Assembly: GCA_902559305.1 (NCBI GenBank)
Contig: CACEHK010000004.1
Location: 1-52,921 of the forward strand
Reading direction: 5' to 3'
DNA from: an uncultured Pelagibacteraceae bacterium
GTDB lineage: Bacteria; Pseudomonadota; Alphaproteobacteria; Pelagibacterales; Pelagibacteraceae
DNA length: 52,921 nt
How positions within the stretch are numbered: position 1 is the first letter of the stretch; the number at the start of each line of letters is the position of its first letter. The notes under the pieces were generated by a model that did no database searches, was not told the DNA's origin, and saw only the letters and a program-made list of their open reading frames with translations. Positions 1-52,921 of the stretch are shown one piece after another. The translations under genes and the position numbers were made by a program.

Positions 1-2
1 AA

Positions 3-1391
3 TTAGCTTGGATTGATCATTTTCTTTGGATCTACAATTTTATCGTAGTCTTTCTCAGTAATTAATCCAGATTTTAAAGCTTCTTCTTTTAACTTTGTTT
101 TATTTTTAAGAGCTCTTTTTGCAATTTTTGCTGCATTATCATATCCAACATAAGGAGCTAAAGCAGTCACTAACATTAATGAATTATCTAATAATTCCTT
201 AATTCTTTTTTTGTCTGCTTTAAGACCAGAAACACAATAATTAGCAAAGCTCCTAGCTGAATCCGACATTATGTTAATAGATTGCAAAATGTTATGAATA
301 ATTAATGGTTTAAAAACATTTAGTTCAAAATGTCCATGTGATCCTGCCATTGTAATACCATTATGATTACCAATAACTTTTACACATACCATTGTTACCG
401 CTTCACACTGAGTTGGATTCACTTTTCCTGGCATTATAGAAGATCCAGGTTCATTATCCGGCAATATAAGCTCTCCTATACCAGCTCGAGGACCTGAGCC
501 CAGAAAACGTATATCATTTGCAATTTTCATCAAGCAAACAGCAGCTGTATTCATTGTTCCAGAAAAATTAACTATTGCATCATGAGCAGCCAATGATGCA
601 AATTTATTAGGTGATGGCTTAAAAGGAAGTTTTGTAATTTTTTTAATTTCGTAAACTATTTTTTTATCAAAACCTTTTCTAGTATTTAGTCCAGTTCCTA
701 CTGCAGTACCACCTTGGGCTAAAAAATATATCTCTTCAAGAGCTTTTTTTATTCTTTCAATACATTTTGTTAATTGAAAATGATAACCCGAAAATTCTTG
801 ACCCAAAGTCAATGGTGTTGCGTCTTGTAAATGAGTTCTTCCAATTTTAATGATTTTTTTAAATTTTTTCGATTTTTTTTTTAATTGTAAATTAAGCAAA
901 TTTAGACTGGGTATTAAATTTTCAGTTGTACTTATTGCTATTGCCATATGCATTGCAGTTGGAAAAACATCATTAGTTGATTGAGACTTATTTACGTGAT
1001 CATTTGGATGAACAGGTTTTTTAGATCCTTTTTTTCCTCTTAAAATTTCTATTGCTCTATTAGCAATAACTTCATTAACATTCATGTTTGTTTGAGTCCC
1101 CGATCCTGTTTGCCATACTTTTAGGGGAAAATGATTCATCAATTTTCCAGAAATAACTTCATTTGACGCTTTAACAATTGTTTTACTAATTTTTTTATCT
1201 AAATCGCCATTTTTTGCATTTACAATTGCTGCAGCCTTTTTAATTATTGCGATTGATTTAATTACTATTGGTCTAACTAAAAAGTCTCCAATGTCGAAAT
1301 ATTTACTTGATCTTTGAGTAGATGCCCCCCAATACTTATCCACAGGCACATTAATTTCTCCGATACTATCATATTCTTTTCTATTTTTCAT
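3..1391 (-). CDS. fumC: Class II fumarate hydratase
   Basis: Converts fumarate to L-malate in the TCA cycle, in the cytoplasm. The 462-residue length is normal for the iron-independent class II family. The fumarase/aspartase signature [11 protein letters not shown] lies at residues 316-326 and the active-site stretch [16 protein letters not shown] (H188) is present, as is [12 protein letters not shown] near residue 100. Aspartase and argininosuccinate lyase share the fold, but these motifs are those of FumC. The TAA stop falls at the window edge, so the gene is complete. It is divergent from the MazG-like gene, with 69 bp between the two starts. Confidence 0.96.
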
Positions 1392-1460
1392 AATTTAGAT
1401 TTTGAATGTAATGCCATATTTCTTATACATTAAGTTAAGCAAGAATCAAATAGGAGCAAT

Positions 1461-1829
1461 ATGACAAATTTTGAAAAAGTAGGGATCTTCATGAAAACTT
1501 TTGGACAAGAAGTTAAGACCAAAGCTGAACTTAGTAACAATAAAATAAATGAGCTTAGAATAAGCTTAATCAACGAAGAGCTGGAAGAATTAAAAAAAGC
1601 AATTAAGGATAATGATATTTTGGAGGTTGCGGACGCTTTAACTGATATTTTATATGTTACATATGGAGCAGGCCATGCATTTGGGGTAAATTTAGATAAA
1701 TGTTTTAAAGAAGTTCAAGAGTCAAATATGAGTAAATTAGGTTCTGATGGAAAACCAATTTACAATGAATTTGGCAAAGTTATGAAAGGTCCAAATTATT
1801 TTAAACCTAATTTAAATAAATTTTTATAA
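1461..1829 (+). CDS. MazG-like nucleotide pyrophosphohydrolase
   Basis: A small (122 aa) all-alpha NTP pyrophosphohydrolase of the MazG / phosphoribosyl-ATP-pyrophosphatase-like superfamily, probably a house-cleaning enzyme hydrolysing non-canonical or excess nucleotides. The metal-binding pattern is visible as NEELEELKKAI (about residues 37-48) followed by EVADALTDILYV (about 55-66). The C-terminal SKLGSDGKPIYNEFGKV..GPNYFKP stretch is typical of the single-domain members. An AGGAG ribosome binding site sits about 5 bp before the ATG. It is not HisE: it lacks a neighbouring his operon and has the longer C-terminal tail. The substrate cannot be read from sequence. It converges on the ygfZ-like gene with only 7 bp between stops. 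Confidence 0.82.
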   Translation: MTNFEKVGIFMKTFGQEVKTKAELSNNKINELRISLINEELEELKKAIKDNDILEVADALTDILYVTYGAGHAFGVNLDKCFKEVQESNMSKLGSDGKPIYNEFGKVMKGPNYFKPNLNKFL

Positions 1830-1836
1830 ATTAAAA

Positions 1837-2721
1837 CTATTTTATCCAACTAGGTTTGATCACCTTTATTATTGCACTTCCACAATTAAATTCATTTTTT
1901 TCATCAAAGTTTTCATTTAAATATTTAATTGAAGCAAAAGGAAATTTATTTTTTATTAAAACTTTACCAATTTCATAATCATTATATTTAATAATATCAT
2001 CTTTTAGCTCACCTTTAATCAATTGAATTGGAAACAATCTTTTTGATAGCTTATTTTTTAACTTAATTCTTGCTGTATTCTCTTGGCCAACGTAACAACC
2101 TTTTTTAAAATCTATCCCATTTAATTCTTCAAAATTACACTCTATGCCAAATATTTTATTTCTTAGTTGGTCGGTATTTTTTTGAGCAATTCCAACTTCA
2201 TGACTAAATTTATAATATTCATCAATATTTGATACTTTTAAATCTAATTTTTTTAAGGATAAATAAAGCTTTTCTAAATTAACAATAATTCTTGCTCCCA
2301 ATTCTTTTTTTCTTGGATCCAAAAATATTGGATCTTCTCTATATTTAATTGTAAAGCCAGGTAAGTTTTTAGTACCCTCAAATTCTAAAAATTTGTCATT
2401 ACTTAATGCACCCACAACAAATTCATTACTTAGATTAATTATTTCAATTTTAGATCTAAGCTTATAAAGATCTAATTGATTAAAAAGATTTTCAATTTGT
2501 GATTTTTCACAATCTAAAAAATACCCGTTTTTATGTTTAATAATTAAAAAATCAAAAAGATATTTTCCTTGAGGCGTTAAAAGGGATGCAAAACAACTAT
2601 TAGTCTCATTAACTTTATCAATATCATTTGTAATTAAATTTTGTAAAAATTCCTTAGCAGCAACTCCATTTACAAATAATATTCCACGATCTTCTAATAT
2701 GTAAAATTTTTTTATATTCAT
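1837..2721 (-). CDS. ygfZ: YgfZ/GcvT-family folate-binding protein
   Basis: A tetrahydrofolate-dependent protein of the GcvT-like fold that in other bacteria and mitochondria (Iba57) supports maturation or repair of certain Fe-S enzymes. The diagnostic motif KGCYVGQE is at residues 207-214, with the conserved cysteine C209; RIKLKNKLSKRLFP follows. Length 294 aa is normal for the family. It is distinct from the true gcvT of this window (34855-35961), which lacks this motif. It is divergent from pyrC, with 43 bp between starts. Several Fe-S enzymes that could be clients occur nearby (formate dehydrogenase, ferredoxin), but this is only a contextual inference. Confidence 0.88.
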   Translation of the reverse strand: MNIKKFYILEDRGILFVNGVAAKEFLQNLITNDIDKVNETNSCFASLLTPQGKYLFDFLIIKHKNGYFLDCEKSQIENLFNQLDLYKLRSKIEIINLSNEFVVGALSNDKFLEFEGTKNLPGFTIKYREDPIFLDPRKKELGARIIVNLEKLYLSLKKLDLKVSNIDEYYKFSHEVGIAQKNTDQLRNKIFGIECNFEELNGIDFKKGCYVGQENTARIKLKNKLSKRLFPIQLIKGELKDDIIKYNDYEIGKVLIKNKFPFASIKYLNENFDEKNEFNCGSAIIKVIKPSWIK

Positions 2722-2764
2722 AATTGAAAGTAAACAAGATATAATATAGTTACTTTTCTAAAAA

Positions 2765-4072
2765 ATGTTAGATCTAATAATAAAAAATGGACAATGTTAC
2801 ATTAATAATGATCTAAAAGATGTTGATGTTGCTGTTAAAGATGGAAAAATTAAACAGATTGGTCAAATTACAGAAGAAGCAAAAGAAATATTAAATGCTG
2901 AAGGACAAACTGTTTTACCAGGATGCATAGATACTCAAACACATTTTAGAGAACCAGGCTCTACTGATACAGAAGATCTTCATTCAGGAAGTAGAGCAGC
3001 AATTGTTGGAGGGATAACAGGTGTCTTTGAAATGCCAAATACTAATCCACCAACATCTAATAGAGTAGAATTTCAAAAAAAATTAGATCTCGCAAAAAAT
3101 AGAATGTTTTGCAATTATGCATTTTATTTTGGTGCAACGGCTGATAACGCAAACGAGTTAGCAAATTTAAAAGATTTAGAAGGTTGTTGTGGAATTAAGC
3201 TTTTTGCAGGATCTTCAACTGGTAATTTATTAGTTGCAGAAGAAGCAGATATTGAAAAGGTGTTTCAAAGCAGTTCAAAAGTTGTTGCTGTTCATTCGGA
3301 AGATGAGGCAATTTTAAATGTTAATAAAAAATTAATTAAAAAGGGAGATGTTCACACACATCCAGTATGGAGAAGTGTTGAGTGTGCAATGTCATCTACA
3401 AGAAGGATTGTAAGAATAGCCGAGAAGTATCAGAAAAAAGCACATATTCTTCATGTTACAACAAAAGATGAAGTTGATTTTTTATCACAACATAAAGGAA
3501 ATATTACATTTGAAATTACGCCACAGCATTTAACACTTTATGCCCCTGACTGTTATGAAAAACTTGGAACTTATGCTCAGATGAATCCACCTTTAAGAGA
3601 TAAATCTCATTATGACAGATTATGGTATGCAGTAAAAAATAATTTTAATGACACAATTGGGTCAGATCATGCCCCACACTTAAAAATAAACAAAGAAAAA
3701 GAATATCCAAATTCACCATCAGGAATGCCAGGGGTACAAACTTTAATACCAGTAATGTTAAATCATGTAAACGATGGAAAATTATCACTTAATCAATTAA
3801 TAAATCTTGTTTGTGAAAATCCTGTCAAAATTTTTGGTATTAAAAACAAAGGATTTATTAAAGAAGGATATGATGCTGACTTTACAATTGTTGATATAAA
3901 CAAAACAATTGAAATTAAAGATGCAAATATTGAAAGCAAATGTTGCTGGTCCCCATTTAACGGATACAAATTTAAAGGGAGTCCTGTTGCAACAATAATT
4001 AATGGTAAAATTAAAATGAAAGATGGTAAAATAATTGGCGAACCAGATGGAACACCAATTAAATTTAAATAA
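2765..4072 (+). CDS. pyrC: Dihydroorotase (class I type, Gln in the first metal motif)
   Basis: Cyclises carbamoyl-aspartate to dihydroorotate in pyrimidine synthesis. The 435-aa protein has the amidohydrolase barrel: DTQTHFREPG at residues 56-65, a GIKLFAGSSTG segment carrying the probable carbamylated lysine, AVHSEDE and ILHVTTKDE histidine motifs, and the catalytic aspartate in TIGSDHAPH. MPNTNPPT is also typical of dihydroorotases. In the usual D-x-H-x-H metal motif the first histidine is Gln here (Q58). Such DxQxH variants are, as I recall, found in other bacterial dihydroorotases, so this need not mean loss of function. Hydantoinase or allantoinase is less likely. The 3' end overlaps the convergent SMR gene by 8 bp. 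Confidence 0.85.
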   Translation: MLDLIIKNGQCYINNDLKDVDVAVKDGKIKQIGQITEEAKEILNAEGQTVLPGCIDTQTHFREPGSTDTEDLHSGSRAAIVGGITGVFEMPNTNPPTSNRVEFQKKLDLAKNRMFCNYAFYFGATADNANELANLKDLEGCCGIKLFAGSSTGNLLVAEEADIEKVFQSSSKVVAVHSEDEAILNVNKKLIKKGDVHTHPVWRSVECAMSSTRRIVRIAEKYQKKAHILHVTTKDEVDFLSQHKGNITFEITPQHLTLYAPDCYEKLGTYAQMNPPLRDKSHYDRLWYAVKNNFNDTIGSDHAPHLKINKEKEYPNSPSGMPGVQTLIPVMLNHVNDGKLSLNQLINLVCENPVKIFGIKNKGFIKEGYDADFTIVDINKTIEIKDANIESKCCWSPFNGYKFKGSPVATIINGKIKMKDGKIIGEPDGTPIKFK

Positions 4073-4397
4073 CTCTTGAGGAAAAGGTATTAACCAAAAC
4101 AACACCAACGACTATAAAAAATAATCCTAAAACTGCTTGCCAACTAAGACTTTGTTTGAAGAAAAAATATCCAAATAATGCAATTGTAAATATTCCTAAT
4201 CCACTCCAAGTTGCATAAACAATTGCAATGGGAATTTTATGCAATACATGAGTAAGGCAATATAAAGCTGTTAAATAACATGTGGCGGCTATTGCTGTTG
4301 GAATTATTTTTGTAAAATTTTGAGTAGATGGAAGAAGCAATGTACCTGCAACTTCACAAAAAATTGCAACTAACATAAAGAAATAAGCTTTTGTCAT
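4065..4397 (-). CDS. Small multidrug resistance (SMR/EmrE-like) transporter
   Basis: A 110-aa inner-membrane protein with four hydrophobic segments, the standard SMR size. The essential membrane-embedded glutamate is E15 (AIFCEVAGT, matching E14 of EmrE) and the YATWSGLG motif contains the conserved Tyr and Trp of the substrate pocket. SMR members export cationic drugs, guanidinium or polyamines using the proton gradient; the substrate here cannot be assigned. Its ATG overlaps the TAA of prpE by one base (TAATG), so it is probably translated from the prpE transcript. Four bases or so of spacing leave no room for its own promoter. Confidence 0.88.
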   Translation of the reverse strand: MTKAYFFMLVAIFCEVAGTLLLPSTQNFTKIIPTAIAATCYLTALYCLTHVLHKIPIAIVYATWSGLGIFTIALFGYFFFKQSLSWQAVLGLFFIVVGVVLVNTFSSRVI

Positions 4398-6292
4398 TAT
4401 TTTAAAATATTATTATTTATTAAATCTTGCTTTATTTCATCTAAAATTGCTGGATCATCAATTGTTGCTGGCATTTTATAATCTTCTTTATCAGCTATTT
4501 TTCTAACAGTTCCTCTTAAAATTTTTCCTGATCTTGTTTTTGGTAATCTTTTTACAACTATTGCAATTTTAAAAGCAGCAACTGGGCCAACTTTGTCTCT
4601 TACCATTTGAATACATTCTTTTGTTATTGTTTCATTATCTTTTTTAACCCCAGCTTTTAAAGCTATTAAACCAATTGGCAGTTGTCCTTTTAATTTATCA
4701 GCAATTCCAATAACTGCGCATTCAGCAACTGATTGATGTTCTGACAAGACTTCTTCAATTGCACCAGTTGAAAGTCTATGACCAGCAACATTAATTATGT
4801 CATCAGTTCTCGACATAATCCAAATATAACCATCATCATCTATATGACCTGCATCATAGGTTTGATAATAACCTTCATAATTTGTCATATAAGTTTTTTT
4901 ATATCTTTCATCAGCATTCCATAAAGTTGGAAAAGTTCCAGGAGGAAGAGGAAGTTTTACAACAATATCCCCCATTTCGTTTGGTTTAGCCAAAGTTTGA
5001 TCTGGTTTTATTACTTTAACATCGTAACCGGGCACTGCTTTACAAGCAGATCCATATTTTGTTTTCATCATTTCTATTCCAGTGCAATTAGAACTTATTG
5101 CCCAACTCGTTTCAGTTTGCCACCAATGATCAATTACTGGAACTTTTAAAAGAGACTCTGCCCATTTAATAGTATCTGGGTCAGCTCTTTCTCCAGCTAA
5201 AAATAAACTTTCAAATGAACTTAGATCATATTTAGAAAAAAATTTACCTTCCGGATCTTCTTTTTTAATAGCTCTAAAAGCTGTTGGTGCCGTGAATAGA
5301 GATTTTACTTTATATTCAGAGATTATCTTCCAAAAAGCTCCTGCATCTGGTGTTCCAACTGGCTTACCTTCAAATAATACAGTTGTACAACCTTTAAATA
5401 ATGGTGCGTAGACAATATATGAATGACCAACTATCCATCCAATATCACTTGCTGACCACCAAACATCATCTTGATTAATGTTATAAATATTTTTCATTGT
5501 CCATTTAAGAGCAGCAATATGACCCCCTATATCTCTTACAATTCCTTTTGGAATACCTGTTGTTCCCGAGGTATACAAAATATATGCAAATTCATTTGCG
5601 TTCATTTCAACACAATCAACATTTTTTGCATTAGATAAAGCTTCTTCCCAACTAATTTCTTTAGGAGCGTTTAATTTAACTTCATTACTTGGTCTTTGAA
5701 ATAATATTAATTTTTCAATTTTATGAGATGCTAATTTTATAGCCTCATCCACAAGAGGTTTGTATTGAACTGTTCTTCCTGGTTCAAAACCACATGAAGC
5801 TGTAAGCAAAACTTTTGCTTTACTATCATCTATTCTGCTAGCCAATTCGTTAGAAGCAAAACCTCCAAATACCACAGAATGAACCGCACCAATTCTCCCA
5901 CATGCAAGCATACCAATAACAGCCTCAGGTATCATAGGCATATAAATAATAACTCTATCTCCTTTTTTTACTCCTTGCTCTTGCAGAGCTCCAGCAAACT
6001 TTGAAACTTTCTCCCTTAATTCCTTATATGTGAATTTTTTTTTATTACCTGTGATTGGGCTGTCATAGATTAGAGCTTCTCTATCACCTCTATCATTATC
6101 AATATGGAAATCTAAAGCGTTATAACAAGTATTCGTAATACCATCCTCATACCATTTATAAAATGGTGGATTAGATTTATTTAAAATTTTTGAAGGTTTT
6201 TTAAACCAAAATATATCATCAGCAATTTTTTTCCAAAATTCTTCAGGATTTTTAATTGATTCGTCGTAAATATTTTCAAAATTTGATTTCAT
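4397..6292 (-). CDS. prpE: Propionyl-CoA synthetase (acyl-CoA synthetase, PrpE type)
   Basis: Activates propionate (or acetate) to its CoA thioester with ATP through an acyl-adenylate. The AMP-binding motif TSGTTGIPKG is at residues 241-250 and the C-terminal catalytic lysine is K590 in TRSGKILRGT. PrpE is preferred over acetyl-CoA synthetase because of GFEPGRTVQYKPLVDEAI, GIVRDIGGH and GHSYIVYAPL, which match the PrpE subfamily, and because the protein is 631 aa. The K590 region is the usual site of regulatory acetylation in this family. It is divergent from proteorhodopsin across a 214-bp gap, and the SMR gene is coupled downstream. Confidence 0.86.
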   Translation of the reverse strand: MKSNFENIYDESIKNPEEFWKKIADDIFWFKKPSKILNKSNPPFYKWYEDGITNTCYNALDFHIDNDRGDREALIYDSPITGNKKKFTYKELREKVSKFAGALQEQGVKKGDRVIIYMPMIPEAVIGMLACGRIGAVHSVVFGGFASNELASRIDDSKAKVLLTASCGFEPGRTVQYKPLVDEAIKLASHKIEKLILFQRPSNEVKLNAPKEISWEEALSNAKNVDCVEMNANEFAYILYTSGTTGIPKGIVRDIGGHIAALKWTMKNIYNINQDDVWWSASDIGWIVGHSYIVYAPLFKGCTTVLFEGKPVGTPDAGAFWKIISEYKVKSLFTAPTAFRAIKKEDPEGKFFSKYDLSSFESLFLAGERADPDTIKWAESLLKVPVIDHWWQTETSWAISSNCTGIEMMKTKYGSACKAVPGYDVKVIKPDQTLAKPNEMGDIVVKLPLPPGTFPTLWNADERYKKTYMTNYEGYYQTYDAGHIDDDGYIWIMSRTDDIINVAGHRLSTGAIEEVLSEHQSVAECAVIGIADKLKGQLPIGLIALKAGVKKDNETITKECIQMVRDKVGPVAAFKIAIVVKRLPKTRSGKILRGTVRKIADKEDYKMPATIDDPAILDEIKQDLINNNILK

Positions 6293-6463
6293 TGTTGTTT
6301 TATAATTTGATTTGCTTTTACTTCAAAATTAAGTCTTGAGTTGTATTTAATTTTAAAAAGGTAATAAAATCAATACAAATAAAGGGAAAAAAACTCTTCA
6401 ATTACCTAAATTAATTTGTTATTTAGCACCATGCTTTGGATCTATTGTGCGGATAGAGACATG

Positions 6464-6477
6464 GTTTAAATTTAAAC
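6464..6477. promoter_or_regulatory. Perfect 14-bp palindrome in the proteorhodopsin leader
   Basis: GTTTAAATTTAAAC reads identically on both strands and lies 29 bp upstream of the proteorhodopsin ATG. A dyad of this length could be an operator or a short mRNA hairpin, but it is AT-rich in an AT-rich genome, so chance is a real alternative. Within the 214-bp prpE/proteorhodopsin gap I see only weak promoter-like hexamers (for example TTGTTA at 6417 and TCTATT at 6441). Confidence 0.3.
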
Positions 6478-6506
6478 TAAAAAAAACAACTGAGAGGGAG
6501 TTTTTT

Positions 6507-7274
6507 ATGAAAAAACTTAAATTGTTTGCTCTTGCAGCTTTAGCTCTTGTGGGCTTTTCAGGTGCAGCAAACGCAGAAACAGTGTTGTTGGCGCAAGATG
6601 ACTTTGTTGGAATTTCTTTTTGGGTAATTTCAATGGGTATGTTGGCTGCTACAGCTTTCTTCTTTATGGAAAGAAGTTCAGTAGCTGCTGGCTGGAGAAC
6701 ATCTGTGACAGTAGCAGGTCTAATCACTGGTATTGCATTTATACACTACATGTACATGAGAGGTGTATGGGTACAAACTGGAGATTCACCAACTGTTTAT
6801 AGATATATTGACTGGTTAATCACTGTACCATTACAAATGGTAGAGTTTTACTTAATCTTAGCAGCTGTTAGAAAAATGCCTTCAGGTATTTTCTGGAGAC
6901 TGTTAATTGGTTCAACAGTAATGCTTGTTGGTGGTTACCTAGGAGAAGCAGGATACATTAATGCAATGCTTGGCTTTATCATTGGTATGGCTGGATGGAT
7001 TTATGTATTATATGAAATCTTCTCTGGTGAAGCTGGAAAAGCTGCAGCGAAAAGTGGTAACAAAGCACTTACGACTGCATTCAGCGCATTAAGAATGATA
7101 GTTACTGTAGGTTGGGCTATTTACCCATTAGGTTATGTGTTCGGTTATTTAACTGGTGGAGTAGATGCTAATTCACTAAACGTGATTTACAACTTAGCTG
7201 ACTTTATTAATAAAATTGCATTTGGTCTAATTATTTGGGCTGCTGCAATGAGCACGTCAGGCGCAAGAAAGTAA
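6507..7274 (+). CDS. Proteorhodopsin, blue-absorbing type
   Basis: Seven-helix, retinal-binding, light-driven proton pump of the inner membrane. The ATG at 6507 is chosen because GAGAGGGAG lies 6 bp upstream and a clean signal peptide follows (cut after ANA, about residue 23). Functional residues by homology: proton acceptor D102 in RYIDW, proton donor E113 in MVEFYLIL, H80 partner of the acceptor, and Schiff-base lysine K236 in ADFINKIAFG. The spectral-tuning position, equivalent to residue 105 of the green protein, is Q110, which predicts blue absorption. The 255-aa length is normal. A strong terminator follows. No retinal synthesis genes (blh, crt) are in the window, so retinal must come from elsewhere. 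Confidence 0.97.
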   Translation: MKKLKLFALAALALVGFSGAANAETVLLAQDDFVGISFWVISMGMLAATAFFFMERSSVAAGWRTSVTVAGLITGIAFIHYMYMRGVWVQTGDSPTVYRYIDWLITVPLQMVEFYLILAAVRKMPSGIFWRLLIGSTVMLVGGYLGEAGYINAMLGFIIGMAGWIYVLYEIFSGEAGKAAAKSGNKALTTAFSALRMIVTVGWAIYPLGYVFGYLTGGVDANSLNVIYNLADFINKIAFGLIIWAAAMSTSGARK

Positions 7275-7291
7275 ATATCTAAGTAATATTT

Positions 7292-7334
7292 AATAGGGCG
7301 AGTATGTTTTTACATACTTGCCCTATTTTTTTTT
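7292..7334 (+). terminator. Rho-independent terminator of proteorhodopsin
   Basis: A 15-bp stem (7292-7306 with 7313-7327, one G-U pair) closed by a 6-base TTTTTA loop and followed by a run of nine T (7326-7334). It starts 18 bp after the proteorhodopsin stop. It is the best hairpin terminator in the window and implies a mostly monocistronic, high-level proteorhodopsin mRNA. Confidence 0.93.
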
Positions 7335-7352
7335 ATCCTTATATATTAATGA

Positions 7353-7673
7353 ATGTCTAAAATTACATACATAGAATATAGCGGCAAATCTCATACAATA
7401 GATGTTGCGAATGGACTAACGGTAATGGAAGGTGCAGTTCAAAACAATATTCCTGGAATAGATGCAGATTGCGGAGGTTCTATGGCCTGTGCTACATGCC
7501 ATGTTTATGTCAAAGAGGAATGGTTAAATAGATTACCAAAAAAAGAAGATGGAGAAGAGGATATGTTAGATATGGCATTTGAACCAAAAAAAAATAGTAG
7601 ATTGAGTTGCCAACTGATGGTTTCAGAACAATTAGATGGATTAGTAGTTAATCTTCCTGAAAAACAGGTTTAA
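7353..7673 (+). CDS. [2Fe-2S] ferredoxin, adrenodoxin type
   Basis: Small soluble electron carrier (106 aa). The cluster ligands are C40, C46, C49 and C86, the C-x5-C-x2-C-x36-C pattern of adrenodoxin/putidaredoxin/Fdx-type ferredoxins. EEDMLDMA and [15 protein letters not shown] are also typical. It lies just after the proteorhodopsin terminator, and its stop overlaps the start of the ferredoxin reductase (TAATG), so the two almost certainly form an electron-transfer pair reducing an unidentified acceptor. It differs from Isc-associated Fdx only by context: there are no isc genes nearby. Confidence 0.92.
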
Positions 7674-8689
7674 TGATTAAAACAGATGCATTAATTATTG
7701 GAGCGGGCCCAACTGGTCTATTTACAGCACATCAATTAAAACTTATTGGTTTAAATTGTGAAGTGGTAGACAATCTTGATAAAATTGGTGGTCAATGTAT
7801 TGAACTTTATCCAGATAAACCAATTTATGATATTCCTGCAGTCCCTGAATGTACAGGAGAGGAATTAACAAATAATCTCATTAATCAATTAAAACCATTT
7901 GATATTAAATTTCATTTGAGTGAAAGAGTTGATGAAGTTAAAAAAAATAATAATAGCTGGGAAGTTAAAACAAATAAAGGAACTGAATTTTCAACACCAA
8001 ACATAATTATTGCTGGAGGAGTAGGATCATTTGAACCAAGAAAATTTGGGCCAAAAGATTGTGAAAAATATGAAAATAAATCAATATTTTATTCAATAAA
8101 AGATAAGTCTATTTTTAAAGATAAAACAGTATCAATATTTGGAGGTGGAGATAGCGCTCTCGATTGGGCAATAGAATTATCTAAAGACTCAAAAGTTAAC
8201 TTAGTTCATAGGCGTGACGAATTCAGAGGAGCACAATCGACAGAAGGAGCAATGAAAAATTTGGTAAAAAATGGAAAAATAAACTTGTTCACAAAATATC
8301 AACTTAGAAATGTTAACGGCAAAGATAATTTAGAAAGTATTGATATAGAGCATGATGATAAAGAAATAAAAAATATAAAAACAGACTATGTTTTAGGATT
8401 TTTTGGATTAATTATGCAACTTGGACCAATAGCAAACTGGGGATTAAATATAGATAAAAAAACAATAAGTGTTGATACAGAAAAGTTTGAAACAAGTCAA
8501 AAAGGAATTTATGCGGTTGGAGACATATGTACTTATCCTGGAAAATTAAAGCTTATATTGTCCGGATTCCATGAAGGTGCATTAGCAGCAAGAGCCTGTT
8601 TTAAATTGGCTAGACCAAATGAAAAATACAGGTTCGAATTTACCACAACTTCTTCAAATTTATTAAAAAGACTCGGTAAAAAAGAGTGA
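7673..8689 (+). CDS. Ferredoxin--NADP+ reductase, thioredoxin-reductase-like type
   Basis: FAD flavoprotein (338 aa) moving electrons between NADPH and ferredoxin. The FAD-binding GAGPTG is at residues 10-15, followed by GGQCIELYPDKPIYDIP, a segment typical of the type-2 bacterial FNR family. A second NAD(P)-binding glycine motif, FGGGDSALDWA, and the C-terminal GIYAVGDICTYPGKLKL are visible. There is no CxxC redox pair as in true thioredoxin reductase, which supports FNR. Start overlaps the ferredoxin stop by one base and its TGA overlaps the GTG start of the next gene by four bases, giving a tight three-gene operon. Confidence 0.92.
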   Translation: MIKTDALIIGAGPTGLFTAHQLKLIGLNCEVVDNLDKIGGQCIELYPDKPIYDIPAVPECTGEELTNNLINQLKPFDIKFHLSERVDEVKKNNNSWEVKTNKGTEFSTPNIIIAGGVGSFEPRKFGPKDCEKYENKSIFYSIKDKSIFKDKTVSIFGGGDSALDWAIELSKDSKVNLVHRRDEFRGAQSTEGAMKNLVKNGKINLFTKYQLRNVNGKDNLESIDIEHDDKEIKNIKTDYVLGFFGLIMQLGPIANWGLNIDKKTISVDTEKFETSQKGIYAVGDICTYPGKLKLILSGFHEGALAARACFKLARPNEKYRFEFTTTSSNLLKRLGKKE

Positions 8690-9312
8690 TAGAATTATTT
8701 TCTTCTGAAACACCAAATACTAGAAAAATTTCAATAATGTTAGAAGAAGTTGGGTTTGATTTTAAGATTACAAAAATAGATTTATCTAAAGGAGAACAAT
8801 TTAAAACTCAATTTAGAAAAATAAGCCCATTTAGCAAAACCCCAGTAATAATTGATCATGAAAACGGAAAATCAGTTTTTGAGTCTGGAGCTATTCTTAT
8901 ATATCTTGGAGAAAAAAGTGGAAAATTTTATGATGTTAAAGATCGTAATCTAATAAATCAATGGCTTATGGCTCAGATGGGCAATGTTGGCCCCATGATT
9001 GGACAACACCATCAATTTCATCATTTTAATCCAGGCAAAAGTAAATTTGGGGAAGAAAAGTTTTTTGATCAAGCAAAGAGAATTTATGGAGATCTAGACC
9101 AAAGGTTAGGACAAACCAAGTACTTAGCAGGAGAAAATTATACCATAGCGGATATTGCAACATGGCCGTGGATTTCTAGACATGAGTGGCATGATATTGG
9201 TCTAAAAAAATATAAAAATTTATCTAAATGGTATATTGAAATCGCTAAGAGAGAAGCTGTTATAAAAGGATTTGATTTTTTAAAAAATGGATCAATAATT
9301 CCTCAACTTTAA
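8686..9312 (+). CDS. Glutathione S-transferase family protein (YfcG-like)
   Basis: Cytosolic GST fold of 208 aa: thioredoxin-like N-terminal domain with TPNTRKISIMLEE (about residues 9-21), the cis-Pro segment SPFSKTPVI and the glutathione-binding FESGAILIYL, then an all-helical C-terminal domain with GENYTIADIATWPW. These motifs match the YfcG/YghU (nu-class) disulfide-bond oxidoreductase group more than classic detoxifying GSTs. Starts with GTG overlapping the TGA of the ferredoxin reductase, so translational coupling is likely. A role in thiol redox homeostasis alongside the NADPH/ferredoxin pair is an inference. It converges on dksA with a 4-bp overlap. Confidence 0.87.
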   Translation: MIELFSSETPNTRKISIMLEEVGFDFKITKIDLSKGEQFKTQFRKISPFSKTPVIIDHENGKSVFESGAILIYLGEKSGKFYDVKDRNLINQWLMAQMGNVGPMIGQHHQFHHFNPGKSKFGEEKFFDQAKRIYGDLDQRLGQTKYLAGENYTIADIATWPWISRHEWHDIGLKKYKNLSKWYIEIAKREAVIKGFDFLKNGSIIPQL

Positions 9313-9725
9313 TCGTCTGCAAAAACTTTTTCTTCTTTTTCGTGTTTTTCTTGTGCTGCAATACAAAGTGTTGCAACAGGTCTTGCCATCAATCTTTTTA
9401 AACCAATAGGTTCACCTGTATCTTCACAAAAACCATAAGTTCCATCTTTTATTCTTTTTAAAGCCGAGTCTATTTTTGAAATTAATTTAATTTGTCTATT
9501 TATAGCTCTCATCTCAACATTTTTTTCCGTGTATGAACTTGCTTGGTCAACAATATCTGCAGAAGTACTATTATCGTCCATAGAACTGTTATAAAGTGCT
9601 TCATTATTAGTTTTAACTAAATCAGATTTCCATTCAGTTAATTTTCTTTTAAAAAAAGCGAGGTGCTTTGCACACATATATTTTTCTTTTTCTTTTGGAA
9701 TGTAAGTTTTAGAGATTTTAACCAT
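9309..9725 (-). CDS. dksA: DksA-family RNA polymerase regulator lacking the zinc cysteine set
   Basis: Binds the RNA polymerase secondary channel and, in relatives, works with ppGpp to tune rRNA and amino-acid promoters. The coiled-coil tip pattern DIVDQA is at residues 57-62 and the globular end has YGFCEDTGEPIGLKRLMARP. Of the four zinc-finger cysteines only two remain: C100 and C121, with T103 and A124 in place of the others. Zinc-poor DksA proteins are common in alphaproteobacteria. The ATG at 9725 (138 aa) is preferred over an in-frame TTG two codons upstream. The 3' end overlaps the GST gene by 4 bp. Confidence 0.9.
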   Translation of the reverse strand: MVKISKTYIPKEKEKYMCAKHLAFFKRKLTEWKSDLVKTNNEALYNSSMDDNSTSADIVDQASSYTEKNVEMRAINRQIKLISKIDSALKRIKDGTYGFCEDTGEPIGLKRLMARPVATLCIAAQEKHEKEEKVFADD

Positions 9726-9804
9726 TATCAAATTTTAAACGTGGCTGAATATATTCATGAATTAATAGGTGTCAAGCTACCTTTAATTGTATAAATTAAG
9801 TAAA

Positions 9805-11100
9805 ATGGCCATTAATAAAAATAATACAATAAATTTATTTTACATTTTTTTGACAGTTCATTTAATTATTTGGACTTTAATTCCAACACTAACAAATAAC
9901 AATTTACCATTAGACACAATTGAAGCTTTAGCTTGGGGAAGTAATTTAGACTGGGGATTTAACAAGCATCCTCCAATGAGTGCTTTTTTAGTTGAAATTT
10001 TTTATCAAATTTTTGGCGCACAGGATTGGGCTTATTATTTGTTAAGTCAGATTTGTGTGATTATTTCTTTTTTTGTTGTTTTTAAACTTGCAGAGGATTT
10101 TTTTAAAAATAAAGTTTTTTGTTTATTATCAGTTTTATTATTAGAAGGAATTTACTTTTTTAATTTTACTACTCCTGAATTTAACGTGAACGTTTGTTTG
10201 ATGCCTTTCTGGTCATTAACTGTTCTATATTTATGGAAGGGCTTTAAAGATAATAAAACTAGTGATTGGTTTTTAGTTGGATTGTTTGCAGGTTTTGGAT
10301 TTTTATCAAAATATTTATTTATCTATTTGGGTTTAGGAATTGATATTTTTTTAATTTATATGATTTATAAAAAGAAAATTGACTTTAAATGCCTTGTATC
10401 ACTTATTTCATTTTTAATAGTTTTATTGCCCCATTTAGTTTGGTTAACTGAAAATAACTATATAACTATTACTTATGGCCTTGATAGAACAGGAACAGGT
10501 GATCAAAAGTTCTTAGATCACATAATTCATCCATTAATCTTTTTAGGAAAACAAGTTGGAATATTAATACCTTTCTTTTTAATGTTTGTATTTCTAAATA
10601 ATAAATTAATAAATAATTTTAACTTTAAAGATAATAAGCTTTTATTTTTATTATCAATTAACATTGTTCCAATAGCTTTGATATTTTTAACCTCTATGAT
10701 CATGGGTGTTAAAATAAGAACAATGTGGATGACACCTTTTTATTTATTCTTTGGAGTTTTAGTAATTTATATTTTTCAATTACAAATTAATTTAAATAAG
10801 CTAAAAGGATTTACTGCAGTATTTCTAATTTTATTTATTTTTTCTCCTTTTGTTTATGCTTATGTTTCAATTACAGAAACAGACAAAAGAACTGATTATC
10901 TTGGGGAAGAAGAAGCTAAAAAAGCTAAAGAGTTTTGGAGTAATAATATTCAAGTAAGTGGTAAATTAAGCTTTGTTAAGGGTAATGAATGGATTGCAGG
11001 AAATCTTTCTTATCATTTAGACGAGAGACCAAATTGGATTTATAATCCAGGCAATATCTTTCTATGTAATAAAAATTTAGAATGTATAAAATATAAGTAA
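9805..11100 (+). CDS. Integral membrane glycosyltransferase, GT39/ArnT-like
   Basis: A 431-aa polytopic protein with about nine or more hydrophobic segments. The first periplasmic loop carries DTIEALAWGSNLDWGFNKHPPM, in the position where GT39/GT83 (PMT/ArnT) enzymes place the catalytic Asp-Glu pair (DTIEA). Such enzymes move a sugar from a polyprenyl-phosphate donor to a lipid or protein at the outer face of the inner membrane; donor and acceptor are unknown. The ATG at 9805 is preferred; a TTG six codons upstream is possible. It heads a cluster with a small membrane peptide, a GT2 enzyme (likely maker of polyprenyl-phosphate sugar) and a polysaccharide-lyase-like protein. Confidence 0.83.
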   Translation: MAINKNNTINLFYIFLTVHLIIWTLIPTLTNNNLPLDTIEALAWGSNLDWGFNKHPPMSAFLVEIFYQIFGAQDWAYYLLSQICVIISFFVVFKLAEDFFKNKVFCLLSVLLLEGIYFFNFTTPEFNVNVCLMPFWSLTVLYLWKGFKDNKTSDWFLVGLFAGFGFLSKYLFIYLGLGIDIFLIYMIYKKKIDFKCLVSLISFLIVLLPHLVWLTENNYITITYGLDRTGTGDQKFLDHIIHPLIFLGKQVGILIPFFLMFVFLNNKLINNFNFKDNKLLFLLSINIVPIALIFLTSMIMGVKIRTMWMTPFYLFFGVLVIYIFQLQINLNKLKGFTAVFLILFIFSPFVYAYVSITETDKRTDYLGEEEAKKAKEFWSNNIQVSGKLSFVKGNEWIAGNLSYHLDERPNWIYNPGNIFLCNKNLECIKYK

Positions 11101-11106
11101 TTATTT

Positions 11107-11226
11107 ATGAACATAAGTGATAAATGGAAAAAAATATTATTAATTATAGCAATTGTTGCAGTGATTGAGTTTTCAGGTTTTGGAATACTTGCATCTTTGT
11201 TAAGATTAATAAGCTCTGCAAGTTAA
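11107..11226 (+). CDS. Small membrane peptide of 39 residues
   Basis: An ATG-started frame seven bases after the GT39 stop encodes 39 aa: a short basic N-terminus (KWKK), one hydrophobic helix (about residues 10-33, ILLIIAIVAVIEFSGFGIL) and a short tail. Its TAA overlaps the ATG of the GT2 gene by one base (TAATG), the same coupling used by real gene pairs elsewhere in this window. This placement, and the fact that it exactly fills the GT39-GT2 gap, support it being translated. I do not recognise a family; it could be a small partner of either glycosyltransferase. Confidence 0.6.
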   Translation: MNISDKWKKILLIIAIVAVIEFSGFGILASLLRLISSAS

Positions 11227-12095
11227 TGAAAATAAAAATATTAATACCAGTTTTTAATGACTGGCAGTCAGTTTTTAAACTTTTAGAAAATATAAATTCT
11301 GAAGTTTCTAATTTAGATCATGAGTTTTCTGTGATTATTGTAAACGATGCCTCAACTGAAACTAAGCCTGAATTAACTGTTAATTTAGAAAAGTTAAATT
11401 CTATTAAAATTATAAATATGAAAGAGAATAGAGGACATGCAAGATGTAATGCAACAGGATTAAAACATATATTTCATAATGAGGAATTTGATTATGTAAT
11501 TCCAATGGATGGAGATGGAGAAGATAGACCAGAAGAAATAACACAACTTTTGGATAATTTAAATTATCACACCGATATACCAATTGTCGGTGAAAGAGTT
11601 AAAAGATCTGAAGCAATTTTTTTTAAATTTTGTTATTTTTTCCATAAAATAATAACTTATACTTTTACGGGGCAATCTATTAAATATGGTAATTTTACTT
11701 GTTTACCAAAATCAATTGTAGAAAAAATGATTAATGAAAAAGCTACCTGGAGTAGCTTTTCAGGTTCACTTGCCAAAATCACAAAAGATAGAGCAGCAAT
11801 ACCGTCTGAAAGAGGAACAAGGTATTTTGGTCCATCTAAAATGAGTTTTAAAAATTTATTAATACATTCTTTGTCAATAGTAAGTGTATTTAAAATAAAT
11901 GTTTTAATTAGATCTATATTATTTTTATTGGTTTATATATTTTTAGTTTATCAAAAACTAACGTTGATTATGTTTATACCAATATTTCTAATTTTAATCC
12001 TAATATTTTCTGTATTTACTGTGTCTAAAAGAGAAAATTTAAGTGAGCTAAATAATTCTTTATCCAATATTTTAAATATCCATATTGTAAAATAA
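11226..12095 (+). CDS. Family 2 glycosyltransferase with C-terminal membrane anchor
   Basis: A 289-aa GT-A fold enzyme: LIPVFND at the N-terminus, VIIVNDAST with D41, ENRGHARC at 67-74 and the metal-binding DGDGEDRPEE starting at D95. Two strongly hydrophobic segments at about residues 222-265 resemble the anchors of polyprenyl-phosphate mannose/glucose synthases (DPM1/GtrB type). It could therefore make the lipid-linked sugar used by the GT39 enzyme two genes upstream; that pairing is common but inferred here. The start is overlapped with the small membrane peptide stop; the PL5-like gene follows after one base. Confidence 0.86.
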   Translation: MKIKILIPVFNDWQSVFKLLENINSEVSNLDHEFSVIIVNDASTETKPELTVNLEKLNSIKIINMKENRGHARCNATGLKHIFHNEEFDYVIPMDGDGEDRPEEITQLLDNLNYHTDIPIVGERVKRSEAIFFKFCYFFHKIITYTFTGQSIKYGNFTCLPKSIVEKMINEKATWSSFSGSLAKITKDRAAIPSERGTRYFGPSKMSFKNLLIHSLSIVSVFKINVLIRSILFLLVYIFLVYQKLTLIMFIPIFLILILIFSVFTVSKRENLSELNNSLSNILNIHIVK

Positions 12096-12096
12096 G

Positions 12097-13284
12097 ATGA
12101 AAAAATTATTAATTTCATTAATCTTTATTTTATTTTTATTTGAAAATTCTTTTGCAAACTTTAAGCAAATAAAAAAAAAAGCTTCAGTAAATAAACCAGA
12201 AATTATCTTTCCAATTCCTCAAAAACTTAATCGATGTCAAACAAAGCTTTATGCATCATCAGAAACATATAAAGTTAAACCAGTATTAAAAGTGTCGGCA
12301 CCAAAAGGCTATGGTTTAGATGATAGATTTGATTATGCTTTAAATAGATTTTCTAATTTTAGTTTCCCCTGTAGTGGTGGCGACTCTGTTTCATGTAAAC
12401 TAGTAGCAGAAATTATTTTAGAGTGGGCTAAAGCAGACGCTGCAAAGAGAACTGGCCCATCTGATGGGGAAGGAAGGCATTGGAATGATACTTTAACTGT
12501 TAATTTGTATGTAGCTTCCCCCATGATCGCAGCCTATTCATTTGCAAAACAAGTTATAGATATACCTGAAGCAGACGATGAAATCATTAAGAAATGGTTC
12601 AAAAAAATTGTAAAAAAAAATAAACATTTACTGTATGCAGAAACTTATGATTATGGAGGAGCAAGCGGAACTCCCAAGAGAGCCCATAACCATGCACTGT
12701 CTTCTGCTGTTGCTCACATGGAGTTAGGAGTTTTATTAAATGATAACAAGTTATTTAGAAAAGCGTTTCTAAATTATGAAGCTGCAATAAAGTATCAAAG
12801 AAAAGATGGGAGCCTTCCAATTGAAGTTAGAAGAGGAGGAAGAGCTATGTTTTATCAAGGCAGAGCTATGAACGCACTAGCTGTCATAGCAATTATAGCC
12901 GAACACCAAGGATACAATATTTGGGAACTAGATTTTAAGGGTAAGAACTACCATAACCTTGTTAAATTTTTTATCGATTTTACAGAAAATCATGAAATTG
13001 TTTTCAAGTATGCTAAAGAAAACAGGTGGCCTGGTCCTGCTAAAAACTACAAAGTTCAAGACTTGAGATCAAATTCTGGAAGTAACTGGGGCTGGTTATA
13101 TGCTTATGCATCACGTTTTCCTGATCATGAGAATATAAAAAGATTAAAAAGATGGTCTGAAAATAAAAATGAACTTAATTCCTATCAAAGCAATATAGTT
13201 TATCAATATTTGAATATTGGAAAAAAGGGTTTTGGATCTGCTTCCTGGACAGTTATTGAACCAAATTGCCATTTTACTAAATAG
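12097..13284 (+). CDS. Secreted alginate-lyase-like protein (PL5-type fold)
   Basis: A 395-aa exported protein with signal peptide (cut near residue 20, NSFA|N). The alpha/alpha-barrel core resembles PL5 alginate lyase: [12 protein letters not shown] with N198-H199, then [21 protein letters not shown] with R246 and Y253. Known A1-III catalytic residues N191, H192, R239 and Y246 have the same spacing (offset 7), so the active site appears intact. In alginate producers AlgL sits in the periplasm and clears stray polymer. The uronate substrate is not proven: the family also acts on other polyuronates. It lies in a glycosyltransferase cluster and its end overlaps umuC by 8 bp. Confidence 0.72.
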
Positions 13285-14557
13285 CTTTTATTGTTGGTAG
13301 GGAATAGAAATCAGCTGTATCTATCCTGGAAGAATATTCTCTCTTCATATTCCATCTTTTTTGAACGCCAGCACTTGCAAGGCTTATAGCAGATCTACCG
13401 TATCTATAATTTGTATTGTCTATTGATTTCATTAAACTATTTATTTTTTCATCCTTTTCTGATGAAAATAAATTTTTTTTATCATCATCATTTGATAAAC
13501 TTGTTAATAGTACGCCTGCTTTTTGATAACGATAACCATTTTTAAAAATATTTTCTAAGGCAGATATAGCAGCTTTAACTATTTCAATACTATTATTTGT
13601 TGCAATTGGAAAATCGATTGTTTTCGAATTTGCATAGTATCCAAATTTACTTTGAAATGGACTTGTTCTAATAAAGATAGTTATTGATTTTGCAATTAAA
13701 GATTCAGATCTAATTTTTTCTGAAGCGTTAAGACAATAATTTGCTATAGCTTCTTTTAATTCTTGGAATTTTTCTATTCTTTGACCAAATGAACGTGATA
13801 CTACACAACTTTTTCTTTTTGTTGTAGTTTTTTCAAAATCGATACAAGCAATTCCTCTAAGCTCCATTGCAGTTCTAGAGCTTAAAACATTGGAACTTTT
13901 TTTAATCCAGGTATTAGAAATATTTTTTAATTGTTTTGCATTGTAAATTCCGTTTCGATGGTAAAATTTTGTTAATTGTCTACCAACTCCCCAAACATCA
14001 TTAATGTCTACTTTTTCTAATATTGGGTCAATATTTTCAATTCCAATTAAACTTGTAACACCAGTTTCTTTTTTTTTAGCAATATGATTTGCAACTTTGC
14101 TTAAGGTTTTTGTTTTGGCAATACCAATACTAGTTGGTATTCCAGTCCATTGTAAAACTATACTTCTAATTTCTTTACCAACATCCTCTATTTCATTATC
14201 AGAAAAATTTGATAAGTCTAAAAAAGCTTCATCAATTGAATAAATTTCTATATCAGAGTTAAATCTTTTTAGAGTTCTCATTACTCTTCTTGAAATATCT
14301 CCGTACAAAGAATAATTGGATGAAAAAACCTGAACGTTATTTTTAATAATAATATCTTTCGCTTTAAAATAAGGCTCTCCCATTTTTATTCCTAAAGCTT
14401 TTGCCTCATTAGATCGTGAAACAATACAACCATCATTATTTGATAAAACAACCACAGGTTTATTTTTTAATTTAGGGGTAAATAACGTTTCACATGAAAC
14501 ATAAAAAGAATTACAATCTACAAGTGCAATTTTTTTAGTATACTGAGTGTATGACAT
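13277..14557 (-). CDS. umuC: DNA polymerase V catalytic subunit (Y-family)
   Basis: Translesion DNA polymerase. The 426-aa length fits UmuC. Metal-binding carboxylates are D14 in [13 protein letters not shown] and D109-E110 in [12 protein letters not shown]. The palm motif [18 protein letters not shown] is characteristic of the UmuC branch rather than DinB. Later segments (VWGVGRQ, helix-hairpin-helix region, SRSFGQRI) continue the family pattern. Translation starts 22 bp inside the end of umuD, so the two are coupled as umuDC under the LexA box upstream of umuD. It overlaps the convergent PL5-like gene by 8 bp. Confidence 0.96.
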
Positions 14558-14930
14558 AAGTTACAACCCCCCAAATAAAAATATCTTGTTCTTCATTAAT
14601 TAAAATTCTATCTTCGTAATTTTTAGATCCAGATGTTAAAAATTTTTTATCTCGTTCTTGGATAAAACTTTTAACGACAAGCTCATCATGAACATTTGCT
14701 ATAACCGTTGAAAAGTTTTTAGGTTTTAAGCTTTTATCAACTAGCAATAAATCGCCATCATTTATACCAACACCGACCATTGATTTCCCTTGAACTCTTA
14801 TGATGAAGGTTGCCGGAACATTTTTTATTAAATGAATATTTAAGTCGATATCTTCCTCAATATAATCTGCTGCAGGTGATGGAAAACCTGCGCCAGCTTT
14901 GTGTAAATAATATGGTATTGTCAATTTCAT
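14535..14930 (-). CDS. umuD: UmuD, S24-family self-cleaving Pol V subunit
   Basis: LexA-like protein that cuts itself on RecA filaments and then joins UmuC. From the ATG at 14930 it has 131 aa. The autocleavage bond is A14-G15 ([10 protein letters not shown]), the nucleophile S50 in GKSMVG and the general base K87 in ELVVKSF; the S-to-K spacing of 37 equals that of E. coli UmuD (S60, K97). A longer frame starting with TTG at 14981 is rejected because that TTG is part of the -35 box and the frame would cross the promoter and LexA box. The GAACAAAATAAGAAC operator ends 4 bp before the ATG. Confidence 0.95.
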
Positions 14931-14934
14931 AAAT

Positions 14935-14949
14935 GTTCTTATTTTGTTC
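14935..14949 (-). promoter_or_regulatory. LexA (SOS) box of umuDC
   Basis: Read toward umuD the sequence is GAAC-AAAATAA-GAAC, a perfect match to the alphaproteobacterial LexA direct repeat GAAC-N7-GAAC (GTTC-N7-GTTC on the other strand). It lies 4 bp before the umuD ATG and just downstream of the -10 box, ideal for repression. Confidence 0.9.
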
Positions 14950-14954
14950 TTATT

Positions 14955-14981
14955 ATTATATAGATTATTCAATAGTGTCAA
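14955..14981 (-). promoter_or_regulatory. Sigma-70-type promoter of umuDC
   Basis: On the minus strand a perfect -35 TTGACA (14976-14981) is followed by a perfect -10 TATAAT (14955-14960) with a 15-bp spacer; an alternative TAATAA gives 17 bp. The consensus quality with a LexA box straight after it fits a strong, normally repressed promoter. Confidence 0.75.
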
Positions 14982-15005
14982 CTAGGTTGTGTTTTGAGTC
15001 TGTAA

Positions 15006-15034
15006 GTGAATCAAAAGTGAATCAAAACGTGAAC
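15006..15034. repeat. Tandem 11-bp repeats between umuDC and the nuclease gene
   Basis: GTGAATCAAAA occurs twice back to back (15006-15016, 15017-15027) and a third partial copy, GTGAAC, ends at 15034. This places GAAT-N7-GAAT-N8-GAAC on the plus strand, the same 11-bp period as the LexA direct repeat but with weaker half-sites. The repeats sit 25 bp upstream of the umuD -35 box. Function unknown. Confidence 0.7.
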
Positions 15035-15101
15035 ATCCAAACTACATTTTGTGCCCTTGTGGATAACTTAAACCAGAGATAGTTTAAATTTCATACCAAA
15101 A

Positions 15102-15557
15102 ATGAAAAATCTTTTTTTAATATTATTTATAAGCTTACTGTGGATCAATGCTTCTTCAGCAAATAGTCTTAAAATTGTAGATGGTGATACAATCGTTTTA
15201 AATGGTGAAAAGATACGTTTTGAGGGCATTGATACGCCAGAGTTAAAGCAAACTTGTTTGAAAGATAACGAGGAAGTAAACTGTGGAATGCGTGCAAAGA
15301 TGTTATTAGTTAAAAAGATTGGAAACAATATACCAATGTGTATAGGAAAAAAGAAAGATTTTTACAAAAGGACACTTGCCGAATGCTTTGTTAATGGTGA
15401 AAGTTTATCAAAGTTTTTGGTTAGAAGAGGATATGCATTTGCTTATAGAAAATATTCAAAAAAATTCATTAAAGATGAAAATTTTGCAAAAGCAAATAAA
15501 TTAGGAATGTGGTCAATGATCTTTCAATATCCTTGGGATTTTAGAAAAGGATTATAA
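15102..15557 (+). CDS. Secreted staphylococcal-nuclease-like (SNase) endonuclease
   Basis: A 151-aa protein with an N-terminal signal peptide (cut around residue 20, ASSA|N) and an SNase (OB-fold) domain. Residues aligning with the catalytic set of micrococcal nuclease are present: D29 in VDGDT, R39 and D44/E47 in RFEGIDTPE, and R90 in YKRTLAEC. The intact set predicts Ca-dependent cleavage of DNA/RNA in the periplasm or outside, perhaps to scavenge phosphate and nucleotides. Two extra cysteine pairs may form disulfides. It is divergent from umuDC; an imperfect hairpin (TTAAAC/GTTTAA, 15068-15087) lies in its leader. The GFA-family gene follows after 17 bp. Confidence 0.87.
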   Translation: MKNLFLILFISLLWINASSANSLKIVDGDTIVLNGEKIRFEGIDTPELKQTCLKDNEEVNCGMRAKMLLVKKIGNNIPMCIGKKKDFYKRTLAECFVNGESLSKFLVRRGYAFAYRKYSKKFIKDENFAKANKLGMWSMIFQYPWDFRKGL

Positions 15558-15574
15558 AAAAATAAAGGAGAAAA

Positions 15575-15943
15575 ATGAAAAAACTAACATGTCATTGTGG
15601 AGGAGTGGAAGCAGAAGTCAATGTTCCACAAAAAGGATTTGAAAAAGTTTTGCGTTGTAATTGTTCTATCTGTAAAAGAAAGGGATATATTATAGGAGTG
15701 GTAGGACCAGATGATTTCAAGCTTATTAAAGGAAAAGAACTTTTAAAACTTTATCAATTTTACACAAAGACTGCTCAGCACTACTTTTGTTCAAATTGTG
15801 GTATTCATACTCACAATAGACCAAGAATTAATCCAAAAATATATGGAATAAATATTGCTTGTGTAGAAGGCATCAACCCATTTGACATAGCAAATGTTCC
15901 AGTTAGTGACGGAGAAAACCACGCATTAGATCAAAAAAAATAG
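15575..15943 (+). CDS. GFA-family (glutathione-dependent formaldehyde-activating-like) zinc protein
   Basis: A 122-aa Mss4-like-fold protein. Zinc-binding cysteines of the GFA family are all present: C6 and C8 in CHCGG, C28, C30 and C33 in CNCSICK, and C72 and C75 in FCSNCGIHT. Gfa itself was proposed to join formaldehyde with glutathione, but most family members have no proven substrate, so the name is by fold only. A good AAAGGAG ribosome binding site precedes the ATG. It lies between the secreted nuclease and the glycerate-kinase-like gene with short gaps, and is probably co-transcribed with them. Confidence 0.85.
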   Translation: MKKLTCHCGGVEAEVNVPQKGFEKVLRCNCSICKRKGYIIGVVGPDDFKLIKGKELLKLYQFYTKTAQHYFCSNCGIHTHNRPRINPKIYGINIACVEGINPFDIANVPVSDGENHALDQKK

Positions 15944-15949
15944 TTTAAT

Positions 15950-16873
15950 ATGAAATTAGTTAATGAGTGTTATATTAATGTAAAAAAAAATTGTTTTAAA
16001 TTTATAAAATCTCAAGAAACCAATACTAATAAGTTTAAAAACAAGGAAAGGATGTTAAAATCTTTTTTAATTCCATTATGTTTTTGGCTTACAAAAAAAA
16101 CTAGCAAAAAAAAACCTCTAATAATTGGTATAGCTGGTGGCCAAGGAACTGGCAAAACTACAATTACTTCAATAGTATCTTTGATTTTAATAAAATATTT
16201 TAAATTAAATGTTTTTAAAATTTCTATTGATGATTTTTATAAAACTAGAAAAGAAAGAAAATTTTTATCTTCAAATAAACATCCACTATTAATGATGAGA
16301 GGTGTTCCTGGAACACATGACTATAAAATTATAATCAATTTTTTAAAAAAAGTTAAAAGTAAAAAATTTAAAAGTTTAAAATTACCAAAATTTGATAAAT
16401 CAATAGACGATAGATATAAAAAAAAATACTGGTACGAAGTAAAATCTAGACCTGATATAATAATTTTAGAGGGGTGGTGCGTTGGTGCAAAAGCTCAAAA
16501 AATTTCAAGTATTATCAAACCAATAAATTCTTTAGAAAGAGTAAAAGATTCAAATTTAGTTTGGAGAAAATATGTTAATGACCAATTAAAAACTAATTAT
16601 AAAAATTTGTTTAAACATATAAATGAAATCATTTATCTTAGAGCAAATAATTTTAAATTGCTTCAAGAATGGCGAATAACACAAGAAAAGAGATTATGGT
16701 TAAAATCAACAAACAAAAAAAATTTAAAAATTATGAGTAGAGGTGATATTATAAACTTTATGCAGACTTACCAACGAATTACACAAAATATGTTTAAAGA
16801 TGTGCCAAAATATGCCTCGATAATAATGAAATTAAATAGTAATCATCAAATTAGTTCGATTAAATTTAAATAA
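15950..16873 (+). CDS. D-glycerate 3-kinase-like P-loop kinase
   Basis: A 307-aa P-loop kinase related to uridine/phosphoribulokinases. GGQGTGKTT (residues 63-71) is the Walker A motif, SIDDFYKTR (about 92-100) the base/metal motif, and RGVPGTHD (117-124) plus LEGWCVGA are typical of the plant-type D-glycerate 3-kinase (GLYK) group. Such an enzyme would feed glycerate into 3-phosphoglycerate. The kinase fold is certain; the substrate is inferred from the RGVPGTHD motif. It follows the GFA gene by 6 bp and the TolC-family gene starts directly after its stop. Confidence 0.75.
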   Translation: MKLVNECYINVKKNCFKFIKSQETNTNKFKNKERMLKSFLIPLCFWLTKKTSKKKPLIIGIAGGQGTGKTTITSIVSLILIKYFKLNVFKISIDDFYKTRKERKFLSSNKHPLLMMRGVPGTHDYKIIINFLKKVKSKKFKSLKLPKFDKSIDDRYKKKYWYEVKSRPDIIILEGWCVGAKAQKISSIIKPINSLERVKDSNLVWRKYVNDQLKTNYKNLFKHINEIIYLRANNFKLLQEWRITQEKRLWLKSTNKKNLKIMSRGDIINFMQTYQRITQNMFKDVPKYASIIMKLNSNHQISSIKFK

Positions 16874-18169
16874 ATGAAAAAAATAATTTTAATTTTAGTT
16901 TCGTTGGTTTTTTTTATACCAAAAGTTTTCGCAATAACACTTTCTGAAGCACTTATTCAAGCTTATCAAAACAATCCAGAATTAAATGCTGAAAGAGAAA
17001 ATATCAAAGTTTCAGAAGAAGAATTAAATATTGCAATAGGAAATTATCTGCCAACGCTAACATTAAGTGGAAGCAAAAGTAAAGAAGACACAAATAAACT
17101 TACTAATCAATCAGGGGGAGACGCTTCAATATCAGATGTTGATCCATTATCAACCTCAATAAAAGTCGAACAAACCTTATTAGATTTTGGAAGAAATGCA
17201 GAATATGAAAAAAATAAAATTGGTATTAATCTTGCAAAGGCAAAACTATTAAAAAAAGAACAAAATATATTTTATAAAGCAGTAGAAGCTTATACTGGCG
17301 TAATTTTATCAAATGAAAAATTAAAAATTAATCAAAGCAATCTTAATTTATTAGAAAGACAAGTTGAGACCGATAGAATTAGACTAGAAAGAGGCCAATT
17401 AACTTTAGCAGATGTTGCACAATCCGAATCTTCTTTAGCTGAAGCCCAAGCAAAATTTATACAAGCTCAAAATGAAGTTTTAACAAGCAAATTGAATTAT
17501 GAAAATATTATTGGATCACTGTCCAACTCAAGTTTATTGGAAAAAAATTCAAAAATAAATGTTGAAATTCCAGGAAATTTAATTTCTGCGATTGAATTAT
17601 CAAAAAATAATAATCCAGATTTAACTATCGCTAAACTAGAATATGAACAATCTAAAAAAGATACTGTAATGGCAAAATCAGATTTATCTCCAACTGCAAT
17701 ATTATCTTTTGAAAGATCTTACAATGAAGATTTAAGCGCTACCTATGACGAAAGAGAAAAAGATGTGTTAAAAGCCACTTTGTCTTGGCCATTCTATTCA
17801 GGAGGTAAAAATAGAGCAATACATAAAAAAAATAAAAGTTTACAATCCAGAACAAGATTGCTTTTGGACAACACAATTAAAACTAATGAAACTAATGTTG
17901 CTAGCGCCTGGTCAAATTTGCAATCAAATAAAAGCTTATTAAATTCAGTTGAACTTCAAGTAAAGGCTGCAGAAATTGCAAATGAAGGAATTACTGCAGA
18001 ATATGAAAGTGGAGTAGGAAGAACTACTTTAGAGGTAATCCAATCAAATCTATTTTTGCTAAATGCTCAAATTTCTTTAGCTAATTCCAAAAGAAATTTT
18101 CTTCTTTCCCAATTTAATCTTTTGAAGACAGTTGGGTTACTTAACAGCGACTATTTAAACATTAAATAA
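16874..18169 (+). CDS. TolC-family outer membrane efflux protein
   Basis: A 431-aa outer-membrane channel component with a signal peptide (cut near residue 20, VFA|ITL). Two similar halves of long coiled helices are visible, starting TLSEALIQAYQNNPELNAERE and LISAIELSKNNNPDLTIAKLE. The GGKN...R segment and the LEVIQSNLFLLNAQISLANSKRN helix are typical of TolC from type I secretion/efflux. No membrane-fusion or ABC/RND partner is adjacent, so it likely serves systems encoded elsewhere. It starts immediately after the glycerate-kinase-like gene, ending an operon before recA. Confidence 0.92.
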   Translation: MKKIILILVSLVFFIPKVFAITLSEALIQAYQNNPELNAERENIKVSEEELNIAIGNYLPTLTLSGSKSKEDTNKLTNQSGGDASISDVDPLSTSIKVEQTLLDFGRNAEYEKNKIGINLAKAKLLKKEQNIFYKAVEAYTGVILSNEKLKINQSNLNLLERQVETDRIRLERGQLTLADVAQSESSLAEAQAKFIQAQNEVLTSKLNYENIIGSLSNSSLLEKNSKINVEIPGNLISAIELSKNNNPDLTIAKLEYEQSKKDTVMAKSDLSPTAILSFERSYNEDLSATYDEREKDVLKATLSWPFYSGGKNRAIHKKNKSLQSRTRLLLDNTIKTNETNVASAWSNLQSNKSLLNSVELQVKAAEIANEGITAEYESGVGRTTLEVIQSNLFLLNAQISLANSKRNFLLSQFNLLKTVGLLNSDYLNIK

Positions 18170-18212
18170 ATCAACGTTTTTTTAACCTAATAAATATTTT
18201 TATTGCCAATGA

Positions 18213-18227
18213 GAACAAAATGTGTAC
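18213..18227 (+). promoter_or_regulatory. LexA (SOS) box of recA
   Basis: GAAC-AAAATGT-GTAC read toward recA differs from the umuD box by one base in the second half-site and shares the flanks AGAACAAAAT and ACAT. It lies 49 bp before the recA ATG. A promoter-like TTGCCA (18203-18208) and TACATT (18225-18230), 16 bp apart, flank and overlap it, so LexA bound here would block RNA polymerase. Confidence 0.75.
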
Positions 18228-18276
18228 ATTTAATGTATGATTCGACTGTTAAAAAACGTAAAAAAAAAGGCAAAAA

Positions 18277-19392
18277 ATGACAAAAAATAACTTAAAAGTG
18301 GTGAAATCCACAAAAGATAAAGAATTGGAAAATAAAGAGAAGAATAAAGCTTTAGAAGCAGCAATTAGCCAAATTACAGATAATTTTGGAAAAGGCTCTG
18401 TAATGAAATTAGGCCAACAAAAAGCTATGGATGTTGAGTCTATTTCAACAGGATCTCTAAGTTTAGACCTCGCTCTTGGTATTGGAGGGTTGCCAAAAGG
18501 AAGAATTGTTGAAATTTATGGACCAGAGTCGTCTGGGAAAACTACATTAGCTTTACAAGTTATAGCTGAAGCACAAAAAGCGGGTGGTATTTGTGGTTTT
18601 GTTGATGCAGAACACGCACTAGACCCAGTTTATGCAAAAAAATTAGGTGTTAATACTGAAGAGCTACTAATTTCTCAACCAGATACTGGTGAGCAGGCTT
18701 TGGAAATTACTGATACTTTAATCAAATCAGGATCAATGTCAGTTATCGTAGTTGATTCTGTTGCAGCATTAACCCCAAGAGCAGAAATTGAAGGAGATAT
18801 GGGGGATCATCATGTTGGTCTTCAAGCAAGATTAATGAGTCAGGCATTAAGAAAACTAACTGGATCAGTTTCTAGAACAAATACAATGGTTATATTTATT
18901 AACCAAATAAGAATGAAAATAGGTGTAATGTTTGGAAGTCCAGAAACAACCTCAGGAGGAAATTCACTTAAATTCTACTCATCAGTCAGAATGGACATAA
19001 GAAGAATAGGTGCAATCAAAGATAAAGAGGAGATCATTGGAAATGCAACTAGAGTAAAAGTCGTTAAAAATAAAGTTGCGCCACCATTTAAAGTAGTTGA
19101 ATTCGATTTAATGTATGGAAAAGGAATAAGCAAAACTGGTGAATTGATTGACCTGGGTGCGAAAGCAGATATTGTAGAAAAGTCAGGGGCATGGTACGCT
19201 TACAAGGGTGAAAAAATTGGTCAAGGAAAAGAAAATGCAAAATTATACCTTGAACAAAATCCTAAAGCTGCAGCAGAAATAGAAATGGCAATAAGAGAAA
19301 AAGCTGGTCTTATTTCTGAAAAAATTGAAGGAAATCCTATTGAAAAAGAAAAAGTAGAATCTGCAGAAGAAGTTCCTACAAAAAAAAATTAG
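18277..19392 (+). CDS. recA: Recombinase RecA
   Basis: ATP-dependent strand-exchange protein and co-protease for LexA and UmuD. Walker [11 protein letters not shown] is at residues 82-91; [22 protein letters not shown], loop L1/L2 segments ([34 protein letters not shown]) follow in order. At 371 aa it is slightly longer than E. coli RecA, with about 20 additional N-terminal residues rich in lysine and a short acidic tail. It stands alone between its LexA-box promoter and a strong hairpin terminator, so it is probably monocistronic and SOS-induced. Confidence 0.98.
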
Positions 19393-19411
19393 CATATAAC
19401 TTTTAGTTATC

Positions 19412-19439
19412 AAAAGGCGCTCTTTTGGGCGCCTTTTTT
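19412..19439 (+). terminator. Rho-independent terminator of recA
   Basis: A 9-bp stem (AAAAGGCGC at 19412-19420 with GCGCCTTTT at 19429-19437), an 8-base loop and a T run, beginning 20 bp after the recA stop. The GC-rich core stands out strongly against the AT-rich background. Confidence 0.92.
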
Positions 19440-19486
19440 CCCTTTAGACGTATAGACATCATATAAAAAAGCTGTATTTTAGAAAT

Positions 19487-22153
19487 ATGGCCGACAAAAC
19501 ATTAAATGAAATCAGGAGTACATTTCTCAAGTATTTTGAGAAAAATGATCACAAGATTGTGGAATCTAGCAATTTAGTTCCCAATAACGATCCAACATTA
19601 ATGTTTGCAAACTCAGGAATGGTACAATTTAAAAATGTTTTTACTGGGTTAGAAAAAAGAGATTATAAAAGAGCAACCACATCTCAAAAATGTGTAAGAG
19701 CAGGAGGCAAACATAATGATCTTGAAAATGTTGGCTATACACCTAGACACCATACATTTTTTGAAATGCTTGGAAACTTTTCATTTGGAGATTATTTTAA
19801 AGAACGAGCAATTGAATTAGCTTGGAACTTAATAACAAAAGATTTTGGATTAGATAAAAATAGGCTTTATTTTACTGTTTTTAATGAAGACGATGATGCT
19901 TTAAAGTTATGGAAAAAAATAACAGGTTTTGGAAATGACAGAATAATTAAAATTCCAACTTCTGATAACTTCTGGTCAATGGGCGAAACTGGACCTTGTG
20001 GCCCATGCTCAGAAATATTTTATGATCATGGAAATCATCTTAAAGGAGGTCTACCAGGCACAAAAGAACAAGACGGTGACAGATATATAGAAATTTGGAA
20101 TTTAGTCTTTATGCAATTTGAACAGATTTCAAAAGATAAAAGAATAAATCTACCAAAACCTTCTGTAGATACAGGGATGGGGTTAGAGAGAATTACTGCT
20201 TTATTACAAGGAACACATGATAATTATAAAACTGATCACTTTGAAAAATTAATTAAATCTATTTCAGATGCAGTCAAAACAAAACCTGATGAAAAAAATA
20301 TTTCTAGTTTTAGAGTTATAGCAGACCATCTTAGAGCAAGTTCATTTTTAATTGCTGAAGGCGTCCTTCCTTCAAATGAAGGTAGAGGTTATGTTCTTAG
20401 AAGAATAATGAGAAGAGGAATGCGACATTCCCATTTATTAGGTTCAAAGGAACCTATATTTTTTAATATATTTAAAACATTGATGGAAGAAATGAATGGA
20501 AATTATCCTGAGTTAAAAAGAGCTCAAGCATTAATTAAAGAAACTTTAAGAATGGAAGAAGAAAAGTTTTTAGTTTTATTAGACCGAGGTATGAAAATAC
20601 TAAATGAAGAAATAACAAAAATTGATAAAATTTTACCAGGAGATGTTGCTTTCAAGCTTTATGATACATATGGTTTTCCTTTAGATCTTACTGAAGATAT
20701 TTTAAAAAATAAATCATTAAAAATTGACAATAAAAAATTTAATGAACTTATGAATCAAAGCCGAGAACTTGCAAAAAAAAATTGGAAAGGTTCAGGAGAT
20801 AGTGCGGTTGATGATATTTGGTTTGGCATCAAAGATAAAATAGGACCAACAGAATTCCTTGGCTACGAAACTAATCAAGCAGAAGGAGTAGTAAAAAAAT
20901 TATTAAAAAATAACAAAGAAGTCGAAAATTTGAAAACTAATGATGTAGGAATGATAGTAGTTAATCAAACACCATTCTACGGTGAATCAGGGGGACAAGT
21001 TGGAGACACAGGAGAAATTGTAACAAGTGATTTTAAATTTAAAGTTTCAGATGTCCAAAAAAAACTTGGAGATCTTTTTGTTCACTATGGGAAAGTTATA
21101 TCAGGAGAAATTAAAATAAATCAAAATGTTGAATTGAAAATTGATATTGAAAGAAGAGACAATATTAGAGCTTATCACTCAGCAACTCATTTATTACATG
21201 AGTCATTAAGAAGAGTTTTAGGAACGCATGTTACTCAAAAAGGATCTTTAGTAGAAGCAGATCGACTTAGATTTGACTTCAGTCACATGAAACCAATTAC
21301 TCCGGAAGAAATAAATAAAATTGAGGATTTTGTAAATTCTATGGTTAACACAAAATCTGAAGTAAAAACTAGATTAATGACACCAAAAGAAGCTGTAGAT
21401 AATGGAGCTTTAGCTTTATTTGGTGAAAAATATGGTGATGAGGTCAGAGTTTTATCAATGGGAGATGAAAAAAATAACTATTTTTCTACAGAATTGTGTG
21501 GAGGAACTCACGTAAGAAATACAAGCGATATAGGAAAATTTAAAATTGTAAGCCAAAGCTCTATCGCTGCAGGAATAAGAAGAGTAGAAGCTTTAAGAGA
21601 TAAGCAGCTAAATGAATATTTTAATAAAAAAGAAAAACAAATTGACTTAGTTATTCAAAAAAATGAAGAGATAATTAATGATTTATCTAAAAAAATTATT
21701 AAGCTTGGAGGAAAACCAAACATTGATAATGACAATCATAAAACATTAATAAAAGATTTAACAAAACACTATGAACAGCTTTTAGTAAAATTTACCTTAA
21801 ATGATAAATCTAAAAATATAATTGATGATCAGACAATAAATAAAATTAAAGTAAGATTTCAAAAGGTAATTGATCTTCCACCTAAAGATTTACGTAATTT
21901 AGTTGATAATGGTAAAAAAGAATTAAAAGAAGGTATTGTAATAGTATTTGCTGTTAAAGATGACAAGATAGGTTTGGGTGTTGGAGTTACTGATAATTTA
22001 ATAGTTAAGTATGATGCAGTTAAACTTGTTAAAAAAGGATCCGAAGTTATTGGAGGAAAAGGTGGTGGCGGTAGACCAGATTTTGCACAAGCTGGAGGAA
22101 CTGATGGTTCAAAAATAGAAATTGCTTTTGATGCAATTAAATCTTTAATTTAA
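19487..22153 (+). CDS. alaS: Alanyl-tRNA synthetase
   Basis: Charges tRNA-Ala and edits mischarged Ser/Gly. The 888-aa protein has the class II catalytic core ([37 protein letters not shown]), the editing domain zinc motifs HSATHLLH and CGGTHV, and the C-terminal [16 protein letters not shown] segment. No domain is missing. Starts 48 bp after the recA terminator, so it has its own promoter. The last 9 bp overlap the convergent icd gene, leaving no room for a terminator between them. Confidence 0.98.
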
Positions 22154-23359
22154 TTTTTTTTTGAGATTTCCATCAATTACATCAAGGAATTGATTTGTTG
22201 TAAGGTATTTATTTGTTGGATTAATTAAAATTGCCAAATCTTTTGTCATATAACCATTTTCAACTGTTTCAATGCAGACTTTTTCTAAAGTTTTAACAAA
22301 TTTTTTTAATTCTTCGTTATTATCAATTTTTCCTCTATGATAAAGTCCTCTAGCCCAGGCAAAAATAGATGCAATTGGATTTGTAGATGTTTCTTTTCCT
22401 TGTTGATGAAGCCGATAATGTCTAGTAACTGTTCCATGCGCCGCCTCAGCTTCTATAGTTTTACCATCTGGTGACATTAAAATACTTGTCATTAGTCCTA
22501 AAGAGCCAAATCCCTGTGCAATCGTATCTGATTGTACATCTCCATCGTAATTTTTACATGCCCAAATATAATTTCCATTCCATTTCATAGCACATGCAAC
22601 CATGTCATCTATCAATCTATGTTCATATGTTATCTTTCTTTCTTCAAACTTATCTTTAAATTCTTTATCAAAAATTTCTTGAAATAAATCCTTAAAACGA
22701 CCATCATATTTTTTCAAAATAGTATTTTTCGTTGAAAGATACACTGGCCATTTTCTATTTAGACCATAATTCATACAAGCTCTTGCAAAATCTTTTATTG
22801 ATTGATCGAGGTTATACATTGAAAGCGCTATACCTGGGCCAGGAAAATTAAATACATCAAATTCTTTTTTTTCTTTTCCATCCTCTGATGTCCATTTTAT
22901 TTTAAGTTTTCCTTTGCCAGGTACTTTGAAATCTGTAGCTCTATATTGATCTCCAAAAGCATGCCTACCTATACATATAGGATTAGTCCAGCTTGGGACT
23001 AGTTTTGGAATGTTCTTACATATAATTGGTTCTCTAAAAACTGTTCCTCCCAAAATATTTCTTATCGTACCATTAGGAGATCTCCACATTTTCTTTAAGT
23101 TGAATTCTTTAACTCTTGCTTCATCAGGAGTTATAGTTGCACATTTTATTCCAACACCATTTTTTTTAATCGCATTTGCACAATCAATAGTAATTTGGTC
23201 ATTGGTATTGTCCCTACTTTCCATGCCTAGATCATAATATTCAATTCCCAGATCTAAATATGGGAGAATTAATTTTTTTTTTATGAATTCCCATATGACT
23301 CTCGTCATTTCATCACCATCCAGTTCGACAATTGGATTTTTTACCTTAATTTTGCTCAT
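22145..23359 (-). CDS. icd: Isocitrate dehydrogenase, NADP-dependent (homodimeric, eukaryote-like type)
   Basis: Oxidatively decarboxylates isocitrate to 2-oxoglutarate in the TCA cycle. The 404-aa protein matches the type II NADP-IDH group shared with eukaryotes and alphaproteobacteria: [13 protein letters not shown] at the N-terminus, [19 protein letters not shown] for isocitrate binding, and [22 protein letters not shown] with the metal aspartates. [10 protein letters not shown] provides NADP contacts, giving NADPH. The gene is divergent from psd with 76 bp between, and convergent with alaS with a 9-bp overlap. Confidence 0.96.
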
Positions 23360-23435
23360 ATTTAGATGTATCTAAGTAATTGAATTTCGAGTTTTTATAT
23401 ACATATTAACCTAAAAATTATCAAAAGAAATAATT

Positions 23436-24083
23436 ATGCTAAATAGAATTTTTCCAAAAATACATAGCGAAGGGTACAAGTTTTTAGTTATATTTATATT
23501 TGCAACTATAATTCTGTATTTTATACATGGATTTTTAGGTTTTATAGGTTTGGTATTGTCAATTTGGGTTTATTATTTTTTTAGAGACCCTGATAGGATT
23601 TCAATCAATGATGATAATTACTTAACAAGCCCAGCTGACGGAGAAGTTTTACAAGTATTAGAAACAAATGGTCCAAAAGAACTTGAGTTAGAAAATAAAA
23701 AATTTACAAAGATAAGTATTTTCATGAACGTTTTTGATTGTCATGTAAATAGAACTCCTTGTTCTGGAAAAATTACAAAAATTTTATATAAACCAGGAAA
23801 GTTTTTCAATGCATCACTTGATAAAGCTAGCGATGAAAATGAAAGAAATTATTACAAAATTCATAATAATCTGGGAGAAGAAATTATAGTAGTTCAAATC
23901 GCAGGATTAATTGCAAGAAGAATAGTAGACGAATCTCATGAAGGCCAAGAACTTCAGCAAGGAGAGAGAATTGGAATGATTAGATTTGGAAGTAGAGCTG
24001 ATCTTTACTTTGAGAACTACAAATCATTAGTTAAAGTTAATCAAAAGACTATAGCGGGAGAAACTCTTTTAGCAAAAAAATAA
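23436..24083 (+). CDS. psd: Phosphatidylserine decarboxylase proenzyme
   Basis: Makes phosphatidylethanolamine from phosphatidylserine. The 215-aa short form (also seen in many alphaproteobacteria) has N-terminal membrane segments (about residues 15-48), SPADGEV, VFDCHVNRTP and the self-cleavage site in RFGSRADLY: cleavage between G185 and S186 would create the pyruvoyl group on S186 of the alpha chain. Directly coupled to pssA, whose ATG overlaps this TAA by one base, so the two consecutive steps of PE synthesis are made together. Confidence 0.94.
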   Translation: MLNRIFPKIHSEGYKFLVIFIFATIILYFIHGFLGFIGLVLSIWVYYFFRDPDRISINDDNYLTSPADGEVLQVLETNGPKELELENKKFTKISIFMNVFDCHVNRTPCSGKITKILYKPGKFFNASLDKASDENERNYYKIHNNLGEEIIVVQIAGLIARRIVDESHEGQELQQGERIGMIRFGSRADLYFENYKSLVKVNQKTIAGETLLAKK

Positions 24084-24880
24084 TGGAACAGCAAAAAAAA
24101 AATTTTAAACTTGTAAGTAATAAAAAAACTAGAGTTATTTTGCCAAATATGTTCACACTAATTGGTGTGTGTATTGGATTAAGTTCAATTAAATTTGCAT
24201 TCGATGGAAATTTTACATTATCAGTAATTGCAATAATAGTTGCAGCAATAATTGATGGGTTAGATGGAAGAATTGCAAGATTAATTAAAGGTACATCAAA
24301 AGTTGGCAAGGAACTGGACTCACTAACTGATGTAATTAGTTTTGGAGTTGCTCCAGCATTTATTATGTATTTTTGGAAATTAAATGAATTAGGAAGAATA
24401 GGTTGGTTAATTTGCTTGATCTATGTTGTTTGTGTTGCCTTAAGATTAGCGAGATTTAATATAAATTCGGATCAAGAGCCTTCATGGAAAGATAATTTTT
24501 TTGAGGGAGTACCTTCACCTTCAGGAGGCGTGATAGTTTTAATGCCTTTAATATATAGTTTAAGTGATTTTCAAATTTTTAAAGTTAATTATGATATAAT
24601 TGTACCAATATTATTTGTAACAGTCTCAATATTGCTAATAAGCAAAATACCAACCTATGCCCTAAAAAAAATATCTGTTCCTAGAAATATGACAATTTTT
24701 CTTCTTCTTGGTGTAGTCTCATATTTTGGTTTATTGTTAATCTACACTTTTAATGCAATTATTATATCAGGATTAGTATATTTTATAATGATACCAGTAA
24801 GCTTTATTCAATATAATAATTTAAAAAAAAAGTTCAAAGAGCAAGATACTTCAAATGAAGAACATGAAGATATTTTATAG
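24083..24880 (+). CDS. pssA: CDP-diacylglycerol--serine O-phosphatidyltransferase
   Basis: Membrane enzyme (265 aa, about seven hydrophobic segments) forming phosphatidylserine, the substrate of the upstream psd. The CDP-alcohol phosphotransferase motif DG-x2-AR-x8-G-x3-D-x3-D is seen as DGRIARLI..GKELDSLTD around residues 56-81. Within that superfamily the neighbouring psd, and FGVAPAF after the motif, identify it as PssA rather than PgsA. The next gene (GT8-like) starts directly after its TAG. Confidence 0.94.
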   Translation: MEQQKKNFKLVSNKKTRVILPNMFTLIGVCIGLSSIKFAFDGNFTLSVIAIIVAAIIDGLDGRIARLIKGTSKVGKELDSLTDVISFGVAPAFIMYFWKLNELGRIGWLICLIYVVCVALRLARFNINSDQEPSWKDNFFEGVPSPSGGVIVLMPLIYSLSDFQIFKVNYDIIVPILFVTVSILLISKIPTYALKKISVPRNMTIFLLLGVVSYFGLLLIYTFNAIIISGLVYFIMIPVSFIQYNNLKKKFKEQDTSNEEHEDIL

Positions 24881-25792
24881 ATGAAAAAAAATACAATAGT
24901 TTCATTAGCAGACTCAAACTATTTTGATTTATTAAATGAATTAGTAGACTCTATAATTAAATTTCCCGAAAGTAGTGAAATAGATATATCGATACTTGAT
25001 GCAGGACTATCTGATGAACAAAAAAATATTCTTTCAAAAAAGGTTACAAAAATTGTTAAAGCAGAATGGGATATCGAAGTACCTGGACATAAAATTAGGA
25101 AAAAAGAATGGTTAAAAAGCCAAGTATCAAGAGCATTTTTACCTAAATACTTTCCAGGATATAAAAAATATTTGTGGATTGATTGTGATGCCTGGGTACA
25201 TGATTGGTCTTCTATAGATCTATATTTAAAAGCGTGTGATGATGGAAAATTAGGAATAACCCAAACAATGGGACCCGGTTATAAAGTTATGTCAAAAGTA
25301 AAATGGGTTTTTGGAAAATTAGCAATAGTTAAATCTCAAAATTTTAAACATGCTGTAAGTTCAAAAATTGGATTAGAAAAAGCGAGAAAATTAGCTTTTG
25401 CACCACATATAAATATTGGAGTTTTTTCGTTAGAAGAAAACTCACCATGCTGGAAAAGTTGGCAGGAAAATTTAAAAATAACGTTAAGCTCAGGGAAAAT
25501 TTTTGGATCAGAAGGATTAGCTATAAATATGTCCGTTTATATCGATGAAGTAAAAACTGAATTCCTTCCTCTAAACTGTAATTGGATAGCAAGCAATTTA
25601 CTTCCAAAATATGATGAGAAAAAAAAAGTGTTTGTTGAACCATATTTACCTAATTATAAAATTGGAATTATGCATTTAGCTGCAGGGTTGTGGAAAGATG
25701 GAAAAGATATGAGAATTGATAAGAGCATAGAAATAAATATTAAAACTTTATCAGATAAGACAATTTTAAAGAGTTTAAGGTTTAAAAATTAA
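24881..25792 (+). CDS. GT8-like glycosyltransferase
   Basis: A soluble 303-aa protein with a nucleotide-sugar transferase (GT-A) pattern: N-terminal TIVSLADSNYFDLL, a DxD-type metal motif in LWIDCDAWV (D101, D103), NIGVFSLEEN, GSEGLAIN and IGIMHLAAGLWKDG. These resemble the GT8 (galactosyl/glycogenin-like) layout. No signal peptide or anchor is visible. Donor and acceptor are unknown. It starts right after pssA and ends right before rlmE, so it travels in the phospholipid operon; a glycolipid acceptor is conceivable but unproven. Confidence 0.7.
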   Translation: MKKNTIVSLADSNYFDLLNELVDSIIKFPESSEIDISILDAGLSDEQKNILSKKVTKIVKAEWDIEVPGHKIRKKEWLKSQVSRAFLPKYFPGYKKYLWIDCDAWVHDWSSIDLYLKACDDGKLGITQTMGPGYKVMSKVKWVFGKLAIVKSQNFKHAVSSKIGLEKARKLAFAPHINIGVFSLEENSPCWKSWQENLKITLSSGKIFGSEGLAINMSVYIDEVKTEFLPLNCNWIASNLLPKYDEKKKVFVEPYLPNYKIGIMHLAAGLWKDGKDMRIDKSIEINIKTLSDKTILKSLRFKN

Positions 25793-26404
25793 TTGAAAAA
25801 AAATAAAATTTCTAAAAGTTGGATTAATAGACAAAAAAAAGATATTTTTGTTAGACAATCAAAAATAGAAGGATATAGATCAAGAGCAGTCTATAAGCTC
25901 CAAGAGATAAATGATAAATTTAAAGTTTTTAATAATCAATCCTCAGTTTTAGATCTAGGTGCAGCACCCGGAAGTTGGTCTCAGTATATAAAAAGAAACT
26001 TTAAAAATATTAAATTAGCATCCATCGATATAATAAAATTTGATGAAATTGAAAATATATTCCAGATAACAGGAGATTTTACAGAAGAAAAATATAAAAA
26101 AAAAATTTTACAATTTTTTGATAGTAAAATTGATGTAGTCATATCTGATATGGCTGTGAATACAACCGGTAATAAAAATTTAGACTCTATACAAACAAGT
26201 GAGCTGTGTCTTGATGCAATGAGATTCTCTAAAGAAGTATTAAAAAAAAATGGAAAGTTTATTTCAAAGATTTTTGTAGGATCTACATTTAACGAAATTA
26301 TTAATGAATCTAGAAAAATTTTTAAAAATAATAAAGTTTTTAAGCCTAAAGCAAGTAGGAAAGAGTCAAAAGAGAGTTTTATAATTTCTAGCGTGCTACG
26401 TTAG
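25793..26404 (+). CDS. rlmE: 23S rRNA 2'-O-ribose methyltransferase RlmE
   Basis: SAM-dependent methylation of U2552 of 23S rRNA, needed for efficient large-subunit assembly. The catalytic K-D-K-E set is K35 (SRAVYKL), D119 (VVISDMAVNTTG), K159 (KFISKIFVG) and E194 (ESKESF); SAM binding is DLGAAPGSW at 54-62. The 203-aa length is normal. Translation probably starts at a TTG directly after the stop of the GT8-like gene: no in-frame ATG precedes the conserved WINRQKKDIFVRQSKIEGYRS region, and the spacing fits translational coupling. Confidence 0.94.
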   Translation: MKKNKISKSWINRQKKDIFVRQSKIEGYRSRAVYKLQEINDKFKVFNNQSSVLDLGAAPGSWSQYIKRNFKNIKLASIDIIKFDEIENIFQITGDFTEEKYKKKILQFFDSKIDVVISDMAVNTTGNKNLDSIQTSELCLDAMRFSKEVLKKNGKFISKIFVGSTFNEIINESRKIFKNNKVFKPKASRKESKESFIISSVLR

Positions 26405-26443
26405 GTGCTCTTTAATTTTTTTGAGAATCATATATACAAAAAC

Positions 26444-27508
26444 ATGGATCCTATTAAAGAAGCATTAACCTATGACGACGTTTTGCTTATACCAAAATAT
26501 TCTGAAATTTTGCCATCTGATGTTTTAACAGAAACAAAAATATCTAAAAATTTAAAGTTAAAAATACCAATAATTTCTTCAGCAATGGATACAGTAACTG
26601 AGTCAAGTATGGCCATTGCAATTGCACAAGCAGGTGGAATTGGTGTAATTCATAGAAATCTAGAAATAAACAAACAGATATCTGAAATAAGAAAAGTAAA
26701 ATCAAAAAATTTAAATGTTGGGGCTGCAGTAGGTGCGGGTCCTCATGAAATTAAAAGAGCCAAAACCATACTTAAAGAAAAAGTTGATTTAATAGTTGTG
26801 GATACAGCACATGCACATTCAAAAAAAGTAGCTGAAATAATCAAAGAAATTAAAAAATTAAAATCAAAAGAAACAGCCATTTGTGCAGGAAATATAGCAA
26901 CTACTGAAGCAGCAATATTTTTATCCAATCTAGGTGTAGATGTAATTAAAGTTGGCATTGGTCCAGGATCGATTTGTACAACAAGGCTTATTGCTGGAAT
27001 TGGTGTTCCCCAGCTAAGTGCTATTATAGCTGTAAGAAAAGGTATAAGAAGAAAAAATATTACTCTTATAGCTGATGGAGGAATAAAATTTTCAGGTGAT
27101 ATTTCAAAGGCGTTATCTGCTGGAGCGGATGCAGTTATGATAGGGTCTTTGTTTGCTGGATCAAAAGAATCACCTGGTAAAATAATTAAGAAAAACGGAA
27201 AGTATTTTAAAAGTTTTAGAGGAATGGGATCAATAGGAGCAATGAACAAAGGATCTGCAGATAGATATTTTCAAAAAAAACAAAAAGATATTTCAAAATA
27301 TGTTCCAGAAGGAGTTGAAGGTTTAGTAAAATACAAAGGACCAGTTGAAAAAATTATTTTTCAACTAATAGGTGGCCTAAAATCATCAATGGGATATTTG
27401 GGAACAAAAAAAATAATAAATTTAAGAAATAAACCCAAGTTCATTAAAATAACCAAAGCGGGTTTTTATGAAAGTATGGTACATAATATAGATCAAGTTT
27501 TAAAATAA
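26444..27508 (+). CDS. guaB: IMP dehydrogenase without CBS (Bateman) domains
   Basis: Oxidises IMP to XMP, the first step to GMP. The ATG at 26444 (354 aa) gives the standard MDPIKEALTYDDVLLIP beginning; an upstream GTG at 26405 would add 13 unconserved residues. The barrel is complete: catalytic C178 in GPGSICTTR (173-181), phosphate loop IADGGIKFSGD, flap with R274-Y275 in GSADRYFQ, and VPEGVEG. The usual pair of CBS domains (about 120 aa) is missing: RKVKSKNL at 83-90 runs straight into NVGAAVG. GMP reductase also lacks CBS domains, but MGSIGAMNKGSADRYFQ is of the IMPDH type, and guaA lies downstream. Confidence 0.9.
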   Translation: MDPIKEALTYDDVLLIPKYSEILPSDVLTETKISKNLKLKIPIISSAMDTVTESSMAIAIAQAGGIGVIHRNLEINKQISEIRKVKSKNLNVGAAVGAGPHEIKRAKTILKEKVDLIVVDTAHAHSKKVAEIIKEIKKLKSKETAICAGNIATTEAAIFLSNLGVDVIKVGIGPGSICTTRLIAGIGVPQLSAIIAVRKGIRRKNITLIADGGIKFSGDISKALSAGADAVMIGSLFAGSKESPGKIIKKNGKYFKSFRGMGSIGAMNKGSADRYFQKKQKDISKYVPEGVEGLVKYKGPVEKIIFQLIGGLKSSMGYLGTKKIINLRNKPKFIKITKAGFYESMVHNIDQVLK

Positions 27509-27513
27509 TTTAT

Positions 27514-27945
27514 ATGTATAAAATAATAAAATATTTTTTTATAATTTCTTTCTTATTAACTTTTAAGGCTTACGCGAAAGAAAATTTTTTTGAAGAAGCA
27601 AAAAAATTATTTGATACTGGTAAAATTGAAGAATCTAAATTTCTTTTTCAGAGAAATATAGTTTTTAATCCAAAAGATTCACAATCCTATTTATATTTAG
27701 CAAAAATATTTGAAAAAGAAGATAATGAAACTGAAGAAAATAAAAATATCAACACCACTCTTCTTCTAGAGCCAAACAATGAAGAGGCAATGTATATGTT
27801 AATAGATAATAAATTAGAAAAATCTGACATAAACAAAGTAAAAGAATTAAGAGAAAAATTTGAAATTATTTGTAGCTCTTTATGTTCAAAAATAGATTCT
27901 ATAGACACAAGATTAAGCAATATAGATGTTAAAGATGAGTCTTGA
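27514..27945 (+). CDS. Exported TPR-like protein between guaB and guaA
   Basis: A 143-aa protein with a signal peptide (cut near residue 21, AYA|KEN) followed by two to three degenerate tetratricopeptide-like helix pairs ([53 protein letters not shown]). Such repeats mediate protein contacts; localisation is probably periplasmic. I do not recognise a specific family. It sits between guaB (5-bp gap) and guaA (overlaps its start by 20 bp), which suggests position in the operon for convenience rather than a direct role in purine synthesis. Confidence 0.75.
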
Positions 27946-29500
27946 GGAAAATCTTAAAAAGATTTTAATCATAGATTACGGATCACAGTTTACCCAACTT
28001 ATTGCCAGAAGAATTAGAGAGTTAGGTGTTTATTCAACAATAATAAGCCATAAAAAAATTAAATTAATAGACATTATAAGTAAAAATATAGTTGGAGTGA
28101 TTTTATCGGGAGGTCCATTAAATGTTTATGAATCTAAAAAAATAAATTTTGATAGAAACATTTTAAAATTAGGTATTCCGATTTTAGGTATATGTTTTGG
28201 TCATCAAATAATTTCAAAGGAACTAGGTGGAAGAGTAAAAAAAGCTAAGAATAGAGAATTTGGTTTAGCAAAACTCAAAAAAATAAAAAAAAGTAAGCTA
28301 ACTAATAATTTTTTTATAAAAAATGGATCAAGCAATGTATGGATGAGTCATGCTGATGAGGTTATAAAATTAGCAAAAGGATTTAAAGTTATTGCAAAAA
28401 CAGACACATCAAAATTTTCTATAGTTGAAAATTCATCAATGAATTTTTATGGAATTCAATTTCATCCAGAAGTTACACATACAGAAAAAGGAAAGGTAAT
28501 ATTAAAAAATTTTATTTTTTCAATATGTAAAATCAAAAAAAATTGGTCTTCAAAAAATCAAAAACAAATATTAATAAAAGAAGTAAAAAATATTATAGGA
28601 AAATCAAAAGTAATTTGTGCTCTATCAGGTGGGGTTGATAGTAGCGTAGTTGCTAAATTAATTCATAATGCAATTGGAAATCAGCTAACATGTATTTTTG
28701 TTAACACAGGTCTACTAAGAAAAAATGAAGAAAAGCAAGTTTTAAAAACTTTCAAAAAGAAGTTTAAAATAAATTTAATTTATGTTGATGCTAAAAAATT
28801 ATTTTTAAATAAACTTAAAGAAGTCAGTGATCCTGAAAAGAAAAGAAAAATAATTGGAAACCTGTTTATTAGAATCTTTGAAAAATATTCAAAAAAAATA
28901 AAAAATGTTAAGTTTTTAGCTCAAGGAACTCTTTATCCAGATTTAATTGAAAGTAAATCAGTAACTGGTAGCCAAACATCAAAAATAAAGTCACATCATA
29001 ACGTTGGCGGGTTACCAAAAAAGATGAAGCTAAAATTAATTGAACCGTTAAAATTTCTATTTAAAGATGAAGTAAGAAAATTAGGTCTAGAACTTAGGCT
29101 GCCAAATGAAATTGTATTAAGGCACCCATTTCCTGGTCCTGGATTAGCAATAAGAATGCCAGGAAAAATCACAGAAAATAAAATTAAAATTTTAAAAGAA
29201 GCAGATGATATTTTTATTAACTCTTTAATAAAACACAATTTATATAATAAAATATGGCAAGCATACGCAGCTTTACTTCCAGTTAAAACTGTCGGGGTTA
29301 TGGGTGATAACAGAACTTATGAATACATGTGTTTATTAAGAGCAATTACATCTGAAGATGGAATGACAGCTGATTTTTTTAGTTTTTCAAAAGATTTTAT
29401 GCAACTTGTTTCAAATAAAATAATTAATAATATAAAAGGTGTTAATAGAGTGGTTTACGATGTAACATCAAAACCACCAAGTACAATAGAATTAGAATAA
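27926..29500 (+). CDS. guaA: GMP synthase (glutamine-hydrolysing)
   Basis: Converts XMP to GMP. Class I amidotransferase domain first: [15 protein letters not shown], the nucleophile elbow LGICFGHQ, and [11 protein letters not shown] with the His-Glu pair. The ATP-pyrophosphatase domain follows ([14 protein letters not shown]), then the dimerisation domain with [16 protein letters not shown] and the C-terminal KPPSTIELE. Length 524 aa is normal. A start three codons later (ATG at 27935) is equally plausible. The gene overlaps the TPR gene before it and panB after it (TAATG), forming guaB-TPR-guaA-panB. Confidence 0.97.
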
Positions 29501-30276
29501 TGAATGACAACATTAGAAAAATTATTAATAAAAAAAATAAATCTAAAATTGTTTGCTTAACTGCATATTCAAAAAATATTGCTGAGATACTAGATAGTCA
29601 TTTAGATATAGTTTTGGTTGGAGATTCTCTTGGATCTGTTGTTTATAATTACAACACCACGAGAAAAGTTAATCTAAAAATGATGATAGAACATACCAAA
29701 AGTGTAAGAATGGGTGTAAAAAAAAGTCTTTTAATAATTGATCTTCCATATAATACGTACAGAAATAAATCTGAAGCTCTTAAAAATTCAAAAAAAGCGA
29801 TTAAAGAAACAAGATGTGATGCAGTAAAAATAGAAGGAGGAAACAGAGTAAAAGATATAGTTAGTCATTTAGTTAAAAATAAAATACCTGTATTAGGCCA
29901 TATAGGTTTAACCCCTCAAACTGTAAAGGGAAAGTTTAAATCCAAAGGTAAAACTGAAGCAGAAAAGAAAAAATTAATTAAAGATGCTTTAGAATTAGAA
30001 AAAAGTGGTGCTTTTGGAATTGTTTTAGAGTGTGTTCATAGTGATATTTCAAAAAAAATTACAAATCTGATTCAAATTCCAACAATTGGAATAGGATCCT
30101 CCGTACACTGTGATGGTCAAGTTTTAGTTACAGATGATATTTTAGGTTTAACTAATGCTAAGATAAAATTTGTAAAAAAGTACACAAATATAAAAAAGAT
30201 GATCAATTCAGCTGTATTGAAATTTAAGCAAGATGTTAAATCTAAAAAATATCCAACAAAAAAATACTCTTATTAG
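29500..30276 (+). CDS. panB: 3-methyl-2-oxobutanoate hydroxymethyltransferase
   Basis: First committed step of pantothenate (CoA) synthesis: transfers a hydroxymethyl group from 5,10-methylene-THF to 2-oxoisovalerate. The 258-aa TIM barrel shows the metal ligands in VLVGDSLGSVVY and LLIIDLPYNTY, VKIEGG, GHIGLTPQ and the catalytic glutamate in GIVLECV. panC is not in the window. Start overlaps the guaA stop by one base. The end overlaps the convergent terC gene by 4 bp. Confidence 0.93.
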   Translation: MNDNIRKIINKKNKSKIVCLTAYSKNIAEILDSHLDIVLVGDSLGSVVYNYNTTRKVNLKMMIEHTKSVRMGVKKSLLIIDLPYNTYRNKSEALKNSKKAIKETRCDAVKIEGGNRVKDIVSHLVKNKIPVLGHIGLTPQTVKGKFKSKGKTEAEKKKLIKDALELEKSGAFGIVLECVHSDISKKITNLIQIPTIGIGSSVHCDGQVLVTDDILGLTNAKIKFVKKYTNIKKMINSAVLKFKQDVKSKKYPTKKYSY

Positions 30277-30884
30277 AAATATTTTAAAAACTGTTCATTT
30301 ATTTTTAAGATATCCATATCTGCCATACCACTAATAATAAGTTGTAGTGCTACAATTAATATAAATCCCAACCCAATATAAGCTATCCAGAGATGTTTTT
30401 GAATGTAATTAGCAAGATATGTCGCGAGTGCGCCAGTTAAAATTACTGACAAAACTAGACCGAATATCATAAATTCAAAATTACCTTTTGAGGCAGCAAC
30501 AACACCAATAACATTATCAAAACTTATTGTAATATCTGCGAACAAAACTTTATATACACTTTGAATGTAGGAAGGTTCTTTTGATTTTTTTGTAGGAGAT
30601 TTAATTTTTTTTATTTCAAATAAATCTTTTCTTAAATCATTTACAATCCAAACTAATAATAATCCTCCAATTATTTTTATGAAATAAAATTTAAATAAAT
30701 ATGTTGCAAATAATGCAAATATAATTTTAAAAATTAGTGCACCACCAACTCCCCATAAAATTATTTGTTTTCTATTTTTTGGAACAAAATTTGCAGCAAT
30801 TAAACCAATAATAATTGCATTGTCTGCTGCCAAAATTATATCTATAAATATAATCTGAGTTATAATTACTAATTCTTCAATCAA
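30273..30884 (-). CDS. TerC-family integral membrane protein
   Basis: A 203-aa inner-membrane protein with about seven hydrophobic segments. The two repeated acidic motifs of TerC are clear: DIILAADNAIIIG near residue 15 and DITISFDNVIGV near residue 117. Characterised relatives (Alx, MntP-like YjbE/YkoY) export Mn2+ or protect against metal stress. Translation likely begins at a TTG (30884), since no in-frame ATG precedes the first motif. The last gene of the pxpA-TPR-terC transcript, 9 bp after the TPR gene; it overlaps panB convergently. Confidence 0.88.
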   Translation of the reverse strand: MIEELVIITQIIFIDIILAADNAIIIGLIAANFVPKNRKQIILWGVGGALIFKIIFALFATYLFKFYFIKIIGGLLLVWIVNDLRKDLFEIKKIKSPTKKSKEPSYIQSVYKVLFADITISFDNVIGVVAASKGNFEFMIFGLVLSVILTGALATYLANYIQKHLWIAYIGLGFILIVALQLIISGMADMDILKINEQFLKYF

Positions 30885-30893
30885 GATTTTTTA

Positions 30894-31376
30894 TTAATAC
30901 TTTGATTTTTTTGTTCCTTCAATGATTTCTTTCAATTCTTGGTATTCTTCACAATTACAACTCTTTAGCACTTCTAACCTTTCTTTTGCCAAACTAATTC
31001 TATTTGTTGCAACATATAATTCACCTAAATATTCATTAATACCATTATGATTTGGATCAATTGATAATCCTTGGAGATAATATTTTTCACCATCCTCATA
31101 ATCACCAAGTTTTCTAGTTGTAAATCCTAAATAATTTAAAGTATCTGCATTGTTAGGTTTATTCTTATTAGATTTTATTAATAATTTTAAAGCTTTCTTG
31201 TATCTTTTTATCGCTTTATCAGTCTTATTTTTTTTTTCATAATTTTTTGCAGCTTTAATTAATTTAACAGCTTGATCATAGTTAGATTTCGTCTTCGAAC
31301 CAGAAGATGAACTAGCTGCAAATAGACTATTTGTCAAAATAGAAATTAAAAAAATAATAAAAAAAAATATTTTCAT
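30894..31376 (-). CDS. Exported tetratricopeptide-repeat protein
   Basis: A 160-aa protein with a signal peptide (about residues 1-20, LFA|ASS), a Ser/Lys-rich linker and three TPR motifs (YDQAVKLIKAAKNYEKKNK, ADTLNYLGFTTRKLGDYEDG, NGINEYLGELYVATNRI). A CNCEEYQELKEII segment near the end holds two cysteines. Likely periplasmic and involved in protein contacts; no specific family recognised. It sits 3 bp after pxpA and 9 bp before terC on the same strand. Confidence 0.8.
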   Translation of the reverse strand: MKIFFFIIFLISILTNSLFAASSSSGSKTKSNYDQAVKLIKAAKNYEKKNKTDKAIKRYKKALKLLIKSNKNKPNNADTLNYLGFTTRKLGDYEDGEKYYLQGLSIDPNHNGINEYLGELYVATNRISLAKERLEVLKSCNCEEYQELKEIIEGTKKSKY

Positions 31377-31379
31377 AAA

Positions 31380-32153
31380 TTAAATAAACTTTGCCATTGT
31401 ATTTAAAGTTTTAAGTTTCAATCCATTTTCTATAAGATTTTTCTTTATAGATTTTGCTGTTGCCAATGAACTTTCATTGTCTCCATGTATACATACAGAG
31501 TCTATTTCACAAGGTATCTGTTTTCCGCTGTGACAATTTATAGCCTGATTTTTTACCATACTTAAAACATGTTTTTTTGCTTCTTCAGGATTGGTGATTA
31601 GAGCATTTGGTTTTTTTCTTGAAACTAAGTTACCATCATCCTCATAGTTCCTATCAGCAAAAATTTCACAGGCGATTTTCATATTTAATTTCTTTGCTGC
31701 AATTTCCATTTTTGAACCAGTGGGGACCAAATAAATTAGATCTTTATTAATTTCATTTATTGTTTTTGCTAGTACAGTTGCTAGATCAATATCCTCACAT
31801 GCCATATTATTTAATGCACCATGAGGCTTGATATGAGTAACATTTTCACCATGTGATGAAGCTATACTTTGTAAAATTGCATATTGATCAATGATTAACT
31901 TCCTTATTTCTGATGAAGATAAATTCATTCTTTTTCTTCCAAAATTTTCTGGATCATTAAAAGAAGGATGAGCACCTATACTAACCCCATTTTTTTTCGA
32001 TATTTCTATTACTTGATTCATAGATTGATCATCCCCGGCATGGTAGCCGCAAGCTATATTTGCAGAATTTATAATATCTAATAATTTAGGATCATTATGG
32101 TTAGAATGAAGTTTCGATTTCTCACCCAAATCACAGTTTATATTAATTTCCAT
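31380..32153 (-). CDS. pxpA: 5-oxoprolinase subunit A (LamB/YcsF family)
   Basis: With PxpB and PxpC forms the ATP-dependent bacterial 5-oxoprolinase that opens pyroglutamate to glutamate. The 257-aa TIM-like barrel shows the family motifs ININCDLGE at the start, NIACGYHAGD, GAHPSFNDPENFGRK, HIKPHGALNN and CIHGDN. Its partners pxpB and pxpC lie next door on the opposite strand, with only 27 bp between the pxpA and pxpB starts. Downstream on its own strand come a TPR protein and TerC. Confidence 0.94.
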   Translation of the reverse strand: MEININCDLGEKSKLHSNHNDPKLLDIINSANIACGYHAGDDQSMNQVIEISKKNGVSIGAHPSFNDPENFGRKRMNLSSSEIRKLIIDQYAILQSIASSHGENVTHIKPHGALNNMACEDIDLATVLAKTINEINKDLIYLVPTGSKMEIAAKKLNMKIACEIFADRNYEDDGNLVSRKKPNALITNPEEAKKHVLSMVKNQAINCHSGKQIPCEIDSVCIHGDNESSLATAKSIKKNLIENGLKLKTLNTMAKFI

Positions 32154-32180
32154 AATAATAATTATGAATTATAACATGAC
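32154..32180. promoter_or_regulatory. Compact divergent pxpA/pxpB start region
   Basis: Only 27 bp separate the two ATGs. ATTATAAC at 32168-32175 reads as TATAAC toward pxpB and TATAAT toward pxpA, so overlapping back-to-back -10 boxes are possible. Any -35 box must lie inside the opposite gene, and the pxpB mRNA would be nearly leaderless. Promoter placement is by pattern only. Confidence 0.35.
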
Positions 32181-32855
32181 ATGCTTAAAAATATATCTAA
32201 TCTTGGTGACGCAGCTCTATATTGTGATTTTGGCAGTAAAATTAATAAAGAAATTAATTTAAATGTAATTAAATATTTTAAAAAATTACAACAAAAAAAT
32301 TTAAAAGAGATTACAAATATTACTCCGTCATATAATAAATTAATAATATCTTACGATTTATCAATTATAAATTTTAAAAGTTTGAAAGAAAAAATTGAAA
32401 ATATTACAATCAAAGAGTCAGAGGTCTTAGACTCAAAAATAATTAAAATACCGATTTGTTTAGATGAAGAGTTTTCATTAGATATAAACAGACTATCTGA
32501 AAAATTAAATATGGATAAAGAAAAAATAATTAAATCTTTTCTTAACAAAGATTATTTTTGTTATATGACAGGTTTTATTGCTGGAATGCCTTTTTTAGGA
32601 GATTTGGAAACTAGCATAAGATTACAAAGACTAGAAACACCAAGAGTAAAAGTTCCAAAGGGCTCTGTAGGAATCACAGAACAATTTTGCAACATTTATA
32701 CATTCGAAAGTCCTGGTGGTTGGAATATAATCGGAAATACTCCGACCAAAATTTTTGACAAGTTAAATGAGAACAATCCAATAAAAATAAATCCAGGAGA
32801 TAATGTAAGTTTTTATAAAATAAGTAAAAACGAATATTTAAAATTGAATGAATAA
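32181..32855 (+). CDS. pxpB: 5-oxoprolinase subunit B (KipI family)
   Basis: A 224-aa cyclophilin-like protein of the KipI/allophanate-hydrolase-subunit-1 family. Signature segments: FIAGMPFLGDL, RLETPRVKVPKGSVGIT and TFESPGGWNIIGNTP. Works with PxpC and PxpA in pyroglutamate hydrolysis; in Bacillus the homologue was first described as a kinase inhibitor. Its stop overlaps the start of pxpC by 8 bp, so the two are co-translated. Start ATG at 32181 agrees with the family N-terminus (NLGDAALYCDFG). Confidence 0.93.
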   Translation: MLKNISNLGDAALYCDFGSKINKEINLNVIKYFKKLQQKNLKEITNITPSYNKLIISYDLSIINFKSLKEKIENITIKESEVLDSKIIKIPICLDEEFSLDINRLSEKLNMDKEKIIKSFLNKDYFCYMTGFIAGMPFLGDLETSIRLQRLETPRVKVPKGSVGITEQFCNIYTFESPGGWNIIGNTPTKIFDKLNENNPIKINPGDNVSFYKISKNEYLKLNE

Positions 32856-33798
32856 AGATTTTTTTGAAATTTTAAGACCAGGTATTCACACAACGATTCA
32901 AGATCAAGGAAGATTAAATAAATACCATTTGGGTATACCTTTTAGCGGCTCTATGGATAAAAGAAATTATTTAATTAGCAACAAATTATTAGGGAATAAG
33001 TTAAATGAGGCATCATTAGAGTTTGCTTATCAAGGCCCATTAATCAAACTTAATTCAGGAAAGCTTAGTGGCGTAATTACTGGCGATGTAACTTTTAACA
33101 TTATTAGAAAAAACTCCAAAATAAATAAAGGTATTTGTTATCAAACTTTTGAAATAAATGATGGTGATCAAATAGATATAATTTCAACGAACAGGTCAGT
33201 TTATGGATATTTTTCAATTAAGAATGGATTTAAAGGTGAACTTATTTGGGGAAGTTATTCAGTAAATACAAGAGCAAAGATAGGTTCAAATAATGGAGAA
33301 AAGTTTAGTAAGGATCAAAAATTATATATAAATAAATTGGAAAGTATACCAAATCAAAAAAAAGTTAACTATCTTAATTCTAAAATTGAGTACATAAGAG
33401 TAATAAAAGGAACTAACTATGATTACTTTTCTGAAAAAAGTAAAAAAATATTTTTTTCCAAAGAATTTATTGTTTCAAAGCTTGCTGACAGAATGGGAAT
33501 GAGACTGGAGGGTAATAAAATTGAAAATGAAGTTGAAACAAACATTAGATCTGAGGGATTAATTAAAGGTGTAATACAAGTTCCTCCAGACGGAAACCCA
33601 ATAATAATGCTATCAGACCATGGAACAATTGGTGGATATCCAAAAATTGCAGTAGTTATATCTGCCGACTATGATAAATTGGTACAAATACCTCCAGGAT
33701 CCAAAATTAAATTTAAATCAGTTGAGTTAATAGAAGCAGAAAATTTATATAAACTTTACAGAATGGAAACAGAAAATATTTTAAATAAAATAATATGA
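32848..33798 (+). CDS. pxpC: 5-oxoprolinase subunit C (KipA family)
   Basis: The 316-aa biotin-independent carboxyltransferase-like subunit (allophanate hydrolase subunit 2 family). Conserved stretches: ILRPGIHTTIQDQGR near the start, GIPFSGSMDKRNY, SDRMGMRL-type segment (LADRMGMRLEG), and the C-terminal IQVPPDGNPIIMLSDHGTIGGYPKIAVV. Overlaps pxpB by 8 bp and the following transporter by 4 bp (ATGA), making pxpBC-transporter one operon. Confidence 0.93.
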   Translation: MNKDFFEILRPGIHTTIQDQGRLNKYHLGIPFSGSMDKRNYLISNKLLGNKLNEASLEFAYQGPLIKLNSGKLSGVITGDVTFNIIRKNSKINKGICYQTFEINDGDQIDIISTNRSVYGYFSIKNGFKGELIWGSYSVNTRAKIGSNNGEKFSKDQKLYINKLESIPNQKKVNYLNSKIEYIRVIKGTNYDYFSEKSKKIFFSKEFIVSKLADRMGMRLEGNKIENEVETNIRSEGLIKGVIQVPPDGNPIIMLSDHGTIGGYPKIAVVISADYDKLVQIPPGSKIKFKSVELIEAENLYKLYRMETENILNKII

Positions 33799-34655
33799 AT
33801 TTTCTTAACAGAGTTCCTGGACCATTTTTAGTATTTTTAGGTGCGTGCACTTTAAGTTTTGGAGGATTAATAGTTAAGTCTTTTGAAGGAGCAACTCTTT
33901 GGCAAATTTTATTTTGGAGATCTGTATTTTTTTCAATTGTAGTTTTGATTTTTATATTAATAAATTATAAAAAAAATTTTCTTAATTCAGTATATAAAAT
34001 TGGTTTACCTGGACTTTTTGGAGGTATAGTTTTGTCATGTGGGTATGCAGGCTATGTATTTGCAATGTACAATACTACTGTTGCAAACGCTAATTTTATT
34101 ATACAAACACAAACTATTTTTTTAGCTATCTTTGGATATATATTCCTTAAAGAGAAAATTAATAAATTAACTTTAGTTTCAATATTAATTGCATTTGCTG
34201 GAATATTTTTAATGCTTGGAAGTTCTTTGACAGCTGGACAAATGATAGGAAACATTGCTGCTTTTGTTATGCCAATATCATTTGCAGTTTTGATATTAAC
34301 TGTAAGAAAATATCCAAATATTGACATGATACCTCTACAGTTAATTGCTGGAATTGGAGCAGTTATTATTGGTTATATACTTTCTTCAAAAATTATAATT
34401 TCTTCACATGATATTTTTTTAGGATTTATCGCAGGTTTTTTTCAAGTAGGTTTAGGATTTATATTTATTACAATAGGTGCCAAAACTACACCCTCCGCAA
34501 TTGTAGGTATCATAATGTTAACTGAAGCAGTTCTAGGACCTCTTTGGGCATGGTTATTTATAAATGAAGCACCACCTTTAATGGTCTTTATTGGAGGCTC
34601 CATTGTAATATCGGCGGTTTTTTTACAATTTTTTAATCGTAAAATTGAGGAATAA
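33795..34655 (+). CDS. DMT-superfamily (EamA) transporter
   Basis: A 286-aa inner-membrane protein with about ten hydrophobic helices arranged as two EamA repeats (GACTLSFGGLIVKSF..LWQILFWRS in the first; FVMPISFAVLILTVRKYP starting the second). EamA proteins move metabolites or amino acids. Its ATG lies inside the end of pxpC (ATGA overlap), so a role in pyroglutamate or glutamate transport is possible, but direction and substrate cannot be read from the sequence. The gcv riboswitch begins 36 bp after its stop. Confidence 0.85.
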   Translation: MNFLNRVPGPFLVFLGACTLSFGGLIVKSFEGATLWQILFWRSVFFSIVVLIFILINYKKNFLNSVYKIGLPGLFGGIVLSCGYAGYVFAMYNTTVANANFIIQTQTIFLAIFGYIFLKEKINKLTLVSILIAFAGIFLMLGSSLTAGQMIGNIAAFVMPISFAVLILTVRKYPNIDMIPLQLIAGIGAVIIGYILSSKIIISSHDIFLGFIAGFFQVGLGFIFITIGAKTTPSAIVGIIMLTEAVLGPLWAWLFINEAPPLMVFIGGSIVISAVFLQFFNRKIEE

Positions 34656-34691
34656 TTTAGTTGGAAGACTTTTGTTTTATGTGCTAAAAAT

Positions 34692-34853
34692 GGTTAACGG
34701 GAGAGACTACATTAAAATGTAGCGCCGAAGGAGCAACTACCCAGGAATCTCTCAGGCAAAAAGGACCGTACATATTAACTCTGGAAAGAGATTAAATTCT
34801 CGCCGAAGGAGCAAAACTCTCAGGCAAACGTACAGATGGGTTAAGAGAGTTAA
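34692..34853 (+). promoter_or_regulatory. Tandem glycine riboswitch upstream of gcvT
   Basis: Two glycine aptamers in series. Aptamer 1 (about 34697-34769, closed by ACGG/CCGT) has the core GCGCCGAAGGAGCAA and CTCTCAGGCAAAAGGACCGT. Aptamer 2 (34775-34853) has CGCCGAAGGAGCAAAACTCTCAGGCAAA. The closing helix of aptamer 2 pairs TTAACTCT (34775-34782) with AGAGTTAA (34846-34853), which ends one base before the gcvT ATG and holds the only purine-rich stretch. There is no terminator hairpin between the aptamers and gcvT, so control is likely at translation. A promoter-like TTGGAA (34661) precedes it. Glycine riboswitches are reported for SAR11 gcvT. Confidence 0.95.
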
Positions 34854-34854
34854 T

Positions 34855-35961
34855 ATGGAAAATAAAAAAACTGCACTTTATTCACTTCACAAAAAAAATG
34901 GAGCAAAATTTGTTCCTTTTGCTGGGTATGAAATGCCAATTCAATACACGGATGGAATAATAAGTGAACATAAATTTACAAGAGAAAAAGCAGGTATTTT
35001 TGATGTTTCTCATATGGGTCAATTATTTATTAAAGGTACAAATAAACTAGAAGATGATCTTGAAAAAATTTTTCCTACAGATCTAAAAAATATTCTTATT
35101 AATCAATCTAAATATAGTTTTTTGATGAATGAAAATGGTGGCATCCATGACGATCTGATAATCACTAAATTGAAAAATGGATTTAATATTGTATTGAACG
35201 CAGCATGTAAAAATACTGACTTTGATTTATTAAAAGAGCTATTGAATAATAAATACGAGATGGACCTAAAAGATAATTTTTCACTCATAGCAATTCAAGG
35301 ACCAGAAGCTGTAAAAATATTAGAAAAAATAACTAATGGAGTTTCAAATTTGAAATTTATGAGTGGGAATAATTTTAATTATTCAGGTGATAATATTTAT
35401 ATTACAAGATCAGGTTATACAGGCGAAGACGGTTTTGAAATCTCCATTAAAAACGAATTAGCAGAGGAATTTGTTGAAAAATTAATAAAACAAGGAGGAA
35501 AACTAATTGGTTTAGGAGCAAGGGATACATTAAGGCTAGAAGCTGGCTTATGTTTATATGGTCATGATATGGATATTAATAAAAGTCCAGTAGAAGCAAA
35601 TCTCAAGTGGGCAATATCAAAAAATAGAATTAATTCAGGTGGTTTTATCGGTTATGAAAAAATTAAGCTTCAAATTGAAAAAGGTGTAAAAAAACTAAGA
35701 GTTGGTATTCAACCGGAAGGAAAAATAATTGCGAGAGAAAAGACAGCAATTTTTAGTGAAGATAATAAAAATATAGGAGAAATAACAAGCGGTACATTTG
35801 GACCAAGTGTAAAAGCACCAGTTGCTATGGGTTATATTGATAATTCTTTTGCTAAAATAAATACAAAAATATTTTTAGAAGTAAGAGGAAAAAAGCACCC
35901 TGCAAATATAACAAATTTACCATTTTATAAAAAAAATTACGTGAAAGGAGTCAACAAATGA
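34855..35961 (+). CDS. gcvT: Glycine cleavage system T protein (aminomethyltransferase)
   Basis: Releases ammonia and transfers the glycine methylene group to THF. The 368-aa protein has the expected motifs: [45 protein letters not shown] and [21 protein letters not shown] with the catalytic aspartate. Its start lies directly after the glycine riboswitch. The stop overlaps gcvH by 4 bp, so gcvTHP is one coupled operon. Distinguished from the ygfZ-like gene at 1837-2721 by lack of the KGCYxGQE motif. Confidence 0.97.
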
Positions 35962-36338
35962 GTGAAGTAAAATTTTCTAAACAACATGAGTGGATTAAAC
36001 TTGATGGTGATATTGCTACAATTGGAATTACTCAGCATGCATCGGAAATGTTGGGAGATATAGTTTTCGTTGAATTACCAGAAAAAGGATCTTCTGTTGC
36101 CAAAGATGGAGTGGCTGGAGTTGTTGAATCAACAAAAGCAGCAAGCGATGTTTATACTCCTGTATCAGGAGAAGTAATTGAAAATAATCAATCAATTGTT
36201 GATGATCCTGCTAAAATTAATTCTGATCCTGAAAATCAAGCATGGTTTTTTAAATTAAAAATCAAAGATAAGAATGAAATTGAAACATTAATGAATAAAG
36301 AAGAATACCATAAATTTGCTAAGGAGAGCTCAAATTAA
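35958..36338 (+). CDS. gcvH: Glycine cleavage system H protein
   Basis: Lipoate-bearing shuttle that carries the aminomethyl group from P to T protein. The 126-aa length is normal. The lipoylation lysine is K60 in [28 protein letters not shown] at the N-terminus and [12 protein letters not shown] later match the family. Start overlaps gcvT (ATGA) and gcvP begins directly after the stop. An AAAGGAG ribosome-binding site is visible inside the end of gcvT. Confidence 0.97.
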
Positions 36339-39197
36339 ATGTTAAAAAATGCTCAAAAAGATTTTATCCAAAGGCATATAGGACCTTCTGAAGAAGAACA
36401 GAAAATTATGCTTAAAGAGCTAGGATATAAGAATTTAGATGATTTAATTGCAAACACAGTTCCAGAAAAAATTCTTCTTAAGGATAATTTGAGCATTGGC
36501 GAACCGAACTCAGAATATAAAGCGCTTAGAAAGCTAAAAGCAATTTCAAAAAAAAATAAAGTTTATTCTAGTTTTATTGGTATGGGGTATTATGGAACTC
36601 ATACACCTTATGTTATTTTAAGAAATATATTAGAAAACCCAGGATGGTATACTTCTTATACACCTTATCAACCTGAAGTCGCACAAGGAAGATTGGAAAT
36701 GTTATTAAACTTTCAACAAATGATCATTGATTTTACAGGAATGGATATTGCAAATGCTTCTCTTTTAGATGAAGGAACTGCAGCAGCTGAAGCAATGGGT
36801 TTGAGTTATAGAGTATCTAAAAATAATTCAAAAAAGGTTTTTATCTCAGTAAATTGTCACCCACAAACTATCGAAATAGTTAAAACAAGAGCGGAACCAC
36901 TAGGTTTAGAAATAATAGTTGGAGATGAAGATAAAGATATTACAGAGGAGATTATATGTGGGATAATTCAATATCCTGGAACACTGGGAGATATTAAAGA
37001 TCCAAGTGAAGCTATAAGTAAAATACACAAAAAAAATGGTAAAGCTGTATTAGTTTGCGATTTATTAGCCTTAGCAAAACTCAAAACTCCTGCAGAACTA
37101 GGAGCAGATATTGCAGTTGGAAGCTCCCAACGTTTTGGTATTCCAATGGGTTATGGAGGACCTCATGCTGCTTTCTTTGCAACTAAAGATGAATACAAAA
37201 GATCTATGCCAGGCAGAATAGTTGGGGTATCAGTAGATAGACATGGAAAAAAGGCATATAGACTAGCTCTTCAAACCAGAGAGCAGCACATAAGAAGAGA
37301 TAAGGCCACTAGCAATATTTGTACCGCTCAAGCTTTGTTGGCAATAGTTTCAGCAGCGTACGCAGTTTACCATGGACCAAAAGGAATAAAAAAAATAGCT
37401 GAAAGTGTATCCCAATTAACAAAAAACTTTGCTGATAAATTGAAGCAATCTGGTTATGAGCTTTATTCAGATCATTTTTTCGATACTGTTACAGTAAAAT
37501 CTTTAGATAAAACGGATAAAATTTATAAAAATGCTCTAGAACAAGGAGTCAATATAAGAAAAGTAAACTCTGAAATGTTAGCAGTCTCATTTGATGAGAG
37601 AAAAAATCTTTATAGAGCAAACCAGTTATTAAAAATTTTTAATTGTTCAGAAACAATTAAGGAAACAATGAATGAAAGCCTATCAAATTTACCAAAAAAA
37701 CTTTTAAGAAGTTCAGCTTATTTAAATCATCCAGTTTTTAATAGCTATCACTCAGAAACAGAAATGTTGAGATATTTAAAAAGATTAGAGGATTCTGATA
37801 TTGCATTAAATCGTTCGATGATAGCTTTAGGATCTTGCACAATGAAGTTAAATTCTGTTTCTGAAATGACACCTGTTACTTGGAAAGAGTTTTCTCAACC
37901 GCATCCTTTTTCTCCTATTGAACAAATGGATGGTTATAGAGAATTATTTACTGATTTAAAAAATTGGTTAAGATCTATAACAGGATTTTCAGGCGTTTCA
38001 CTTCAACCAAATGCAGGCGCACAAGGAGAATTCGCTGGACTAATGGTAATACGTAAATTCCATGAAAAAAATGGGGATAGTAATCGTAATGTTTGTTTAA
38101 TACCAAGCTCTGCCCACGGGACAAATCCTGCTAGCGCACAAATGGTTGGAATGAAAGTTGTTGTAGTAAACTGCGATCAACAAGGAAATGTAGACTTTGA
38201 AGATCTAAAGAAAAAAGCAGAAGATCATTCAGAAAATTTAGCTGCATTGATGGTAACATATCCATCAACACATGGGGTTTTTGAAGAGAAAATAACTGAC
38301 ATTTGTGACCTTATACATAAACATGGAGCACAAGTTTATATGGATGGTGCAAACCTTAATGCATTAGTGGGCATTGCTAAGCCTGGAAATTTTGGCCCAG
38401 ATGTTTGTCATATTAATCTTCATAAGACATTTTGTATTCCACATGGAGGCGGTGGACCTGGTATGGGCCCAATTGCATGTAAAAAACATTTAGAAATGTT
38501 TTTACCAAAACATCCAGTAATAAAAGATTGTGGACCGACAACTGGAATAGGAGCGATATCTGCAGCACCATGGGGAAGCTCTAGTATTTTGACTATCTCA
38601 TGGATGTATATAAAAATGATGGGATCAGAGGGTGTTAAAAAAGCATCCCAAGTTGCAATTCTTAATGCAAATTATATTGCTAATAAATTAAAAAATTATT
38701 TTCCAATTCTGTATAAAGGAAAAAATGGAAATGTTGCTCATGAATGTATAATTGACATACGTAAAATTAAAAGTGAATCAGGCATAACAGAGGAAGATAT
38801 TGCAAAAAGATTAATTGACTTTGGTTATCATGCACCAACTATGTCCTGGCCAGTAGCGGGCACTATGATGATAGAACCTACGGAAAGTGAAAGTTTGTCC
38901 GAAATCAATAGATTTTGTTCTACTCTGATAAAAATAAGAGAAGAGATAAATAAAATTCAATCTGGAAAGTACGATAAACTTGATAATCCTCTTAAAAATG
39001 CGCCACATACTCACGTTGAACTGGCTTCAAATAAATGGGATCATAAATACGAAAGAGAAGAGGCAGCTTACCCGTCTGAATTTTTAAGGACAGCTAAGTA
39101 TTGGCCACCAGTTGCTAGAGTTGATAATGTTTATGGTGATAAAAATTTATTTTGTACTTGTCCTTCAATTGATGAATATAAAGACTCCGCAGCTTAA
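36339..39197 (+). CDS. gcvP: Glycine dehydrogenase (decarboxylating), P protein
   Basis: PLP enzyme that decarboxylates glycine and passes the aminomethyl group to GcvH. At 952 aa it is the single-chain form (both halves fused). N-terminal FIQRHIGPSEEEQKIML, the first-half segment GMGYYGTHTPYVILRN and the catalytic second half with INLHKTFCIPHGGGGPG (the PLP lysine in HKTF) are all present. Ends the gcvTHP operon; the FAD amine-oxidase gene starts 12 bp later and might be partly read through. Confidence 0.97.
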   Translation: MLKNAQKDFIQRHIGPSEEEQKIMLKELGYKNLDDLIANTVPEKILLKDNLSIGEPNSEYKALRKLKAISKKNKVYSSFIGMGYYGTHTPYVILRNILENPGWYTSYTPYQPEVAQGRLEMLLNFQQMIIDFTGMDIANASLLDEGTAAAEAMGLSYRVSKNNSKKVFISVNCHPQTIEIVKTRAEPLGLEIIVGDEDKDITEEIICGIIQYPGTLGDIKDPSEAISKIHKKNGKAVLVCDLLALAKLKTPAELGADIAVGSSQRFGIPMGYGGPHAAFFATKDEYKRSMPGRIVGVSVDRHGKKAYRLALQTREQHIRRDKATSNICTAQALLAIVSAAYAVYHGPKGIKKIAESVSQLTKNFADKLKQSGYELYSDHFFDTVTVKSLDKTDKIYKNALEQGVNIRKVNSEMLAVSFDERKNLYRANQLLKIFNCSETIKETMNESLSNLPKKLLRSSAYLNHPVFNSYHSETEMLRYLKRLEDSDIALNRSMIALGSCTMKLNSVSEMTPVTWKEFSQPHPFSPIEQMDGYRELFTDLKNWLRSITGFSGVSLQPNAGAQGEFAGLMVIRKFHEKNGDSNRNVCLIPSSAHGTNPASAQMVGMKVVVVNCDQQGNVDFEDLKKKAEDHSENLAALMVTYPSTHGVFEEKITDICDLIHKHGAQVYMDGANLNALVGIAKPGNFGPDVCHINLHKTFCIPHGGGGPGMGPIACKKHLEMFLPKHPVIKDCGPTTGIGAISAAPWGSSSILTISWMYIKMMGSEGVKKASQVAILNANYIANKLKNYFPILYKGKNGNVAHECIIDIRKIKSESGITEEDIAKRLIDFGYHAPTMSWPVAGTMMIEPTESESLSEINRFCSTLIKIREEINKIQSGKYDKLDNPLKNAPHTHVELASNKWDHKYEREEAAYPSEFLRTAKYWPPVARVDNVYGDKNLFCTCPSIDEYKDSAA

Positions 39198-39209
39198 CAG
39201 AAGTTTTTA

Positions 39210-40454
39210 ATGAAAATTGCAGTAGTAGGATCAGGTATATCGGGCTTAAGCTCTGCATACTACCTATCAAAAAAACATAAAGTAGATTTATTTGAAAAAG
39301 ACGACCATTTTGGTGGACACGCTTATACTTTAAAAATTCCTATTGAAAATAAAAAAGAAGTAGCAGTTGATATAGGTTTTATGGTTTTTAATAAAGTCAC
39401 TTATCCTAATCTAATCGAATTTTTTAAAAAAAATAATATAGAAATTGAAAAAAGTGATATGTCGTTTTCAGTTTCAGTTAAAGATACTGATATAGAATAT
39501 TGTGGAAAAGGATTAAATGGTATCTTTTCAAATAAAAAAAATTTGCTTAATTTAAAATTTATTAAAATGTTTTTTGAAATTATTAAATTTTATAATAAAT
39601 GTGAAAAACTTAATATAGATAAAAATAATACTGTTACTTTAGGAGAATATTTAGAAAAAATTAAAATATCGAAATATTTTATCAATTATCATATAATACC
39701 AATGGTATCAGCAATCTGGTCAATGCCACCATTAGAGGCCTCTCAAATGCCTTTAAATTTTTTTTTAAGTTTTTTTAAAAATCATGGATTATTTAAAATA
39801 AAAAATAGACCCCAATGGTACACCGTAGCGAAAAGAAGCAAAAATTATGTAGATAAAATAATCAGCCAAATATCAGGTGAATATTATAAAAACTATCCAA
39901 TAAATAAAATTAAAAGAAATACTCAAGGTCTTAAAATATTTTACGGTGAAGAAAGTGAATTTTTTAATTATGATAAAGTAGTTATAGCCACTCATGCAGA
40001 CGATGCTTTAAAATTAATTGATGAACCAACCAGTGAAGAGGTCAAATTATTAAAAAATTTTAATTATAGAGATAATATTGCATTTATACATTCAGATGAA
40101 AAATTTATGCCAAGAAATAAAAAAGCTTGGTGTTCATGGAATTCATCAATGCATGAAAGTGATATTGAAAAAACATCAGTAACATACTGGCTTAATAAAT
40201 TACAAAATTTGAAAATTGATACAAATATTTTTTTAACGCTAAATCCTTTTATTGAAATATCTAAAAATAAAATATTTAAAAAGGTGAAATTTACACATCC
40301 TTATTACGATAAAAATACACTTTATTTTCAAAATCAATTAAACTCTATTCAAAATAAAGAAAATATTTTATTTTGTGGAAGTTATTTTGGTTATGGATTT
40401 CACGAAGATGGGATCAAATCTTCTATCGAGATGCTAAAAAGTATAAATGATTAA
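39210..40454 (+). CDS. FAD-dependent amine-oxidase-family protein
   Basis: A 414-aa flavoprotein with an N-terminal dinucleotide fold (AVVGSGISGLSSAYYLSKKH, then FEKDDHFGGHAYT) and the flavin-containing amine-oxidase core; FCGSYFGYGFHEDGIKSS near the end is the second FAD contact. It is of the subgroup that neighbours DUF1365 and Cfa-like genes in many proteobacteria, thought to act on unsaturated fatty-acyl chains rather than amines. Overlaps the DUF1365 gene by 8 bp. The substrate is inferred from context only. Confidence 0.85.
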   Translation: MKIAVVGSGISGLSSAYYLSKKHKVDLFEKDDHFGGHAYTLKIPIENKKEVAVDIGFMVFNKVTYPNLIEFFKKNNIEIEKSDMSFSVSVKDTDIEYCGKGLNGIFSNKKNLLNLKFIKMFFEIIKFYNKCEKLNIDKNNTVTLGEYLEKIKISKYFINYHIIPMVSAIWSMPPLEASQMPLNFFLSFFKNHGLFKIKNRPQWYTVAKRSKNYVDKIISQISGEYYKNYPINKIKRNTQGLKIFYGEESEFFNYDKVVIATHADDALKLIDEPTSEEVKLLKNFNYRDNIAFIHSDEKFMPRNKKAWCSWNSSMHESDIEKTSVTYWLNKLQNLKIDTNIFLTLNPFIEISKNKIFKKVKFTHPYYDKNTLYFQNQLNSIQNKENILFCGSYFGYGFHEDGIKSSIEMLKSIND

Positions 40455-41214
40455 AAATTCATCAATTTATATTGGAACTGTAATTCACAAAAGATTTAAA
40501 CCAAAAGTTCATTTTTTCAAATACAATGTTTTTTCAATACTGATAGATATATCCGAAATTGATTTATTAGATAGATCTCTTAAAATTTTTTCATACAATA
40601 GATTTAATGTAGTTAGTTTTTATGATGTAGATCATGGGCCTAGAGATGGAACTTCTATCAAAGATTGGGTTATTAAAAATCTTAAAAATAATCAAATAAA
40701 TACAGAAGAAATTAAAATAAAACTTTTATGCTATCCAAGAATATTTGGTTATGTATTTAATCCATTAAGTGTTTTTTATATTTATAATAAAAAATCTGAA
40801 TTAATTTCAATATTATATGAAGTTAAAAATACTTTTGGGGAACAACATACGTATATATTTAAAAATAAAAAAAATGAAAATCCCATCAAGCATTCTTGCA
40901 AAAAAAAGTTTCATGTATCACCTTTTATTGTGATGAATTGTACATATTTTTTTAAAATATTAAAACCTTCTGAAAAAATTTCTGTAATTATCGATGAATA
41001 TGATGAAGAAGGAAAATTACTATATGCTTCTCAGGACGGAAATAGAATTGAATTAAATAATAAAAACCTATTTTTATCTTATTTAAAACATCCTTTTATG
41101 ACACTTAAAATTATTGCCGCAATACATTTTGAAGCATTTAAACTGTGGACTAAAGGTATTAAATTCATAAAAAAAGAATTAAAAATTAAAAATAATATAA
41201 GTAATGAAAACTAA
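40447..41214 (+). CDS. DUF1365 family protein
   Basis: A 255-aa protein matching DUF1365: IYIGTVIHKRFKPKVHFFKYNVF at the N-terminus, DHGPRDGTSI, LLCYPRIFGYVFNPLSVFYIY, EVKNTFGEQHTYIF and FHVSPFI. The biochemical role is not settled. The family is almost always found between an FAD amine oxidase and a cyclopropane-fatty-acid-synthase-like methyltransferase, exactly as here, so it probably takes part in the same acyl-chain modification. Overlaps the preceding gene by 8 bp and is followed by the methyltransferase 2 bp later. Confidence 0.9.
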   Translation: MIKNSSIYIGTVIHKRFKPKVHFFKYNVFSILIDISEIDLLDRSLKIFSYNRFNVVSFYDVDHGPRDGTSIKDWVIKNLKNNQINTEEIKIKLLCYPRIFGYVFNPLSVFYIYNKKSELISILYEVKNTFGEQHTYIFKNKKNENPIKHSCKKKFHVSPFIVMNCTYFFKILKPSEKISVIIDEYDEEGKLLYASQDGNRIELNNKNLFLSYLKHPFMTLKIIAAIHFEAFKLWTKGIKFIKKELKIKNNISNEN

Positions 41215-41216
41215 TA

Positions 41217-42392
41217 ATGTTAAATAAAATTTCAGATACAATTGTTTTCAATACTCTTAAAAATATTCAGCATGGGTACCTTGAAATCATAAGTTTTGAA
41301 GGGGAAATCTTTAAATTTGGAAATCCAGAGGAAAAACTTAAAGCTAAAATATCTATCAAACATCCCAACTTAAACTATAATTTGATAAAAGGCGGCAGCA
41401 TTGGTTTTGCAGAAAGTTATATGCAAGGCTATTTTGAAACAGATAATCTTACAAATTTAATTGAACTTACTGCAAGAAATATAAAATTAATTTATAAATT
41501 TTCTGGCTTATTCGATTTTCCATTCATAAATCTTATTAAAAATAAATTAATAAAAAATACTAAAAAAAGAAGTAAAAAAAATATTGCTAAACATTATGAT
41601 CTTGGAAATGATTTTTTTTCTCTATGGCTTGATGAAACTTTAACTTATTCAAGTGCAATATTTGAAAATGATAGCCAAAATTTATCTGACGCTCAAAATA
41701 ACAAATATCAAAAACTAATTAATCTTCTAAAACCAAGAGATAACAGCAAAGTTTTAGAGATTGGTTGTGGATGGGGTGGATTTGCAGAATATTTAGGTAA
41801 AAATTATAATGTTAAATTAGATTGCATTACAATATCTAAAAAGCAATATGAGTTTGCTAAAGAAAGAATTTATAAAGCAGGTCTTAATGATAAAATTAAT
41901 CTAGAGATTAAAGATTACAGAGATTTAAAAGGAAAATATGATTCAATAGCTTCAATTGAAATGATTGAGGCTGTAGGTCAGAATTATTTACAAAGCTATT
42001 TTAATACAATTAAAAAAAATCTATCTATCAACGGTAATGCTGGAATACAAGCAATTACTATCGATGATAGTTTATTTGATAGATACAAAAATAAACAAGA
42101 CTTTATTCAAAAATACATCTTCCCTGGTGGGTTTTTACCATCAAAAAAAAGTTTGCATAAATATGCAGATGACAATGGATTAAAATTTAATGAATATAAT
42201 TCTTATTCAAAACATTATTCTAGTACTTTAATAATTTGGAGAAATGAGTTCATCAAAAAATGGGACTTGATTAAAGAACAAGGATTTGATTTAAATTTTA
42301 AAAAAATGTGGGAATTTTATTTATCTTATTGCGAAGCAGGCTTTAAATCAAAAAATATAGATTTAATACAATTCTCTCTATGCAACAAATAA
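41217..42392 (+). CDS. Cyclopropane-fatty-acyl-phospholipid synthase-like methyltransferase
   Basis: SAM-dependent enzyme (391 aa) that acts on the double bond of phospholipid acyl chains. The N-terminal lipid-binding region is followed by AKHYDLGNDFFSLWLDETLTYSSAIF, SAM motif I VLEIGCGWGGFAEYL, CITISKKQYEFAKERI and ASIEMIEAVGQNYLQSYF, all of the Cfa family. Whether it makes a cyclopropane ring or another methylated product (for example a methylene or furan precursor) depends on the partner FAD protein and cannot be decided from sequence. It is in a four-gene operon with FAD oxidase, DUF1365 and DUF3833. Confidence 0.9.
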   Translation: MLNKISDTIVFNTLKNIQHGYLEIISFEGEIFKFGNPEEKLKAKISIKHPNLNYNLIKGGSIGFAESYMQGYFETDNLTNLIELTARNIKLIYKFSGLFDFPFINLIKNKLIKNTKKRSKKNIAKHYDLGNDFFSLWLDETLTYSSAIFENDSQNLSDAQNNKYQKLINLLKPRDNSKVLEIGCGWGGFAEYLGKNYNVKLDCITISKKQYEFAKERIYKAGLNDKINLEIKDYRDLKGKYDSIASIEMIEAVGQNYLQSYFNTIKKNLSINGNAGIQAITIDDSLFDRYKNKQDFIQKYIFPGGFLPSKKSLHKYADDNGLKFNEYNSYSKHYSSTLIIWRNEFIKKWDLIKEQGFDLNFKKMWEFYLSYCEAGFKSKNIDLIQFSLCNK

Positions 42393-42396
42393 AAAA

Positions 42397-42924
42397 ATGA
42401 AAATAATATTTGCATTAATTGTTACAATTTTATTAACTAGTTGTTCAGGAAATAATATGAAACCAACAGATTTTAAAGATCAAAAACCAAGATTAATTAT
42501 AGAAGAATATATGTCGGGTAACGTAAAAGCTTGGGGAATTTTACAAAATAGATCAGGAAAAGTAACAAGACAATTTTCTGCGGATCTTAATGGAACATGG
42601 GATGGTAAACAACTAATTTTAGATGAAAAGTTCATTTGGAATGATGGAGAAATTCAAACAAGACAGTGGAAAATTAATAAAATTGACGAACATAATTATG
42701 AAGGTACAGCAGGAGATGTTGTAGGAACTGCCAAAGGTTATTCATATGGACCAGCATTTAAATTTGAGTATGTTTTATTAGTACCAGTTAAAGGTAGAGA
42801 AATGAAAATTACTTTTGATGATTGGATATTTATGCAAGATGAAAGAGTTGCAATTAATAGAGCAACAATGACTAAGTTTGGCATAAAAGTTGCTGAACTT
42901 ACAGTTATGTTTGTTAAAGATTAA
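42397..42924 (+). CDS. DUF3833 family lipoprotein
   Basis: A 175-aa protein with a lipoprotein signal peptide ending in the lipobox LLTSC (C at about residue 16). The mature part is a DUF3833-type beta-rich domain: FSADLNGTWDGKQLILDEKFIWNDGEIQTRQWKI, GTAGDVVGTAKGYSYGPAF and DDWIFMQDERVAINRATMTKFG. The family regularly accompanies the FAD-oxidase/DUF1365/Cfa-like genes; a lipocalin-like lipid-carrier role is an attractive guess. Starts 4 bp after the methyltransferase; overlaps the convergent SDR by 4 bp. Confidence 0.87.
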   Translation: MKIIFALIVTILLTSCSGNNMKPTDFKDQKPRLIIEEYMSGNVKAWGILQNRSGKVTRQFSADLNGTWDGKQLILDEKFIWNDGEIQTRQWKINKIDEHNYEGTAGDVVGTAKGYSYGPAFKFEYVLLVPVKGREMKITFDDWIFMQDERVAINRATMTKFGIKVAELTVMFVKD

Positions 42925-43682
42925 TTTTTTTTTTGAAATTTTGTAAGTTTTTTCACTAAATAAAAGTAAATTTTACTTGGTAAAATGCTAAACAACTTAA
43001 GGGTTAATGTAAGTTCTTTAGGAAAATGTATTTCAAAATTATTTTTATTTATTAAACCATCATAAATTTTATCAGCTGCAAACTCTGATGTTTTTAAAAA
43101 TGGCATTTTAAAGTCATTTTTATCTGTCATTGGCGTTTTGATAAAACCTGGAGAGACCAAGCAAATTCTTACATTATGCCTTCCAAAATCGAAATATAAG
43201 CTCTCAGCCAGATTGTTTAAGGCAGATTTAGAAGGACCATATCCCGTTGAGTTAGGCAAACCTCTATATCCAGCTATTGAGGATACAATAGTAATTATAC
43301 CGCTATTCTTATTTTTGAAATAATCTTCAACAGCTTTAATGCTATTAACTGTCCCAAAGAAATTAACCTTAAAAACATTCTCTATTTGCTCTACATCTAT
43401 ATCTTTTTCTTTTTTTGGATTCCAAGTTCCAGTAGAAAAAAAACAGATATCCACATCTCCATAATGACTTTTAATCTGTTCAAATACTTCTTTACATTTA
43501 GTTTTATCAGTAACATCTAAAGGAAAGGATTTAATATTTTCACTAGATTCGGATATTTCTTTTAAAACATTTTCTCTTCTAGCAGAGATTGCAACACTCC
43601 AGTTCTCATTCGCAAATTTTAATGCTAAAGCTTTACCAATCCCACTGCTTGCGCCAGTTATCCATATTACTTTTTTTGCCAT
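42921..43682 (-). CDS. Short-chain dehydrogenase/reductase
   Basis: A 253-aa NAD(P)-dependent oxidoreductase of the classical SDR family. Cofactor motif GASSGIGKA is near residue 9, the catalytic triad is Ser in VSSIAGYRG and Tyr/Lys in YGPSKSALN, and VSPGFIKTPMTDK follows. A C-terminal hydrophobic, basic tail could attach it to the membrane. SDRs are frequent members of the FAD-oxidase/DUF1365/Cfa cluster in other bacteria, so although it faces the other way here it may belong to the same lipid pathway. The substrate is unknown. Confidence 0.9.
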   Translation of the reverse strand: MAKKVIWITGASSGIGKALALKFANENWSVAISARRENVLKEISESSENIKSFPLDVTDKTKCKEVFEQIKSHYGDVDICFFSTGTWNPKKEKDIDVEQIENVFKVNFFGTVNSIKAVEDYFKNKNSGIITIVSSIAGYRGLPNSTGYGPSKSALNNLAESLYFDFGRHNVRICLVSPGFIKTPMTDKNDFKMPFLKTSEFAADKIYDGLINKNNFEIHFPKELTLTLKLFSILPSKIYFYLVKKLTKFQKKN

Positions 43683-43745
43683 TTGAAACTATAACATATT
43701 TACATAGTTATATTTATGAATAAATTAAATTTATAATATTTATAT

Positions 43746-44849
43746 ATGGATGATGTTGTAATAATTGGAGGTGGCATAATTGGAGCAGCAAGTGCTTATT
43801 TTTTATCTAAGGAAGGAAGAAAAGTAAAAGTTATAGAAAGAGACCCAACATACAAAAATGCTTCTTTTCCTTTATCACTTGGTGGTTTTAGAAGACAATT
43901 TTTTCAAAAAGAGAATATTTTGCTTGGCAAATTCGCTAGAGAATTTATTTATCAAATACCGGAATTGCTAAAAACTGATAAAAATCCTAATCCTACTGCA
44001 AGTATGGTTCCAAATGGATATTTGTTAATGTTTGGGCCTGAACATGCTGAAGAACAATATAGGGCATTAGAAAATCATAAAGCCTGTGAAGCAGGAACCA
44101 AAAATATTAAAGGTTCTGAATTAACAAAAATATTTCCGTATATTAATAATGAAGGAATTGAAACAGCAACTTTCACAGACAATAAAAGTGAAGGCTGGAT
44201 TGATCCATTTATGTTTCATAGTGCCTTAAAAAGTAAGGCTATTGAACTTGGAGCAGAGTTTATTAAAGGTGAAGTAAAAAGTATTTCAGAAATAAAAGCT
44301 AAAACTATTATTTCGGCAGCTGGTTGTTGGACAAAAGAATTGCTAGATGACATTCCGGTAGTCCCACAAAAACATACTGTATTTAGAGTTAAGTGCCCAA
44401 AACATATTCCTGAAATGCCTTTAACTGGAGATTTAACAACAGGAGTTTATTGGAGACCTGAGGGAAAAGAATATTTAGCTGGATCACCTCATTCTGTATT
44501 TGATGCATCAGATTTGGAGCCGGCATGGAATGATTTTGAAGAACTAGTTTGGCCAGCCCTTGCAAAAAGAATTCCTGCGTTTGAGGAATTAAAATTAACT
44601 GGAGGATGGGCAGGATATTATGATTGTAATAAATTAGATAATAACGCTGTTGTTGGTAAACATCCTAAATACGAAAACGTTTATTTAGCATCGGGTTTTA
44701 CTGGCAGAGGATTAATGCAAGCCCCAGGAATAGGCAGGGCATTAACTGAATTAATTACAACTGGATCTTATCAAACAATTGATATTAGTGATTTTGCTGT
44801 TGAAAGAGTTTTAGATAATAAGGTTAGGCCCGAACCTTACGTTTTATAA
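43746..44849 (+). CDS. FAD-dependent oxidoreductase, DAO (D-amino acid oxidase-like) family
   Basis: A 367-aa flavoprotein: N-terminal VVIIGGGIIGAASAYFLSKEG dinucleotide motif, SLGGFRRQFF (typical of the sarcosine-oxidase-beta / FOXRED1-like branch), SAAGCWTKELLDDIPVVPQKH, and C-terminal VYLASGFTGRGLMQAPGIGRALTELI. The family oxidises secondary or D-amino acids, glycine betaine breakdown products or similar C-N bonds; the exact substrate is open. It stands alone, divergent from the SDR (63 bp between the starts) and convergent with selO, with 5 bp between stops. Confidence 0.87.
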   Translation: MDDVVIIGGGIIGAASAYFLSKEGRKVKVIERDPTYKNASFPLSLGGFRRQFFQKENILLGKFAREFIYQIPELLKTDKNPNPTASMVPNGYLLMFGPEHAEEQYRALENHKACEAGTKNIKGSELTKIFPYINNEGIETATFTDNKSEGWIDPFMFHSALKSKAIELGAEFIKGEVKSISEIKAKTIISAAGCWTKELLDDIPVVPQKHTVFRVKCPKHIPEMPLTGDLTTGVYWRPEGKEYLAGSPHSVFDASDLEPAWNDFEELVWPALAKRIPAFEELKLTGGWAGYYDCNKLDNNAVVGKHPKYENVYLASGFTGRGLMQAPGIGRALTELITTGSYQTIDISDFAVERVLDNKVRPEPYVL

Positions 44850-44854
44850 TATTA

Positions 44855-46306
44855 TTAAGTACCACAAAAAGTTTTATATTTTTTATCACTAACTGGAGCA
44901 GGTGATTGATAATCAATATTTTCTGATGTTTTTTCATATGGTTTTTCTAATACTTTAATTAATTTTTTTAATGGAGATAAATCATTATTATTTGCAGATT
45001 CTAATGCTTCTTCTACTTTATGGTTTCTTGGAATAACTAAAGGGTTAACTGACTTCATTAAACTTAAATACTTTTTAGGCGTATTATTATTTAGCTTTAG
45101 TCTTTCTTTCCATCTTTCTTTCCATGTAAGAAAATTTTCATCATCATAGATTTTATTGTGTTGCAAATTTTCATCCATTAAAAAACAAAATGTATTTGTG
45201 TAGTCAGCCTTATTTTTATGCATCCAAGTTAATAAATCTATTATTAAAACTTGATCTTTTTGATCTTGACCAAATAAACCTAATTTATCTCTCATCATAT
45301 TAATCCATTTAGTCTCATAACTTTTATCAAAACTATTTATTGCTTCAGTAGCAATCTCAATTGCTTTTTCTTTTTTTGGATCAATAAGAGATATTAAACA
45401 TTCTGCAAATCTTGCTAAGTTCCATTTAGTGACACTCGGTTGATTAAAATAAGCGTATCTACCTAATTCGTCTATAGAACTAAAAACAGTTTGTGGATCA
45501 TAAGTATCCATGAAAGCACATGGTCCATAATCAATAGTTTCACCTGAGATAGACATATTATCTGTATTCATAACTCCATGAATAAAACCAACACGCATCC
45601 AATTAACTACCAAATCAATTTGAAGCTCAATTAAAACTTTTAATAAATCTAGTGCTATATTTTTAGATTTTTCAATATTTGGATAATGTCGATTTATTGT
45701 GTAATCAACTAAAGTTTTTAGTTCACTTTCATTCTTTCTCATAGCAGCAAATTGAAATGTTCCAACTCTTAAATGACTAGAAGCAACTCTAGTTAGTATG
45801 GCACCTTGTAATATATTTTCTCTCACTACATCCTCACCAGTTTTAACTACTGCCAAACTTCTTGTTGTTGGTATATTTAGTGAATGCATTGCCTCACTAA
45901 TTATATACTCTCTTAACATTGGCCCTAGTGCAGCTCTTCCATCTCCATTTCTTGAAAAAGGTGTTTGTCCCGATCCTTTAAATTGAATGTCAAATCTTTC
46001 ATTATTTTTAGACACATGTTCTCCCATCAAAACTGCTCTACCATCACCCAGCATTGTAAAATGACCAAACTGATGACCTGCATAAGCTTGTGCGATAGAT
46101 TTAGATCCTTCGGGCAATGAATTTCCTGAAAATAAATTTGATAAATCTTTTTTACCAATCAAAGAAAAATTTAGTCCTAATTGCTTTGCCAAATTATCAT
46201 TTAAAATAATTAATTCTGGTGATTTTACCGGAATAGGGGATGTGTTAGAAATAAAAGGATCAGGTAGCTTTGAATAAGTATTATCAAAGCGCCAACCTAT
46301 GGTCAT
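44855..46306 (-). CDS. selO: SelO/YdiU pseudokinase-fold protein AMPylator
   Basis: Protein adenylyltransferase with a kinase-like fold that in E. coli modifies redox proteins. The 483-aa protein has the family motifs QAYAGHQFGHFTMLGDGRA, FDIQFKGSGQTPFSRNGDGRAAL, HGVMNTDNMSISGETIDYGPCAF (metal-binding Asn and the DYG that replaces DFG), and the conserved C-terminal Cys in FCGT (third from the end). No selenocysteine is needed. It lies 6 bp after the formate dehydrogenase alpha gene on the same strand, so it may be co-transcribed with it. Confidence 0.94.
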   Translation of the reverse strand: MTIGWRFDNTYSKLPDPFISNTSPIPVKSPELIILNDNLAKQLGLNFSLIGKKDLSNLFSGNSLPEGSKSIAQAYAGHQFGHFTMLGDGRAVLMGEHVSKNNERFDIQFKGSGQTPFSRNGDGRAALGPMLREYIISEAMHSLNIPTTRSLAVVKTGEDVVRENILQGAILTRVASSHLRVGTFQFAAMRKNESELKTLVDYTINRHYPNIEKSKNIALDLLKVLIELQIDLVVNWMRVGFIHGVMNTDNMSISGETIDYGPCAFMDTYDPQTVFSSIDELGRYAYFNQPSVTKWNLARFAECLISLIDPKKEKAIEIATEAINSFDKSYETKWINMMRDKLGLFGQDQKDQVLIIDLLTWMHKNKADYTNTFCFLMDENLQHNKIYDDENFLTWKERWKERLKLNNNTPKKYLSLMKSVNPLVIPRNHKVEEALESANNNDLSPLKKLIKVLEKPYEKTSENIDYQSPAPVSDKKYKTFCGT

Positions 46307-46312
46307 TTTAAA

Positions 46313-49081
46313 TTAGCTTACTTCTGCCTGGTTTTCTTTTGGTTTAACTTCGGTTTTAAATTGATTAGATATTTTTTGGACTTCTACAGATGAAACTTTA
46401 TATTCAGCACACATTGTTTCTTCATCTTTACCATGTCCGGTCACCATATTGACCATATGTTCAGGAAAGTGAAATGTTGTAAAAACAATTCCTTCTTTAA
46501 CTTTATCAGTCACTTCTACTTTTAAAGCAACTTCACCACGGCCAGAATAAAGTCTACCAATATCACCAGTATTTAAATCTCTTTTATTAGCATCTTTAGG
46601 ATGTATTAATAATACATCTTCTGAAACAATATTAATATTACTAGTACGTCTCGTCATTGTAGCAGCATTGTAATGCTGAAGAACTCTACTTGTAGTCAAA
46701 ATTAGCGGATAATCTTTTTGATTGGTTTCAATTTCTGTGGACTCTTTAAAATCAAAACTCTTTAGTCTACCTTTTCCAAGTTTAAATGTTTCTTTATGTA
46801 AAATTTGAGTATCAGTACCATCTTCTTGTACAGGCCATTGTAAACCAAACTTTCCTAGTCTTTCCCTTGTTACTCCTTTAAAGAATGGTACAACGTCTGC
46901 TATTTCAGCTAATACTTGATCAGCATCATAAGTCGGCTGGTCAAATCCTAATTTTTGCATCATATCAGTTACAATAATGCCATCTGGCTTTGTTCCTGGT
47001 AGTGGTGGAACTGCTTTATTAACTCTTTGAATTCTTCTTTCAGTATTAGTGAATGTTCCATCCTTTTCTAAGAAAGTTGTTCCTGGTAATACAACAGTCG
47101 CAAGTTTTGCAGTTTCGCTCATGAAAATTTCTTGAACTACTAATAACTCAAGAGAATTCATGGCATCCACTACATGAGCACTATTCGGGTCTGTTTGTAC
47201 AATGTCTTCTCCAATTATCCAAACCGCTTTAACTTCCTTTTTGATAGCTGCATCAAACATCTGAGGAATTTTTAATCCAGCCTTTGTTGGATGAACTACT
47301 CCATATTTTTCTGTATAAAAATTTTGATTTTTTTTATCTGAAACTTCAAAATATCCTGCTCCTTGGTGGGGCTGACATCCCATATCAGCTGCACCCTGAA
47401 CATTATTTTGTCCTCTTAAAGGGTTAACCCCAACTCCTTTTCTTCCAATATTTCCAGTTATCATAGCAAGGTCAGCAATTAACATTACAGTTTTAGACCC
47501 TTGCTCTTGTTCAGTAACTCCAAGACCATGAAATTCCATTGAATTATTAGCTGTAGCATAAGCAATAGCTGCCTCCTTAACCGTTTGTTTATCTACACCT
47601 GCAACTTTTGCTAGTTGATCAATATCCTGTCTTTCAATTTCTTTTAAAAAATTATCAAATCCTTCAGTTCTATCTCTAACAAAGTCTTTATCATAAAGTT
47701 TTGACTTTATAATAAAATGCAACATCATATTTAATACAGCCACATTGGTACCAGGTCTTAACTTAATATGGTAATCAGCAAGTTTAGCAAGTTCAGTTGT
47801 AATAGGATCTAATACTATTAATTTTTTACCCTTCATTACTTGTTGTTTGATTTTTGCACCAGTTACTGGATGGGCATTTGTTGGGTTAGCACCAATAACC
47901 ATAAATAGATCTGCATGGTAAATATCCTCAGTAGAATTTGTTGCTGCTCCAGTACCAAAAGTTTGTTGCATTCCCCAAGCGGTAGGTGAGTGACAAATTC
48001 TTGCACAACAATCAATATTATTAGTTCCAACTGCTGCTCTGATCATTTTCTGGAAAACATAATTTTCTTCATTAGTACATCTAGCTGAAGAAATACCAGC
48101 AACTGAGTCAGGACCATTTGCTTTTATAATTCTATTTAATTCTTTTTTAATAAAGTCATATGCCTCATCCCATGTTGCCTCTTCAAATTTCCCATTTCTT
48201 TTAATTAATGGGGTTTTCAATCTATCTGGATGATCATAGAAACCGAACGCATACCTACCTTTAATACATGTGTGTCCCGCATTTACTTCTGTTTCTTTTG
48301 GGGTATCTATTGCAATAACTTTTTTATCTTTAATAGAAGCTTCCAAATTACAACCGACACCACAATAAGAACACGTGGTTCTTACTTTTTCATCAACAGC
48401 AGACGACTTTGACTGAAACACGTCAGATATAGCGTCTGTTGGGCATGTATGCGCACACGCACCACATGAAACACATGATGAATCTCCAAACAACATATCG
48501 TTATCTGTTGTAATTCTAGACTCAAATCCCCTACCACTCATTGTTAAAACAAATGAACCTTGAATTTCATCACAAGCTCTTACACATCTTCCACAATTAA
48601 TACAATTATCTAAGTTCATTCTCATATAATCATGAGAAGTATCTCTAGGTATACCTTTATGCTGTTTTGGACTATTATACCTATGATCAGATATACCTAA
48701 GTCGTTAGCAACATCTTGAAGTTCACAATTATTATTAACTTCACAAGTACCACATTCCATTGGATGATCTGTTAAAACTAATTCTACAATATTTTTTCTT
48801 AGGTCTGTTAAGTTTTCATTGTTAGTAAAAATATGTTGGTTTTCACCAACAGGAGTATGACAAGATGCTACAACTTTTGTTGGTCCATCTTTTTCCAAAG
48901 CAACCTCAACTGAACAGACTCGACAAGCACCATAAGGGGCAAGATTAGGGTCGTCACATAAAGTAGGTACTTTTTTTTCTCCAAGATAGCTTTTTACAAA
49001 TTTTAGAATAGAAGTGTGTTTTGAACCAATTTCATATGGTTTACCATCTATATATGCAATTCTTCTTTTTTCTGAGCTCAT
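46313..49081 (-). CDS. fdsA: NAD-dependent formate dehydrogenase, alpha (Mo/W-bis-MGD) subunit
   Basis: Oxidises formate to CO2 and passes electrons to FdsB. In the 922-aa chain the cluster ligands can be read in order: [2Fe-2S] C42, C53, C56, C74; His-type [4Fe-4S] H106, C110, C113, C119; two [4Fe-4S] sets C160/163/166/170 and C203/206/209/213; then C237, C240, C244, C272 before the molybdopterin domain. The active-site residue is Cys (C363, ICHSPTAWG), not selenocysteine. Length and order are those of cytoplasmic FdsA-type enzymes. ATG overlaps the stop of fdsB by one base. Confidence 0.95.
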   Translation of the reverse strand: MSSEKRRIAYIDGKPYEIGSKHTSILKFVKSYLGEKKVPTLCDDPNLAPYGACRVCSVEVALEKDGPTKVVASCHTPVGENQHIFTNNENLTDLRKNIVELVLTDHPMECGTCEVNNNCELQDVANDLGISDHRYNSPKQHKGIPRDTSHDYMRMNLDNCINCGRCVRACDEIQGSFVLTMSGRGFESRITTDNDMLFGDSSCVSCGACAHTCPTDAISDVFQSKSSAVDEKVRTTCSYCGVGCNLEASIKDKKVIAIDTPKETEVNAGHTCIKGRYAFGFYDHPDRLKTPLIKRNGKFEEATWDEAYDFIKKELNRIIKANGPDSVAGISSARCTNEENYVFQKMIRAAVGTNNIDCCARICHSPTAWGMQQTFGTGAATNSTEDIYHADLFMVIGANPTNAHPVTGAKIKQQVMKGKKLIVLDPITTELAKLADYHIKLRPGTNVAVLNMMLHFIIKSKLYDKDFVRDRTEGFDNFLKEIERQDIDQLAKVAGVDKQTVKEAAIAYATANNSMEFHGLGVTEQEQGSKTVMLIADLAMITGNIGRKGVGVNPLRGQNNVQGAADMGCQPHQGAGYFEVSDKKNQNFYTEKYGVVHPTKAGLKIPQMFDAAIKKEVKAVWIIGEDIVQTDPNSAHVVDAMNSLELLVVQEIFMSETAKLATVVLPGTTFLEKDGTFTNTERRIQRVNKAVPPLPGTKPDGIIVTDMMQKLGFDQPTYDADQVLAEIADVVPFFKGVTRERLGKFGLQWPVQEDGTDTQILHKETFKLGKGRLKSFDFKESTEIETNQKDYPLILTTSRVLQHYNAATMTRRTSNINIVSEDVLLIHPKDANKRDLNTGDIGRLYSGRGEVALKVEVTDKVKEGIVFTTFHFPEHMVNMVTGHGKDEETMCAEYKVSSVEVQKISNQFKTEVKPKENQAEVS

Positions 49082-50739
49082 TAATTTTCTTTTATCATAT
49101 CATTTTTCATTTCATCTCCAAAATACTTTAGTATATTCATTATAGGAGTAGGTATTGCACCACATAAGGCACATAAACAACCTTTTTTCATTGTTACTAA
49201 CAATTCATTAAGTAGTTTTAGAGGGATTTTGGATGTTTTATTTTTTAATTGATCAAACATCTCTTTTCCTCTGTAAGAACCAAGTCTTCCAGGAAAACAT
49301 TTTCCACATGATTCTTCAGCAGTGAATTCAAACAAATGATGAATATAATCAACCATAGGAAAGTCTTTTGGTATACTTACTATACTTGCATGACCTAACA
49401 TAAAACCAGCTGTTGTAAATTCCTGAAAATCTAGGTTTAATTTTTCAACTTCTTTTATTGGTATTACTCCTCCCAAAGGTCCTCCAACCTGTAAAGCTTT
49501 GATAGGCTCTTTGAATCCTCCACCTATATCATATAAAACTTTTTTCATTGGTGTTCCCATCTCAATTTCATAGACTCCTGGATTATTAAAAAAACTGTCG
49601 AGACAAACTAACTTTGTACCAGCTGATTTTTTATTTCCTATGGCAGAAAATTTTTCAGAACCATTTATTAGAATTCCAGTTGCTGCCGCAAGAGTTTCTA
49701 CATTATTAACAACGGTAGGTTTTTTATATAATCCTTCGGTAACAGGGAAGGGAGGTCTGACATCAACTTCAGCCCTTCTACCTTCTATAGATGCGATTAA
49801 CGCAGTCTCTTCTCCACATATGTATGCTCCTTGGCCAATACATATATTTAGATCAAAAGAAAATTTTGTTCCAAAAATATTATTTCCTAGCAAACCTTCA
49901 TTTTTTAATAAATTAATTGAAGCATTTAAAGCTTCAATTGATTTAGGATATTCACCTCTTATATATAAAACTCCTTCATCGCTTCCAATAACATAGCCAC
50001 AGATAATCATACCAAATATTACCTTTAAAGGTTGGTCTTCTAGTAAATATCTATCTGAATAAGCTCCAGAGTCACCTTCATCTGCATTACATATAACATA
50101 TTTTTTTTCTGATTTTGCTTTACTACAAAAGTCCCATTTCATTCCAGTTGGAAAACCAGCGCCACCTCTACCAGTTAAATTTGAGTCTAAAAGAGATTTA
50201 ATTATTTCTTTTTTGTCAGCATTTATAAATTTTACTAAGTGTTTTTTAAATTTATCAAGATCTGAAGTCTCATCGTCCATTAAAAAACTTGTTGAAGCAA
50301 AGCTCTTTGAAAAAAATTTTTCCTGTTCTAAATCTTTACCTTTAATTATATCATCAATTTTATTTATATCGTTTCCAGCATAGTTTTGTCCATTATAATG
50401 GAACGCATTATTTTCATAGCAATAACCCAAACAAAACATTTCACCAACTTTATCATCACCAAGTTTATCTTTTAATTTTTTCTTTAATGGCTCTTGTGTT
50501 CTTGCACACATGCATGCGCTTCCATTACAAACAAAAGCTTTTTTTTCTCTATGCGCAGGTCTTAAAAATTCATAGAAACTCTCGGCTCCATGTAAAGTAG
50601 AAACTCCTACATGGTATTTATCTGCAATCTCTTTCATTCCTTCACCGTTCTTTGAATTTAAAGACCTTTCAGATAATTTTTGAAATAAATTATCTTTTAA
50701 ACCTATTCTTCCAGACAATTTGCTTATATTTTTTGACAT
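49081..50739 (-). CDS. fdsB: Formate dehydrogenase diaphorase subunit, fused FdsG-FdsB (NuoE-NuoF like)
   Basis: Transfers electrons from FdsA to NAD+. Residues 1-125 are a NuoE/FdsG-like thioredoxin-fold [2Fe-2S] domain (C71, C76, C103, C107). Residues about 160-552 are NuoF/FdsB-like, with FMN/NADH motifs GRGGAGFPTGMKW (190-202) and CNADEGDSGAYSDR. The final [4Fe-4S] motif is altered: C478-G-K-C481-F-P-G484, where the third Cys of the usual CxxCxxC is Gly; the fourth-ligand region is unusually Cys-rich (C521, C523, C526). Coupled to fdsA by a TAATG overlap; fdhD is 4 bp upstream. Confidence 0.9.
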   Translation of the reverse strand: MSKNISKLSGRIGLKDNLFQKLSERSLNSKNGEGMKEIADKYHVGVSTLHGAESFYEFLRPAHREKKAFVCNGSACMCARTQEPLKKKLKDKLGDDKVGEMFCLGYCYENNAFHYNGQNYAGNDINKIDDIIKGKDLEQEKFFSKSFASTSFLMDDETSDLDKFKKHLVKFINADKKEIIKSLLDSNLTGRGGAGFPTGMKWDFCSKAKSEKKYVICNADEGDSGAYSDRYLLEDQPLKVIFGMIICGYVIGSDEGVLYIRGEYPKSIEALNASINLLKNEGLLGNNIFGTKFSFDLNICIGQGAYICGEETALIASIEGRRAEVDVRPPFPVTEGLYKKPTVVNNVETLAAATGILINGSEKFSAIGNKKSAGTKLVCLDSFFNNPGVYEIEMGTPMKKVLYDIGGGFKEPIKALQVGGPLGGVIPIKEVEKLNLDFQEFTTAGFMLGHASIVSIPKDFPMVDYIHHLFEFTAEESCGKCFPGRLGSYRGKEMFDQLKNKTSKIPLKLLNELLVTMKKGCLCALCGAIPTPIMNILKYFGDEMKNDMIKEN

Positions 50740-50743
50740 ACAG

Positions 50744-51580
50744 TTAAAATAAAACTCTTTCTTTGTTTGTATATATATTGAAACTATTATTTTTTACAAA
50801 GCCTAATAATGTCATTTTAAACCTTTTAGCTAGATCTATTGCAAGACTCGTTGGCGCACCAACGCCAGCCATAAGACCAATATTGGACATTAGTCCTTTT
50901 TGAATCAATTCAAAATTTAATCTTCCTGAGCACGCAATAAATTGAGAATGATTATCAATTAGTTTTTCTTTATGTGCGTGACCTATAAGTTTATCCAAAG
51001 CATTATGTCTTCCCACATCCTCTCTTGTTCCAATTACTTTTCCATTCAAATCGATCAAAGAACTTGCATGAATACCTCCTGTTTTAGAAAATTCAGATTG
51101 TTCACTTGTTAGCAGTTCTGGAGATTTTAAAATAATTTCTTTTTTAATTTTAGGATAAGAGATATCTAATTTATTTTCTTTAATTACCTCAACTGTTTCA
51201 AGAGAAGTTTTTCCACAGACTCCACATGAAGAATTAGTTATAAAATTTCTTTTTATTTTTGTGATATCAATGTTTTTATTATTATTTATAGTTGCAACTA
51301 TTTTATTTTGAATATTAAAATCTCCTACTTTTTCTCCTATTTTTTCTATATTTTCTATATCAGAAAAATTCTCTATTATTCTTTCATTAAATAAGAATCC
51401 AGATATTAAATCTTCATCATTTCCTGGGGTTCTCATTGTAATGGATAATTGATCTGTTACCCACTTTCTATCAACCTTATATTTAAGATTCATTTCAAGA
51501 GGCTCTTCTACTGAAACAAAATCTTTTATTTCTTCAGTAGAACTGTCTTTTAACTTAACAACATTATATTTTATATCCAT
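50744..51580 (-). CDS. fdhD: Formate dehydrogenase sulfurtransferase FdhD
   Basis: Carries sulfur from the cysteine desulfurase to the molybdenum cofactor of formate dehydrogenase, needed for its activity. The 278-aa protein has the conserved SSCGVCGKTSLE loop with C119 and C122, FSKTGGIHAS and GREDVGRHNALDKLIGH, plus ACSGRLNFELIQKGLM and GAPTSLAIDLA. It sits between the HPP gene (no gap) and fdsB (4 bp), so it is part of the formate dehydrogenase operon. Confidence 0.95.
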   Translation of the reverse strand: MDIKYNVVKLKDSSTEEIKDFVSVEEPLEMNLKYKVDRKWVTDQLSITMRTPGNDEDLISGFLFNERIIENFSDIENIEKIGEKVGDFNIQNKIVATINNNKNIDITKIKRNFITNSSCGVCGKTSLETVEVIKENKLDISYPKIKKEIILKSPELLTSEQSEFSKTGGIHASSLIDLNGKVIGTREDVGRHNALDKLIGHAHKEKLIDNHSQFIACSGRLNFELIQKGLMSNIGLMAGVGAPTSLAIDLAKRFKMTLLGFVKNNSFNIYTNKERVLF

Positions 51581-52045
51581 TTACAAAGGGTATTTTTTTT
51601 TTAAAACCAATCGATTTAAAACTACTCCAAAAATTAAAACAATAATAGTACCTGAAATAATTGGATTTATTATATAATCTAAAGATACACTACCCATTAT
51701 TACAATTATAGGGTTACCACCAGCTGGGGGATGAGTTATATTTAACAAAATCATCAAAGCTACACCCGCTCCAACTGCTATAGGCAAATTAATATATAAA
51801 GGCAAAGGAATAAAATACAAAACAAACAGACCAGCCAAAGATGTTGCCAGATGTCCAAAAAAAATATTTTTTGGTTGTGCAAATGGACTTTCAGGGTATC
51901 CATAAAGCAAAACCATAGTAGAGCCAAAAGAAGCAATTAAAAAAATTCCAAATTCTGTTTTATACGTAAGAAGAGTTAATGCACCAATTGTAATTGCAGA
52001 AAACAACCCAGCGATTAAAGCTTTTATAATTTGTGAATTTTTCAT
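51581..52045 (-). CDS. HPP-family integral membrane protein
   Basis: A 154-aa protein with four to five hydrophobic segments and the signature NITHPPAGGNP that names the family; SFGSTMVLLYGYPESPFAQPKN near residues 40-60 is the other conserved stretch. HPP proteins of plant chloroplasts and cyanobacteria were reported to transport nitrite. Here the gene is inside a formate dehydrogenase operon (directly before fdhD, 1 bp after the NifU-like gene), so uptake of formate, a similarly sized anion, is a reasonable guess, not a proof. Confidence 0.85.
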   Translation of the reverse strand: MKNSQIIKALIAGLFSAITIGALTLLTYKTEFGIFLIASFGSTMVLLYGYPESPFAQPKNIFFGHLATSLAGLFVLYFIPLPLYINLPIAVGAGVALMILLNITHPPAGGNPIIVIMGSVSLDYIINPIISGTIIVLIFGVVLNRLVLKKKYPL

Positions 52046-52046
52046 T

Positions 52047-52445
52047 TTATAATTTTAATGCTTTTGAAACTGCTTTAAAAGGCAGCAACAAACAATCTTT
52101 CCTAGCAATATTTTTTTTATCAAAAATTTTTTTAAAAACTTTCCATTCTTTTGGAATATTTGTGAGATTATCTTCAAAAAAACTTTCAATTACATTTAAT
52201 AAACTTTTAATACTTTTGACCGGTTTATTAATTGAACTACTTGATAAAAGACTTACAGAAGCCTGACAATATACGCAAGATTTACACTGATATCCAAAGT
52301 CTATAATTTTATTTTCTTTAACTTTTAAGCTTATTTCCATTTGATCTCCACAAATAGAGTTTTTTTGTGTAGCTTTATGGGTGTGGTCCTTAATTACTTT
52401 GTTATTTTCAGTATTTGACGCAATTTGTAAAATTTTTAGATCCAT
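52047..52445 (-). CDS. NifU/IscU-N-like iron-sulfur scaffold protein
   Basis: A 132-aa protein of the IscU/SufU fold. Scaffold-type residues are present: C32 and D34 in ICGDQMEIS, a cysteine cluster C54-KS-C57-VY-C60 followed by QASVSLLS, and C118 in RKDCLLLPF. The extra cysteines in the middle motif differ from standard IscU, which has one there. No other isc/suf gene is nearby. As the first gene of the formate dehydrogenase operon, it may help build the many Fe-S clusters of FdsA/FdsB. Divergent from mobA, with 44 bp between starts. Confidence 0.8.
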   Translation of the reverse strand: MDLKILQIASNTENNKVIKDHTHKATQKNSICGDQMEISLKVKENKIIDFGYQCKSCVYCQASVSLLSSSSINKPVKSIKSLLNVIESFFEDNLTNIPKEWKVFKKIFDKKNIARKDCLLLPFKAVSKALKL

Positions 52446-52489
52446 TTTAAATTCTTTTAATAAACAATTAATAATTTATATTTCTTTTG

Positions 52490-52921
52490 ATGATTGAAAA
52501 CAACATTCTAGGTATAATTCTCGCAGGTGGTAAATCAAGTAGATTTGGTGAAGATAAATCAACTGCAAAATTAGGTAATAAAACTTTATTAGATCACACT
52601 GTAAATAAAATAGAAAACGAATTTAATGAAATATTAGTGATTTCAAATAATAAAAAATTCAATTTTAAAAATAACAAAATTTATGTTGTAGAAGATTGTA
52701 TAGAAGGTCAGCTTGGACCATTAGTTGGTATACTTACAGCAATGAAGTGGGCTATAAAAAATAAAAAAAACTATAAATGGATAGCATCGTTTCCATGTGA
52801 CACACCTTTTTTTGATATTAAATTAATAAGTAAATTAAAAATAAAAGTTAAAGAAACATCAAAAAAACTTATTTTTTTAAATAGTAATAAAAAAAGACAT
52901 AATATTTTTGGTTTATGGTCA
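52490..52921 (+). CDS. mobA: Molybdenum cofactor guanylyltransferase (3' end cut by the window)
   Basis: Attaches GMP to molybdopterin to make MGD, the cofactor form used by formate dehydrogenase. The visible 144 residues start with the nucleotide-binding LAGGKSSRFGEDKSTAKLG (about residues 11-29) and continue through GPLVGILTAMKWA and WIASFPCDTPFF, the MobA pattern. The frame is open to the last base, so about a quarter of the protein is missing beyond the edge. Divergent from the NifU-like/fdh operon, whose product needs this cofactor. Confidence 0.92.
   Translation, partial: MIENNILGIILAGGKSSRFGEDKSTAKLGNKTLLDHTVNKIENEFNEILVISNNKKFNFKNNKIYVVEDCIEGQLGPLVGILTAMKWAIKNKKNYKWIASFPCDTPFFDIKLISKLKIKVKETSKKLIFLNSNKKRHNIFGLWS

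Follow-up and report, generated by a model that had tools for sequence, protein, structure and literature searches.

The LexA motif of the Alphaproteobacteria is described as a GTTC-N7-GTTC direct repeat (PMC8565304, PMC3323433), and a minimal core SOS set of lexA, recA, dinB, and umuDC is outlined in PMC8565304. As far as the cited accounts go, infection of the SAR11 bacterium HTCC1062 by phage HTVC027P increases lexA, recA, umuD, and umuC together with nrdA, nrdB, and uvrABC (PMC12753301), while iron stress places lexA, recA, and mucA of HTCC1062 in a late cluster (PMC2864753). Neither of these conditions probes DNA damage directly.

The locus described herein belongs to a window of 52,921 nucleotides, the whole stretch of DNA analysed, from an uncultured Pelagibacteraceae bacterium (contig CACEHK010000004.1). 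Half-site and spacing in SAR11 are those of the alphaproteobacterial LexA/SOS regulon; the SAR11 LexA has both Pfam domains, and the targets include lexA, recA, and umuDC. The direct repeat stands upstream of lexA, recA, and the TLS polymerase genes. Unlike that regulon, strict boxes occur at four promoters only in the two genomes checked, uvrA is apparently uncoupled, nrdAB/pgm is included, the right half of the recA box reads GTAC, and a facing GTACN7GTTC is found at the lexA loci of the genus. The set lies near the minimal core of PMC8565304, with a class I ribonucleotide reductase promoter in addition. While the LexA system itself is already known, the nrdA/pgm site and the re-reading of the RF01827 element are additions. 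We consider it very likely that both sites in the window are operators of the SAR11 LexA and that the strict boxes mark out a very small LexA regulon of lexA, recA, and umuDC, joined within the genus by pgm-nrdAB.

SOS genes and boxes of the window

A sequence-only reading had placed GAAC-N7-GAAC before umuDC on the minus strand and GAAC-N7-GTAC before recA on the plus strand, and both boxes are found there (Table 1). It also described shared flanks and the same first spacer bases, AAAAT; with 3-5 nt of flank, the two sites are indeed identical at 19 of 23 compared positions, but some umuD relatives have C or G as the last base of AAAAT.

Table 1. Features of the umuDC and recA regions (positions in the window)
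Feature	Position	Strand	Details
umuC, 426 aa, pol V catalytic subunit, DUF4113 tail	13277..14557	-	PF00817, PF11799, PF13438
umuD, 131 aa	14535..14930	-	PF00717 E 1.6e-22; NF007621 138.1 bits, cut-off 110
umuDC LexA box (putative operator) GAACAAAATAAGAAC	14935..14949	-	ends 4 nt 5' of umuD ATG (14930-14928)
umuD core promoter, probable	14953..14981	-	-35 TTGACA 14981-14976
umuD -10, options	14958-14953 or 14960-14955	-	17-bp spacing, or TATAAT with 15-bp spacing
RF01827 SAR11_0636 element	14985..15074	+	Rfam 102.6 bits, gathering 67
recA core promoter, probable	18203..18230	+	-35 TTGCCA 18203-18208, 16 bp, -10 TACATT 18225-18230
recA LexA box (putative operator) GAACAAAATGTGTAC	18213..18227	+	49 nt 5' of recA ATG (18277)
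TGATTCG (GANTC site, extended GcrA context)	18238..18244	+	between recA box and ATG
recA, 371 aa	18277..19392	+	PF00154 E 4.6e-143; TIGR02012 561.1 bits

In UmuD, A14-G15 aligns with the cleavage site of E. coli UmuD, and the Ser and Lys are likewise aligned (8gmt_B, 1umu_A); we assume that these residues have their customary functional roles. UmuC scores 414.7 bits against NF002955, slightly below the NCBIfam cut-off of 431. A UmuD with predicted self-cleavage beside a UmuC with DUF4113 marks the pair as a putative DNA polymerase V (UmuD2C). The lexA gene that the SOS interpretation presupposed is present in the source genome (G000:C7), with 171.9 bits against TIGR00498 (cut-off 110.95), and its product carries winged-helix and S24 domains (PF01726, PF00717). 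Across the genomes, lexA was found in 18 of 21, including all 11 of the more complete ones. The Ala-Gly and Ser of LexA align with LexA 3k2z; the Lys (mlKrl) is in the sequence, but opposite an Ala of the 3k2z chain. Given the roles in autoproteolysis that we take these residues to have, LexA is predicted to possess the complement required for it.

The core promoter of umuD is a probable assignment made from sequence, that of recA from sequence and conservation. In a 79-row alignment, the umuD -35 keeps TTGA in at least 97% of rows and the C that follows in at least 85%, and TATAAA stands immediately 5' of the box in several relatives. The umuD box starts 3 nt past the -10 option at 14958-14953, a placement from which LexA would overlie both the start point and the leader. 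The recA box sits within the probable spacer, its right half overlapping the -10. TGATTCG is found between the recA box and ATG in 68/68 named loci; the extended GcrA-context GANTC motif is described in PMC7987155.

In undamaged cells, LexA would repress umuDC by sitting across its start point and leader, and recA by sitting between the -35 and the -10. Once RecA forms filaments on single-stranded DNA, LexA would cleave itself and the umuDC and recA promoters would open; RecA would also mature UmuD for pol V. Under strict-box control would be lexA, where two or three boxes stand, together with recA and umuDC; within the genus, the divergent promoter of pgm and nrdAB would join them.

Chance, conservation, and the identity of the regulator

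Chance was the first explanation to be weighed, given that the bare pattern does not exceed its reversed control in frequency: GAACN7GWAC shows no genome-wide enrichment (21 sites against 37 for the control), and the control also outnumbers it in G012, G090, and G013. An AT-rich genome would simply produce such 15-mers, two of which happen to precede SOS genes; the expectation in the window is 0.93 sites, and at least two occurred in 26 of 100 shuffled windows. By itself the bare pattern proves nothing, and the evidence lies in position and conservation. When the intergenic regions were shuffled 20,000 times, a strand-correct site arose in 0.65% of cases for umuD and 0.11% for recA, and both together in 0/20,000. 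Among 80 named SAR11 loci, the umuD start was readable in 79 and recA was reached in 68; the boxes are kept in 79/79 and 68/68, that is, in 147/147 readable orthologous regions, in agreement with the conservation that the sequence-only reading had called for. In the umuD and recA alignments, the half-sites are 100% conserved and the spacers 95-97%, against 77-78% for the remainder of the aligned regions. The umuD box is also present at 18/18 umuD loci from 21 close genomes of two families and at 14/14 loci of other genera, and the recA box at all 16 loci with upstream sequence among 17 recA loci in the close genomes; in seven g7 genomes, where umuDC lies away from the RF01827 element, the umuD box is still retained. 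Outside large frames, the pattern stands at four promoters only in two genomes. Chance occurrence was rejected on the conservation and position of both boxes, and we regard it as exceedingly improbable.

Alternatively, the sites could serve a UmuD-like repressor or a direct-repeat-binding regulator other than LexA. LexA binding at them is something that we infer, and the S24 superfamily as presented in PMC8565304 includes further repressors, UmuDAb and HdiR. However, the motif is identical to the published alphaproteobacterial LexA motif, as the sequence-only reading had recognized (PMC8565304, PMC3323433), and lexA bears the same boxes at every readable locus, namely 18/18 in the close genomes of two families (two boxes in the source genome) and 14/14 readable loci, of 15, in other genera. 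The 131-aa UmuD, moreover, shows Peptidase_S24 alone in Pfam, which argues against a UmuD-like repressor. A regulator other than LexA is accordingly given little credence, and LexA is the preferred reading. At lexA, the GTACN7GTTC that faces GAACN7GAAC from downstream occurs in 10/10 loci of the genus, 9/14 loci of other f1 genera, and 0/8 f2 loci.

Extent of the proposed strict-box regulon

In the single-contig genomes G012 (20 hits) and G090 (23 hits), strict hits outside ORFs of at least 120 aa are found at lexA, recA, umuD, and nrdA/pgm only, by a mechanical frame test that in G013 counted the genuine boxes of umuD and lexA as internal, the frames having been extended upstream; an upstream site could therefore be hidden likewise in G012 or G090, as exemplified by the L273 hit 29 nt into its frame. 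In the source genome, 5 of the 21 strict hits fall at umuD, recA, lexA (two), and nrdA/pgm, and the other 16 within other reading frames, one of them spanning the start of a glnA-like frame. Hits recurring in purF (G000, G004, G012) lie inside the coding frame and were taken as coding constraint. The HTCC1062-like genome G164 has all four sites, and in HTCC1062 the one phage infection raises all four operons.

Further sites had been anticipated before lexA and uvrA; those at lexA are there, but no GWWC-N7-GWWC occurs within 200 nt upstream of uvrA in the 15/15 readable regions (17 full-length loci, two missed by the anchor). Although the uvrA regions are boxless, uvrABC increases in the phage infection, so strict boxes explain only part of the response. 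Weaker LexA sites may exist, as the scans took strict boxes.

Outside the window, the divergent pgm-nrdA promoter carries a strict box. It might have no LexA function, the rise of nrdAB in the phage infection reflecting a response of NrdR to nucleotide depletion, with the box conserved for some other reason or serving pgm. Two palindromes in the nrdA leader, downstream of the box, which we take to be NrdR-like, agree with this; so do the orientation of the box in the pgm sense, its distance of 50-75 nt from pgm (four genomes) against 78-96 nt from nrdA, and the absence of this nrdA from f2 genomes. The authors of the phage study also ascribe the nrdAB rise to dNTP supply (PMC12753301). On the other hand, a single base distinguishes the nrdA/pgm box GAACATTTATAGAAC from the lexA box GAACTTTTATAGAAC, the nrdA/pgm box is retained in 49 of the 51 genomes read, and nrdA and nrdB rise alongside lexA, recA, and umuDC in that infection. 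An NrdR-only explanation is a genuine possibility, albeit one from which we lean away.

The RF01827 element and the proposed SAR11 SOS network

Beside the umuD promoter, the window matches the RF01827 covariance model over its full length. In the block, GANTC sites start at 14996, 15008, and 15019, and a DnaA-type box, TGTGGATAA, occupies 15058-15066. Unlike in Rfam's 'SAR11_0636 sRNA' model, the helices are not retained across genera: in 18 divergent copies they are often broken on one side with the other side fixed, compensatory change in P1-P3 of other genera is nearly absent (4 of 406 cells) and does not support the helices, and pairing there amounts, in raw values, to 51% (P1), 79% (P2), and 59% (P3) of cells. 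The extraction anchor required the GANTC triad, GAACAT, and TGTG, and the constancy of those letters is thus partly by construction; it fitted 18/20 divergent and 78/79 genus copies, and of two misses in these sets, one copy lacks the DnaA-type box while the other carries it on the opposite strand. Instead of an RNA fold, RF01827 is probably a DNA element comprising three phased GANTC sites and a DnaA-type box. A replication origin, suggested by the DnaA-type box, is not claimed: by a coarse count of twenty samples, the cumulative GC-skew minimum of G164 lies at the 395-kb sample and the element at 622 kb. Three more DnaA-type 9-mers occur in one G164 sample, all inside genes.

Taken jointly, a broader picture could equally well hold or fail: SOS would be cut to about four promoters, LexA would directly control nrdAB, and the pelagiphage nrdAB rise would be an SOS side effect rather than phage-directed or due to NrdR, while RF01827 would be a DNA element in which three helically phased CcrM-type sites accompany a DnaA-type box, abutting umuDC in some genera. 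If true, the reclassification of RF01827 would correct a database family and point to a site in SAR11 genomes that may be linked to methylation or DnaA. The LexA-nrdAB link offers an alternative reading of the published phage-infection transcriptome. SAR11 bacteria count among the most numerous cells of the ocean and carry few regulators; a near-minimal LexA regulon would open their SOS network to test and predicts nucleotide supply within it.

Boxes upstream of umuD and recA

The assembly behind the window comprises 52 contigs totalling 1,084,652 bases and is 82.8% complete; the window is its contig 4. The umuC there shares 93% identity with that of an uncultured Pelagibacteraceae bacterium, which makes the genome one of SAR11. 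The direct repeats that a sequence-only reading had assigned to umuDC and recA were confirmed, the former at its exact place and strand, the latter at its exact place. The bare pattern GAACN7GWAC is by itself weak evidence: 0.93 matches are expected in the window, and the whole genome holds 21 versus 37 for the reversed pattern. The sites are convincing because of their position and conservation. In shuffled intergenic regions a strand-correct site appeared in 0.65% (umuD) and 0.11% (recA) of cases, and both together in 0 of 20,000. Conservation in relatives, whose absence had been named beforehand as one refuting outcome, was followed in 80 named SAR11 loci retrieved by a UmuC search; the umuD box was kept in all 79 with a readable umuD start, and the recA box in all 68 that reach recA. 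In the aligned loci the half-sites are 100% conserved and the spacers 95-97%, against 77-78% for the remainder of each region; the umuD spacer occurs as AAAATAA, AAAACAA, AAAAGAA, AAAATAG or AAAGCAA.

Features of the window and of the pgm-nrdA region in the same genome
Feature	Position	Strand	Remarks
umuD box GAACAAAATAAGAAC	14935-14949	minus	ends 4 nt upstream of the umuD start codon (ATG)
recA box GAACAAAATGTGTAC	18213-18227	plus	49 nt upstream of recA
umuD			domain Peptidase_S24
umuC			domains IMS, IMS_C, DUF4113
recA			gene downstream of the 18213-18227 box
RF01827 (SAR11_0636 'sRNA')	14985-15074	+	adjoins the umuD promoter
Three GANTC sites 11-12 bp apart with TGTGGATAA-type box	14985-15074	+	also at matches L382-L401
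TGATTCG	18238-18244		between the recA box and ATG
LexA-type box of the pgm-nrdA divergent region	G000:C2:83150-83164 (locus L005)		also at locus L310

Likely promoter assignments can be read from sequence and conservation. The umuD box starts 3 nt past one likely -10, so that LexA bound there would lie over both the start point and the leader. The recA box occupies the promoter spacer, with its right half running into the -10 (TACATT); this may be why its second half is GTAC in 68/68 named loci. Since UmuD retains the cleavage-site glycine, Ser and Lys in alignment with E. coli UmuD, its maturation is likely to be aided by RecA.

The RF01827 element beside umuD

The SAR11_0636 'sRNA' was proposed in PMC2704228, where its main stem is reported to show no covariation. 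The best 30 genus copies all lie beside umuD, which runs on the opposite strand, and 20 weak matches from other genera all carry three GANTC sites 11-12 bp apart, retain GTGAACAT or a variant near to it, and in most cases have the TGTGGATAA box. The proposed helices P1, P2 and P3 pair in 86%, 96% and 85% of cells among genus copies, and in 51%, 79% and 59% among 18 unique divergent copies, with three and four compensatory cells, respectively. On its 3' side P3 is invariant (TGTGG) while the partner strand drifts; the inner pairs of P2 are formed by a near-palindrome, TGAATCA, that occurs twice. The anchor used for extracting copies, which fitted 18/20 divergent and 78/79 genus copies, required some of these letters; the partner drift is unaffected by this bias. 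With helices often broken in other genera and one strand kept fixed, RF01827 looks like a double-stranded DNA element rather than a folded RNA.

A Markov model predicts roughly one pair of GANTC sites with this spacing in each window, and triads did not arise in 10 runs; the only triad in the window is that of the element, and no such pair was found in 240 kb sampled from an HTCC1062-like genome. Across the whole window GANTC is rarer than expected (86 sites, against an average of 131.8 over 10 runs of a first-order Markov model). A protein with the RAMA domain, which we take to be a mark of CcrM, occurs in 19/21 genomes; among 14 controls Caulobacter alone matched. GcrA is present in the window's genome. 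The TGATTCG near recA, an extended GcrA/CcrM context, recurs in 68/68 named loci and is a possible second, cell-cycle input to recA; in the six recA regions checked from the other of the two families covered, GANTC is confined to positions 100-139 nt ahead of the start of the frame.

In five loci of two other genera (L383, L385, L387, L394, L396), the element sits between genes that by eye are glycosyltransferase-like and GFA-like, and umuDC is absent. The element stays there without umuDC, and umuDC has therefore moved in or out at this locus. Seven genomes of one of these genera carry umuDC elsewhere with the LexA box and without the element; five of the seven have a second RF01827 match elsewhere.

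The lexA operator and the strict set

The lexA gene, whose presence the LexA interpretation implied, was found in the window's genome (G000:C7); its product has both LexA domains and scores 171.9 bits with TIGR00498 (cut-off 110.95). It occurs in 18/21 close genomes and in 11/11 of the more complete ones. The suggested look-up of lexA returned a box upstream at 18/18 loci in two families, alongside 18/18 for umuD and 16/16 for recA loci with upstream sequence (17 loci); that of uvrA returned none in 15/15 readable loci of 17. In further genera the box precedes umuD at 14/14 loci and lexA at 14/14 readable ones (15 loci). The operator in the window's genus has two parts, GAACN7GAAC and, after it, GTACN7GTTC in facing orientation (10/10 genus loci, 0/8 in the other family); the facing site recurs in 9/14 loci from other genera of the window's family. 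As the gap between the two 15-mers varies (6 bases in three genus loci, 7 in seven) and both inner gaps are constant at 7, each 15-mer is the predicted binding unit.

All exact matches, with no mismatch allowed, were inspected in two single-contig genomes, G012 (n=20) and G090 (n=23). Each has six outside reading frames of at least 120 aa, at four promoters, namely lexA (three overlapping matches), recA, umuD and the pgm-nrdA intergenic space; 14 and 17, respectively, fall within such frames. In G013, from the other family (26 matches), boxes occur at lexA, recA (two) and umuD, and one match (L322) is outside 120-aa frames but within a 102-aa frame. The frame test is mechanical and can hide upstream sites: the G013 umuD and lexA boxes scored as inside.

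Ribonucleotide reductase and published expression

The pgm-nrdA site is an unexpected member of the strict set. The box lies between nrdA and a phosphoglucomutase/phosphomannomutase gene (pgm); the G012 nrdA product scores 1012 bits with NF006577 as the alpha subunit of a class I RNR, and a gene for a beta subunit (PF00268) comes next. Among 56 genus genomes inspected (30 best matches, 20 down the list and 6 more), the box, GAACATTTATAGAAC in the pgm sense, is retained in 49 of the 51 read, one half-site being altered in each of the other two; five further loci were unreadable. NrdR control of nrdAB remains a rival to LexA at this promoter, as the nrdA leader contains palindromes that we liken to the NrdR motif. 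A match to nrdA was obtained in 121/151 genus genomes; the 30 without one include the 96% complete G004, and many others are incomplete. Some of these may use another ribonucleotide reductase.

The HTCC1062-like genome has boxes at umuD, recA, nrdA and lexA and, judging by element coordinates that agree with those given for HTCC1062 in PMC2704228, is probably HTCC1062. According to PMC12753301, infection of HTCC1062 by phage HTVC027P raised lexA, recA, umuD and umuC, together with host nrdA (3.12- to 8.87-fold) and nrdB (2.53- to 5.83-fold), a rise that its authors put down to dNTP supply. All three excinuclease subunits were also raised, which the strict boxes do not explain. Under iron limitation, lexA, recA and mucA were grouped together (PMC2864753).

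In the openly available literature searched, mostly short of full text, LexA boxes of SAR11 went unreported; nor are they mentioned in the available parts of PMC2395257 (where lexA follows trpC in contigs of marine origin), of PMC4287501 or of PMC9437464. As an observation the SAR11 boxes are confirmed, and their interpretation as the alphaproteobacterial LexA pattern is supported by lexA in the genome and by boxes kept at lexA, recA and umuD across relatives; the strict-box regulon looks very small.
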